Below, one piece after another: positions 1 through 64,000 of a stretch of 64,000 nt of DNA. Source of the stretch: Diogma glabrata (taxonomy: Eukaryota > Arthropoda > Insecta > Diptera > Cylindrotomidae); NCBI GenBank assembly GCA_963693315.1, contig OY856186.1, positions 287,014,930 to 287,078,929 on the forward strand. The letters run 5' to 3'. Position numbers and translations under genes: made by a program. The number at the start of each line of letters is the position of its first letter. Within the stretch, counting starts at the first letter, position 1. Under the pieces are notes generated by a model. It did not search any database and had not been told where the DNA came from. It was given only the letters and a program-made list of their open reading frames with translations.

Positions 1-1441
1 TTTAGCTTAGATATAGGTTGATATTATCTGTACAAAATTTTAGTGAACATTCTCATTTAACCTAAATTTATGTATAATAAAAAGTTAAATTTAACCTAAG
101 TGTCGTACTTTTTCCATAAAAATATTGGTTAAATTTTCATATAATTTTTATGTAATATGCTGGATAATATGTGATTAAGTTTAACTATAATTTAACCAAA
201 TTTTAAGTTAAATAAGTGCAAATGTTATGTTATATTTTAGCTAATTATTAGTTAAATTTAACTTGTTTGTTACACATGCAAACCCCTAATGATTACTTGA
301 TCACTTCTCCCCTAATGATCACATAAGCTTATTTTATAGTATACTACAAACTAATATTATATTTTCAATAATTAATGTTTTTTATCGAATACCGAAAACA
401 AAATTGAAAATCAAAGTATTCAGTTTAAAAAAAAATAAATATTTAATTGTGTTTTTAAGGGTTGTTCTCATTATTTTTTCCAGTTTTTGTTTTATGTATA
501 AACAAGATCGAACCTTTCTTTATACATAAACATTTAAATCCATTCAAAAATACGCTCCAAAGTATGTATAAAAATGTTTATTTGAAGTCGGTTTAGAAAT
601 TGTCATAAAAACCTATTTTGTCCTTAAATGCATTAGTTTGGGAGATAGATAATATCGTATCCATAATTCCTAGCCATAAAATTATTTACCTGTTATTTAA
701 GTTGAATTTTGTCAGGTGTTTCATGAAATAACTTCAATTTATCCTAAATTTTTTCACGTATTTTATTTAATACATGTAAATTATCTAGCTATTAAGTGGA
801 AAATTGATCATATAATTCTTATCTAGAATACATTTAATAACTACAATATCTGAATTTGGCAGAGTAAATTCATGTATATTTCATGTAAGAGCTGAATACA
901 AAACTAAGCAAGTGCAAAATATATGTAATTTTACTGTACCAACGTCAGATATTGTAGTTATTACATGTTTTTTTCATGAGAATTACATGTAATTGACCAT
1001 CCATTTTTCTTTAACCTTACTTTATTATCGGGCTGTCATTCTACCATAAAAAAGCTTAAAAATAATATTATAAGAAACAAAATTTTTTAAAAAATGAATG
1101 AAAAAGCCTTATTCTTAACCTTATACCGTTTACTGAGTTTTATTATTTTTTAAAGTAAGATACATAAGATACATAAGATAAGATTTAAAGTAAGATACAT
1201 TCCATATTTCCATTATATACCGGTAGTTTAATAAAAACCCATTTTTAAAAATTAATAATCTAACTACAGAAAATTATAAAATATAAAGCAAAATTAATGA
1301 ATCTAATAAAACAATATCCTTCAGTCATAAATATAGTTTAGGTGATTTATTTATTATATGTTGTTCGGTGGTCTTTTAATTATTAGGTTAAATAAATTAG
1401 ATTTTATGTTTCCTTCTTTATTGTTAATCAGGTTCAACAGT
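1..1441. other. AT-rich intergenic DNA with short repeated motifs
   Basis: No coding region is supported. The stretch is rich in GTTAAATTTAAC-like and ACATGTAA motifs. The word TTTCATGAAATAACT occurs at about 719-733 and again near 3170, which suggests that the DNA on both sides of the 1.4-2.9 kb block comes from one old element. A fold-back at 836-962 is listed separately. Confidence 0.5.
797..1005. repeat. Fold-back (inverted repeat, MITE-like)
   Basis: A perfect 18-bp inverted repeat, AATAACTACAATATCTGA at 836-853 and its complement at 945-962, is extended by weaker similarity outwards to about 797 and 1005. The loop is about 90 bp. It looks like a small fold-back element; no target duplication was recognised. 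Confidence 0.5.
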
Positions 1442-1915
1442 TCATTGTTCATCCAATGATAGATTTTCAATCCCAGCCTTGTTCAACAATTTCAGTGGTT
1501 GTGACAACGCTGTTAATGAAATCTTGTTTTGCAAAGCCCATTGCCTCAGTTCGACCAACAGATCTATTTTAGTTTGAGCGTTATGCTCATATTTCAGGTG
1601 TTCGCGCATCAATTCCTCAGCAATACCTGCTTCTGATAATAAAAATTCAGCATTTTCACCAACTTGGGATGTACAATCATCTGGCATATCATCGTCACAC
1701 TCTACATTTTCATCACAAGTAACACTAACGGGGATGGTTTTTTCGATCATAGCATTTTCTGCTGGCAAATAATTTTCAAAAATGGCATTCAGGTGTTGTG
1801 GCGGTGGCCGATCCATTTCTTCATCTGTTGAAACATTTGATGCATCAAATCTTGCTTCGAATTCGGCCGCTCTCTTCAGCCGCATTATGTAGTATCGACC
1901 GTTTTTCAGAGGCAT
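1442..1915 (-). CDS. Uncharacterised transposon-type ORF, 157 aa
   Basis: Complete ORF with an ATG in a good context (AAAAAATG). The product is acidic in the middle. Its C-terminal part has a short helical segment with Leu-Arg-Gln-Trp-Ala-Leu and a spaced Ile-Ser-x-x-Ala-Leu. As I recall, this pattern occurs near the N-terminus of a family of uncharacterised insect proteins linked to transposases, where it comes before the catalytic part; no catalytic domain follows here. The neighbouring DNA is all repeats. I read it as the surviving N-terminal exon of a domesticated or, more likely, dead transposon gene. The family assignment is from memory of the motif and is weak; the open frame itself is clear. 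Confidence 0.45.
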   Translation of the reverse strand: MPLKNGRYYIMRLKRAAEFEARFDASNVSTDEEMDRPPPQHLNAIFENYLPAENAMIEKTIPVSVTCDENVECDDDMPDDCTSQVGENAEFLLSEAGIAEELMREHLKYEHNAQTKIDLLVELRQWALQNKISLTALSQPLKLLNKAGIENLSLDEQ

Positions 1916-1975
1916 TTTTTACTATTTAAAACAACGATAGTGAGAGAAATATATAATAAAGACTGTATTTTATTT

Positions 1976-2855
1976 GTTAGACTGTTGGGTGTAACATTCG
2001 ACCCACTGCTTAAATTCAACGCTCATGCACAAGAAATAAACTCAAGATTGAAAAACAACGCATGGGAATAACGCATTAAAAGCACTAGCGTGAAGTTCAT
2101 GGGGCAAAGATAAAAACACGATCATAACAACATACAAAGCAATAGGAAGACCTATTTGAAATTATGCTGCACCCATATGGACTCCCCAAGTTGCCAACAC
2201 TCACTGGAATAAGTTACAAACAACACAAAATGCTGCCTTGCGAACTGCAACCGGATGTCACCTGATGGCTCACCGAGATCACTTGCACGAGGAAAGTAAC
2301 ATATTGCCGGTCCGTGAACATAATGAAATGCTAACCAAATAATATCTATTGGCCTGTCACAAAGAGCAACATCCTTGCAATGACACCTTAACTACGACCG
2401 AACCACCTAGAGACATAAGGAAGACAGCAAGATGCTTTCTGCAAGATGTCAGAGATAGCCAGATTACTGGTAACATAGACCAATGTACATATAGAACTGG
2501 CTTAAAAACACTCCACACCAAAACGGTTGAAAATACAATAAAGAACTATATTCCAAATCGTGTTTTGAATGGAAAACCACCAAAAGTAGCTGCCGAAGAG
2601 GTCCAACTGCCCCGTAGCACCAGATCCATCCTAGCTCAACTAAGATCCGGTTGGTCACGCATTCTAAACAACTACATGAGCAGAGTTGAACCTGATATTA
2701 TTAACAAGTGTGCCGCATGTTAAGACACGCCACACGATGTAGACCACCTATTTAATTGTCCTGCAAATTTTACAAACTTGACGAAGGAAGATTTGTGGTA
2801 CCGCACAAGGGCAGTAGCAGAGTTCCTGAACCTGGACATGGAGCCAGAGGATTAG
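1976..2855 (+). pseudogene. Jockey-type non-LTR retrotransposon, 3' end of ORF2 (5'-truncated)
   Basis: Read in three shifting frames, the strand gives the typical end of a Jockey-clade ORF2: LGVTFDPLLKFNAHA near 1984, then NYAAPIWTPQVANTHW, LQTTQNAALRTATGCH, an intact stretch from about 2349 with RSTRSILAQLRSG, and a final HDVDHLFNCPAN segment ending in a stop at about 2855. Frameshifts and internal stops (for example after CAAC near 2721) show it is dead. The RT and endonuclease domains are missing, as expected for a 5'-truncated insertion. No clear poly(A) tail or TSD was found. Confidence 0.8.
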
Positions 2856-3721
<866 letters not shown>

Positions 3722-4349
3722 CAATTTCACGCAAGCTCAGCAAATTTTTGGGAAATTTTGACTTGACCCCTTTTAATTTTGATTATTTTTTGTTTATAGA
3801 TAGTCTTTCATAAATAAAAAATACAAGTTCTCTTAGAATTTTTTTTTTCGACCAGGGGTCTTCACAGGGTGCCCCTCAATTTTTTGTTATTTTGTGATGT
3901 GAGTGCATTTTGACGAGCGATTGTAGAAAAACTGCTGAATCGATTTTCATAAATGATATGTCGTTGAATAGGTATTAAAACAAAGTTTTTAAAAATGTAC
4001 ACTGTTTTGAAATAATTTTTAACGGTGTAACATAAGAAAAAAACGGTGTAATTGAAAAAAAGATGGCATAGCCTCTTTTTTTTTTTTTTTAAACAAAATT
4101 GAAGCTTATTTTATATCTAACAACTTGTGAAAGTTTAGGACTAGCGATATTTTTTGTTTTAAAGATAAAATTCGTTGTGCATATGACTGTCGGGAATCAG
4201 TTTTTCTTGTTCTGAAGGAAAATTATAAAAATGGCGTTATAAACTAAGAGATTTTTTTTTATGTTAAATATCAAATATTTTATTATTAAATGAACTTTTT
4301 AAAAAGCAATTTCAGTCAAGTTCAGCAAAATTTTGCGACATTTTAATCG

Positions 4350-4860
4350 AAACACACTAACCGAAATATCTTTGGCAAACTCGGTCGTTGATCTGGCAAC
4401 AATTAATAGTCATGTTTTGGTTGAGTTAAAATTGAACATATTTCAGTCACCCCAATTGGAAACTTTCAGGCTATCATTTACATTTATGACAGAGTCTCTC
4501 CGGGCGGGCTTTATTCGTTCATGCCTTTTCCCTTTTAAAGATAGGAAAACAAATGACTTGTACAGTGTACTATCATCTGAAAAATTATTTATTGGGTTGC
4601 TGGTGATTTTAATTTAAAAGTAAAAAATTAAAAATAAAGTGGTGACAAAACTAAACCTTGTGGTACATCAGCGTTAGTTAATTTAGACGCAGAAGAAAAG
4701 CCATCAATGGATACCGAAATGTATTGGTCGGTGAGAAAGTTTTGAATAAACTACGCAACTGCGGGGTTAAATCCGTACGCTACGCGCTTGCTGATCAGGT
4801 TTGCAGCCCGGATTTAATCAAATGCAAATTGACGACCAAATTGTAATTAAAGTGGAAAAT
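4350..4860 (-). pseudogene. Non-LTR retrotransposon RT fragment
   Basis: The complement reads as a Jockey/CR1-type reverse transcriptase fragment: ISVSIDGFSSASKLTNA then DVPQGL-LSP at about 4640-4730 (the usual NAGVPQGSVLSP motif), and an FSDDSTLYKS-like YADD-box equivalent near 4560. Downstream is a segment ending VSNWG near 4450. Stops and frameshifts are frequent. It lies inside the long-TIR element and so probably inserted into it, or was picked up by it. Confidence 0.65.
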
Positions 4861-5169
4861 ATTATTCAACTTTGCCTTAAACAACAGAAAATTACTGATT
4901 ATTTTTCAGTAAAAAAATTGTCCATCGCAGATTAATCTGAGTAGGAAAATATTAACATACATTTGTCATATTAACATAATATTAACACATATTAACATAC
5001 ATTTGTCATTTATTTTAAAAGTGCCACAAGTGAATATATACAGCACCGAAGTTTTATACTCATTTCGGATATAAACGATCACAACAGTACTACAGTCCAT
5101 CTTTTCATTACAAAACTTATTGAATTCATCAAAACGCATATAAATTCTAATATTACAAAAATAATTTAT

Positions 5170-5607
5170 AACACTGACGGTGCACCTTCTCAATACAAAA
5201 ATAAACATAACCTAATTAACTTATGCCACCATAAAGAAGACTTTAAGGTTGATGCTGAATGGCATTTTCATGCTACCAGCCATGGAAAGGGACCTTGTGA
5301 TGGAATTGGTGGTACACTGAAGCGTGCTGCACACCGTTATAGTATGGCGAGCGAAGATAATATTATTGATACACCAAAAAAACTTTTCGAATGGGCTTTA
5401 AAATGGGAATCTACCATGAACTTTGGATACGCCGATAAAAATGAATATCAATTAACAAAAGAAAAATTACAAAATCGATATAAAAATGCGATTACTATAA
5501 GTGGAACTCAAAAATTTCATTCTTTTGTACCAGTAGATACTAAGACAATAAATGCAAAAATGTTTTCCAACTCAAAAGAAACTTTCGAATGTAAAATAAG
5601 TAAATAA
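5170..5607 (+). pseudogene. Transposase-like C-terminal fragment (DGAPSQYKN / ATSHGKGPCDGIGG type)
   Basis: Reading on from about 5174 without a start codon, the strand encodes TDGAPSQYKNKHNLINLCHH, then EWHFHATSHGKGPCDGIGG with a TLKRAAHR tail, and continues open to a stop at 5607. An Asp-Gly-Ala next to Gln-Tyr-Lys-Asn, followed by His-Gly-Lys-Gly and Asp-Gly-x-Gly-Gly, is a pattern I know from large uncharacterised arthropod and cnidarian proteins that look like DDE-type transposases; that assignment is from memory. The ATG at 5344 only gives an 87-aa tail. It is the only part of the long-TIR element that looks like its own coding capacity. The N-terminal part is missing or replaced by the RT insertion. 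Confidence 0.5.
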
Positions 5608-6040
5608 TTTTTAATAACTATATTTATTTTCACATATATAATTTGTATAATATTTTAAAAAGTTTATTCAATAATAAAATATTTGTAATTTAATTTTGAA
5701 AAACAATCTTTTACTTTATGATTCCATAATAACTTAATACGAACATAATACTTCTCCAGTCAAAAGTTACGGCTTTTTTGTTTGCAGTCAAGACTGTCAA
5801 ATTATTTTTTATAAGAGTGACAAGTGATTACTAAAAGTGATAAATAAACATTTCATTTTTTATGCCATCTAATACAAAGAAAATAATTGCAGAAGTGCTT
5901 TCCTATTCAAAAGAAACTTCTGTTTGTAAAATAATTAAATCATTTTTAACAATTGTATTTATTTTATTTATTGTACTACATATATAATTTTTATAATATT
6001 TTAAAAACTTCATCTAATAATAAAATATTTGATATTTAAC
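5558..6040. repeat. Internal direct duplication of an ORF 3' end
   Basis: The segment 5558-5700 (end of the transposase-like ORF plus its AT-rich 3' region) recurs, diverged, at about 5890-6040. Both copies contain AAAAGAAACTT, a GTAAAATAA stretch, and CATATATAATTTxTATAATATTTTAAAAA. The second copy runs into the right TIR arm. Confidence 0.6.
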
Positions 6041-6572
6041 ATAAAAAAAAAATCTCTTAGTTTATAACGCCATTTTTATAATTTTCCTTCAGAACAAAAA
6101 AAACTGATTCCCGACAGTCATATACACAACGAATTTTATCTTTAAATCAAAAAATATCGCTAGTCCTAAACTTTCACAAGTTGTTAGATATAAAATAAGC
6201 TTCAATTTTGTTTAAAAAAAAAAAAAAAGAGGCTATGCCATCTTTTTTTCAATTACACCGTTTTTTTCTTATGTTACACCGTTAAAAATTATTTCAAAAC
6301 AGTGTACATTTTTAAAAACTTTGTTTTAATACCTATTCAACGACATATCATTTATGAAAATCGATTCAGCAGTTTTTCTACAATCGCTCGTCAAAATGCA
6401 CTCACATCACAAAATAACAAAAAATTGAGGGGCACCCTGTGAAGACCCCTGGTCGAAAAAAAAAATTCTAAGAGAACTTGTATTTTATATTTATGAAAGA
6501 CAATCTATAAACAAGAAATAATCAAAATTAAAAGGGGTCAAGTCAAAACGTTGTTGAATCTTCGTGAAATTG

Positions 6573-6842
<270 letters not shown>

Positions 6843-7395
6843 AAAATTTTGAAAAAAGTTTCGTTTTTTTGATTTTGTAAGAATTTTTGAATATTTTTAG
6901 AATTTTGAAAAATTTTAAATTTTTGATATTATTATAATTTTTGGAATTTTGAAAAAAGTTTTAATTTTTGAATTTGTAATAATTTTTGCAATATTTTTAG
7001 AATTTTGGAAAAGTTTAAATTTTTAAGAATTTTTGGAATATTATCGGAATTTAGAAAAAGTTTAAATATTTGATTTTAGAATAAATTTTTGGAATATTTT
7101 TGGAATTTTGATAAAGTTTGATTTTATTTAATTTAACAATATTTTTGGAATTTTGATTATAATTTTCCGGCAACGTATTGATGTTTCGTGTTAGTTTTGT
7201 AATAAATTTTTAAACAGATATAAAAAATACTTGTACTTTAACAAAGAGTTATGTTTGATATACATCGCTGCCCAAAACTAAAAACCATGTCCTCGTGAAA
7301 GTTTTTTGCTGAAAACTATATCAAAATCCTTAACCCAGACCGAAGTCTTGATATCTCAGAGCTGTGAGTTTTCAGCCCCTCCATATTTTTAAAGT
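6843..7395 (+). repeat. Dispersed repeat, copy 1
   Basis: The first 300 bp are degenerate short units (GGAATTTTGAAAAAGTTTxAA with TTTTTGGAATATTTTT). The rest contains CCGGCAACGTATTGATG and GATATACATCGCTGCCC and ends in AGCCCCTCCATATTTT. The same order of blocks recurs in the same orientation at 31066-31590. No coding potential. Confidence 0.8.
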
Positions 7396-7835
7396 TATGT
7401 GCTCTCTATATATTTATATATACTCTAAGGGCCGATTGAATGAATGCGGATAGAAGATAAATCCTCAGATAAATCGTCGTTTGTATTGTACGAATCAGGC
7501 GATATATTAAATTCTATTCTCAGATTTATTCTTTCTTTTTCTTCTATAAAACAAAGAATAAAACAATTTGTTTTTGAAGTGAAAACTTCTTTAGGTGCGT
7601 TGTGCAATTTTGTATGGGGAAAAATTTTCATGTTCGAGTTGCCATTTTTACAAATCACCAAAATATTTTTAAATATAAAATACCTCTATCCGTTCTTATC
7701 GTTTCAAATTGCAATATAGAGATTGCGGTCGACTGAGGTTCTATAGGTCGTGAGTTCAATTCCTGGAGTGGTACATTTTTTTATTGTTTTTTTTTTTAAT
7801 TTTTATTAAATACCATTAATAGTACATTATGATAC
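7396..7835. other. Intergenic DNA with a MITE-like end and a tRNA B-box-like site
   Basis: No gene. CTAAGGGCCGATTGAATGAA at about 7426 resembles the complement of a sequence at 31800-31830, hinting at a shared short element. GAGTTCAATTCC near 7758 fits a Pol III B box but no convincing A box lies upstream. The last bases, TGATAC at 7830-7835, may be the start of the 5' LTR of the older gypsy element that resumes at 14138. Confidence 0.35.
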
Positions 7836-8511
7836 TGTAACGACTCTTCGTTGGTTCTTTTAGATTATTGAACAAACACGACAGTAAAAGACAGATCTTT
7901 AGTTAACAGAATCTCAAACTTTATTTGTCATCAAATTACAGCAGCTTCCGTTTTTCCTTACAATAAATTCCAGGGTCTCCAATTTATGTACACTAAACTT
8001 CACCGCTTTTCCACCATTTGAATCAATAATATTCGGAATCGTAAAATCTGTATTTACTATTCCACTAAGTTCAGATTCTTTCACTATTAGTACACAGGCT
8101 CAAGTACCACCGATTATTCCTTAAACTTGCGAATATTTATAAACACTTTTAATTGCAAATGTAGAACTGACTATCTGATATTTTTGTTTGCTTATTTATA
8201 TCGAAAAATAAATAAATCGAAACTTCTATAATCCACTAGAAATCAATACTACGTAGTCCGTACATCTGAAATAGGCCACACCTGTTTTCATTCAAACTTG
8301 CATTTGTATTAGAGAACTCAAATTTAATTTATGCAAAATGTATTAGGTAACTCCTTTTAATTCATTAATGTAAATATTTGTATAACAAATTTAATTTACA
8401 TTAATTTATGCAATACAATTTGCAATACAAGTAAAAGATTGAAAAAGGAGTTAACTTTCAATTCATGAATGAGTAAATAAAGTTAACCCATTCTGGACGA
8501 AGTTTATTACA
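7836..8511 (-). repeat. 3' LTR of the intact gypsy element
   Basis: 676 bp. On the plus strand it starts TGTAACGACTC and ends GTTTATTACA. By eye it matches the other LTR at every position compared. Confidence 0.97.
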
Positions 8512-8522
8512 TTGCCCTCCAT
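8512..8522 (-). other. Polypurine tract
   Basis: On the minus strand GGAGGGCAA directly precedes the 3' LTR (TGTAATAAAC). This is the expected plus-strand primer site. Confidence 0.8.
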
Positions 8523-11500
8523 TTAGTTTTGTTCGTCCCGAACAATATCAGAGATCGCATTGGTGCTGTTACCTTGGTACGGTGCCAACCTTTGCAGATG
8601 TATCACTTTCATCTTGGTACGGGGTCCCTTTTGTATGCGGTAGATAACATCATTAATTCGTTTGATTATTTTATATGGGCCTTCCCAATCTGGCTGCAGC
8701 TTGGGTGATCTTCCCTTAGTTCTTCTGGGGTTGTATAGCCATACCAATTCTCCTTCTTGAAAACCGCCACTATTTGCATTTATGTCGTACCTGGTTTTCA
8801 TTTTGTCACTGGCAATCTTAATGTGGTCTCGAACCTGCTGATGGATTTTATTCATCTTCTCCCTTAGTTGTCCCACATAATCTGTTTTCGTGGATACCAG
8901 ACCTCCAGGGATGCCAAACTCGATGTCACTAGGAAGATGTAGTTCTCTTCCGAACATGATATTCGCTGGCGTTTCACTTGTCGTATCGTGCACTGCGCTA
9001 CGATAGGCCATCAAGAATAACGGAAGATCCTTGTCCCAATTTCTTTGGTTGGCTTCTACTACCTTTGACAAATGTTCTTCCATGGTTCCGTTGAATCGTT
9101 CTACCATGCCATCCGATTGTGGGTTCATAGGTGTAGTTCGTGTTTTTCTAATGCCGAGTGTTCTGCACAGCTCTTCCATCAGTTGAGATTCGAAATTCCT
9201 TCCCTGGTCGGTATGCAACTCGAGCGGTGTTCCATATCTGCAAACCCATTCATTGACTAATGTTTCCGCGACCGTAACTGCTTCCTGGTTCGGTAGTGCA
9301 TAAGCTTCCGGCCATTTTGTAAAGTAATCAATGACCACCATGATGTATTTGTTACCTTTTGTCGTTTCCGGAAATGGCCCCGCGATGTCTATAGCAATTC
9401 TCTCCATTGGGGCACCCACATTGTACTGTTGCATCTCTCCTCGAGTTCTAGTTTTTGGTCCTTTGCTCGCTGCACAAGTATCGCATCGCCGACACCATTG
9501 CTCCACGTCTGTGCGATACCTTACCCAATAAAACCTCTCCCTTACTTTAGCCAGGGTTTTATTGACTCCCAGGTGTCCTCCAGAAATACTTCCATGCAGC
9601 TTTCCCAGTACCTCTTCCACTCGACTTGATGGCAACACCAGTTGTTCTAACACTTTCTTTCCATCAGCGGACTCCCATTTTCTTTTTAGTATCCCGTTGT
9701 CCATAAATAGTGAGTCCCATTGCGCCCAGTAGCATTTCACCTCCGTACTTAAAGGTGCGACCTCTTTCCACTCCGGTCGCCTTCCCTCAGTTTTCCATTT
9801 CAATATTGGAGCCATAGCTGGATCTTCTAGCTGCTCTCTTTTAATTGCCTCGGTACACCAATCTTCAGGAGTTTGGAACTTGATTTGGTTCACTTTCATT
9901 GCCTCATTTCCCTCAGTTCTGCTACATGACTTGCACTCCTCAACACAGGGTCTTCTAGACAAGGCATCAGCGTTACCATGGATCCTTCCCTTGCGGTGTT
10001 CAACTTTGAAGTCGTAGTTCTGCAGGATCTCTATCCATCTTGCTGCTTGTCCTTCAGGAAATTTGAATTGTAATAACCATTTTAGAGCAGCATGGTCCGT
10101 GCGAATCAGGAATGGTTGTCCACACAAATACTTGTGGAAATGTTTCACAGCCTTGATGATAGCTAACAGCTCCTTCCTCGTGACACAGTAATTCCGCTCC
10201 GGCTTTGACAGAACTTTACTGAAGTACGCCACCACTTTCTCATCGTCTCCAACTTTCTGTGACAAAACAGCTCCGGTTCCTACATTGCTTGCGTCTGTGT
10301 CCAGAATGAACATCTTTCCGGATTCTGGATAGGCTAGTATAGGGGTGTTGCATAGTTTTTCTTTTAAACGGCAGAATGCCTCATTACATTCGGTTGTCCA
10401 CAGAAACTTGGTATTTGCCTCTGTCAATTTATGTAGACTCTTAGCGATATTCGCAAAATTCTCCACGAATCTTCGATAATAGGTGCATAAGCCAAGGAAA
10501 CTGCGTAGCTCATGAACATTCTTTGGTACTGGCCAATTTTTCACAGCATCAATCTTCTCGGGATCGGTTCTGACTCCATGTTCTGTAATGATGTGTCCAA
10601 GGTACTTCACTTCTTTGTGGAAGAGATTGCACTTTACCGGATTCAACTTCATGTTGGCATTACTTATTCTTCTGAGTACTTCTTCGAGGTTCATTAGATG
10701 CTCTTCGAAGTTGCGACCTATTATAATGATGTCATCAAGATAAACTAGGCAGGCCTTCCAGGTTAAACCATGCAACACGCATTCCATTAGACGTTCAAAT
10801 GTTGCTGGGGCATTGCATAGACCAAACGGCATCACATTGAACTCCCACAACCCATTGCCAGTAGAAAATGCTGTCTTTCGTCGATCTTCTGGATGCATTT
10901 CAACTTGCCAGTAGCCACTCTTCAGATCTAATGTGCTGTACCATTTGGCCCCTGATAGTGTATCCAGTGTGTCATCAATTCGTGGCAGTGGATAGCTGTC
11001 CTTAATGGTTACCTCATTGAGCCTTCGATAGTCTACACAAAAACGAGCTGACCCATCTTTTTTTCTAACTAGCACCACTGGTGAGCTCCATGGACTCTTA
11101 GATGGCCTGATGACTCCATCACTTTTCATTTTGTCCAGCATTCCTTGCACTTCCTCGTGTTTAGCCAGTGGTAGTCTTCTAGGAGGCTGTCTGATAGGAT
11201 GAGCGTTTCCAGTGTTGATCCTATGTCGCACGATGTTTGTTCTTCCAACATCTTCATCTCCAGTAGAGAAAACACTGCTCATCTTCGTTAATACCCTCTT
11301 GATTTCTTTGAATTCGGCTGGATTCATTCTTTTACTAAGATCTTGAAGTATTGCTACTAATGCGGGATTGTTTCTCTGCATGAAGACCTTTTGCTCTTCT
11401 TCACAGCTGATTATCTCTTTTATGGTGCTGCATTTGGCGATTTCTTCTCCATGATTGATGACCACTCGTTTATTTGAGAAGTTAATCAGTTGCACTGGAA

Positions 11501-12173
11501 CTACTCCCTCTTTTGCTGCAACTAGCGTTCGGCCAATCATAATGTTTCCCCCAAAGTCGTTGTTAGCTGGCTCAATCATCACAAGTGAATTTTGGTCACT
11601 TTTATCTAGTAGCTTAGTCCATATGATTTTCTCAGATTTTGCCGGGATCTCAGTTGGTCCATCACTAATAACACGGACCTCAGCATTGTCGTTGGTGGCG
11701 TTTAGCACTATTTCTGTGTTTCCATATCTCAGTACGTGGCTTCCCAGATCTAATATAAAATTGTATTCTTTCATGAAGTCAAGCCCAATTATGCAGTCAT
11801 CTTCTATATCTGCTACAATAAATCGGTGCCTAAATGAATTTCCTCCAAGGTGAACCTCTTGGTCGCTTTCTCCATGAACTAGAACTGTTTCACCCGTAGC
11901 TGTTTTTAGGGTGAATCGTCTTGCTGTATCGATCTGACTATCACAAACCACATCTGGACGCACTATTGATCTCGAAGCACCTGTGTCCAAAGTCAACATG
12001 CACGATCTGCTTCCAACGGTTGCTTCTAAGACTAGACTACTATTTTCTCTTTTTACTTGTGATACCACCACTGTAGGGCATTGTAATTGAGCCAGCTTTC
12101 GCCCTTCAAAACTGGCACAATCTAGTTTCCCGAATCCGGAACGCGGCCTCTGTCTTCCGGGTGTGGCTCCCAT
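8523..12173 (-). CDS. pol: Gypsy Pol polyprotein (protease, RT, RNase H, integrase)
   Basis: An open frame of 1216 codons overlapping gag by 52 nt in the -1 frame, so it is made as Gag-Pol by frameshifting; the ATG at 12173 is probably not the true start. Domains in order: aspartic protease with DTGAS at residue 63; reverse transcriptase at about 350-530, with FCVDYRRLN near 378 and YLDD at 478-481; RNase H from about 620, with TDAS near 626 and RTDHAALKW near 691; integrase with an HHCC zinc-binding region at about 859-900 and a D-D-E triad at about 929, 989 and 1025, with 35 residues between the last two; and a C-terminal basic tail. All key residues are present. It would reverse transcribe and integrate the element. 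There is no chromodomain and no env. Confidence 0.97.
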   Translation of the reverse strand: MGATPGRQRPRSGFGKLDCASFEGRKLAQLQCPTVVVSQVKRENSSLVLEATVGSRSCMLTLDTGASRSIVRPDVVCDSQIDTARRFTLKTATGETVLVHGESDQEVHLGGNSFRHRFIVADIEDDCIIGLDFMKEYNFILDLGSHVLRYGNTEIVLNATNDNAEVRVISDGPTEIPAKSEKIIWTKLLDKSDQNSLVMIEPANNDFGGNIMIGRTLVAAKEGVVPVQLINFSNKRVVINHGEEIAKCSTIKEIISCEEEQKVFMQRNNPALVAILQDLSKRMNPAEFKEIKRVLTKMSSVFSTGDEDVGRTNIVRHRINTGNAHPIRQPPRRLPLAKHEEVQGMLDKMKSDGVIRPSKSPWSSPVVLVRKKDGSARFCVDYRRLNEVTIKDSYPLPRIDDTLDTLSGAKWYSTLDLKSGYWQVEMHPEDRRKTAFSTGNGLWEFNVMPFGLCNAPATFERLMECVLHGLTWKACLVYLDDIIIIGRNFEEHLMNLEEVLRRISNANMKLNPVKCNLFHKEVKYLGHIITEHGVRTDPEKIDAVKNWPVPKNVHELRSFLGLCTYYRRFVENFANIAKSLHKLTEANTKFLWTTECNEAFCRLKEKLCNTPILAYPESGKMFILDTDASNVGTGAVLSQKVGDDEKVVAYFSKVLSKPERNYCVTRKELLAIIKAVKHFHKYLCGQPFLIRTDHAALKWLLQFKFPEGQAARWIEILQNYDFKVEHRKGRIHGNADALSRRPCVEECKSCSRTEGNEAMKVNQIKFQTPEDWCTEAIKREQLEDPAMAPILKWKTEGRRPEWKEVAPLSTEVKCYWAQWDSLFMDNGILKRKWESADGKKVLEQLVLPSSRVEEVLGKLHGSISGGHLGVNKTLAKVRERFYWVRYRTDVEQWCRRCDTCAASKGPKTRTRGEMQQYNVGAPMERIAIDIAGPFPETTKGNKYIMVVIDYFTKWPEAYALPNQEAVTVAETLVNEWVCRYGTPLELHTDQGRNFESQLMEELCRTLGIRKTRTTPMNPQSDGMVERFNGTMEEHLSKVVEANQRNWDKDLPLFLMAYRSAVHDTTSETPANIMFGRELHLPSDIEFGIPGGLVSTKTDYVGQLREKMNKIHQQVRDHIKIASDKMKTRYDINANSGGFQEGELVWLYNPRRTKGRSPKLQPDWEGPYKIIKRINDVIYRIQKGPRTKMKVIHLQRLAPYQGNSTNAISDIVRDEQN
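12091..12131 (-). promoter_or_regulatory. -1 ribosomal frameshift signal of gag-pol
   Basis: Reading on the minus strand, the slippery heptamer GGGAAAC (12131-12125) lies in the correct X-XXY-YYZ phase, with the gag stop TAG right after it (12124-12122). Eight nucleotides downstream begins a stem-loop at 12116-12091: GCCAGTTTT pairs with AAAGCTGGC (nine pairs including one G-U) around the loop GAAGGGCG. Slipping back one base carries ribosomes into the pol frame as Gly-Lys-Leu-Asp. Heptamer, spacer and stem match the standard arrangement. Confidence 0.85.
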
Positions 12174-13432
12174 TTACATTCTCTTCGGATGTGCCCCAAC
12201 CTCCCACAGTTCCAGCATCTTACTCTGCTAGATCTACTTCGTTGATTTCGTTCAGGTTTATCTTCCAAACTTTTGACACGCATGATCACTTCATCAAGCG
12301 CTGCTTTTATAGGTTCTTCAGTAACTTCCATCTGACGTACTCTATCTGAACCGTACGCTCTTTTTCCAGCTTCCATTTGCAGGGCCAATGCTAAGACTTC
12401 TGCAGGTAGCTTCTTTCCGCTTAGATAAAGCTGGTTTCTCATTTGCACATCTCGAAGAGCATTGATGAATGTATCAGCTGCCAGTTCGTCTTGGTGTTCA
12501 GCGTTATAATTCGGATATGATAGATTAACCAGTCTCACAATGTCAGCCTCTAATTCTTGCAAGGTTTCGCTGACTCCTTGTTTTCGTGTCTTGAGCTGCA
12601 TGCGATGGAGAGCTTGCATATGACTTTCCCCGTATCTTACTTCTAAGGCCTCCATAATCTTGCTGTAATCACGTTCTGTCGCTGATAGTGTCTGCAAAAT
12701 TTCAGCAGCAGGTCCCTTCAATGCCAATATAAGCGCGTTTGCTTTTTGCTGGTGCTCAACCCCAGTTGTTGCTATCTCAAATTGCATCTTAAATATCTGA
12801 TACGATGTAGATCCATCAAATGCGGGTGTTTTTACTCTAGCTGGAGCTGAAGTAGTTGATGGATTGATCATGTTACCTGACTTCCCTTGTGCTATTTCTT
12901 GGCGTAATTCACTCGAAAGTTTGCGTAATTTCTCTTGTTCTTCGGTAACTGTCCGCAGCTCCCTTTCCATGTTGTTGATTTTCACCTCTGCACAGGATAT
13001 ACGTGACTCGATTACTTCACGTAGACTTTCTTGCTTCGCCATCATATCAGCAAATTGTTGTCGTTGCTCTACTTTTTGTTCTGCTGCCTGCTTCTCTTGT
13101 CGGGCCATCAGATCAGCAAGTTGTTGTTGTTGGTTGTTTCCTTGTTTGGCAATCATATCAGCAAACTGTTGTTGTTCTACTTTTTGTTGTTGTTGCTGTG
13201 CCATCATTTCTTTCATCAACGCCATCATCGGATCAATTGCGGGGGCATTCTGAACCGGAGCATCCTCCAGCTCTATTTCTATGACCTCTGTGCTTTCACC
13301 TGCTTCTTCTAAAATTTTACGCAGCCGGAATGCAAGTTCTGCCTTCGTTCCGTGGATTGGAGCATTCCTTTTCCTCAACTCGTCCTTTAGCTGGGTCTGG
13401 CTGAGATCACTAATATTTACTGTTTTGACCAT
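12122..13432 (-). CDS. gag: Gypsy Gag with N-terminal SAP domain
   Basis: 436 aa from the ATG at 13432; the frame is open further upstream into the LTR, but this ATG is the first after the primer-binding site. Residues 1-35 form a SAP-type helix-turn-helix pattern (Leu-Lys-Asp-Glu-Leu-Arg-Lys-Arg, then Gly-Thr-Lys-Ala-Glu-Leu-Ala-x-Arg-Leu). A Gln-rich stretch and a predicted coiled coil follow to about 180, then a retrotransposon gag core at about 205-370, and one CCHC zinc knuckle, CWNCGRLGHIRREC, at 406-419. It forms the particle and binds RNA. A SAP domain, normally a DNA-binding module, is an unusual addition at the start of a gag. Confidence 0.93.
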   Translation of the reverse strand: MVKTVNISDLSQTQLKDELRKRNAPIHGTKAELAFRLRKILEEAGESTEVIEIELEDAPVQNAPAIDPMMALMKEMMAQQQQQKVEQQQFADMIAKQGNNQQQQLADLMARQEKQAAEQKVEQRQQFADMMAKQESLREVIESRISCAEVKINNMERELRTVTEEQEKLRKLSSELRQEIAQGKSGNMINPSTTSAPARVKTPAFDGSTSYQIFKMQFEIATTGVEHQQKANALILALKGPAAEILQTLSATERDYSKIMEALEVRYGESHMQALHRMQLKTRKQGVSETLQELEADIVRLVNLSYPNYNAEHQDELAADTFINALRDVQMRNQLYLSGKKLPAEVLALALQMEAGKRAYGSDRVRQMEVTEEPIKAALDEVIMRVKSLEDKPERNQRSRSSRVRCWNCGRLGHIRRECKWEPHPEDRGRVPDSGN

Positions 13433-13443
13433 TGTTTCAATAA

Positions 13444-13460
13444 TCCCACTTCTGACACCA
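13444..13460 (-). other. Primer-binding site
   Basis: On the minus strand TGGTGTCAGAAGTGGGA begins one base after the 5' LTR. It would pair with the 3' end of a tRNA ending TCTGACACCA, most likely a leucine tRNA; the tRNA identity is from general knowledge. Confidence 0.8.
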
Positions 13461-13461
13461 C

Positions 13462-14137
13462 TGTAACGACTCTTCGTTGGTTCTTTTAGATTATTGAACA
13501 AACACGACAGTAAAAGACAGATCTTTAGTTAACAGAATCTCAAACTTTATTTGTCATCAAATTACAGCAGCTTCCGTTTTTCCTTACAATAAATTCCAGG
13601 GTCTCCAATTTATGTACACTAAACTTCACCGCTTTTCCACCATTTGAATCAATAATATTCGGAATCGTAAAATCTGTATTTACTATTCCACTAAGTTCAG
13701 ATTCTTTCACTATTAGTACACAGGCTCAAGTACCACCGATTATTCCTTAAACTTGCGAATATTTATAAACACTTTTAATTGCAAATGTAGAACTGACTAT
13801 CTGATATTTTTGTTTGCTTATTTATATCGAAAAATAAATAAATCGAAACTTCTATAATCCACTAGAAATCAATACTACGTAGTCCGTACATCTGAAATAG
13901 GCCACACCTGTTTTCATTCAAACTTGCATTTGTATTAGAGAACTCAAATTTAATTTATGCAAAATGTATTAGGTAACTCCTTTTAATTCATTAATGTAAA
14001 TATTTGTATAACAAATTTAATTTACATTAATTTATGCAATACAATTTGCAATACAAGTAAAAGATTGAAAAAGGAGTTAACTTTCAATTCATGAATGAGT
14101 AAATAAAGTTAACCCATTCTGGACGAAGTTTATTACA
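13462..14137 (-). repeat. 5' LTR of the intact gypsy element
   Basis: 676 bp, same termini as 7836-8511. It carries the element's promoter on the minus strand. The target duplication ATAC follows at 14138-14141. Confidence 0.97.
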
Positions 14138-14596
14138 ATACGAAGACGTAAATCTAAAGATTTTGGACGTATGTGGAGTTTGCAAATCGAGGCGCTAGCC
14201 GATATTTGCACCCACATTAAGTTCAAAATAGCTTACTATTATATATGTACTAATTGCTGCTAATATATGGTTTGAATCATTGTTCGTACTCTCCAATTTT
14301 GTTAAAGTAACACAGTTATATTAAGTCTATCGATTTATATAAAATCAATTTATTAATCAGTCAATAAATAAATATACTGTCGAGTAGTCGTAATTCACTG
14401 TTTTATTCTGTGTGTCTTGTAATTGTAATTATGATAATCAGTGATATTTTTGATAATAACATTTGACTAAATATTACACATAAAAGTGGCGACGAGTGAT
14501 AAAAGTGAAATACAACCTCATTTAGAGGAATATTCTGTAGTGCAAGACTGTGAAGACAAAAAACCTGAATATAAAATATATAAAAACGAAGTCAAC

Positions 14597-15660
14597 ATGG
14601 CGTACATGGGAAAGCTTGAAGAATTCGAACCTGGCGATAATTTTGACGCATATGTGGATCGACTTGAGATATTTTTTAAAATAAATGATGTTGCTGACCT
14701 AAAGAAGACACTATTACTGCTTAGTTTGATAGGTAAGGCTTCATATGAAATATTAAAATCAATTTGTGCACCAGAAAATCCAAGTGCAAAAAAGTATGAT
14801 GATTTGATTCGTATATTAAAAAACCATTTTAATCCTAAAATAAATAAAAGGGCGGAACGCTATAAATTTTTTAAAACAGTTCAACATAGCGGTGAATCTA
14901 TCATGGATTTTATTATAAAATTAAAATCTTGTTCACAAACATGTGATTTTGGTCATTTTTTAACGGGAAATAATGCCGGATTAAAAAATAAAGCTATTGA
15001 TGACGCTTTAACAGATAGGTTCATTATAGGATTAAAAAGTGAAGAAATTCAAAGAGAACTTTTGAAGGACGATACATTAGACTTCGAAAAATATTGTGAA
15101 AAAGCCTTGAATATGGAGATGTCTTCTAAAGAAGCTCATGCTTTTCAATCATTGCCGCAGTTTAAACTTTCTGATCAAACTAAGTCATCATCAACATCAT
15201 CATCATTATTAATGCAAGGTCATTCAAGTCAAATAAAAAAATTTCATCATAGTCGACGTGAACCAGGACGTGGTAGTAGATCATCATCACGACGAGAAGG
15301 TAGTTATGAAAGCAAGTCACCATCATCAAGAAGAAGTCATCAGTCATCAAATCACAATCAACACTATAGAAGTAACTCAAATAGAAGAAATTGTTTTCGT
15401 TGCGGTCGTTCACATAATCCGCAAACTTGTCCTGCTCAATACTGGCAATGTTTTCAATGTCAACAACGGGGTCACACTTCAGTTGTTTGCAGAAATTTCG
15501 TGAAGTTAATTCAAAGTCTGTCGTCTGATAACCAACCAGCACTTGTGAATTTAGAAGTGGATAATCAAGTAATAGAGATGGAGATTGATGCTGGGGCAAT
15601 AGTTTCAGTTATTGATGAAGAAACGTATCGTAACCAGTTTGTTTATTTAAAATATATATG
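14597..15660 (+). pseudogene. Gag plus protease start of the degenerate gypsy element
   Basis: From the ATG at 14597 the frame is open to 15730. The upstream reading frame to 14486 lacks an ATG and overlaps GTGGCGACGAG, which may be the primer-binding site. The gag core (about 14600-15150) is of the type found in Mag/K02A2.6-like elements. Then comes a Ser/Arg/His-rich linker, two CCHC-type knuckles (CFRCGRSHNPQTC and CFQCQQRGHTSVVC, about 15390-15495), and the start of an aspartic protease with DAGAIVS near 15587. At about 15640-15690 the frame breaks inside the protease, and the following residues continue in another frame from about 15680. Confidence 0.8.
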
Positions 15661-15679
15661 TTGTTTTAAATTTTATTTT

Positions 15680-17369
15680 CTGTTGAAGGTCGAGCAATTA
15701 ATCTTTTGGGAAAAATCAAGGTCACTGTAAAGTATGGAGAGCATTGTTATGCATTGGAACTTATCATTATCAGAGCATTAAAACCTTTTCGACCATTAAT
15801 TGGAAGGAATTGGCTTGATGTTTTACAACACAATTGGCAAGATGAGTTATTACCGCTATGCAAAAGAAAGTTTGGTTCTAATCGAGAATCAAACGATATA
15901 CAACGCGAACAAATACAATACTATATACAACAGGAACAACAACAACAAAATTCACAACTATTATTTGATAAAAACATTTTTGAAGGTCAGAATATTGAAA
16001 ATTATTTACGTCAGCTTTTTCCAAAAATTTTTGATAAAGATTTAAGTGAAAATTTTGGATTTTAAGGCTGAAATAATTTTAAATGATCAGGTTAGTCCAA
16101 TATTTTTTAAATCTTATTCAGTGCCATATAAAATAAAAGACAAGGTGAGCAAGAACTAAATCGTCTGGAAAACGAAACAGTTTTAAAACCGGTTAAAACT
16201 TCAAAATGGGCAAGTCCAATCGTTATAGTCCCCAAGCGAAATGGCGATATCCGAATTTGTATAGATTGTCGTGTCACAATTAATAAATATATTGATACTA
16301 GTCATTACCCTTTGCCTCAAATTGAGGATATTTTTGCGAGCCTCGCAAACGCAAAATATTTTTCCGTAATCGATTTGTCTGGTGCGTATCAGCAATTGGC
16401 GGTTGCCGAAGAAAGTCAACAGTATTTAACAATAAATACATACCGCGGTTTATATCAATATACGCGTTTACCGTTTGGAGTTTCAAGTGCTCCAAGTATA
16501 TTTCAGTCAGTCGTCGATCAAATTATATTTGGTATTGAAATGGTATACGGTTATCTTGATGATATTTTAGTTGGAGGCCGAACGGAAGAGGAATGTTTAC
16601 AAAAATTGTTAGAAGTATGTAAACGTTTAAATAAATATAAAGTCAAGATTAATGTCGAAAAATGTAAATTTATACAACCGTCTATCAAGTATCTTGGTCA
16701 TACTTTGTCACAAGATGGTATAAGACCAAATGATGATAAGGTACAAGCAATTATAGAAGCGCCGAGTCCCAAGAACCTTCAAGAATTACAGTCTTACTTA
16801 GGTCTTTTAAACTACTACGCTCGTTTTATTCCAAATCTATCGATGGAATTGCGACCTCTTTATCAGTTATTACGTAAAGACCCAAGTTATGAATGGTCCA
16901 CGGAATGTCAGAATACTTTCGAGAAAAGTAAACAATTAATGTTGAATAATAACTTGTTAGAAATATATGACCCATCTAAACCTATAATTATATCTTCAGA
17001 TGCTAGTCCATACGGGGTAGGTGCGGTTTTATCGCATATTGTGGATGGTCATGAAAAACCTGTCCTATTCGCATCTAGCATGCTTTCAAATGCTGAAAAA
17101 AACTACTCACAATTACACCGAGAGGCGTCAGCTATTATTTTTGCTTTGAAACGTTTCCATAAATATATTTATGGACACAGTTTCAAAATCTATACAGATC
17201 ATCAGGCCTTAAGAGAAATTTTTCACCCTAGGAAAAACACTCCAGCTGTAGCAGCTGCTCGTCTTCAAAGGTGGGCAGTAATTTTATCAGCGTATGAGTA
17301 TGAGTTGGAGTATAGGAAAGGAGCAAAGATGGGGAATGCCGATGCTCTGTCTAGATTACCTGTGTCAGG
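15680..17369 (+). pseudogene. Pol of the degenerate gypsy element: protease tail, RT, RNase H
   Basis: Protease tail at 15680-16065, a frame change near 16060 and another near 16145, then an open RT. The RT has WASPIVIVPKRNGDIRICID near 16210, then GAYQQL, LPFGVSSAP and YLDD (about 16550). An RNase H follows, with SDASPYGVGAVLS near 17000 and TDHQAL near 17197, ending NADALSRLP near 17360. The RT start motif reads CIDC rather than the usual CVDY. The frame then runs without a stop into mariner sequence, giving a chimeric ORF to 18225. No integrase follows, so the copy is dead. Confidence 0.85.
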
Positions 17370-18225
17370 GGTGCATGAGCTAGCTGACATTGTAAAGGTA
17401 GCAAATGGTAGTGTTTTTACCATTTTACACGAATATTTGGGTATGCGAAGGCTCTGTGCAAATTGGCTGCCGCGTGAGCTCACAGTCGCCAAAAAACAAC
17501 AACGAATCGATGCTTCAGAGGAGTCTTTGGCGCTATTAAACCGCAATAAAAGGGAATTCTATCGTAGATATGTGACAATGGATGAGACATGGCTTCACAA
17601 TTACACACCAGAATCCAAAAGACAGTCAGCTGAGTGGACAGCAGTCGACGAACCGAATCCAAAGCGAGCAAAGACGCAACAGTCGGCCGGTAAGGTGATG
17701 GCGTCTGTATTTTGGGATACGAACGGAATAATATTCATCGACTATCTCCAAAAAGGAACCACCATCAACAGCGTGTATTACTATGAACTTTTGGATCGAT
17801 TGAAGGCTGAAATCGCAAAGAAACGGCCACATTTGCAAAAGAAAAAAGTGTTGTTTCACCAAGATAATGCACCGTGTCACAGATCGATGAAAACGATGGC
17901 AAAATTGAATGAATTGGGCTTTGAATTGCTTACCCACCCACCATATTCTCCAGATTTAGCCCCCAGCGACTTTTTCCTGTTTTCAGATCTCAAGAGAATG
18001 CTTGCTGGAAAGAAATTTAAGTCCAATGATGAAGTAATCGCTGAAACTGAGGCCTATTTTGACGAGAAAGAGAAATCGTACAATAAAAGTGGTATAGAAA
18101 AGTTGGAAAATCGCTATACTCGTTGTATCGCCCTCGAAGGCAACTATGTTGAATTAAAAAATCGAGTTTTGTCAAAATGTTGTTTTTTTCTTACTTATCC
18201 TACGGACTTATTGAACGACCTGTAA
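17370..18225 (+). pseudogene. Mariner transposase, catalytic portion fused in frame to gypsy RNase H
   Basis: The frame enters mariner sequence at HELADIVKVANGSVFTILHE, just past the RNase H end, and continues through the whole catalytic domain. The D,D34D-type residues are visible: MDETW near 17578, HQDNAP near 17857 and PDLAPSDFFLF near 17955. The last codons overlap the TIR and the stop is at about 18223. The helix-turn-helix DNA-binding part is not attached but lies inverted downstream. The fusion has no start codon of its own and is probably not a functional transposase. Confidence 0.85.
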
Positions 18226-18229
18226 ATAA

Positions 18230-18431
18230 CAGCCTTATTTGGGTGTCCACTGCGCTCTGCATCTTTTGTGCTGGTACGACCACATTTAAATTCAGCCATC
18301 CACTTCTCTACCATTTGCCTCGATGGAGCAGAGTTTGGATAATGTTTATCAAGCCATTGTTTGGTTTCCACTGTATTTTTTTTCATCAAAAAGCAATGCT
18401 TTATTAAAATTCGAAATTTACTTTTTTCCAT
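18230..18431 (-). pseudogene. Mariner transposase, N-terminal portion (inverted)
   Basis: From the ATG at 18431 the minus strand encodes the first 65-70 residues of a mariner transposase: a first helix-turn-helix segment with RILIKHCFLMKKNTVETKQ, then PSRQMVEKWMAEFK and a RSGHPNKAV end, where mariner homology stops abruptly. The 5' untranslated part and TIR follow to 18609. It is the missing front of the catalytic fragment at 17370. Confidence 0.8.
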
Positions 18432-18609
18432 TTTTTTTCAAAAACAAAAGTTGCTTCACACAAAATGCTATAACTCACGAATAAATAGTCAGATTGCTGT
18501 CAAATTTATACACGTATCGTTTGAAGGTTAGTACTAAATAAAAATCATATGGAAAAAATTCTAGTAACGCCATCTATGTGTCATCCTACGGACTTATTGA
18601 ATGACCTAA

Positions 18610-19209
18610 TACTATTAATTTATATCAAAAAACAAATTTTAGTTAAAATAAATAATATTTTTAATATAATTTTAATATATTCAATTACTTCGGTTTTGAA
18701 AAAGGGGAGGGGGGGGGTGTTGAGAATTTAAATGACATCTAAAGATTTTTTTCGTAAAACATAACATACCCATTTTATACACACATATATTTAAAAGCAT
18801 TTAAATGCATGGACAGTAATAAAAATAAAATGCTTTTGAGCTACCTTGGTTACTCTGCTAGATCTTTATCTTCTTGATGTTGTTTCATTGAAGCGAATGC
18901 CGCAAAGTTCTGCAAAATCCCTTCATTTGGTAAAAATAATTTTAAATTTAGTGTCATCTCTGCATTGTTTAAGCATCAAGAAAGTAGTTTTAATTGAAGC
19001 GCTTGTGCTAGACATTATTATATCTTTGCTTTGTATATGTTCAGAGAGTGAATTTGTAAACGACAGCAGATCGTGCAGCATAAAAAAAGGATGGTTTTTC
19101 TATACGATCCCGGGCATCCCGGGATTTAAAATTTATGAGTCACGTAGTTCCAGGATCCATAAAACACCACGGGATTGCAATCCCTACGTGACTCCTCTTA
19201 TGTCGAATC
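18610..19209. other. Intergenic DNA with a purine tract and a possible LTR remnant
   Basis: No gene supported. A run of AAAAAGGGGAGGGGGGGG (18700-18717) followed by TGTTGAG resembles a polypurine tract and LTR start of the older gypsy. Near the end, GAGTCACGTAG (about 19137) and CTACGTGACTC (about 19183) are inverted repeats within a GC-richer patch containing CATCCCGGGAT, likely another small element end. Confidence 0.4.
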
Positions 19210-21056
19210 GTTTTTGAAGTTATACTTCTTTGCGCTCGTTGTAAATATTTTGATAGGGTGTTAAACGAGAAACCGCGTCACGCTGTTTCAAGGTATATTT
19301 TAACCTTTATGCTGTATGGTAATAAAGACGAAATTAGTAAATCAACCTTATGCTGTATGGTAATAGAGACGAAATTACTAAATCAATCATATTTTATAAT
19401 AATAAAACATTATTCGCTTAGTTATCTTTGATCAATTTTTTTTTTCACTTTTCGGAATTATCATTAAAATGAATAGTTAATGTATAATGTGACAAACATA
19501 TGTGTACATTTATATGAAAATTATGTTAAATTATTTTTAAACAAATACATATTTCTAATTTACAACAAATATGTTCTTATGGTTTGCAATTATATAAAAT
19601 ATGTACATATTTCTATGCATTAGCACCAATACGATACATATAAGCATTGCTTATATATGATTAAACAAACCTGCTTGCATTAGCAGAACTGCCCTCACAT
19701 GTTCCAAAAATTGGAAAATGACGTTTCTTTTCCTCTTCTTAGAAACATTGATGAACCAAGAATTTGCATTGAAACCTTAGTACCGAAGAAAAAGATTATG
19801 AACAATATCAAAGTTACAGATTTAATGTGTTTTACTTATTGAGTGATATATGCTTCTCCATTACTTTCAAAACTATTATTGTTATTGCAAGGGATCTATA
19901 AAATATATGCAAATATGTTAACATATGTTGTGGTTTGACTGTTTTAATAATAATATATAAGTCTGAATTTACAAATGAAATTAGTCTTATTATTATTTTT
20001 TCCAATTTTTGTTTTAAGTTGTGGGAAGGAATGTCGAAATAAGACGATGGCCATAAGCAATAAAACCCATTAAACGAAAATATTCACTAAAAATGGTGCT
20101 ATTTTTTAATCGGCCGGCGTATGCATCAATGGAGTAGAGTATTGCAGACAATCGATAAAATATATTTGCAAATTGTAATACGACCCTCTTCAGAACAGCA
20201 AAATTTCTGGATTGATAAATGATTATAAGTCTACATGAAATAGGACGCTAAACCAATAGCAATGAACCAGTGTACCTATTTTGTATGACGAGTACGGTGG
20301 TTTCGGAGTAAGTAATTGACAGATGTGACATCCAATAAACAAATATATTTACGCTCACCTAATTGTTCGTTACACATTAAATTGTTTGAATTAAATCTTT
20401 GGAATAAAATTTTAACTTTTTTCTAGCCCTAATCTTTTGCCATCTACATTTATAAAAATTATTTAATTATTATTTGCCTGTCAATGTGTTTTAATTTTAA
20501 CGTACATTTAATATGTAATTTTATCTATAGCTTTAGAGACATTTACTTAATGGCTTTTGCTGACTGCAAAATGATACTATTACATTTTTTTCAAACTTTT
20601 TATATATTACTAATAAAATAAGTTAAATTAAATGACATTACAAAAAACTATCGTACAATTTACTCAAAAAAAAGCAGTTTTCAACCACTTTATCTGGGAA
20701 GCATGGGCATCGCCGTGCGGGTGTACCTTCTAGTAATTAATAACTATACGTTCTTATACTTTTTGAATAATAATTTTTTTTTGAATAATATTTTCTTTTT
20801 ATTTCGTTTTTGAATAATATGTTTCTTTTTTTTATATTTTTTTTTTGAATAATATTTTTTTTTTCATAATATTTTTTTCTTTTGAATAATATTTTTTTTC
20901 TTGAATAACATTTTTTTTTTGAATAATATTTTGGTTTTTTTTTTAGTTATTTTTTTTGATGTATCCTATCTGTCTGTCTGTGTGCGTGTGTGCGAGCGAA
21001 TGGGCAAAGAAGTATAACTTCCACCGTCTGGTCCGACGCAGACCCTACTTTTTTTG
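19210..21056 (+). repeat. Left arm of the fold-back structure
   Basis: It starts GTTTTTGAAGTTATAC and ends near GACGCAGACCCTACTTTTT. It contains GAATAATATTTTTTT repeats at 20760-20950. It has no insertions and gives the empty-site sequence for the insertions in the right arm. Confidence 0.85.
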
Positions 21057-21102
21057 TTTGTTTTCCTTTATTTGTCTCAGAGAGAAAGAGTTATGTCTAC
21101 CC

Positions 21103-23199
21103 TAAACTGACCAGAGCCAAATCGTTAAAATGTGGGACAAAATGCAAACATTCTTCCAAATACTAACTAATTAGAATTTCTATTACGAGAAAGTGGGACG
21201 GTGAAAACGTGCGAACTAGATTGTGCATAAATTTACTATTTAATGCTTTCCTTTACTATTTGTTTACTATTTAATTCTTCAAAAAATTCTTTTATTTTAA
21301 TTGGACATTTTTCAACCGTTAGGAAATGTGCTTACAGTGGTTCGTACATTTTCAAAATTCTTTCTAGTGCTGGCATTACCGCCAGCCAGCGAGTTTCACT
21401 GTATCCAATAAGTTGGTTATGTTCGACATTACTTTTGCCGCAGAACTCCTTCAACTTAAACCAGTAAAGACAGTAAAATATCCAAATTTTTTTAACCCTG
21501 CCATTTAAATCAGCAACACTTCTTATTGCATTATTTAGAATATGGGCTGCGAATCCAATACCCAATACATTCTGGTTCAAATTCGCGTTTAGCTCGCTTT
21601 AAAAATTTTCACCCCTTGACGTGACAAATCTGCGCAAATTACAACTAACTTTTTGTCAATGTTAAATAACAACAAGAAAACAAAATAACAACAAAACTTG
21701 TTTAAGCTACTGGAGCTGGCGGCTTATAGCAACGCTTTTTTATGTTTATCTGTATCTATATGTCTTTTAATATCATAATGTCCACTGTTAATTTGCAAAT
21801 TCACTCGGACTGGTAATACAATAAACTTTTGCGTCGTTATATTTTGATTTTTTTATAAAAGGATAGTCCAATTCAATATCGTATGAGAATTTACGTAAAC
21901 GTTTTCTATCCGTCTTGATTTGCAGGAGAACTTTTTAAATATTATTCTAAAAATTAGTATAAATTTACCTTTTATAGTAGCTTAAAACTTTTGTTACACA
22001 AGTAAAGACTGCAAAACAATTGAAACAATTTATTTTAATTTTACTAAATAATTAATATCTTTTTTGTATTCTGTAAGTATAAGAGGTATACAGTATACCT
22101 CTCGTTCTATCTTTTGAAAATCTATACCATTTATCAAGTTTTTATGCTGTTTACTTTGTTAAATAAAAATAATAATTTTACTTTTGAGCTACCTAGTTAA
22201 AGTGTGTTTTAAACAGAGTTTGAAACGCTACTTATATCACTCCTTTACTTTGTTCTTTCAGAGTGCGTAGCTTATAAAAAATATAACACCCCCACATACA
22301 GGAGTAAAAATAATAAAATATCATTCTTGATACTAAATTGAAATAAATATTTTCTTTCAAATACTCAAAACTTTTATTTTTGCTTCAAATTTGATGCTTT
22401 CCAACGCAAAATGCTTCGAATGATTCGTTCAATTATTCATGTATTGTTAGAAAAATGAATATAAAGGATGACTAATTTTGTTCTTTTGCAAATCGAATGA
22501 AAGAACAGGAAAATGTAATCTGCTCCAAAGGAGTAAAATCGAAAAAACAAAAATTTTACTCTTACGAGTAAGAACGATAGTCAAATTATAAACATTTTAA
22601 TTTTGGAATATTATTTCAAAGGATTGAAATGAGTGCTCAAATAAAGTAAAATTGTAAACTCTGGTTTGAACATTTAAATGTTTATGAATTTATACGGAAA
22701 ACTGCGTCTTTTTAAGTAAAATATTTTGTATTTTATTTTTCATAATATACTTTCGATCTCTCGTATATGCTCCGGGGAGATCTGTCTATAAACAAAGAAA
22801 CCTTTTCGCTGAGGTAGATGTGTTAAACATCAAAAGATATTTGCAAAATAAAATTATTGAAGTGAAAAAAAACTGAGTTTAGTATTTCTAAGAAAATTAT
22901 AGTTAAAACACTCTTTAGTGAAAAAATATTGCACTGGTTTGTTCTCTCAATATAGCTAAATCAACATATACATAACATTATACAAACTGCAAGAAAAAAC
23001 TGTGAAGCCATTGCTTTGACTAAGATATTGCGCAAACTGTAAGTAGGTAGATATAAGGTTTTTTGATTATTTCGATAATGCGGGCAAATGTGGTGGAAAT
23101 ATTTGTTTCGTGGGACGCTTCGTGGGACAAATTTCTCCGTGGGACAACGCAACGAAATGTGGAACATTTTCACGCAGCGTGGGATGTCTGGTCAGTTTA
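21103..23199 (-). mobile_element. hAT-type transposon remnant with GTGGGAC subterminal repeats
   Basis: Terminal inverted repeats TAAACTGACCAGA and TCTGGTCAGTTTA. GTGGGAC occurs near both ends (about 21131, 21190, 23100-23145 several times), as expected of transposase-binding subterminal motifs. The site is empty in the related copy at 38.9 kb. The flanks CTACCC and CCACCC look like a worn target duplication. A transposase fragment lies at 21243-21640. Confidence 0.7.
21243..21640 (-). pseudogene. hAT transposase fragment
   Basis: An open minus-strand stretch encodes LGIGFAAHILNNAIRS, then an HNQLIGYSETRWLAVMPALER segment, ending ILKMYEPL near 21332. It continues after a stop as HFLTVEKCPIKIKEFFEELN. 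The His-x-Leu-x-Asn and Ser-x-Thr-Arg-Trp patterns are typical of the middle of insect hAT transposases. Neither the BED finger nor the C-terminal dimerisation region is seen. Confidence 0.7.
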
Positions 23200-25329
23200 C
23201 CACCCATAAACGTGCGTAAATTTTTCATTTGATTCAAAATTGTACAATTATTGCGAGCTTCTATTAAATCTATAAGAAAAACCTACCACAAAAAATAATA
23301 GTTTCTCCCTCCATGTGACTGTATTAAAAAAATGAACAAAGATTGACGTTTAGGATACGTTTTAGATTTTATTATAACCAACCAACATATAATTTTTGCT
23401 ATTTTATGAATTAAAAACTATAGTCCATATAGCGAAAAGAATTTGTCAGCAAGTTTTCATAACATACTTTGAAAAGATTTACATAACTTAAGTATTTGTT
23501 CGGGTCGTTAGAAAATATTGCTTGTCCATTATAAAACATTCACTATTATAAAATCACTGGAAATAACACAAGAAATTTAAATAACTCCCGTAATTATTTT
23601 CATTCATTTTATAAAAATTAGTACAACTATCAAGAAAACTTTAGATATGTTATAGGATTTTACATTTAGAATTGTTTTTAATTGATTGTTTTTAAAAAAG
23701 TCTTGTAAAGTTTGTACAATATGATATAGATAAAAAGTAGGGTCTGCGTCGGACCAGACGGTGGAAGTTATACTTCTTTGGTCATTCGCTCGCACACACG
23801 CACACAGACAGACAGATAGGATACATTAAAAAAATAATAACTAAAAAAAAAACAATAATATTATTCAAAAAAAAAATTATTGTTCAAAAAAAGAAATATT
23901 ATTCAAAAAAAAAATTATTATTCAAAAGTATAAGAACGTCTAATCGTCGTTTTTCTTAGTTTTCTTAGTCAAAAATATAAAAAAAAAATATTATCCACAA
24001 AAAAAAAATATTATTCAAAAAAATATTATTCAAAAAAAAAATATTAAATAAATAGAAAAAAATATTATTCAAAAAACTAATAATTATTAATTACTAGAAG
24101 GCGATGCCCGTGCTTCCCAGATAAAGTGGTTGAAAACTGTTTTTTTTGAGTAAACTCTCCTATAGTTTTTTTTAATGTAATTTAATTTAACTTATTTTAT
24201 TAGTAATATATAAAAAGTTTGAAAAAAATGTAATAGTATCATTTTACAGTCAGAAAAAGCCATTGTCAGAAAAAGCCAAGTAAATGTCTCTAAGGCTATA
24301 GATAAATTTAAATATTAAATGTATGTTAAAATTAAAACACATTGACAGACAAATAATAATTAAATAATTTTTATAAATGTAGATGGCAAAAGATTAAGGT
24401 TAGAAAAAAGTTAAAATTTTATTCCAAAGATTTAATTCAAATAATTCAATGTGTCACGAACAATTAGGTGAGCGTAAATATATTTGTTTATTGGATGTCA
24501 CATCTGTCAATTACTTACTCCGAAACCACCGTACTCGTCATACAAAATAGGTACACTGGTTCATTGCTATTGGTCCTATTTCATGTAGACTTATAATCAT
24601 TTATCAATCCAGAAATTTTTCTGTTCTGAAGGGGGTCGTATTGCAATTTGCAAATATATTTTATCGATTGTCTGCAATACTCTACTACATTGATGCATAC
24701 GTCGGCCGGTTAAAGGATACCACCATTTTTAGTGAATATTTTCGTTTAATGGGTTTTATGGCTTTATAGTCATCGTCTTATTTCGACATTCCTTCCCACA
24801 ACTTAAAACAAAAATTGGAAGAAATAATAATAAGACTAATTTCATTTGTAAATTCAGACTTATATAACTTATATAGTATAGTATTATTATTAGAACAGTC
24901 AGTGGCGGATTATACCTTTAAAAGGCCTGAGGCGGAACAAAATTTTGGGGCCAAATTTAAGATTTTACCAAAAATTTTATATGTATTTCTGACAAAAAAA
25001 ACATCTTTATTCTTTAAATTTTTTAATAAAAATATAGAAAATTTGAAAGACATCCAAAATCATTGATGAAAACTTAAAACTCAAATAAACTTCAAATACC
25101 CAAAAAATACTTAACAGGATTTTATTTTTTCATCAATAATTTTGCGATTAATATAATAACAGCGCATTGCAAATAAAGTTTTAGTATTAATATTCATTCG
25201 TAACAGTAGAACTTTTCAAAACAAAATGTTTTTTCTTTTCATTTCTCTAAAAATTCTACACTTAAAGAACCCACTTTCTTGCCTAAGCCAATTCCTAGAG
25301 TTTCGCACAACATGATGCGCATAATTTTT

Positions 25330-27650
25330 CGTAAAAGCATCATTCGGAAAATGCTTTTACAAATTAATACAAACAAAGCATCTGGGCCTGATCGTATTCC
25401 CCTTATTATTCTTAAATCCTTTACTAAAAAGTTAGCACCAATCTTTACTATTTACTAAAATCTTTTATTTATCATATAAGAAAGGAGTTTTTCCCGAAAT
25501 ATGGAAAACAGCAAGCGTACAACCAGTTCCCAAAAAGGGTAGTAAGACTGATCCAATAAATTACAGACCCATTTCAATTTTATCCGTTGTTTCTAAAATT
25601 TTTGAGAAATACATTAATTTTAATATTATGAGCTTCTTAGATTCTTCCAAACTACTTAATGAAAGACAATACGGGTTTCGAAAAGGAAGAGCGACGGGAG
25701 ATTTGCTTTCCTTTGTCACTCATGTATATGGAATAAGTCGCTTGAAAATCATGGTGAGACTTTCGGTATTGCTGTTGATATATCCATTTGAGCAATTTGA
25801 TAAAGTTTGGCACAATAATCTTATTTGCAAATTAAGAGGTATTGGTTTGGATGAGCAACTTATATCTTGGATACAAAGCTTTATTTCCGAGCGGAAATTT
25901 CGAGTCAATGTTGATGGTGTTTCATCGGATGTCTTTTCAACTAATGCAGGAGTTTCTCAGGGTTCTGATTTGTCACTAACTCTCTTTCTTATTTATATTA
26001 AGGGTCATTCCATTTTAAAGTCAACCTTCAAGCTAAATTGTTTTTTCTTCACAAAACTGTAACTGTGACCTATAATTTTTTTTTTGGCAACAACTGTGAA
26101 AATTCCAATATTTTTATTTTGTTTAGAATGCAACTAAGCGCATGGTTGTGAAAAAGGCTTAATATACGAACTAAAATGTATCTAAAAAGAATATAGCATA
26201 GCACAAATATAATAAACCGAATTGTTTTAGACTTTTTATTTTCTGAAAGCCAAAGTTTGGAGTGTCTGAATTGGACTGCTTTGCTTTCCAAATAAATGAG
26301 GTAAGCATTCTAAATACATGAATTCTTTTGTGTTACGTTAGTCACGTTACGTTAGTCACAAATTTTATTAATCAAAAGTGTCAATTTATGAAAAACTGGC
26401 AAATTTTTTAAAAAGTTATTGGCTTTTTTAAAAAATACATTAATTACATTGAAGAAACTTATCAATAAATTTTATGTACATTTTCAACATCTTGAGAATT
26501 TTGGTTCATAATTTAGGTGTTAATTTAATGGTATAAAAAATGTTACGTTAGTCACATTTACATTTTTATTTAAAAAAATATCTAAAAAATTTTATTTAAA
26601 TAAAAAAGCTTTCTGATTTAGATAAATAAACTGGATTCACATTTTAAAAAGTCAACAAGTGCTTAAAATAATCTTTACTATTTTAGTTATAAGGAAACAA
26701 AGTTGCGAATTTCGGTATAAATGTTACGTTAGTCACTTTGGAATGACCCTTAACGATTTGTTGGATTCAACAATTAGTCCTATCCATAGTTTTGCTGATG
26801 ATAGCACGCTTCATGCGTCTCATGAAAACCCTAAATTATATTCACCGTTAGCGCTTAATAACTATAGATCAAATTTGATAGATTCATTAAACCAGGACCT
26901 TTAAACTATTTTGGATTGCGGTCCGCTAATAGTGTTGAATTCAATACAAGTAAAACACAGGCTTGTCATTTTTCTTTATTATCCACACCTATGCCGTTTC
27001 TATTAAAGTTCGACTCTAAAGATCTTGTAGAGAAAGAATCTGTTAGACTTCTAGGAGTTGAAGTTGAAAGTAATCTGAAATGGAATTCTCATATTTTTAA
27101 CCTAGATAAGAACACTGTTCAAAAATTGGGCTTTTTGGGACGATGTCGTAAGTTTTTTAATAGCGATATGCTTCTTTTAATTTACAAATCATTTATACGT
27201 CCCTGTATGGAGTACTGTTCTCACATATGGGGTGGAGCTTATTACAGTAATATGAAGTGTCTTGATTCTGTTCAGCGCAAAGCTGTTAAACTGATTGGCA
27301 GCTCAACTCTTACTAATGAGCTTGATTCTTTACAGCACAGACGAAATGTTGCTGATCTGACAATTTCCTACAAATACATTATGGATGAACGAACTTCTAT
27401 AGAGATTAAATCAATTTTACCTGAACTAGCAAACCTATCGCGTAACACCAGAGCTGATGTTGTAGCCCATCCTTTCATATAAAAAGGTGTAGAACTGTTG
27501 TCTTTCAGCGTGATTTTTTCAACAGAGTCTCTCATATCTGGAATGCGTTGCCTTCATGGGTTTTTCCTCATAGCTTTAATCCTCAAAATTTTAAAGTTAG
27601 CGTTCATAAATATCTTAGAGAAACTTAATTTATTCAAACTTAATCCCAAT
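25330..27650 (+). pseudogene. Non-LTR retrotransposon RT (Jockey/CR1 type), interrupted
   Basis: Reading in several frames: NKASGPDRIPLIILK near 25375, then WKTASVQPVPKKGSKTDPIN and YRPISILSV near 25505-25590. An open block at 25628-25995 has YGFRKGRATGDLL, FDKVWHNNLICKL and NAGVSQGSDLS. After a 748-bp insertion the reading resumes with NDLLDSTISPIHSFADDSTL (about 26753), then SVEFNTSKTQACHF, LLGVEVESNLKWNSHI, FIRPCMEYCSHIWGGA and QRKAVKLIG, up to about 27650. The catalytic box reads FADD. Stops, frameshifts and lack of an endonuclease region make it a dead, 5'-truncated copy. Confidence 0.85.
26002..26749. mobile_element. piggyBac-type MITE (TTAA target duplication)
   Basis: TIRs GGGTCATTCCA and TGGAATGACCC are flanked on both sides by TTAA (25998-26001, 26750-26753). 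It splits the RT frame exactly between LIYI and NDLL, so removing it restores the reading. Internally the 13-mer TTACGTTAGTCAC occurs four times (26333, 26347, 26543, 26724), the last ending 13 bp from the right end. No coding capacity. Confidence 0.85.
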
Positions 27651-28380
27651 CCCTAGTTGGCATGGTATCTTCGGATATTCAGAGACGTTAATTAATAATT
27701 TATTATAATTAACACTAAACATGCCTAACTTATAATAAAAAAAGGATACAAATTGGAAAACGAATACATTAAAAAATTATAAAACTATCAAATCAGAATT
27801 ATTAAAATAAATACATGAAAAAAAGTAATACAAATTGACAACCTAACCCTTTTAAATGTGGGATAATATAAAAAAAATCTTTAGGTTTAAAAACTTTGGT
27901 TGAATGAACGCAGTCATCTGATATTTGAATACCTATAAAATATCATTACTATTTGTCGTGAGGGGGCCCAAGGTGCATGTGGGGCCCGAGGCGGCCGCCT
28001 CTTCCGCCTCTATGGTAATCCGCCACTGAAAACAGTCAAATCACACCATTTGTTAACATATTTGCATATATTTTATAGATCCCTTGCAATAACAATAATA
28101 GTTTTGAAAGTAATGGAGAAGCATATTTCACTCAATAAGTAAAATACTTTAAACCTGTAGCTTTGATATTGTTCATAATCTTTTTCTTCGGTACTAAGGT
28201 TCCAATGCAAATTCTTGGTTAATCAATGTTTCTAAGAAGAGGAAAAGAAACGTCAATTTCCAATTTTTGGAACATGTGAGGGCAGTTCTGCTAATGCAAG
28301 CAGGTTTGTTTAATCATATATAAGCAATACTTATATGTATCGTATTGGTGCTAAGCTAATGCATAGAAATATGTACATAT

Positions 28381-29042
28381 TGTTACGTTTTTCTAAGCTT
28401 CCTTCGAATTGGCCTAACTCACAATTCGATAAACGCAATTCTCAATCTCTTTCTGAGTTCGATCACTGATTAGTAAGCAAACACACCAGGTTTTATTAAG
28501 TATTCAACACCTTAATTGTTCCACAACAACAGGAAAACAATACAGCAAACAATATTCCCAACTAGAATATTCTTTGAACAGCCTCAGAAACTCCAATGGT
28601 TGATTGTAGAAATTTCCAGTACACCACGTTCAAAATAATACACAAAATATTTCTTCTCAATAAAACTTAAAACTTTATTCACAAAAACTAATTTAAAGAT
28701 CACTTTTATAATTTTCACTTTACTATCGCAGGTTTAAAATAACACTAATTAAAAACTACAAGAAACAATTTCCTTATATACATTCTGCTTAATCTCTAGA
28801 AATTTCTAGGTCACTTTTTAGAAACCTTGAGAAAATATTAGAATATTCGATTATTTTACGTTACGTTGATTTGATTCATAAAATCATAAAACAAATAGAC
28901 CTTAATTCTAAGAATATGTACAACAACAACAATGTTCATTTCATTAATCTGTTGTAGTATTTTGTTGATTTGATTTTCCTAAAAGTGACCGTAATCGTCT
29001 AGATTTTTCTGTAATCGTCTAGATTTTTCTGCAATCGTAACA
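28381..29042. mobile_element. Solo LTR (662 bp)
   Basis: It starts TGTTACGTTTTTC and ends CAATCGTAACA, with TG...CA ends inside a short inverted repeat, and is flanked by ATAT (28377-28380 and 29043-29046). The left arm of the fold-back has the uninterrupted sequence with a single ATAT. The TAGATTTTTCTG(C/T)AATCG motif is repeated near the end. Most likely a Ty3/gypsy LTR left by LTR-LTR recombination. Confidence 0.8.
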
Positions 29043-29436
29043 ATATTTTATATAATTGCAAACCATAAGAACATATTTGTTGTAAATTGGAAATATGTAT
29101 TTGTTAAAAAATAATTTTACATAATTTTCATATAAATGTACATATTTGTTTGTCACATTATACATTAACTATTCCTTTTAATGATAATTCCGAAAAGTGA
29201 AAAAAAAATTGATCAAAGATAACTAAGCGAATAATGTTTTATTATTATAAAATATGACTGATTTAGTAATTTCGTCTTTATTACCATACAGCATAAGGTT
29301 GATTTACTAATTTCGTCTTTATTACCATACAGCATAAAGGTTAAAATATAACTTAAACAAGCGTGACGCGGTTTCTCGATTAACACCCTATCAAAATATT
29401 TACAACGAGCGCAAAGAAGTATAACTTCAAAAACAG

Positions 29437-30297
29437 TCAGGGTTCTCAAAATAAGTGGGGCATGGAGGGATCAGTTTTTATTGTTTTAAATTTTTTTTTT
29501 TAGTTTTGATCTACGGGTGTGACAACCCCGCGTACTCCAGTCCCTGCTATTGACATACGAGCAAACGTGAGATATCACATACCACTGGCAATAGCAGTGA
29601 GATATCACTAGCCAAGGTGACATCTTAGGGGTGGTGGCGGATGAACTGTATTCAGTCAACGGTAGCACCCCAATCTTAGCAGTGAAATAATCCTTGATGA
29701 TGAGACGTTATTGCTTCCTTAAAGTAACGAGCCTTCAAATAACTATGTGTGGGCTTTAATCATTAAGAAAGACGGTGCGTCACAGGATCAAGGACTATGT
29801 AACCGGCTGGATTATTGGCAACTATATTTTTGTTTTGTTTCAGCAAATTTTTGTCAAAATTTGCTATTTACTTTTTAATTTACTTTTATTTTATTTTTTC
29901 TATTCTATCATAAAATATTGGCCTATGTCATATTCTGTCAGTGATAGGATTTTTTGTTTAGTTATCCTTTCTTTAACAGAGAATATAAAATAACAAAAAA
30001 AAGGAAGATTTACGTCCATCAACACCTTTGAACGTATGTTGTTGTGGGACCTTGGTCTTGAAAGGTTTTTAAGTGTTATTGTGACACATATTGTAATTCC
30101 TACTACACAACACATTTTATTAAAAAAAAAATAATTAGGTTGTGTTCTCTTGCATGTACATACTTACTTTTAAGTTTATATAAATTACCAATGGCCAATA
30201 ACAATTGAAATTTGAATGTTAAATACTGCACTATGAACTCTCGAGGAGCCCTATATTAATGAAATATTTTGTTTCCTCTGGCTCAGACACGAATATC
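29437..30297. other. Intergenic DNA with an unexplained GC-richer block
   Basis: The block at 29510-29830 has clearly higher GC than its surroundings and contains GTGAGATATCAC twice (about 29567 and 29601). No convincing frame was found. It may be the untranslated part of a retroelement. The remainder is AT-rich without recognisable features. Confidence 0.4.
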
Positions 30298-30420
30298 TTA
30301 TAAACAAAACACAATCGTTCTTCTAAAAGCGGTGATGCCGCGCACCTTATAGTACGATAGAATTTTGTCAAAATACGCACCCACGGCGTTTTTGGTAGAA
30401 CGATCGTGTTTTGTTTATAA
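30298..30420. mobile_element. Hairpin MITE (123 bp)
   Basis: 24-bp terminal inverted repeats beginning TTATAAACAAAACAC, with one mismatch between the arms. The interior is GC-richer (CGGTGATGCCGCGC). No coding capacity. Confidence 0.75.
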
Positions 30421-31065
30421 AACTGATTTCATCAGAAGATTAGAAGCAATGCGACCGCCTTTCGTATCGGCGGCGCTCTAGTCCTTGATACAAAGAACGA
30501 TACCAGTTTGAATATTGCGGTGAACTGTACTTTAGTCGGACCAAAATAATATGTAACGTAATAATTATAATATCAGATATATTTCAATTAATAGTATGCG
30601 ACAAAATTGGTATATTAGTTAAGTAAATATTCTAAAAATTAGACGAATTTACAAAATAACAGTGCATTGAAATTTTTATAGTGTATAATTCTACCACGAT
30701 TGGATGGTTTTATTGAATCGCTGTATTGATAGTATCAGATCCTCCTCCCCCAACCCAATTGACGCCCCGAAAATGCATGTCTGTCTAACGGCCGTCCGGC
30801 CGTCACAACCGACGAAATCTAGAAAACGGCTGGAGAAATCTCAAAAATTTTTGATTCTAAAAATAGGTGTTCGATATCTGTCCTGGAAGTGTGTCAAAAA
30901 ATTCATCAAGTGTGTCGAAACAAGGCAATTTGCACATTTTTTGCTTAAAAAACGTTCATTTTAAGTGATTACGAGTAGGAACATTGACTTTGGAGAAATC
31001 TTGATGGTCGGGATTGGAATGTGCCAAAAATGTTGTCAAGTGATTCAGTCAAGTGAAAGAATGAT
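30421..31065. other. Intergenic DNA, no gene recognised
   Basis: It contains a short open frame at 30704-30964 with no recognisable features and a GC-richer patch near 30460 (GTATCGGCGGCGCTC). Nothing in it can be assigned. Confidence 0.35.
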
Positions 31066-31590
31066 TTTGTCAAAAGAATTATTTTTATTTTTGTAATAGT
31101 TTTTGTAATAGTTTTTGGAATGTTGAAAAATGTTTGTATTTTTTATTTAGTAATAATTTTTGCAATATTTTTATAAATTTTGAAAGAGTTTTAATATTTG
31201 ATTTTGTTATAATTTTTGAAATATTTTTACAATTTTGGAAAAAGTTTGAATTTTTGATTTTTTTTAATTTTTACAACATTTTTGGAGAGGTTTTGTTGAG
31301 AGGTTTTGAGTAGTTTGCTAATTGTATCTCTTTTCACAAAATTATGTTAATTTATGATCTGTTATAATTTTGCGGCAACGTATTGATGTGTTAGTTTTGT
31401 GATAAATTTCTAAACAGAGATAAAAAAATACATGTACTTTGACAAAGAGTTTTATGTTTGATATACATCGCTGCCCAAAACTAAAAACAATGTCCTCATA
31501 AAAGTTTTATGCCGAAAACTATATCAAAATCCTTAACCAAAACCGAAGTCTTGATATCTCAGAGCTTGAGATTTTAGCCCCTCCATATTT
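31066..31590 (+). repeat. Dispersed repeat, copy 2
   Basis: Same block order as 6843-7395: degenerate TTTTTGGAATATTTTT units, then GCGGCAACGTATTGATG, GATATACATCGCTGCCC and AGCCCCTCCATATTTT. Confidence 0.8.
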
Positions 31591-32499
31591 TCAATTTTGA
31601 AATAATATTTTTTAATTTATAATTAAATTTATTTAATAGAAAAGTAAAAGAAAAAGTATTGCCACTAATAAAATTACACTGCTGTAAACTGCAATAAAAA
31701 CAAAATTGAAAAATAATTTATCCGTGTTCATACAATCGACGAAAAATTAAATCCACGGATGAAGATAACACTTTATTATCGGATTTTTTTCTATCCATCC
31801 TTGTTCATACAATCGACCCTAAGGTTGTAGAACATGTTCGTTTCAAAACGATTATTTTAAGAGTGATGCAAAATTTTTAAATGCATTGCGCTTTTCGAAA
31901 AGTGGTCTTTCTCGCAGAGTTTTCTAAATCGCAACAGGGTGCGAATACAACTCATAATTGTTTCGGGAGAGATGTTCAGCAAAGGTGGTTGGTTATATGG
32001 ACTGTGAATTTTAGTATCTACCAATCACAAAACAAATTTTTCAAAATTTTTATTTCTGATTGGCTAAACATCATTCACAGTTCGCATACTAATGTACCCA
32101 GCTAGTTATTAATGTGAATTACGTTAATTTTTAAATACGATTTTTATTATTTTAATTTAAAAAATTAAATTTAATTTATAAATTTTAGACTTTTTTTATT
32201 TTATTTCTACCGCGGTATCGGGTAATGGAAAAATTGCCTCAGGGTAAACACCGGGTTTTTTAAAATTGGACCGGGTAAGTCGAGTACCGGGTAGTTTCCG
32301 GGTACTCGGTGCATCAATAATTTCAATTCTTTATTCGGTACCGATTTTATGATTAACAATATTATTTTCAATTTTGTAATAAAACCGAATGAATCAGTTT
32401 CGAAAATGACAATGAAAACAATCGAAAGTGGCCAAGAATTAAAAGATGAATTATTCGTATGGTAGGATAATTCCAAACCAGGTAGTTTCAAACGAGATG
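31591..32499. other. Intergenic DNA with a short repeated motif
   Basis: TTCATACAATCGAC occurs at about 31727 and 31806 with TCCAT-rich sequence between, so this is probably one small MITE (about 31690-31830) related to sequence at 7426. The rest is AT-rich; no gene was recognised. Confidence 0.4.
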
Positions 32500-33020
32500 C
32501 GGTTTAGATCAGAGTAGAATATCTAGAACTGAAAGTATAAAATTAGAAAGGGATGTAAATGACTCTGAGCGGAATGATATAATGAAGGAACTTCCAGTAT
32601 TTTACGAGATACTGTTAGTGCAAACAAATGATTTAAATATAAGTGATGATTTCAAAACAGTATAGGTTTCGCAAGTAAAGTTGATTATCTATTCCAAGAA
32701 TGTTATGCATATAGATAGATAGAAAAAGAAAGAACCAATGGTTGAACATGAAGTAGGAATAAAGTTAGAGTGATAAAATTTTTAACGTTATGCCCAAACG
32801 GTTAAGTAGCTTTGAGAGAAAAGAGTTGAATGAAATTATTGAAAATTTATTAAATAATGTGGTTATTAGAGAAAGTTTTTAAAATTATTTTAGTACTGAG
32901 TAGTGTCAAACGAGAAAGATCAAACGTTTGAATGTCTACAGATTATCGGATGTTTAATAAATTGGTGCAAAAGAATCCGTTTCCGATGCCGAATATTGAA
33001 GAGAAAATTGAAAAGATACA
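32500..33020 (+). pseudogene. Ty3/gypsy RT remnant
   Basis: Broken frames read MPKRLSSFERKELNEIIENL near 32792, then TDYRMFNKLVQKNPFPMPN near 32938 and IEEKIEK near 32997. This is the start of a gypsy RT (the YRMLNK...NPFPMP region). Upstream, the stretch from about 32545 (KELPVFYEILL) may be its linker. The palm YxDD motif and everything after it is missing. Confidence 0.7.
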
Positions 33021-33505
33021 CACTAAAAAATATTGTTGGGGCAAATATTTATAAATATTTGGCAAATATTTTGAAATTGTACCACAAAAATAGTGCTTAC
33101 GTATTTATATATAGATAATAAAGTTGGAAACACAAATTATTGATTACATATTAAAATGTTTGGTTTAATCAAAGTTTTACTGTCAAAAACGCACGCATAA
33201 TTATGCTTTCATTTGCACCCAACAGGGTTCAATTTTAATGATTTATTTTCATTTTAAATAGATTAATTATATAGTTTAATAATTATTATTGGATTTTAAT
33301 ATAATATAATTAATAAAATTGTGAATTATTTAACATTTTGCGTTTTTATACTTTCAATTGCTCCGCAGACCGTAGTGTATGTACGAACGAAGTAGTTTGT
33401 ACCCAGTATAAATCTTCCAAGTTCCAACATACGTAAATGTCGTTGGTAATGCATTTTCATTTCATGGCGGTTAAAACCAATCTATTGTCGAAAAACACGT
33501 TTAAT
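33021..33505. other. AT-rich intergenic DNA
   Basis: No gene, RNA or repeat recognised. Confidence 0.4.
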
Positions 33506-33685
33506 TTAAGTTTTTAACATTTTCTTACATTTTCCTTTCCTTAATCCTTTTGTGAAATTAGAACTTCCAATTGTTTCTTCTATTAAATCACTTTTTTCAT
33601 GGAATTTCGATAATTGTGTATCTCGACCAAAGACATGTAAATGTAAAACATCAATAATTATAAACAAATAAATTAAAACCTTCAT
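33506..33685 (-). CDS. Possible small secreted peptide or first coding exon
   Basis: From the ATG at 33685 the frame gives 59 residues. Residues 1-18 form a strongly hydrophobic signal-peptide-like segment after Met-Lys (VLIYLFIIIDVLHLHVFG), followed by a polar, basic tail with one Cys (GLRKGKCKKML). A possible splice donor GTAAGA begins at 33528, so the frame may be exon 1 of a longer gene running towards lower coordinates; no matching acceptor or second exon was found. An AT-rich region upstream has no obvious TATA box. It could also be a chance ORF. Confidence 0.3.
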   Translation of the reverse strand: MKVLIYLFIIIDVLHLHVFGRDTQLSKFHEKSDLIEETIGSSNFTKGLRKGKCKKMLKT

Positions 33686-33691
33686 TTTCAC

Positions 33692-34088
33692 TTTATTCTA
33701 TTTAAATGTTTATTTTATAAAACTAACAATGGTATAATTCTGTTATATCACTGATATTCTCAAATGATCGTGTTAAATTCTAAAGTGCAACTGAAATATA
33801 ATTCATCAAATTTAAAAAGTTTCATTTCTCTTAATCCAATCATATGAAGATACAATTTACAGTTAGAATGACTATAAAGGTGCTAATTGATAGTTATTCC
33901 AATTCATAAGAATCTTTATATTTTTTCTTCTTCGTTGAATTTTAACACAAATATTTTTCGTTTTTATGGAAAGTAGAACAAATCTAATTAAATAAAAAAA
34001 ATTCGATAAAAATAAACTATTTTGTTAGTTAATAATTAAGTTTTTATATATTTCAATGATATAACAGTAAAATATACAGTAAAGGAAT
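33692..34088. other. Intergenic DNA between the small ORF and SLX9
   Basis: AT-rich, without recognised features. The SLX9 polyadenylation region lies at its right edge. Confidence 0.4.
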
Positions 34089-34736
34089 TTATTTCTTGTT
34101 TGTTGATTTAATTTTATATCCTTCGGTTATCATTTGTACGTGTGCCCCAATAGCCTCACGCGGATTACTTATATAATTTTCATGCGATAAAACTTGTTGA
34201 AGATGTTGAAATTTTTTTTTATATTCTTTCGTTAATTTCTTATTTTTTTGTAATTTAATTTGTTTACGATCTTTATTACTTAATATTTTAGGAATAATTT
34301 CTTTTCGTTTTGATGAATCAATTTGAGCTATTCCTGTTTTAATTTCATTTGGATTCAATCGCATAAGGCTTTCAAGTGATGGTAAAGCATCCCGCAAAGG
34401 ATTCAAATCACCTGTGATTATGGTTTTTTCTCTTTTCTTTTGTTCAGCAGCCTTAACAGTTTCTTGTGTCGCTTGTTTTATATTCTCTATTAACTTTGAA
34501 CGACGACGTTTTAATTTTGCCTTTTTATTTATCTGTTTTTTAATTATGGGCAATTTTTTAACCACTAATGGTATTTTATTTGTTGAAGGTGTTATAATTT
34601 TTGTGAGAACGGGATTAAGTTGAAATTTCTTTAGATTTTCATTGACTATAGTTTTAGTTGTTTTATCTGGTGATTCCGAGTGAGATGCTTTTTTTGTATA
34701 TAGTAAACGTTGTCTAGGTTTCTTTACTTTACCCAT
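34089..34736 (-). CDS. SLX9: SLX9/FAM207A-family ribosome biogenesis protein
   Basis: Intronless ORF of 215 aa starting MGKVKK. The family works in the nucleolus on the small ribosomal subunit and its export. The sequence shows the hallmarks: a basic N-terminus; a Lys/Arg-rich central helix (about 70-105, with KLKRRRSKLIENIKQ); the conserved GDLNPLRDALPSLESL block at about 109-124; a basic region at about 140-170; and a C-terminal motif FQHLQQVLSHENYISNPREAIGAHV, quoted here in two parts as FQHLQQVLSHE and NPREAIGAHV, that closes the family domain. Length is normal. The stop codon overlaps an AATAAA polyadenylation signal. It is one of two clear host genes in the window. Confidence 0.88.
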   Translation of the reverse strand: MGKVKKPRQRLLYTKKASHSESPDKTTKTIVNENLKKFQLNPVLTKIITPSTNKIPLVVKKLPIIKKQINKKAKLKRRRSKLIENIKQATQETVKAAEQKKREKTIITGDLNPLRDALPSLESLMRLNPNEIKTGIAQIDSSKRKEIIPKILSNKDRKQIKLQKNKKLTKEYKKKFQHLQQVLSHENYISNPREAIGAHVQMITEGYKIKSTNKK

Positions 34737-35689
34737 TTTTTTATATTATTAATTAAAAACAGATTTAGAATACTTTTACAATAACTTCAATGACATGACA
34801 ATGGTATTGTTTGAAGCTGTCAAATGCATTTCACGTGGGTTTTGATAGGCTGGTATTACAACCTACTAATTTATTTAAGAAAGTCTCCCCCAAACAAACA
34901 AACGCCTGCAAAGTTAAGGCGGGTTTCTACTGCACGAACCGTGCAACAAACTGGGTTAACCATGGTGATAATGTCATAGTTAAAATATACTATTTTTGCA
35001 CCGTAGCAATTTACTAGCTACATATACATATATGTAGTATAGTTTAATAAAGTATAATAGCAACGATGTGAAAGGAAACTATCATAACAATTATTTTAAA
35101 CTTGCTATTTTCATTTGCTAGCTAGTAAAAATAATACTTATCAAATAAAGTATAATATCGACGGTGTGAAACGTAATTATTATTTCATAGGTGAAATGTC
35201 ATTTTATGGAATTTGTAAACATTTTGTTTTCTTGTGATTTTTAGCTTGTAAGATTAATTTCTAAACTTTAATAAATTAAAGTGTATGCATTAATTGTTGA
35301 TTATGATATGGATATGTTTAGTATAGCATTATAAAGTATAAGACAAGAAAAACGGAGTCAAAGTAGACGTTTGGTTCTCGTGAGACCTTCTTTAAAAAAG
35401 AAGTTATAGAATAAAACTTATAAATAGTTTATGCTGTTTTAAAAACAGTAGCAGGGATGGCCTAAATCTAGTTTGAACTTCTCTGGGTTGTAATTTTCAT
35501 TTTAAAAACTATAACACTAATATCAATTATAAAAATGACAGTACGGAATTTTGATATATCACTTTTATTCTATAGTGTCAAGTTAGGTTTGGTTTCCCAC
35601 CGAAACATTATCTTAATATAATACGACCGGTAAGAAATCAAACGAATATCAAATTTTTGCTATCTACGAGTGCGTTCCACTAAGCCCTG
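34737..35689. other. Intergenic DNA upstream of SLX9
   Basis: The first 100 bp should hold the SLX9 promoter; no TATA box or known motif was recognised. CAAATAAAGTATAATATCGACGG-type sequence appears twice in diverged form (about 35045 and 35145), so a small repeat is present. No gene. Confidence 0.4.
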
Positions 35690-36185
35690 GTTAAACATTC
35701 CAATTAACCTATTAAATCCAATATAATTTCAATAGGATTAAATCGGATTGAATTGGTTTAATAGGAAGACTTCGATCTACCAATTAAAATTTAATCGGAA
35801 TGAATGGGATTCAACAGGAAAAGAGGTTCTGTAGGATTCTAATGGAAATTTCCAATTGAATTTTAATCGGAAATTAAGAGAATCAATAGGAAAAAAGAAC
35901 TTAGAAAAAAATTCAACAATCTTATGAATTTAACAGGATTTAATTGGAAAAGATTTAATAGGAATGAATAGAATTAATCGGAATTCTGCAATGGAAATTT
36001 CCAATTAATTCCTATTTATATACATTTCCTATAGAATTCCTATAGAAAATAAAATAGAGATATTTAACAGGAATGAATAGGATTGTATTGAAAATCGATT
36101 TTTTGAATAGGAATGAATTGAAAATTCCCAATGCAGAATTTCGATTAATCCAATTCATTTTTTTCAATTGGTTTAATTACCAGAG
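35690..36185. repeat. Internally repetitive AATAGGAAT element
   Basis: About 490 bp built from variants of AATAGGA(A/T)T and its complement. Similar tracts occur at about 55440-55515 and 57775-57900. The ends CTGGTTAAACATT and GTTTAATTACCAG are weakly inverted. Origin unknown. Confidence 0.55.
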
Positions 36186-36498
36186 TAAAGCTGTCAAAGT
36201 TAAATTGTCAAAGAAAAAGACCGCTAAAAACTTAAAATGAATAAAAACTAATGATACCAACTACGATAAATAAAACTCAAAATGTAGTATATGATTTTAT
36301 TTCTAAAATTTATTTTTCAGTCTTCAGAATAATCAAATAAAAATAACTAACACATTTCACTAAAAATTATTAAATATACTTATACTAAGTTTACACCAGT
36401 ATCTAATTTGCTACGTATCAAATTTGCTAGCCATTTTCACCATCATACTTTTTAAATTTGATACGGTGATGTAAACTCTGTAAAAATTAGGTATGACA

Positions 36499-38076
36499 CA
36501 TGGTAAAATGAAAATGAAAATAAGGTATTCTCACTAGAGTGACAGCGATGCCATTTTGATTTTGATTGACGTCACTCGGAGTTTTATATAATACGTTTGT
36601 TGTTATTATCAATGAGAAAAGCTATTGTTTTTAAATTAAAAATATATTTAGTATGATTTATAAATTAATTTATTAGTTAATGAAATGATTGAAATTAATT
36701 CATTCATTAATTAATGAACTTTAGTATTTGTTTTACTATTAAAACATATACAAATTTAAATGCCGAGCTACGTTAAAACCAAAAGTTTTCAACAAATGTG
36801 AAAAATCATACTCAAAACATAAGGTTTTTTAATTTCCAGAAAAATAAATCAATTTGTAGTGGATAGAATCATGTGGAAAAAGAAAATGTTCGTATTTATT
36901 ATAAGATAATTTGTTCCTTACACTTCACTGAAAATGATTGGACTTTAAAAGACAAACTTTTAAATACTCTAATGAGTAAAAGATCGTTGAATTGATCGTG
37001 GAAAGTGGAACCTTATCTTAGAACATACAAGGAAGTGGTTACTTCCAATATTTGCACATATAAAGGAACGGTTTAAAATCGGTTTAAAAACATAAGTCTG
37101 CTTATGAATCGATCGATGCGAAAAGAAAGTACTGGCAATTCTCAAATTATTTGATAATGCAAACTCAGTCATTCTCTCACCATTATCATTGTTGGTGTTG
37201 ATTTCATAACCCCCTCTAGTGCTATGTAGAAAATATTGACGGTCTTAGCTTCAGTAGGTGTATGCAAGGCAATAAGAGAAATATTGTTTTATGTACCGCG
37301 TACCCCTAAGTAGCAAATCCTCTCATTGAACAGGATGAATTTCAACACGGCTTCTTGTATGCGCGCACCAACAAGGAAACCAGTACTAAATTCATTTCGA
37401 GAAGAATGACCACTACTGCATAAAGAGTGACTATTCGAGTTTTGTTTTCCGATTATTGGCTGTCTAATTTCTTGCAGAGAAATGATATCCATCCTATGCC
37501 TCTCAGTTTCTGTTTCTAGGCTTATTAAAGCATCATGAGCGATCAGGCTGCACACGTTTCACGTTCCGATTCGGTAGTTTGGTTCTTTCTCACGTCCAGG
37601 TAAAACTTCTGTTGTTTTGTTAGTGTCTGGTATTCTTTTTTTGGTTATCAAATTTAACAAAGCTTTTTTTTCGTAGTGATGGTATTAACCTCAGTCCCAA
37701 CCCAAATTTTCGTTAATGGTTCTGTTATGATGTTAAGGTTATAAGAAGTTTTAAGGCGCCAATTCGCGGTGATGTAGCGTAATAGACTAAGCAGTTTTTC
37801 TCTGCTTGTCTCCGATACACCAACCTAATTCTGTCTGCATTACCCCTGCAGCATGGCGTGGACGTCGAATTTCCTACCCTGTAAAATGTTCTTTAGAGTT
37901 AGAAAACTTAATAAACAAATTGTTAATGAAAAAAATAAGGAAAACCATAACGTAAAAACTATGTTTTCTCTAATTTTCAAATTAAAACATTTTTTGTTTC
38001 TTTATATTTACGCCGGATGACGTCACACAAAATTTTCGTTTAGCTGCCAAGAATACCTTATATTCGTTATACCATG
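36499..38076 (-). mobile_element. CATGGTA TIR element, copy 1 (1578 bp, 9-bp TSD)
   Basis: Imperfect TIRs start CATGGTA and include ATAAGGTATTCT. They are flanked by GGTATGACA (36490-36498) and GGCATGACA (38077-38085), a 9-bp target duplication with one difference. It is the inverted counterpart of 39813-41384. A 9-bp duplication is seen with Mutator-like and a few other superfamilies; no transposase is present to decide. Confidence 0.82.
36965..37620 (-). pseudogene. Retroelement endonuclease fragment inside copy 1
   Basis: The minus strand encodes NVCSLIAHDALISLE, then RHRMDIISLQEIRQP, GFLVGARIQEAVLKF and RICYLGVRG, and after a break NLRIASTFFSHRSIHK with a final IGSNHFLVCSKIRF. This is the order of an endonuclease/exonuclease/phosphatase domain of non-LTR (craniofacial-development-protein-2-like) type. 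Stops interrupt it, including one in the GTWN motif. The same fragment is in copy 2. Confidence 0.75.
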
Positions 38077-38726
38077 GGCATGACATATTAATTTTTAGCG
38101 CGTCCTTTTCATTGTTAATTTTTTGGTTAGGAAAAAATAATTTCCATATATATTTTTTATAAAAAACTGAAAACATTTATTATATTAATGCTAAAATTTA
38201 GTTTACTTTTAATTTCAGCAAAAAAATCACATCAAACATAAATATCTATTTATAAAATAATTTGATTTATTTTTATTTTAAATGTCATACCTAATTTTAG
38301 TGTTCACACCGTAAAAATAATACCTATTTGCTACGTACCTAATTTGATACGTAGCAAATCATCCTACCAAATATTTGGTACGTACATTTTTGATAACTGT
38401 TTACATCGACCATAGTCGACCTAATAAGTATAGTATGTACCTATTAGATCCTGGTGTAAACTTAGTATAAGTTTATAATAATTAAATATACGATATAATC
38501 ACAAAACAATATAATTTCTCACTTTTTTCCACAACAATTAAAACTTTCTTTTATCATAAAAAATTATAATGTGTTTTATAAATCGGTTGACATGTCATTT
38601 TAAATGTTTATACGTTTTGACATTAGAACCTCATCAAACTCTACTATCTAGTAGAGTAAAACCAACCGATCACCACAACTAATATTTACCGTGACTATTC
38701 TTATGTTAAATCATTTTTTTGGGGGG

Positions 38727-38918
38727 AAGTGCAGTTAGTGTGGGAAACTCTAAAAACGCTATGTTACACCCTTTCTGTTATTAAAAATGAAATAAATTTT
38801 TTTACGGAATATTCAGTGAATATGTTGTCGATACCAAAGCTTTATGTAACAATTAAAATTTTTAAAAAAAAAATTTATTAAAAGAAAAAAAAATTTTTTT
38901 CCCACACTAACCGCACTT
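38727..38918. mobile_element. Small MITE (192 bp)
   Basis: 21-bp TIRs, AAGTGCAGTTAGTGTGGGAAA and its near-complement at 38898-38918, around an AT-rich middle. No target duplication was recognised. Confidence 0.65.
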
Positions 38919-38925
38919 AAGCCTT

Positions 38926-39430
38926 TTTTTGTTTTCCTTTATATATGTCTCAGAGAGAAACAGTTATGTCTTCCAATAGATGTGCGTAAATTTTTCATTT
39001 GATTCAAAATTGTACAATTATTGCGAGTTTCTTTTAAATCTTTAAGAAAAAAACCTACCACAAAAAAAATAATAGTTTCTCCCTCCCTGCGACTGTATAA
39101 AAAAATGAACAAAGATTGACGTTATGGTTACGTTTTGGATTTTATTATAACCAATATTTGCTATTTTATAAATTCAAGTTTAATTTGTCCATATAGCGAA
39201 GAGTTTGTCAGCAAGATTTCATAACATACTTTGAAAATATTTACATAACTATAACTTATAAATATTTGTTCGTGTCGTTAGAAAATATTGCTTGTCCATT
39301 ATAAAATATTCACTAACGTAAAATCACTGGAAATAACACAATAAATTTAAAATACTTTCGTAATTATTTTCATTCATTTTATAAAAATTAGCACAACTAA
39401 AAAGAATACATTTTACTTTTTGTTTCGTTT
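38926..39430 (+). repeat. Dispersed repeat matching the fold-back spacer
   Basis: The uninterrupted version of 21057-21102 plus 23200-23640; it supplies the empty site for the hAT at 21103. Confidence 0.8.
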
Positions 39431-39803
39431 TAAATTATTTAATTGTTTTTAATTTATAATTAAAGAAAAAAGTTTGTTGTTATAAATAAATAGAAATGCA
39501 AATGGCGAAAAGAGAAATTGAATATGACATATCGATAATACAAATAAATAAATAATTTCCAAATAAAGCAAGTTTTCGTTTAATCAAAAATTAAAAAATC
39601 GTTGCTATCAATCCGGCCAAAGTTTTTGTCATATGCGGCAACGATTTTAATTAGATATTAGAAAATCGTTTTTACCAATCCGCCAAAAGTTTTTGCCATG
39701 TGGCAACAAGTTTACTAAATTTTCATTTTAAATTCAATATTCAACAGTTCATGTTTTTTTGTTTTTGTAAACTGTCATTTCTAGGTATAATGTTGTTTTA
39801 AAT
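39431..39803. other. Intergenic DNA
   Basis: AT-rich. A phrase of the type CAAAAGTTTTTGCCATxTGGCAAC occurs twice in diverged form (about 39617 and 39680). No gene recognised. Confidence 0.35.
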
Positions 39804-39812
39804 ATCACCGAT

Positions 39813-41384
39813 CATGGTATAACGAATATAAGGTATTCTTGACAGCTAAACGAAAATTTTGAGTGACGTCATCCGGCGTAAATATAAAGAAACAAAAAAT
39901 GTTTTAATTTGAAAATTAGAGAAAACATAATTTTTACGTTATGGTTTTCCTTGTTTTTTTCATTAACAATTTGTTTATTAAGTTTTCTAACTCTAAAGAA
40001 CATTTTGCAGGGTAGGAAATTCGACGTCCACGCCATGCTGCAGGGGTAATGCAGACAGAATTAGGTTGGTGTATCGGAGACAAGCAGAGAAAAACTGCTT
40101 AGTCTATTACGCTACATCACCGCGAATTAGCGCCTTAAAACTTCTTATAACCTTAACATCATAACAGAACCATTAACGAAAATTTGGGTTGGGACTGACG
40201 TTAATACCATCACTCCGAAAAAAAAGCTTTGTTAAATTTGATAACCAAAAAAAGAATACCAGACACTAACAAAACAACAGAAGTTTTACCTGGACGTGAG
40301 AAAGAACCAAACTACCGAATCGGAACGTGAAACGTGTGCAGCCTGATCGCTCATGATGCTTTAATAAGCCTAGAAACAGAGACTGAGAGGCATAGGATGG
40401 ATATCATTTCTCTGCAAGAAATTAGACAGCCAATAATCGGAAAACAAAACTCGAATAGTCACTCTTTATGCAGTAGTGGTCATTCTTCTCGAAATGAATT
40501 TAGTACTGGTTTCCTTGTTGGTGCACGCATACAAGAAGCCGTGTTGAAATTCATCCTGGTCAATGAGAGGATTTGCTACTTAGGGGTACGCGGTACATAA
40601 AACAATATTTCTCTTATTGCCTTGCATGCACCTACTGAAGCTAAGACCGTCAATATTTTCTACATAGCACTAGAGGATGTTATGAAATCAACACCAACAA
40701 TGATAATGATGAGAGAATGCCTGAGTATGCATTATCAAATAATTTGAGAATTGCCAGTACTTTCTTTTCGCATCGATCGATTCATAAGTAGACTTATGTT
40801 TTTAAACCGATTTTAAACCGTTCCTTTATATGTGCAAATATTGGAAGTAACCACTTCCTTGTATGTTCTAAGATAAGGTTCTACTTTCAACGATCAATTC
40901 AACGATCTTTTACTCATTAGAGTATTTAAAAGTTTGTCTTTTAAAGTCCAATCATTTTCAGTGAAGTGTAAGGAACAAACTATCTTATAATAAATACGAA
41001 CATTTTCTTTTTCCACATGATTCTATCCACTACAAATTGATTTATTTTTCTGGAAATTAAAAAACCTTATGTTTTGAGTATGATTTTTCACATTTGTTGA
41101 AAACTTTTGATTTTAACGTAGTTCGGCATTTAAATTTGTATATGTTTTAATAGTAAAACAAATACTAAAGTTCATTAATTAATGAATGAATTAATTTCAA
41201 TCATTTCATTAACTAATAAATTAATTTATAAATCATACTAAATATATTTTTAATTTAAAAACAATAGCTTTTCTCATTCATTCATTCAACAAACGTATTA
41301 TTTAAAACTCTGAGTGACGTCAATCAAAATCAAAATGGCATCGCTGTCACTCTAGTGAGAATACCTTATTTTCATTTTACCATG
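39813..41384 (+). mobile_element. CATGGTA TIR element, copy 2 (1572 bp, perfect 9-bp TSD)
   Basis: It starts CATGGTATAACG and ends TTTTACCATG, flanked by perfect 9-bp duplications ATCACCGAT (39804-39812 and 41385-41393). It is very similar to copy 1 in opposite orientation. Each copy has its own duplication, so these are two transposition events rather than one segmental inversion. Confidence 0.88.
40264..40960 (+). pseudogene. Retroelement endonuclease fragment inside copy 2
   Basis: Same fragment as in copy 1, here on the plus strand: an open 88-aa stretch at 40334-40600 with RHRMDIISLQEIRQP, then ISLIALHAPTEAKTVN near 40607, NLRIASTFFSHRSIHK near 40740 and GSNHFLVCSKIRF near 40845. The TGG of the GTWN motif has become a stop, and a frameshift follows 40600. 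Confidence 0.75.
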
Positions 41385-41393
41385 ATCACCGAT

Positions 41394-42077
41394 ATATTTT
41401 TTGTTCATGCGGCGCATTTTACTTAAAACGACCGAATTCGTGCGTTTATATTTTGCATGTTCCTTTATATTTTGCATTGTGGACAAATTTCAGAGAATGA
41501 GAGTCCAAAATACCGGTAAAAAAGAACAAAAACTAATAAATTTGTTTAACACGTGTGATTTTTGTGTGATTGAAATTAATAAAATAAATAGTTCCACTCC
41601 AAACCGAACCGTTTTCACGAACAAGAACAGTTTTAAAACAAAAACCGAAAGCGAATTGTCAAAATCGGATGGAAAGTTGAATCGTCTATAGATAACATCC
41701 AATTTGGTCGTCCGACAAGTTGAACGACTTTAAGTCACTTTAGTAAACATTTGGCTTGGGTTCGTGCAATGGAGACTAGCATTTCGGTAAACCAACAAAA
41801 GCAAAATTTTGTTCGTACTTATAGCTTTTGGTCTCTTCTACTAAACAAATTTGCGTTTGCAAACGTTCGGCGCGGTTGATAGAGAATACCTAACTTTTAA
41901 ACAAATGTTTGCAAACATTTTCAAATGCTAACAAACCTTTTCTTCGTGTTCCTGCAGTGAAGACTACCTAAAAATTGTTTTCTAATTAAATTTTATTTTA
42001 TTTATTTCTATTTTAAGTTGTTGAATCTGGAAATACAATAAAGTTACGAATTATTTCATAGTAAGTAAAGCTGTATA
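41394..42077. other. Intergenic DNA downstream of the ValRS gene
   Basis: It includes the probable ValRS polyadenylation region (AATAAA on the minus strand at about 41993-42006). An open frame at 41401-41691 has no recognisable features. GTTTGCAAACGTT-type motifs occur near 41855 and 41910. Confidence 0.4.
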
Positions 42078-45000
42078 TCAACTACCAACCTTTTCTAAAT
42101 GTTTTTCTTTTACAACATCACTTGCTGATTTCTGGTACCCTTCATTGGACATTGTAAGAATTAACTTTTGTAGCATAGCATCTAATTTTTCCATTTTTCT
42201 TATATTAATAGAGTTACTGGCGTCATGTTTTGATTCATCATCAGCTTGAATCCCAAAAGAACATTCATGTCCCGCCGTAGATTTTCCAAGAAATTTATAG
42301 CTTTCAAATTCCTTAAGATTTTCAATGATGCTCACATTATTTGTGATAGTTAATATTTCTAAAACTTCTTTGTAATCTTTGATTATCCGTAAAATATCTT
42401 TATATTCTGTATTTATAACAAGTTTTGGGTTCATTTGTTTTGTGATTTTATACTGACTCTTAAGTTGTCTTACATTAATCGCTATTTCTAATATTTTGTT
42501 CATTTCAGTTTCAATTTCAATATTCCTAAACGATTTTAAAGTTTCAAAATCGATTGAATTAATATGACGGAAATGTTTTAGTAATGCCTCACTTAAAAAT
42601 GGTGTAAAATAGGATAAATTCTTTAAACCGACCGACAAACATATTCCTAAAACATTTAACTGATCTTCTATTAGCTGTATATTTTCAGTTTGGTTCAAAC
42701 CAGGTTTTGTTGTTTCTAAATAAACATCACAAAAATTATAATAAAAGAATTTTTTTAATCCTGTTGTTGCTAAATGAAAGTTATACGTTTCAATTTTGTT
42801 GTTTACAATTTCAACAGTTTCCGATAGTCTACTTAAAATCCATTGACTCGTTTTCGGAAGGTTTTGTACTTTGGATATATTTTCAAATTTATAAAAGTTA
42901 AATTTTTGACACGATTGTTGATAGAATCGAGAAGCTTGCCAAATTTTATTAAAAAATAATGTATTCGTATAACATTCATTGATATCAAAATGAATAAAAT
43001 GGTTTTGGATGTTTGATGAACATAATGTAAATCGTAAAGCATCTGCACCACATTCTGGAATCCCAGTTGGAAATATTTTTTTATGATCTGAATAAAAATA
43101 ATAAATGTTGTTAATAAACAGTAAAATTCAACTTAAGTAAATAGAGTGATGATGAAGTTTCAACTTCGAAATATCATCGATGGCGAAGTGGATAGCGTGT
43201 CTGGCAAAGGGTCCGAACTCATTGGCAATTGATATAAGGAAGAGTTCGGATCCCAACTAAAACACGTAAAAGAAGAAAACAGAATTTATCTCTGAGTAAT
43301 TCCATTCATATATGTTTGAATTGAACAAATTCAAATTACTCCCTTAATTACTTGAGTTCAGCTCACAAAGGGCCGAATAATAAATTTATTTTTATGAACG
43401 CGTTAAATGTTTTAAAACATTAAGAATAAAAAATCATATGAGTAACTTACTTTGTGTTGATTTGTTAAATTCCTCCTTCGACAGGATACCATTTTTAAAA
43501 CTCGCCTCTGTTAGTAGCTCCAATTGATTTGAATTGCATCCATAAATAACTTGTGCCGGTGATATAACGTTACCTAAACTTTTTGACATTTTTCGACCGG
43601 AAGAATCGCACAGAACACCATGAAGTAAAATTTTATTGAACGGGACTTTTCCTGTCAACTTTTTTCCAAGCATAACCATTCTTGAAACCCAAAAAAATAA
43701 AATGTCATGTCCTGTTTCCATTAAATCTATAGGATAATATTTGTTAAAATCTGGAGTATCATTTGGCCAGCCCAAAGTTGAAAATGGAAGTAGTGCAGAT
43801 GAAAACCATGTATCTAATACATCTTTATCCCGAGTTATTGTAATAGTACTCAAATCAATGACTTCGTAATTCTTCTTAAGTTTATCTTCAAGATTCTCTT
43901 GGGACGTAGCAGCAATCCAAATTGTTTCATTATTTTTATGGAAATCAATTTTATACGCCGGTATTTGATGACCCCACCACAATTGTCTTGAAATACACCA
44001 ATCTTTAGAATCCGACAACCATCGAATCCATTCTTTTGATTTTGTTTCAGGGTATATTTTCATTTTTCCACACGATACAAGATCAAGTGCTTCTTTTGAC
44101 ATTTCAGAACAATCAACAAACCACTGTGATTCTATTATATACTCGATTATATCTTTTGATCGTGAGCAAATTGGTAAAACACCCGAATGATTTCGAACTT
44201 GTGTTAACAAACTCAAATCGGAAAGAACCGATAAAATTTTATCGCGAGCTTCAAATCGTGGTAAGGTTTCAAAGTCTGTATGTCCTCTTTCAATTCTCCC
44301 TTTTTTATCGATAGCATTTATATCTAAGGGAAGATTATGTCGTTTAGCTATTTCGAAATCTAATTTATCATGTGTTGGCGTAATTTTTACAGCTCCGGTT
44401 CCAAAATTGGGATCCACAGTTTCATCAAAAATCACAGGAATTTCACATTTCCGAAATGGGTGCCACAGTTTATAATCCTTGTTTTGATATTTTTTATATC
44501 GATTATCATTTGGATTGACAGCAACTGCAACATCTGCTAACATTGTTTCTGGTCTGGTAGTTGAAACAATTATTTCTTCGTTTGAATCAGTAAATCGATA
44601 AACAATATCATACATTTGACCGAATGTAATAGGTTTTTCATATCCAGCTACTATAATTTTCGTCGGACCATTGATTTCAATATTTTCCACTTCAATATCT
44701 GAAATAGTTGATTGCAAACTACAAGACCAATTTATTAGTGATTTTGATCTGTAGATTACACCGTCATCGAATAATCGAACAAACGCTTCGGTTACGGCTT
44801 TGGACTGAACCTGTGAAAAGACAAAAAACTCAATAATGTTTTATAGAAAAATTATCGCACAGTTACTTGATCCATTGTAAAATATTCTCGATCCCAATTG
44901 AAACTTGTTCCAAGTCTTTCTAGATCTAATTTTATATTTTTCAATTTCTCATGCTTCCATTTCCAAATTTCTTTTAAAAATAAGTCTCTTCCCAGTTCGA

Positions 45001-45412
45001 ATCGTGTTTTATTAAATTTTTTTGAGATTAATTTTTCTACAACGACCTGTGTGGCAATTCCAGCATGGTCGGTCCCGGGAATCCATATTACATCTATCTG
45101 TTTACTTCTTTGATACCGAACTAAAACATCTTGAATCGTTGCTGTTAATGCATGTCCTATATGTAAGTCTCCGGTTACGTTTGGGGGAGGAAATAACATA
45201 CTAAATTTCTGAGTTAATTTCGAGTTAGATTTCGCTGCATGGGATAGAATTTTATCGGCTTCCACATATTTTGGCTGATATGCTTGTGCTAATTTTCCTA
45301 AAATGTGGAATGAAAATCAGAATGACAGTTGTTAAATTTGTACTCATTATAAATGAATGTACTTTAGCTTACCAATTTCAGAAGAATATTTTCTAAAATT
45401 TCTTTTCATCAT
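42078..45412 (-). CDS. VARS2: Mitochondrial valyl-tRNA synthetase (four exons, 946 aa)
   Basis: Exons by GT-AG boundaries: 45412-45373, 45297-44867, 44810-43451 and 43087-42078; phases fit and the total is 2841 nt. It charges tRNA-Val in mitochondria: a short basic start (MMKRNFRKYSSEIG) looks like a targeting peptide, and only about 946 residues are present. The class I HIGH motif (NVTGDLHIGHALT) is in exon 2. Exon 3 carries the editing domain, the ValRS signature METGHDILFFWVSRM, and KMSKS in GRKMSKSLGNVIS. Exon 4 holds the anticodon-binding domain and a short coiled C-terminal arm. No disabling change was seen. Intron 3 (363 nt) carries a SINE. Two ATGs in tandem (45412, 45409) could serve as the start. 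Confidence 0.95.
43175..43400 (+). mobile_element. tRNA-derived SINE in intron 3 of VARS2
   Basis: A Pol III A box TGGCGAAGTGG at 43181-43191 (full match to the consensus) and a B box AGTTCGGATCC at 43243-43253, about 50 nt apart, form a tRNA-like head. A tRNA-unrelated body and an AATAATAAATTT end near 43385 follow. It runs opposite to the host gene. Boundaries are approximate; no TSD was recognised. Confidence 0.6.
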
Positions 45413-45600
45413 AGGTTATTTTTTAATTTTTATAATAATAGAATTATGCTATTTGTATTTTACGTCACATAATTTCTGACGTTCGTACTTTGTATATATA
45501 ATTATAGAGGCGTTGTAGCTCTTTTAGAGAATTTTTGGTATATTTTTAAAACAATTTAAAGTTTACTCCACAAGATGTTAACAAGTAAGTAGTAATGAGC
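45413..45600 (-). promoter_or_regulatory. VARS2 upstream region
   Basis: About 190 bp between the VARS2 start and a MITE. It contains TGACG-type words (TTTACGTCAC near 45460, CTGACGTTCG near 45477), possible CREB/ATF-like sites. No TATA box at a usual distance. The role is inferred from position only. Confidence 0.35.
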
Positions 45601-46030
45601 GTGTTCGGTACAGGTATATGATACAAAAAATCACGTTATTAAACGTCAAAGTTGCTTGCTACTAATTTCACTTCGTTGAATATTACGTCAAACCGGACCG
45701 AACAGCAAAAAAAAGAAAATGTATTTATAAGTCAAACTTTAGACGTTACTTTTATTACAATTAATTTGGTCACAAACGATAAATTTATCCCGAAAACACA
45801 GAACCAAATTTATCAAGAATAGTTATCACAAAAATGTAAGCATAAATAAAACAAAACCAAAAGCGTAAAGAACCAAATAAAATAGTTTTATTGACACCTA
45901 AATTCAAAATATTTTGACATTTAAACGCAAGAAAAAAATTGATTTTTTTCGTGAGAAATGGCCGCGTTTATACTATTTTTAGTACAGAAAAATCATGATT
46001 TTTTTTTATCAGAATGTATGTACCGAACAC
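45601..46030. mobile_element. GTGTTCGGTACA MITE, copy 1 (430 bp)
   Basis: TIRs GTGTTCGGTACA and TGTACCGAACAC. It is a near-identical inverted copy of 50695-51122. No coding capacity and no certain target duplication. Confidence 0.8.
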
Positions 46031-46705
46031 TAGGAATGTTTACAAATACGTTTTTAAAAAATTGCGGGCTCAAAATTTCAAAAAGTGATTTAATTCTTAG
46101 TCGACCGCTCATCAAATCAACACAAAATCACAGAACTCAAAGGAGCAGGCTGATTACCTTCAAATGCTGCTGGTTTAGAGTTAGAGTGATCCCTAGCGGG
46201 ATCCTTTGAAATTTTGGACACAACTACAGACCTATTATATAACTCGAAGAAAATCACGATGTTTTATTCAAAGGTCAGGTTAAATTATCAGTGTTAATTT
46301 GAGAAGCAGATGAATTTCTACGGACAAAAGAACCTTGCCAGCGTTGAAATGGAAATTAGCGCAATATAAATATAAATCCAGGAAATCCACAAGTACAACC
46401 GTTTAAATGACACTACAGAACGATCTACGAAACAAAAAAACTCTACAACAGATGCTAAATTTTTTTTATATTCTTTTATCCTGACCATATTGGTCTCTGT
46501 TCAAAAGCGAGTTATACAAATTGTAAGGGCTCTAAGTTTGATACCGAGTTTCTTTATGTTATGTATGGAGGTGGTGAGTATTGAATTAAACGCTGAACTG
46601 GCTTTCAGATAATAATTATTTATTTTACTTTAATGGTGCTTGCATTTGAAGCTACAATTCAAACTCAACTGAACTAAAAAGAGTTACAATATTTTATAAC
46701 TAAAC
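46031..46705. other. Intergenic DNA
   Basis: No gene recognised. Confidence 0.35.
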
Positions 46706-47792
46706 ATCCCAGCGAATAAAATGCTATCGATTCGTCCATGAATCGTTGAAGAAACTTCTTCTCTGAGTAGTAGAATCGTGATGGAAAAGGTATGGAATTT
46801 TATATGCAAAAAAATAAAATGTCCGCCAGATTCGTGAACGAATGCTCTACTACAATTCATCATGTAATACTACCACTTGAATCGCTATGGAATATTCCCC
46901 AACGATTCTATAGTGAAATTTAGACTACTTTCTTTAACGATTCTTTATGGAAATTTTGTTAATTTTCACCTACGATTCTATAGGTAGAAATCGAGGAACA
47001 ATTTGAATAAAGCAATGAAATAATTAAAATACATTTTCGTTTAGTGGAATATATAGTTACATCTTTAATAATTTTTTTTACTAGTCTACATATACATACA
47101 TATTTAAGTTAACATTTTCTGCTTAATTTTTATTAAAAATTAGAAAACTAAAGCATTTAAATTAATTTATGTTATGTTTTTATAACGTATTGTTGTATAA
47201 GCATTATTTAGTTTTGAGCTTTTTGCAGTGTATCTGAAAATGTAAAAATAATTCATCAAAATAAATTTTAAAATTATTTCAGTTTAATATAATACCGAAC
47301 AGAACTGATTTAAGTTTTTATATATGCTTACTATGCTGGATACGTCTTATCGGACGTCTTCTTCGTCCAATCTTACCAATCGTTTTCCATTCGCCATTAT
47401 TGTTGACTTTCTATAAAAATTTAAGGAAAAAGCAAAACAACTAGTTTTAATAAACTTTGTGTCTCAATTTTTTACCTTTATTTTCACGTTTACAAATTTT
47501 ATATTTACATATTTTTTATTTATTATAAACACACTTCTAAAATAATTAATATAATATATTGTTTAGGGTAATACTATTACATAAATATGATTGAAACTAT
47601 TTTCTCACATCGCATTTTTCTTGTTTTAGTTCGGTTTTGTAAAATTAGTTTATAGATGGTAGTTTGATCAGAGATTAAACCAATCAAAAGTCTTTAAAAT
47701 TTTATAGAAAGAATCGAGATAGAATCGTAGTGTAGTCTTCCTATGGAAAGGGTGTAGAAACTTTCTCCTGTAGAAATGAAATTCGTTGGGAT
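46706..47792. mobile_element. TIR element with repeated GATTCTAT motifs (about 1.1 kb)
   Basis: The ends ATCCCAGCGAATAAAATGCTA and the complement of CGTTGGGAT are imperfect inverted repeats of about 22 bp. CGATTCTAT-type words recur near both ends (about 46905, 46975, 47720). No coding capacity. Confidence 0.5.
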
Positions 47793-47844
47793 TGAGCAAA
47801 AGTGTTGCATCAATCTAATTTCAATATATGATTATACTATACAT

Positions 47845-48320
47845 ATGTCGTTTTCGATTGAAGAACTTGTTAATAACTAGTTCTTAACGAGTTCTTTTTT
47901 TCAATCGAACATGCAAACATTCAGTGTTATTGTATGAGTAAATTGAATTGGTTATTTTATTAATTCTTTTATTTTGGATTGTTTGAAAAGCAATCAAAAA
48001 ACAATACATTTTGTAAAAAAAACTAATTTCATAATATATATGTTAAATAACTAAAAATAAAATTAAATTATTTATATGATGCTGCGTTATAATGATAACG
48101 GTTTTATTTAACATTTGTTGTGTGTACTTTTTGTCATAGTATGAGTAAAACTCAAAAATAACTGAAAATAAAACTAGTTCTTCAGAAGGGGAAAAATGCA
48201 CAACCAGTTCAGAACTAGTTTTTTTATTTTGCTTCAATCGAACATGATTTGGAGTGGAAATAATTTTTTTGTATTGAAAAAAAAGAACTAGTTATGAACT
48301 GGTTTTCAATCGAAAATGCT
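47845..48320. mobile_element. Fold-back MITE with AACTAGTTCTT subterminal repeats
   Basis: TTTTCGATTGAA at about 47851 and TTCAATCGAAAA at about 48304 are inverted. Several AACTAGTTCTT or AGTTCAGAACTAGTT repeats lie just inside. Confidence 0.6.
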
Positions 48321-48325
48321 ACTAG

Positions 48326-50694
48326 TAGTCGCGTTTTTTCTTCGGACAACTGTCCGGGACAGCGATTGTTTTATTTATATTTTTTCGTTCAAATTAAAAT
48401 TATTTCAATTTTGATTGCATAAATATTAAATATTTATCGTTTATCCATCCATTTTAATTAATCTCTTTAAAATAAATTGGCAAATTAAATTTATTTTTAC
48501 CAGTTCGCAACAAATCTTGTGTTTTATCGAGAGCAGTTCAGAACAGGTGAGGGTAATAAACAATGGGACATTTTTAGTACTATTTTTGAAATTAACACTA
48601 TCTTCATGTATGTTTATTTTTAGATGTCAAAAACATTAAGTATATGTACATACGTATATACGTACAAAACAAAAAATTAAATTTAATCTTCACTTCTGTC
48701 CGGTCTACCGATAAGGTAGGTCGTAATAATTGAACTACAGTAAACCTAAACCATATAGTGTTAAAATATATGTTTTTCTTTAAATTAATTCTTAATTATT
48801 TGATGAATTTGATATTGTAATATTTTAATTGAAAATTGTGTTGTATTTGGCTAATTCCACATATTAATTGTAAAAAATAACATCGGATGGGTAAGATTTT
48901 CATCAATTATATCCACAAGATATTATTCTTCATGCTGTAACCATATTGTCATGGCTATTGTCATCTGAATAATCAAATTCAAGCATCCTGATTTGTATGT
49001 AATCGTGATGTGATTTAAATATTTGACACCACATTGAGAGAATGAATATATGATGGAATTGACATTATTTATATAAAAGGAAATTATTAACTTATCCTGC
49101 CGCATCTTAATCAAAATGGAGATTGTATTCATGTTGAAAACATTTACAAGATGGCGCTTCCGGTATCATCATATCAAACTTAAAAATATGTCATAGGTCT
49201 CAATATAATAAAATATATTGATGATCTTATGCTGAATGTAACCAATAAAAAGTGGAGTGAATACCATTTGTCAAATTTTCGAATTTGATATAATTGGTAA
49301 TACTCCGATTTAAAATCCAAAATTAATAGTTCAATTGGTTCACAATTTGTTAAAAACTGAATAGTAATAACTGAAAATTTACTGAAATTTATAAATGTAC
49401 ATTTTAGATAGTAATAATTTAAAGTAACCTAATTGAATTACAAATATATTTTTGGAAATCATAAAATTATAAATAAAAATATAATCAATAATTACCGAAC
49501 ACATCCAAATAAAGTAATATAATTTATACTAATTATTATAAATAAACAAATATTAGTATACTATTTTTGGATAATACATCACAATATTGTATACATAAGG
49601 ATTGATTTCTTTATGTATTTAAAGTAACCTTTATTTTTAATTTTTGAAATAATATAAAATCATAAAGCAGTTAAAATCAATTTATTTAAATTTTTTGCTT
49701 TAAAACAGTTTTCATTCGAAATGATAGCTAAAATTAATTTAGTTTGAATATTGTGATTGTTTTCAAAACTTTAAAATCTAGCTATTTACATGGATGTTTG
49801 GATTGTATAGATTAACTAATTAATTTACGTCCAGCCAAGACGGTAAAAGGGCTTACTTAAACTAATCAAATTTGATTCAATTATTTATTTATCGACTACA
49901 TCATGAGGTGTTTTGAAAAGATGCGGAATTCTTCCAATAATGTCGGACTGACAGATACAAATCATTTATATGATTTGGTCTTGCGCAGGACGACATTAGA
50001 GGACAAGTTTCGCATCTTTCAAGACAGGTCATCATGATGTAGTTGAACTCGTCCTTCCTAGGACATTTTGATTATATAAAAGCAAAAATCTTTGTTTAGC
50101 CAAACAAATAAAATGGCTTTAATACTATGTTTCTTGAATTGTATAACTTTTATGTGTCCAGCCAAGACTCTAAAAGGGCTTAAAGGTACCCATTCTGGAC
50201 CTAAAAATATCAACATTTGTAATTTTTCTCATGTTAACCGAAGTTAGGATTAAGAAAATTGGTGAGTCTATTCTGTATCTGATGAGGTATTTAGCACAGA
50301 CCTGTCTAATTTTCAGGTACTGTCTTGCTAATGCCAATATTCAGATATAGAAACATGAACCTATTTTCTTCATCCTAACCAAGGGTCCTTCATAAATGTA
50401 AAACATGGCAATATGGACCAGATTCCAGCCAATAAATTAAAAATAAAAAAAAAAAAAAAAAAAAAATTTAATCTTTAATTTAATTTTTTTTTTAGTTCGA
50501 ATCTCGTCGTTTAAATATAAAATATATGGCTCTTCATGAAATAAACAAATATAACACAAGTGTAAACAAACATTAACGGCGATTGTCAAAATATTCACTT
50601 GAAGTTAGCTACAATTTAGTTCTAAAAATCTCCCTGTATTTTACCAATATTTTTCTCTGTCCTGGACAGCCAGTTCGAAGATAAAACGCGACTA
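48326..50694. mobile_element. TAGTCGCG TIR element (2.37 kb)
   Basis: About 37-bp imperfect TIRs: TAGTCGCGTTTTTTCTTCGG with TGTCCGGGACAG at 48326-48362, and CTGTCCTGGACAG through CGCGACTA at 50657-50694. No transposase frame was recognised. The right part contains a poly(A)-tailed insertion. Confidence 0.6.
49829..50466 (+). mobile_element. Possible poly(A)-tailed retroposon with a hairpin
   Basis: It ends in AATAAATTAAAAAT followed by about 22 A (50445-50466), like a polyadenylated RNA copy. GTCCAGCCAAGAC plus TAAAAGGGCTTA occurs twice as direct repeats (49829 and 50156). Between them, 49894-50044 folds into a long imperfect hairpin (GACTACATCATGA against TCATCATGATGTAGTT). No coding frame. 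It could be a SINE, a noncoding RNA copy, or a LINE 3' end. Confidence 0.4.
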
Positions 50695-51122
50695 GTGTTC
50701 GGTACATACATTCTGATAAAAAAAATCATGATTTTTCTGTACCAAAAATAGTATAAACGCGGCCATTTCTCACGAAAAACATCAATTTTTTTCTTGCGTT
50801 TAATGTTAAAATATTTTGAATTTAGGTGTCAATAAAACTATTTTATTTGGTTCTTTACGCTTTTGGTTTTGTTTTATTTATGCTTACATTTTTGTGATAA
50901 CTATTCTTGATAAATTTGGTTCTGTGTTTTCGGGATAAATTTATCGTTTGTGACCAAATTAATTGTAATAAAAGTAACGTCTGAAGTTTGACTTATAAAT
51001 ACATTTTGTGTTTTTGGCTGTTCGGTCCGGTTTGACGTAATATTCAACGAAGTGAAATTAGTAGCAAGCAACTTTGACGTTTAATAACGTGATTTTTTGT
51101 ATCATATACCTGTACCGAACAC
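50695..51122. mobile_element. GTGTTCGGTACA MITE, copy 2 (428 bp)
   Basis: The inverted partner of 45601-46030 with the same TIRs. It abuts the right end of the TAGTCGCG element without a gap. Confidence 0.8.
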
Positions 51123-51145
51123 ACTCATAGTGACATCTAGTTAAT

Positions 51146-52142
51146 GGGTGAAGTGAATAAGGCCCGCTATACACTTGAGCTAAGCTATGCGAACTATGTT
51201 TTTTGTATATAACGTAATCAAATGGATGACTATACACTTGAGCTAAGTTTATAGCTTAGATTACGTTATATACAAAAAACATAGTTTGCATAGTTTGCAT
51301 AGCTTAGCTCAAGTGTATAGCGGGCCTTAAAAGTAGAATATTCTAAATACTTAAATTTTTAAGTATTTTCTGACAAATCAGTGAATAAAAACCAGGTTAT
51401 AGAATATACTATAATCCAATGAAAATTTTCCAAAATATTCTTGAAATCGAGTGAATAAAACCAAGAATATTCTAATTTTTGACATTACTGTACTTGATAT
51501 TTTCAAGTTGCTATTTGTGCAACTTATTTATGAAAATAATTGATTTTGAAGATTATTTAAGTTATATAAATTAAGTTTTAGTAATATTTTGCGAAGAACT
51601 CAAAGAATTTTTCTGTTATTAACTGAAAGGTTTATTAAGCGAAGTTCAACAAAGATTTTGATCTGAAATTATGCTCGCTTAAATAAAACCATAATTTTAA
51701 AACAACCACAAATAATTAAAAGAAATTTAAGATTTTTGTGCGATTTTTGTAAATAAATAAATAAACTTAAATACAGTATTTAATTTATGATTTATAGAAG
51801 ATTGTTTGAGTTTTTTTTAAATTTAGGAAACAGTCGAAAATTTTAAAGAGAATGGTTCTTCCAATTCTTTACACTACGGTTACCGCATTTTTTTAAATTT
51901 CTAGTTACCGGTAATTTAGACTCATAATTATAGAAATCTTTTTTAAAACATTTTAAAGCAAATTTGTATTCAAACCTGAAGAAATCGACTTTGACATTTA
52001 TAATTTTCAGCATATTCTACAATTTTCTAGCAAATACTAAAACATATTAGAATATTCTTATTCACTCGAAATAAAGAATGTGCTAAATGCTAATGCTTAC
52101 TAGTTTATACTTTTAGTTTATTCTAGTTTTTATTCACTCTGC
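51146..52142. mobile_element. GTGAATAA TIR element with a nested palindromic MITE
   Basis: The ends GGGTGAAGTGAATAA and TTATTCACTCTGCCC are inverted. AGAATATTC and GTGAATAAAA words repeat within both flanks. A 168-bp palindromic MITE sits 14 bp from the left end. Confidence 0.55.
51160..51327. mobile_element. Palindromic MITE (168 bp, TA TSD)
   Basis: Almost the whole element is one inverted repeat: AGGCCCGCTATACACTTGAG at the left and its complement at the right, with arms of about 70 bp. Flanking TA at both sides fits a Tc1/mariner-type target duplication. Confidence 0.8.
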
Positions 52143-52170
52143 CCAATATATTACACTTTACATATATGAG

Positions 52171-52642
52171 TATAGTAGAATTTTTTTGCCAGCGAACACA
52201 AAATTTGTTTGTTATGCGCATATTGTTTGCACATGCGCATATTGTTTGCACATTCAGTGTCTCGATTAAAATATTAAAAAAAAACTATTGGGGTCCCATT
52301 GAAATGGACAAAAAACGCATAAAAATTAATTAATTACTATTGAAATTCAACCAATTATAATATAAAACCAAAAACTAGTAAAAATATTAATGATTTTGTA
52401 GGCAATGTAACAAAATTTTGATAATTAAAAATAATTATAATAAAAATAACGACGCCTATGGAAACAAATATCACAACAAACAAATGGTACGAACTAGAAG
52501 TAGAAATTTAACTAATATATTGGTTTGAAAACAAATTTATCCCAAAATAAATAATACATCTCTGTTTTACTTTTTGTCTCATCTTTTATCTCTTGCTGCG
52601 TCCTATCTGTCAAAAATTCGCTGGCAAAAAAATTCTACTATA
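52171..52642. mobile_element. MITE with 26-bp perfect TIRs (472 bp)
   Basis: TATAGTAGAATTTTTTTGCC (continuing AGCGAA) at 52171 and its exact complement ending 52642. Flanking or internal TA fits a Tc1/mariner-type duplication. No coding capacity. Confidence 0.8.
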
Positions 52643-54084
52643 AATCACTTTAACTTTTTAATTTTCTGTCTCTGCTTTTTTTATAAATCACTCATTTTTT
52701 CTCAATCTAAAATATATTTGCTTATTGAATGTTAATGTAGGTGACAAATAAAAGTTTGAGTGCTAAAAATATTATTTTAAAAAATTAGAGGACATTAAAA
52801 CGAAAAAAAAGTAGCCAAAACGCTAAAATTGAGGTGTCTTTTTCGAAATTTCGTTTCTTTATCAGGCTATAATTTTTGGAACATAACTCCAAATGACTTG
52901 AAATTTTACGGAGATCCAGAATTTGCCATGCTTTTTCAAAAACATATATGCATTTTCATGTCTCCCATAAGGAAAAAACGGAGGCGACTTGAGTCGGTGT
53001 CTTCCACTTTTTATCAATTTCAAATTTATTTATATTTTGTTTTTTTTGCGCTTGGAACATTCCTCAAATCGTAAAAACAATATTTTTTTGTTAAAGTACG
53101 CACAAAAACGAAAATATCTATGTACTGCAATTTTATGTGCTCCTCTTATTGGGCTCGCAATAGAAGCACAAAAAGTAAGAGATGCTGCGAAAACTTTTTT
53201 AAAAATCTCGGTTTTTGACTAGCACATCTTCAATTTTAGTTGAAAACCACCCAAACCCATTCCTCGTAGAATTCAATGTATAAAAGATAATAATAATTAG
53301 TTAACTGGATTCGACACTTCTAGACATATAAAAAATGCACAACATTTTTAAATTTTCTATGTCTGGAAACGCCATTGCGTTCCTGTAGATCCTAAAATTA
53401 CACAATGTTTAAAAGAATATTGTTTTGTATCAATATATGATTTAACTTAACTTTATTCCGGTCATTATATATTTTTCAGCCACTATTTTAATTGTAGTTA
53501 TCTTCATAAATTCGATCAGCAACAACATGGAATGATAGAAATAAGAATATAATATTAATTGATATTAATAATTAAATATGTACATTGTTTACCTTTTGAA
53601 CAAACTCTTCTGTCAAAACAACTTATTATTCTTTCCGGTAAAATTCTGTCAAAACAACTATTTTTGATTTCGGTAAAAACATCAAATTTGATGTAGGCGG
53701 ATATTTTCATAATCTAACTAAAGTACTGGCAAAGACCACTATTCATAATTGAGCGTGTTGGTGTCGATGTTTTGACAGGGGAGTATACATATATTCATGT
53801 TTTTCTTAGTAAAAATCTCTTATCAAATCATCTGTTTGGGTGATAATACGTGTAAAAGTTATCTCAATTTGTTCAAATTAAAAATAAATTTAGTGAATTA
53901 AAGTTGGAATATTAAATTAAAATAATAATAAAATAAAATGTGTTTTCTTGCAGTAATGCACTGAGGCTGAGAAATTAAAGGTAGTAGACTTAATTTCGTT
54001 GTCATTCATATCTTTGTTTCAACAGGTGTATTCGAGTCTGTGTACGTGACAACGACGCCATTTTTGATGCATAAGTTTATATCT
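52643..54084. other. Intergenic DNA with a dispersed repeat
   Basis: The sequence at about 52855-52980 (CTCCAAATGACTTGAAATTT, then TTTTCAAAAACA and ATGCATTTTCATGT) recurs in the same orientation at about 54830-54950. No gene was recognised. Confidence 0.45.
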
Positions 54085-54412
54085 TCGAGACTTGCTTGTT
54101 AGGCAATAATTCAGGCAATAGTTAATTGTAATACATCAAGATTTTGCATCGTCATCGAAGCTTGCTTGTTAGGCAATAATTCAGGCAATAGTTAATTCTA
54201 AATTACATACAATCGGTGTAATTCTTCAAGATTGTGAGTCGTCATCGAGGCCTGTTTGTTAGGCAATAATTCAGGCAATAGTTAATTGTAATACATCAAG
54301 ATTTTGCATCGTCATCGAGGCTTGCTTGTTAGGCAATAATTCAGGCAACAGTTAATTGTAATACATCAAGATTTGCATCGTCATCGAGGCTTGTTTGCTA
54401 GGCAATAATTAA
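54085..54412 (+). repeat. Minisatellite of about 70-bp units
   Basis: Units start at 54085, 54156, 54246, 54316 and 54385 (lengths 71, 90, 70 and 69, plus a partial). Each has CTTGCTTGTTAGGCAATAAT, CAGGCAATAGTTAATT and CATCAAGATT, and ends CGTCATC. Unit 2 carries an extra 20 bp. Diverged fragments continue to about 54560. Confidence 0.95.
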
Positions 54413-55429
54413 ATTGAATCATCGAATGCCTAACCTGTTAAGCGATACGCGCTGCTGCTACGCTGCTGCCACGTAACCAAGTTCATCAATCAGGCTGTTT
54501 GTTAGACAACAATTAATTGTGAATTTCAAATCATCAGTTTAATACATCAAGATTTAGCTCCTTTAAGCCTGGTTGTCAGTCACCAATTGATTGTAAATTT
54601 GTCGTCGTCTACCAGACCGTGTCATATTGTCGTCTCAAGATGTCATAATTTTAATTCATCATCGATCATCCAACAATAAATATATAATTATATCATAGAC
54701 ATCACAGCAAAAATTCATCAGCTTGTTACAACTCCAGTAATTTATCATCGATCATCCAAACATCAACGAATACAGTCCACTACTTACTGGAGGCTGTAAC
54801 AATGTCTTATTAAAAATTCTTTTATTTTTCGGCTATAACTTTTGGAACATCACTCCAAATGACTTGAAATTTTACGGATATTCATTTTTTGACATGCTCT
54901 TTCAAAAACACGCATGCTTTTTCATGTGCACCTTGAGGGAAAATAACGGTAATTTTTGGAGCGCGATTTTTGCCGCGTACGTTTTTAAGAATTCGTATCT
55001 CCTCATAGACGTGGTATAAAGGTCTGAAATTTTACATGCATTTAGATGAAAGTGTTGCAAAATACATACTAAAATTTCAAGCGTTAACTAGAACTACAAG
55101 ACTGTCAACGGGGCGATTTTTCACGAAAAAGTAATATTTAATACATATTTAATACGAATTTGCCAGCAAATAACTTTTGGAATATACAATAAAAAATGAG
55201 GAACAAAATTTTATTCATCTTTAGAGTTGATGAGGAGACTTCGCCTAAAATTTCATGGGTGTGCTCTACAATTGAGAGATTTTCATTTTTATCTTCAAAA
55301 TTTAAAAATTCTAGAGATTTGCTCATATGTTTACTGTAGTGTTTTTATAAAGTAAATATTGTCATTAAAGATGCTAAGATGAAATCAGCTGCATATAGCC
55401 TCGTGCATATCGTTATGGTCTAATGGAGA
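54413..55429. other. Intergenic DNA
   Basis: It contains degenerate minisatellite pieces (to about 54560) and the second copy of the CTCCAAATGACTTGAAATTT repeat (about 54830-54950). No gene. Confidence 0.4.
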
Positions 55430-57910
55430 CAACAATCCTTGCTTAAACTATCCTATTAAAAAACGAAATTTAATGGGAAAAATTCATAGGAAATTTCCTA
55501 TAAAATCCTATTAAACAATTTTTTTACTTCACCACAATTTTAAATTGTGTGAAATAATGCAATCTATCGTGAAAAAAAAAATCTTACACACCCCAAATTT
55601 TGTTTTTTCTTTTGTTTTGGACCATCCTCTAACTAAATAGCCAATAAAAATTTTGGTGTACGTCTGTGTGTGCGTTGGTAGGTGGGTGGGTGGTTTGGTG
55701 TACTTTCTGCATAGGATCTTGGTGAAACTTTGGCAAATGATATAGATTCACTTGAAACTGGAAGATCTGGATTCATTTCAAATTTGGACAAAATGGCGGG
55801 GGTCTCCCGAACAACTCTAACTTTAAATCTTGAATAACTTCTATTCCCGGACTATGATCTGACTGAAACTTAGTATATAAGGTTTTAGTACAGTTTCCAA
55901 TATTTCTGCATATCAACTTCCGGTTTGTCACTTCCGGTTAAAAAGTTTTTTTTCCAGGAGTTTATCCCTACTGTAGTCTACAATTACCGATCGATTTTCA
56001 TGAAACGTTGGTAAAAGCTTTCAAGTAACATGAGAAAGATTTGATCAGCTTTTGGAGTACATTGGATAATAGATTTGGGGGTCCACCATACAACAGATGG
56101 TTTTTTCCACAATGTTTTTATGTTTGTTGGGAGCATAAAACATTCGTTCGTGAATGAATTTTGATGACACTTTGGAAAAAGATACAAACATGTATGACAA
56201 AGAACTGATCAGTTTTTAAGCGATAGTGAACAAAATGGTGTGGGGTGCCTGGAGCACTTGTTTTTTTGAAAGCTCTATAACATCTGTACCTGATAATCGA
56301 ATTGGATGAAACTTGGTACATGAGTATTTAGTACGGTTCACAATAGTTCTGCATCTCAATTTCCGCTTTTTCACTTCCGGTAAAAAATTTTTTTGTACTT
56401 TTTTGAAGTTTTTTCAGTGTCTTTATGTACACTACAGCCTACATTAATGAAGTGATTATGCTGAAACTTATGGAAAAGGTACCAATTAGTGTGAGAAGAT
56501 AGTTATCATCTTTTGGGACGCATTGATCAAAGTGGCTGGCGGTCTACCATACAAATGCTGACTTTTCACACTTTGTTTTTAAAGTTTGTTGGGAGCATAC
56601 AGACTTCATTCATTAATTTATTTTAATGACACTTTGAAAACAGATGGAGACAACAAAGAACTGATTAGTTTTTGGACAATATTGGAATAAGTGGTGGGGG
56701 TCCTCCCGAACACCTGTTTACTGTGTCACCATTTTTTCAATGTTTGTTGGGAGCACACAGCATTCGTTCGTGAACGAATTTTAATGACACTTTGGAAAAA
56801 GATGCAAATATGTATGGCAAGGAACTGATTACTGAATACACCTGTTTTTTTGAAAGCTCAATAATATCTGTACATGATAATCGAATAGGATGATTCTTGG
56901 TACATGTGCATTTAGCACGGTTCACAACAGTTTTGCATCGCAACTTCCGGTAAAAAAATTTTTTTTGTAAATTTTCAATTTTTTTCAGTGTGTTTATGCA
57001 CACTACAGCCTACAATAATGAAGTGATTATGATGAAACTTATGGAAAAGGTTCCAATTAGTGTGAGAAGATAATTATGATCTTTTGGGACACATTGATCA
57101 AAGTGGCGCGGGGTCTACCATACAACTGCTGACTTTTCACACTTTGTTTTTAAAATTTGTTGGGAGCATACAGACTTCATTCGTTAATCAATTTTAATGA
57201 CACTTTGAAAAAAGATAAAGACTTAAATGACAAAGAACTGATTAGTTTTTGGACAATATTGGGATAAGTGGTGGGGGTCCTCCCGTACACCTGTTTATTG
57301 TTTCAATGTTTGTTGGAAGCATACAACATTCGTTCGTTAAGTAGTTTTGATGATATATCGCAAAAAGATGCAAATATGTATGGCAAGGAACTGATTAGTT
57401 CTTTTAGCGATAGTGAATAAAGTGGTAGGGGGTCCTCCGAGAACCTGTTATTTTGGAAGCTCAATAACATCTGTACCTGATAATCGAATTGGATGAATCT
57501 TGCTACATAAACATTTAATACGGTTCACAACAGTTCTGCATCCTAACTTCCGGTTTGTCACTTCCGGTTAATTTTTTTTTTACTTTTCTCGTACAACAGA
57601 ACTTATGTTTGTTGGGATACTACTGCTTTCTTTAATATTTTTATAATTAGAACTACGAAGTCTATAACATTGATTAGCTTTTAATTAAAGTATTTGATGG
57701 ATATTAGTTCATTGTATATTCAGAACACTATGTTTCCAGAGCTGTGGTGAAGTCAGCGTCGCAATATTTTCCTTTTGAAATCGATTGAATCCTATTCATT
57801 TGTCCTATAGAAATACATTGAGTCCTTTTAATAGAAATGAATACATTTTTATAGGATTATAAATTCTTCAATGGGATTGACTACATTTAATTGAATTTTC
57901 TGCGACCGTT
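55430..57910. repeat. Diverged tandem array of about 600-bp units between AATAGGAAT-type ends
   Basis: The phrase CTTCCGGTTTGTCACTTCCGG or a variant occurs near 55918, 56355, 56944 and 57548. The spacing is about 437, 589 and 604 bp. Shared blocks between them include GTTTGTTGGGAGCATA, ATTCGTTCGTGAA, AATGACACTTTGGAAAAAG and AACATCTGTACCTGATAATC. AATAGGA-type sequence flanks both sides. Short frames within are unrelated to known proteins. Confidence 0.7.
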
Positions 57911-58429
57911 AAAGTTTTTATTAAATAATAAAGAATCCTACTTGAATTTATATTAGGACTAAACATATTTTAAAGGGAGAGTAGGTAAACGTCCACTTTG
58001 GGGTGAGAACCAAAAAAACCCCTATATTTCACGCATATATAATTGGTCTAGACTTAAATTGAAATAATTGTTTTAATCTTTTGTTATTGTTGTTGTAATT
58101 TGATTATTAGCATTAAATAAGAGTTAGCTTTGGTAATGATATGATTTTTGATTTTTTTTGACCTGGAAAATGTTGTACTTGAGCTAGATAATTGACCCAG
58201 AGACAGTAGACATTAAATCAAGTGGTAGTTAACTAGATAACTGGCATAGCTTGACACTGAAAATATTTAGAATGCTGAAATAAGAGTATACTTATATAAA
58301 AACATGAGATAACGTCGTCTTTTTGAAATGGAAAATTTTAATAAAAGAAAATACTATAAACGTAATTTTTTTAATTTATTTCAGATTTTTTTATTTACAT
58401 ATCCATATATATATATATTTCTTAAAAAT

Positions 58430-58942
58430 TTAATTTGTCAACTTAAAATTTTTATTGGTGCAATCATCTGTTAGTACGATTTCTTCTTCATTGTTTTTGA
58501 AAATGAAGAAGTTCTCTTCCTTCACTAGTGTGGTGTAATCCTCATCATCAAATAATTTTGTGAGTTTTAATGGCATAAAAATTATGTATTTTTCAGTCTC
58601 GAAAACCCACTTTTCTCCAAACTTTGTGAATATTTTTTTCACACCTTTTAAATGATAGAGGTTGTTTATCTCCATCTCTGCTATCTTTAAAAATTGCTTT
58701 GTGAAATTTGTTTTTGTTTCTTTGTTGAATTTTTTCAAAAAAATGTCTTTCCTAGACATAATTTGTTGAGTTTCTGATGATGATGTGTTAAGTTCTTGAT
58801 GGTGTTGTAACTGTTTTTGATTTTGATGTAGTTGTTGTTGTTGAATATGATGAAGTGAAAGTCTTTTTCTCTTCAAAGGTTGCGGCGCCTGACAATTTGT
58901 TGCAATAAATTCATCTAAGAAGGTTCCTGTTGTATTGTCCAT
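58430..58942 (-). CDS. Polinton-associated protein of unknown function, 170 aa (possible OB-fold)
   Basis: ORF with ATG at 58942 and a TATA box 33 nt upstream. The N-terminal third is Gln/His-rich and disordered (a run with QQQQLHQNQKQLQHH). A compact C-terminal domain at about 85-165 follows: a helix (FTKQFLKIAEMEIN), then strands with GVKKIFTKFGEKWVFE, KYIIFMPLKLTKLF and a final ENFFIFKN. The pattern of Thr-Lys-Phe-Gly, then a charged strand, then an aromatic Pro-Leu strand resembles small OB-fold or nucleic-acid-binding domains that I have seen beside polymerase genes in such elements. A role as an ssDNA-binding replication helper is a guess. It lies between the putative element end and the polymerase and is transcribed outwards. 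Confidence 0.6.
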   Translation of the reverse strand: MDNTTGTFLDEFIATNCQAPQPLKRKRLSLHHIQQQQLHQNQKQLQHHQELNTSSSETQQIMSRKDIFLKKFNKETKTNFTKQFLKIAEMEINNLYHLKGVKKIFTKFGEKWVFETEKYIIFMPLKLTKLFDDEDYTTLVKEENFFIFKNNEEEIVLTDDCTNKNFKLTN

Positions 58943-58974
58943 TTTGTTATATTAAAGTTTAACTATATCGTTGG

Positions 58975-58983
58975 CTTTTTATA
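58975..58983 (-). promoter_or_regulatory. TATA box of the 170-aa gene
   Basis: TATAAAAAG on the minus strand, 33 nt before the ATG at 58942. The leader must be very short. Confidence 0.5.
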
Positions 58984-59518
58984 CAAAATCATAATATTTT
59001 CAATTAATTCGAATCGACCTGCATATGAATATCTTTATAATTGTTGTTTGCAATTTGATTATTAATTTAAATTGAAATAGTTGTTTTATTGATTTCTAGT
59101 TTTAAAACAAAATTGAAACTTCAAGAATTTATCTGTAGCGAATTTTTTTTGTTTTTGTTATGTTTAAAAAACAAATATGTTATATTTAACTTTCTATTTA
59201 ACTTAAATTATATGTGGGTAAATTTCTATTTGCTTTAATCAGCTAAAACTTTCGAATCTATTTTAAAAATATTACGGTGATTTTATTTTTGCAACTTTGT
59301 GTTTAACCTAATTTTATAATTTAAATCAATTTAAGAGAAATCGTATTTCATAGATATTTCTCAATTCTTTTAGTTTTTTTGTGATGATTGAATTTAATTA
59401 TTTGTTTTTCGTTACTGCTTTTTATCTGAGGAAACTAATTTGATTGTGGAGAATTTTATTTAAAAGACCGTACTGAAATTTTTATTTGTTATTTGTTTTC
59501 TTGTATTTCAAAAGAAAC
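58984..59518. other. Divergent intergenic region of the Polinton
   Basis: It separates the outward 170-aa gene from the polymerase gene and presumably holds both promoters. AAATTGAAATAATTGTTTTA-like sequence at about 58058 recurs near 59070. No coding frame. Confidence 0.5.
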
Positions 59519-59548
59519 ATGTCAAAAAAATGAATATTAAAAAGGTTT

Positions 59549-62500
59549 TTGACCCCACGCTTAGAAGAGAGTTTTATAATTGAATCACAACAAAACAAAC
59601 ATATAAAACGGTTTAATCTGCATGGGCGTGAAATAAAATTCAAAATTAAACCAGTACCAGCAGATGTAGATCCTGTTATTTGGTTTAAAGAGGCGATTTT
59701 TCAAATTGTTAATCAAGTAACAAAAGATGTGACCCCAAGTGACCAAATTGGTTTAACATTTTGTGGTGAAAGTTTTGAACATCGTGGTCCTGCATGGCTC
59801 AGTTTTCGAACAGCTAGTGAAATAAAGTTTCACCATATTTGGGATATTCTTTCAAAAGTATTTCAAAGTAATTCAGAGGGTGAGTTCACACAAAATTTGC
59901 TATGTAAAGAAGAGGTCTGTTTACAGTTTTCAAATTTCTTTTACAGGTTTAAATACAGATACTTTTTGTATCGCTGTTACATATGTCCGTCTACCATTTG
60001 GAAGAGGTAGGCCAAATAAATTTACCAACTTTATTGAGGAATGTCGACAACGGAAGGGTATAATAGTAATTAAAAACAAAGACAATTTATGTTTACCTCG
60101 TGCACTTGTCGTGTGCATTTCTAAAATCGAAAAAGAGGTAGAATATAAAAAAATTTATTCGGATGCAGGAAAACTCCAAACAATCAGAGCAAAAGCATTA
60201 ACACAAAATGCAGGCGTAATTGTTCCAGCACAAGGCTGTGGAATACATGAGTTAAACCTCTTTCAAAATTATTTAAGAAATTATAAAATTGTCGTATATC
60301 AGTATAACACTAAAGGTCGACAAGTTATATTTGATGGAAATAATATTAACGGGAAAAAACTTAATTTGTTATTTCATGAAAATCATTATAATGTGATTGG
60401 TTCATTGACTGCTGCTTTTTGTACGAAATATTATTGTGAAAGTTCTCATATTCCGTACTATGATAAAAATAATCACCGGTGTTCAGCAACTTGTCCTTGT
60501 TGCCAAAATTCAACACCGTGTTCCAAAAACGTTACAGAACTTTTATGCAATATCTGTAACAGAATGTTTAGAGGAGTAAAATGTTTGGATTTTCATAGAG
60601 CATCCACATCAATTAACACAAAAAGTATTTGTGATAAAATAAAAAAGTGTTCAAATTGTTCAAAAGTTTATAAGACAAATAGACAACATATATGCAACGA
60701 ACATCTTTGTAAAATTTGTCATCTACATGTTCCTGCAGATCATTTATGCTTCATTCAGCAAAATAAAACACAAAAAAAATTTACAAACTGTATATATGTT
60801 TTTTATGATTTGGAAACGAGACATGAAAAAAATATCACTACGAAAATAAGACAACATGAACCAAATTTATGTGTCTTGGAACAACGATGCGATACATGCA
60901 TTGACATCGAATCGTTAGTTTTTTGTCAATCATGTAAATTCAGGCAAAGAATTTTCAACAAAAATAATGTAATCGAAACATTGATGGATTACATAGTAAA
61001 ATTAAAAAAGGAATTCCGAGAAATAATTGTCATTGCTCATAATGGACAATCTTTTGATCATCAATTTATTTTAAATTATATTTTAAATAAAACTAATATT
61101 GAACCAAAACTAATTATGAGAGGCACAAAAATTATTTTGATGCTGATCGATAATGTTAAATTCACCGATTCTCTTAATTATTTTCCGATGGCACTAGCAA
61201 AGCTTCCAAAAGCCTTCAATTTATCCACAGAATTGAAAAAAGGCTTTTTTCCGCATTTGTTTAACAAAGTAAAAAACGAAAACTATATTGGTACTTTGCC
61301 AGCTATGAAGTATTACAACCCAGATGTGATGAAAGAAAGTGAGAGAGTTGAGTTTGTAAAATGGTACGATGAAAATAAAAATTGTGAATTTAATATGTCA
61401 GAGGAAATAATTGAATATTGCAGCAACGATGTGAAAATTTTGACAGAAGCTTGTTTGAGTTTCAGAAAAATATTTTTACAAGAATGTAATGTTGAACCAT
61501 TTTTAGAAGCAACAACAATAGCCTCATCTTGCAACCTTGTGTTCAGAAGAAATTTTCTTCAACCAAATACAATAGGTATCATTCCAAGAAGTGGTTATAG
61601 ATTGGTCGATAATCAATCTAAAATTGCTATACAATGGCTTGTATGGGAACAAGACAGTCGACAAATTAATTTTCAACACGCAGCAAACGGTAGAGAAAAA
61701 CTAATTGGTGGAGTAAAAGTAGATGGTTATTGTGATGAAACTAAAGAAATATTTGAGTTCCATGGTTGTTATTATCATGGACATCCAAAGTGCTTGATCC
61801 ACAAACGGGATACTCCTCTATATGATGACTCTACTGACACTTTAAATCAAAGGTACGAAAGAACGAAAGCTAAAAATGCACATTTAAAATCTCTTGGATA
61901 CACACTGATTGAAATGTGGGAATGTGAGTTTCGTGAGCAGATGAGGAAAAACAAAACAATGCTTTATTTACAAACTCATCCTACAATTTTTACTGCTCCG
62001 CTAAACCCACGAGATGAATTCTATGGTGGACGAACTGGTAACGTTTCTACCTATTACAAAAGTAGAACAGGTGAAAAAATAAAATATGTAGACGTCTGTT
62101 CGTTGTCCCCTTTGGTTTGTAAATACGGTAAATTTCCTATAAAACATCCGAAAGTCCACGTTGGAAACTCGGTTTGCTCCGGTATCGATTTACAAAAAAT
62201 AAATGGACTTATTAAATGTAAAATACTACCACCAGAAAATCTTTTTCATCCAGTTTTACCACTAAAACAAAATAATAAATTGATGTTTACGTTGTGTCAA
62301 AAATGTGGAGATCAAAAAAATCAAAATGAATTTTGCTTACACTCTGACGATGAAAGGGCGTTGTCGGGTACATGGATAATCGATGAAGTCTTAAAAGCCA
62401 TCGAAAAAAATTATATAGTTTTACACATTTATGAAATTTGGGAATACGAAATAGCACAATACGATAAGGTCAACAAAGAAGAAGGATTATTCACTGAAAT

Positions 62501-63410
62501 GATGAATAAATTTATAAAAATTAAGCAAGAAGCTTCAGGTTGGCCGATAAATTACGAAACAGAATCAGAAAAACAAAATTATATTGATTTATTTTTTGAT
62601 ACAGAAACAATTAAACTGGAATATAAAAACATAGTAAACAATCCTGGCTTAAGATCTTTTGCTAAGTTAATTTTAAATTCATTTTGGGGTAAATTTGGTC
62701 AACAAGAAAACCAACAACAAACAGCTATTATAAATCAACCGTTTAAATTAAATGAGTTTTTAACAAATCCTTCAATAGAAGTGTGTCAAATCCTGCCAAT
62801 AAACGAAGAAAATGTAATTGTGAGTTGGCAGTATAAAGATGAAGCAGTAACTTCTCTTCCAACAATTAATGTTTGCATAGCTGCTTATACAACAGCACAA
62901 GCGCGACTTCATCTTTATAGTTATCTTGAAAAGATCGGCAACAGAGTTTTGTATTACGATACTGACTCAATAATTTATGTAAGTCGAAAAGGGGAATACG
63001 ATCCACCTGTAGCGGATTGTATTGGAGACATGACTGATGAACTTCAATGTTACGGGGTTGATAGCTATATAACTGAATTTGTAAGCGGTGGACCAAAAAA
63101 TTATGCTTTTAAAGTATATTCTACCAAGGAAAAATCTGAAAAGGTTATTTGCAAAGTTAAAGGCATTAATTTAAACTATGAAACATCTAAACAGGTGAAC
63201 TTTGAAACAATTAAAAATGCAGTTCTCAATCCTCAAGATTGGGAAAATATTGTAGTGATATCTCAAAATATTACAAGGACAAGAGATCATGAAGTCAATA
63301 CAGTTTCTGCTACAAAAAATTATCAACCAAAATCTGAAAAACGTAGGTTTTTAGAAGATTACAGTTCCGTACCGTACGGGTACAAAAAAATAAATACAAA
63401 TCAAATGTAA
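59549..63410 (+). CDS. polB: Polinton protein-primed DNA polymerase B (one intron)
   Basis: Exon 1 (59549-59879) and exon 2 (59947-63410) are joined across a 67-nt intron (GTGAGT...TTTTACAG), giving about 1264 codons, a normal length. Visible motifs: 3'-5' exonuclease Exo I YDLET (about 60800), Exo II HNGQSFDHQ (61036) and Exo III YCSNDVKIL (61416); an endonuclease-like insert FHGCYYHGHPKC (61757); motif A at 62091, which reads DVCSLSP; motif B LNSFWGKFGQ (62672); and motif C YYDTDS (62952). It replicates the element from a protein primer. The usual Tyr of motif A (steric gate) is Ser (62106-62108). Exon 1 has no in-frame ATG; the nearest (59530) is in another frame that stops at 59581. Either the 5' end is frameshifted or another upstream exon exists. 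A polyadenylation signal follows near 63492. Confidence 0.92.
59880..59946 (+). other. Intron in the polymerase gene
   Basis: Donor GTGAGT at 59880, acceptor TTTTACAG ending 59946, 67 nt. The flanking frames are open only if it is removed, and the conserved N-terminal region of the polymerase family is continuous across it. Confidence 0.8.
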
Positions 63411-63743
63411 ATTGAATTTTCAATCATTTGTTAAATATATAAATTATACAGTTTGAAATGGAAATTTTTTTCAAAAGCGAAAGTTGAGTACATTAATAAA
63501 AATAAAATGACATGAATCAATATCGCAAAAAAAAAAAGAAAAAAATGCATATTTGCTTTTATATTAGAAATTTCACTTGTTTTTCCATTTCAAAATTGAT
63601 TGGATTATTTAATTTGCCCGCATGAATTTATTTTTTTCTTTTTGTATTTCATAAACATTTCGTTTTGTAATAAAAAACACAGAATAAAAACTCTTTTTTA
63701 TTTTTCTCAATTGTATATTTATTATTTTAATTTTTAAAAAATA
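63411..63743. other. Convergent 3' region between polB and the PPP1R15-like gene
   Basis: AT-rich, with polyadenylation signals on both strands (AATAAA around 63492 on plus; TTTATT, read as AATAAA on minus, around 63716). No gene. Confidence 0.6.
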
Positions 63744-63962
63744 TTACATGAATCTATTTTTGAATATGATCTCGCGATGAACTTGTGCCAAAATTACAGC
63801 TAAAATTGGTTCAATCTTTTTGATACGTCTTTGAAATCTATTTCTATCACGTGCATATTCTTCATATTTTCCCCGTCGAGCAACTCTATAGGCATAATCC
63901 CATACATACATAACATGAAGGTCTAATTTATTGTTAAATGATACTTTTTTTGTTTTTAACAT
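63744..63962 (-). CDS. PPP1R15/GADD34-like small protein (predicted eIF2-alpha phosphatase adaptor), 72 aa
   Basis: Intact ORF with ATG at 63962 and a following AATAAA. It is almost entirely the conserved core of the PPP1R15 family. A PP1-binding RVxF-type motif, KVSF, lies at 6-9. After a short spacer come VWDYAYRVARRG at about 20-31, YEEYARDRNRFQRRI at about 33-47, and an EPIL tail. In the family, KVxF docks protein phosphatase 1, and the Ala-Arg-x-Gly-x-(Trp)-Glu...Ala-Arg-Asp-Arg-x-Arg-Phe segment engages actin and eIF2-alpha; here the Trp is Tyr. The family removes the phosphate that blocks translation under stress. It lies convergent to polB within the Polinton, so it is probably an element gene captured from a host. 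The full-length stress-sensor region of host PPP1R15 is absent. The match is by eye. Confidence 0.72.
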   Translation of the reverse strand: MLKTKKVSFNNKLDLHVMYVWDYAYRVARRGKYEEYARDRNRFQRRIKKIEPILAVILAQVHREIIFKNRFM

Positions 63963-64000
63963 TATATTATTTTATTCTTTAAAATATGTATGTAAATATT

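What the first reader, a model, noticed from the sequence alone, without database searches (positions are those of the whole stretch)
63744..63962. A Maverick/Polinton appears to encode a minimal PPP1R15/GADD34-type eIF2-alpha phosphatase adaptor
The 72-aa ORF has the two signature blocks of the PPP1R15 family in the right order and spacing: KVSF (PP1 docking), then VWDYAYRVARRG and YEEYARDRNRFQRRI (eIF2-alpha/actin-binding core). Established knowledge: herpesvirus ICP34.5, African swine fever virus DP71L and some poxviruses carry such proteins to undo host translation arrest. I know of no report of this gene in a Polinton. Inference: this virus-like element, or the virus form it derives from, would counter the host PERK/GCN2 response. 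It is intact and sits convergent to the polymerase gene, where an element gene would be.
Basis: partly seen in the sequence, partly recalled or inferred. Interest (0 to 1): 0.9.

Follow-up and report, generated by a model that had tools for sequence, protein, structure and literature searches.

The report
Stress-response phosphatase adaptor inside a Polinton
A virus-like mobile element, present in well over a hundred copies in what is probably a fly genome, carries a small gene related to the animal adaptor that switches protein synthesis back on after stress, and the element likely uses it to keep host cells making its proteins.

Summary
Confirmed. ORF 63744-63962(-) is an uninterrupted 72-codon gene that passes the Pfam PP1c_bdg cut-off (30.3 vs 26.1 bits). 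It belongs to a Polinton, not to the host. The element runs from window 57980 to 8,575 bases beyond the window: 14,596 bp, AGT...ACT ends, AGGGAG duplicated outside both, with polymerase, integrase and a double-jelly-roll-like capsid protein. A host-like PPP1R15 core exon lies elsewhere behind a predicted splice acceptor, 50% identical. The gene occurs in at least 150 places (150 scored of 367 candidates) and in three Polinton families; between families dN/dS is 0.18-0.33. Its start overlaps the stop of the neighbouring gene (TAATG) in 15 of 16 copies. Residues reported to contact PP1, actin and eIF2-alpha are kept, but the invariant Trp582 is Tyr. Some copies are damaged (7 of 19 read). Likely mechanism, untested: it recruits PP1 and G-actin to dephosphorylate eIF2-alpha, as viral ICP34.5 and DP71L do. 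Viral PPP1R15s, one from an insect virus, are in print; the paper searches that paired Polintons with this pathway listed none.

The parts
57974..57979 (.). Left copy of the 6-bp target-site duplication, AGGGAG
   Evidence: The same six bases follow the right terminus at L009:8576-8581
57980..58435 (+). Left terminal inverted repeat region of the Polinton, beginning AGTAGG
   Evidence: 57980-58055 pairs with L009:8508-8575 (77%) and 58192-58390 with L009:7993-8202 (79%); the alignment reaches 58435
58430..58942 (-). 170-aa ORF of unknown function beside the left TIR
   Evidence: no Pfam hit; present in family-A copy L015
59549..63410 (+). Protein-primed-type family B DNA polymerase gene (ORFs 59549-60010 and 59880-63410), predicted intron 59880-59946
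   Evidence: DNA_pol_B_2 146 bits vs cut-off 25.8; intron from GTGAGT...TTTTACAG, not tested
63744..63962 (-). PPP1R15-core (R15) gene, 72 aa
63962..64000 (-). 3' end of the neighbouring gene (ORF-E, my label); its stop TAA overlaps the R15 start as TAATG; the gene continues into L009:1-471

Best explanation
Window 63744-63962(-) is an uninterrupted 72-codon gene inside a TIR-bounded 14.6-kb Polinton that matches the PP1-binding core of PPP1R15/GADD34, and its product would likely recruit the host phosphatase PP1 together with G-actin to remove the stress phosphate from eIF2-alpha, so that translation continues for the element. Shown: the ORF, its profile match, its place inside the element, its presence in three Polinton families with dN/dS well under 1 between them, and a separate host-like PPP1R15 core exon. 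Inferred: PP1 docking by K6-V7-S8-F9 and R29; actin contact by F43, R46 and R63; eIF2-alpha contact by R38, D39, R42 and R45; translation as the downstream cistron after ORF-E through the TAATG overlap; and origin by capture of a PPP1R15 core exon, because similarity to the host-like exon starts at V7, exactly where its predicted splice acceptor lies.
For: Pfam cut-off passed, and the profile of 33 relatives finds PPP1R15A/B and DP71L chains. TIRs and target-site duplication on both sides. 8 of 8 family-A copies cut out have the gene between polymerase and ORF-E. 130 of 150 listed ATPase matches have a listed R15 at 802-1000 bp. Between-family dN/dS 0.18-0.33 and a shuffle test reached in 0, 1 and 0 of 20,000. 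PP1, actin and eIF2-alpha contact residues kept, by alignment to PPP1R15A and PMC8500838 and PMC4394352 (passages). A 71-aa viral relative, DP71L, does this in cells (PMC5346070, abstract).
Against: Trp582, called invariant and needed for full activity, is Tyr in 18 of 18 readable Polinton copies. 7 of 19 copies read show damage: L021 stops early, in L022, L024 and L025 the core is out of frame with the usual ATG, L028 has lost the RVxF valine, L029 lacks the ATG, L031 has core changes. Within families the substitution ratio is uninformative, up to 1.02 from very few changes. Whether the core alone suffices is disputed (PMC8633803, PMC7615683, passages). No expression, binding or activity was tested.
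Confidence: 0.74

Rival explanations
1. A PP1 adaptor that has drifted from eIF2-alpha: it still docks PP1 through RVxF and the Arg site but titrates it, or aims it at another host or element protein.
For: The pivot Trp, which the cryo-EM work ties to the substrate-competent pose and whose loss lowers substrate binding, is Tyr in 18 of 18 readable copies.
Against: The residues reported to touch eIF2-alpha (R587, D588, R591, R594) and actin (F592, R595, R612) are kept in the window copy; a change to another aromatic residue may be tolerated.
Confidence: 0.17
2. A captured core exon that rides along as a neutral passenger.
For: 7 of 19 copies read are damaged; within-family ratios are uninformative.
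Against: Between-family dN/dS 0.18-0.33, the shuffle test, and presence beside ORF-E in families A and B and in decayed family C.
Confidence: 0.05
3. The last exon of the host PPP1R15 gene next to or inside a transposon.
For: In mammals the core is a separate exon (PMC4394352, passage).
Against: The ORF lies between TIRs with matching target-site duplications, in at least 150 places, has its own ATG with an in-frame stop four codons upstream, and a host-like exon is elsewhere with no other Polinton protein matching in the 10 kb fetched.
Confidence: 0.01

Closest known systems
African swine fever virus DP71L (71 aa; PDB 9nb9)
   Same: Stand-alone viral protein reduced to the PPP1R15 core; PP1 recruitment and eIF2-alpha dephosphorylation shown in cells (PMC5346070, abstract). 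E 2.8e-5 with the window ORF.
   Different: Carried by a large cytoplasmic DNA virus of pigs, not by a Polinton; function here untested.
Insect virus PPP1R15 (coGV-gp036, named in PMC4394352; that it is a granulovirus is recalled)
   Same: A PPP1R15 core in an insect DNA virus.
   Different: Different virus class; its sequence was not compared here.
Herpes simplex virus ICP34.5
   Same: Viral PP1 adaptor acting on eIF2-alpha (PMC8633803, passages).
   Different: Reported to share eIF2-gamma-binding features as well (PMC10998612, passage); these were not looked for here.
Cellular PPP1R15 (GADD34, CReP, Drosophila PPP1R15)
   Same: The same ~70-residue core; window E 2.4e-7 to PPP1R15A; host-like exon L027 50% identical.
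   Different: Cellular proteins are longer; the Polinton gene is one short ORF, and Tyr replaces the pivot Trp.
Polintons/Mavericks of flies
   Same: Capsid protein 80% identical to one from Condylostylus longicornis and 56% to one from Hermetia illucens.
   Different: Whether those elements carry R15 could not be checked here.

Membership tests
PPP1R15 core (Pfam PF10488) | Pfam gathering score | tested here: met
   30.3 vs 26.1 bits; all 7 members of alignment A1 match
PPP1R15 core (Pfam PF10488) | RVxF PP1-docking motif and Arg-site arginine | tested here: met
   K6-V-S-F9 and R29 in the window copy (alignment; sites from PMC4394352). L028 has lost the valine.
PPP1R15 core (Pfam PF10488) | Actin- and eIF2-alpha-facing helix residues | tested here: met
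   R38, D39, R42, F43, R45, R46, R63 correspond to R587, D588, R591, F592, R594, R595, R612 of PPP1R15A
PPP1R15 core (Pfam PF10488) | Trp called invariant (human Trp582) | tested here: not met
   Tyr in 18 of 18 readable Polinton copies; Trp in the host-like exon L027 and in P0001. So it is homologous to the family core, and I file it as a variant, not as a proven eIF2-alpha phosphatase subunit.
PPP1R15 core (Pfam PF10488) | PP1/G-actin binding and eIF2-alpha dephosphorylation | not testable with these tools
   needs a bench assay
Polinton/Maverick | Family B DNA polymerase of viral type | tested here: met
   PF03175 146 vs 25.8 bits
Polinton/Maverick | Retroviral-type integrase | tested here: met
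   PF00665 52.5 vs 32.6 bits; chromodomain 19.9, under its 25.1
Polinton/Maverick | Double jelly-roll capsid protein | tested here: met
   Model pLDDT 79.7; best PDB matches Sputnik 8.0e-15 and mavirus 1.5e-14, TM 0.5-0.6
Polinton/Maverick | TIRs and 6-bp target-site duplication | tested here: met
   (that these are typical of Polintons is recalled)
Polinton/Maverick | Adenovirus-type protease and packaging ATPase | tested here: inconclusive
   PF00770 16.5 vs 21.3 bits; Adeno_IVa2 20 vs 21 bits: both just under their cut-offs

The most novel reading that the evidence does not exclude
Polintons of this lineage behave as viruses that disarm the host's translation arrest. Their PPP1R15 is a swappable counter-defence cassette: it keeps ORF-E as neighbour while the polymerase sits at opposite ends in families A and B, and A, B and C carry R15s of similar divergence although the ATPases of A and C are only 36% identical. 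It is translated by stop-start coupling (TAATG) and has Tyr in place of the pivot Trp, a natural variant of the eIF2-alpha phosphatase adaptor.
Probability: 0.4. Interest if true: 0.86.

Novelty: new variant of a known kind. Interest (0 to 1): 0.72.

Why it matters
Whether animal Polintons still live as viruses is an open question. A stress-kinase antagonist kept under purifying constraint across three Polinton families is what a virus facing translational shut-off would keep, and what a purely vertical transposon would have little use for. The question becomes testable with one 72-residue protein. It also puts the PPP1R15 core into a further class of carrier, with a natural change at the residue that positions the substrate-binding arm.

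Tried and rejected
Host last exon: rejected. Neutral passenger: disfavoured. Relatives in IMG/VR: none in four scans, with the ORF, the polymerase, A1 and A3. PHROGs: no hit for R15. The R15 structure model (pLDDT 74.6, pTM 0.35) was not sent to a fold search: small and of low confidence. The gene's source was not resolved: the Polinton R15s form one group (99/94, 97/94), but their relation to the host-like exon is open (AU p 0.364). One search used 33 rows; I left out P0019 and P0025-P0030 (long or partial). In one search the R15 list was all 150 rows plus 30 rows; family-C-type and repeated rows were left out, and all lists are capped, so 130 of 150 is a lower bound. A first TIR comparison printed no alignment because of its scoring; one search replaced it.

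I first took R15 to lie between polymerase and ORF-E in every family. The check shows that this holds for family A only; the report says so now.

Papers: ten searches. Those pairing Polinton terms with PPP1R15, PP1, eIF2 or the stress response listed no paper on both; two searches listed 20 of 1,349 and 20 of 65. The library holds only open-licence PMC papers. Seen as passages: PMC4394352, PMC8500838, PMC8633803, PMC10998612, PMC7615683, PMC4394351, PMC10743859; abstract and outline: PMC5346070; not held: PMC4500263.

Full report
ORF 63744-63962(-) runs from ATG to TAA and encodes 72 residues. It matches Pfam PP1c_bdg at 30.3 bits, above the curated 26.1, and the PDB sequences of PPP1R15A (E 2.4e-7), PPP1R15B (1.1e-5) and DP71L (2.8e-5). 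A profile of 33 relatives finds seven chain sequences of these three proteins, E 3.3e-18 to 0.0023.

The element. The 10 kb after the window (L009) encode an integrase (52.5 bits, cut-off 32.6), proteins with matches just under the cut-offs for adenovirus protease and packaging ATPase, and a 433-aa protein whose model is closest to the capsid proteins of Sputnik and mavirus. Its nearest named relatives are from the flies Condylostylus longicornis (80%) and Hermetia illucens (56%), so the host is probably a fly; nothing else identifies it. The element begins AGTAGG at window 57980 and ends CCTACT at L009:8575; AGGGAG stands outside both ends; the length is 14,596 bp. R15 starts 5.8 kb from the left end and 8.6 kb from the right, between the polymerase gene and ORF-E (my label; no Pfam hit).

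Copies. The search of the window's own 1.33-Gb assembly scored 150 of 367 candidates: nine are 99-100% identical (family A), 141 are 76-79% identical, and one of 150 has a stop inside. Four of those 141 were fetched (L011-L014) and are family B. A Pfam-model search scored 150 of 316, all above the cut-off. The eight loci cut out, all family A, each have ORF-E on one side and the polymerase on the other. Of 150 listed ATPase matches (575 candidates), 130 have a listed R15 at 802-1000 bp and 20 do not.

Family B is arranged differently. In the eight B loci fetched (L011-L014, L022, L024, L025, L028) R15 keeps ORF-E as neighbour, but on its other side the sequence shared between copies ends after about 0.77 kb (not counting an insertion in L013), so R15 stands near an end of the element. 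No polymerase was found beside it; where the stretch reaches that far, polymerase pieces lie next to the integrase (L012, L014). The constant unit is therefore ORF-E with R15.

Family C was met in nine fetched loci (L018-L021, L023, L026, L029-L031). Its R15 is 68-74% identical to the window's, whereas its ATPase is 35-36% and its p176-like ORF 26-55% identical where found. These elements look decayed. DNA similarity to family A near the gene is confined to about 260 bases covering R15, apart from one 51-base stretch.

Exchange. Synonymous divergence of R15 is about the same for A-B (0.60-0.72) and A-C (0.62-0.74), although the A and B capsid proteins and ATPases are about 90% and 79% identical and the ATPases of A and C only 36%. 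I infer that R15 moved between Polinton families after they split; two captures from one source are not excluded.

Selection. NG86 dN/dS is 0.18 (window-L011), 0.27-0.33 (window-C) and 0.21-0.26 (B-C); within families there are too few changes (ratios up to 1.02), and the second estimator failed for several pairs. Placing the observed base changes at random among sites of the same base 20,000 times reached the observed identity without a stop in 0 (A-B), 1 (A-C) and 0 (B-C) trials. Against this, 7 of 19 copies read are damaged: L021 stops early, in L022, L024 and L025 the core is out of frame with the usual ATG, L028 has lost the RVxF valine, L029 lacks the ATG, L031 has changes inside the core. 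Several of these were fetched because they looked atypical.

Not the host gene. A search with P0006, a host-like relative, put one distinct locus on top: an exon at C4:285884033-285884239(-) preceded by tttattag, starting at the Val of RVxF and ending with the core. It is 50% identical to the window ORF over 66 residues, and no other Polinton protein matches in the 10 kb fetched. Its upstream exons were not traced. PMC4394352 says that the core is a separate exon in the mammalian genes (passage). The Polinton gene looks like such an exon plus six residues that supply the start and the Lys of KVSF; capture is an inference.

Gene arrangement. In 15 of 16 A and B copies the stop of ORF-E and the usual R15 start overlap as TAATG; in L012 the ORF-E frame is shifted. 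The same overlap joins p110 and the protease gene, and ATGA joins p126 and p257, so R15 is packed like the element's own genes. Coupled termination-reinitiation is a prediction; the likeness to viral TAATG junctions is recalled.

Mechanism. Window residue n corresponds to human PPP1R15A n+549 (alignment, anchored on F592 and R595). Kept are V556, F558, R578, R587, D588, R591, F592, R594, R595 and R612; their roles come from PMC4394352 and PMC8500838 (passages), R578 by my transfer from the mouse and PPP1R15B numbers. Not kept is Trp582, called invariant there, whose mutation lowered catalysis and substrate binding: it is Tyr in 18 of 18 readable Polinton copies and Trp in the host-like exon and P0001. 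Another aromatic residue may still serve, so I keep eIF2-alpha dephosphorylation as most likely and a retargeted PP1 adaptor as main rival. PMC4394352 and PMC8500838 hold that core plus G-actin suffices; PMC8633803 and PMC7615683 argue for a further substrate-binding region (passages). DP71L, 71 aa, acts in cells (PMC5346070, abstract), so small size is no bar. Family B has ISAVL near where DP71L needs LSAVL; the window has ILAVI.

Relatives elsewhere. A profile search found 30 proteins among 148 candidates: some 70-77-aa stand-alone ORFs, some that look like host exons, one named from Cotesia congregata. Their carriers are unknown.

Novelty. Viral PPP1R15s are established, one of them listed as from an insect virus. 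The searches that paired Polintons with this pathway listed no paper on both. This is a new carrier and a sequence variant of a known viral strategy.

Noticed in passing
L009:572-1174 (beyond the window): The ATPase ORF of the window's copy is about 24 codons shorter than in five other family-A copies (200 aligned to 224), and in L001/L015 it is split.
   Followed up: partly
window 59880-59946: Probable 67-base intron (GTGAGT...TTTTACAG) in the polymerase gene; the frames of the two ORFs join across it by arithmetic.
   Followed up: partly
window 45595-46033 and 50692-51128: Long inverted repeat, arms about 435 bases and 95-100% complementary, round 4.7 kb without a large ORF: another mobile element.
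   Followed up: no
window 58430-58942: 170-aa ORF beside the left TIR, divergent from the polymerase; no Pfam hit, weak PHROG match.
   Followed up: no
C3:56098540(-)/56107888(+) and C3:270790952(-)/270803305(+): Pairs of R15 copies 9-12 kb apart in opposite orientation; L014 shows parts of two elements abutting.
   Followed up: partly
window 16312-18225: One ORF runs from retrotransposon polymerase into what looks like a mariner transposase (recalled resemblance).
   Followed up: no
window 37289-37555(-) and 40334-40600(+): Two nearly identical 88-aa ORFs on opposite strands, 3 kb apart.
   Followed up: no
proteins P0004, P0005, P0008-P0011, P0013, P0016: A tight group of R15 proteins from jgi/ena sources, several of 70-72 aa; carrier unknown, possibly other insect viruses.
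   Followed up: partly
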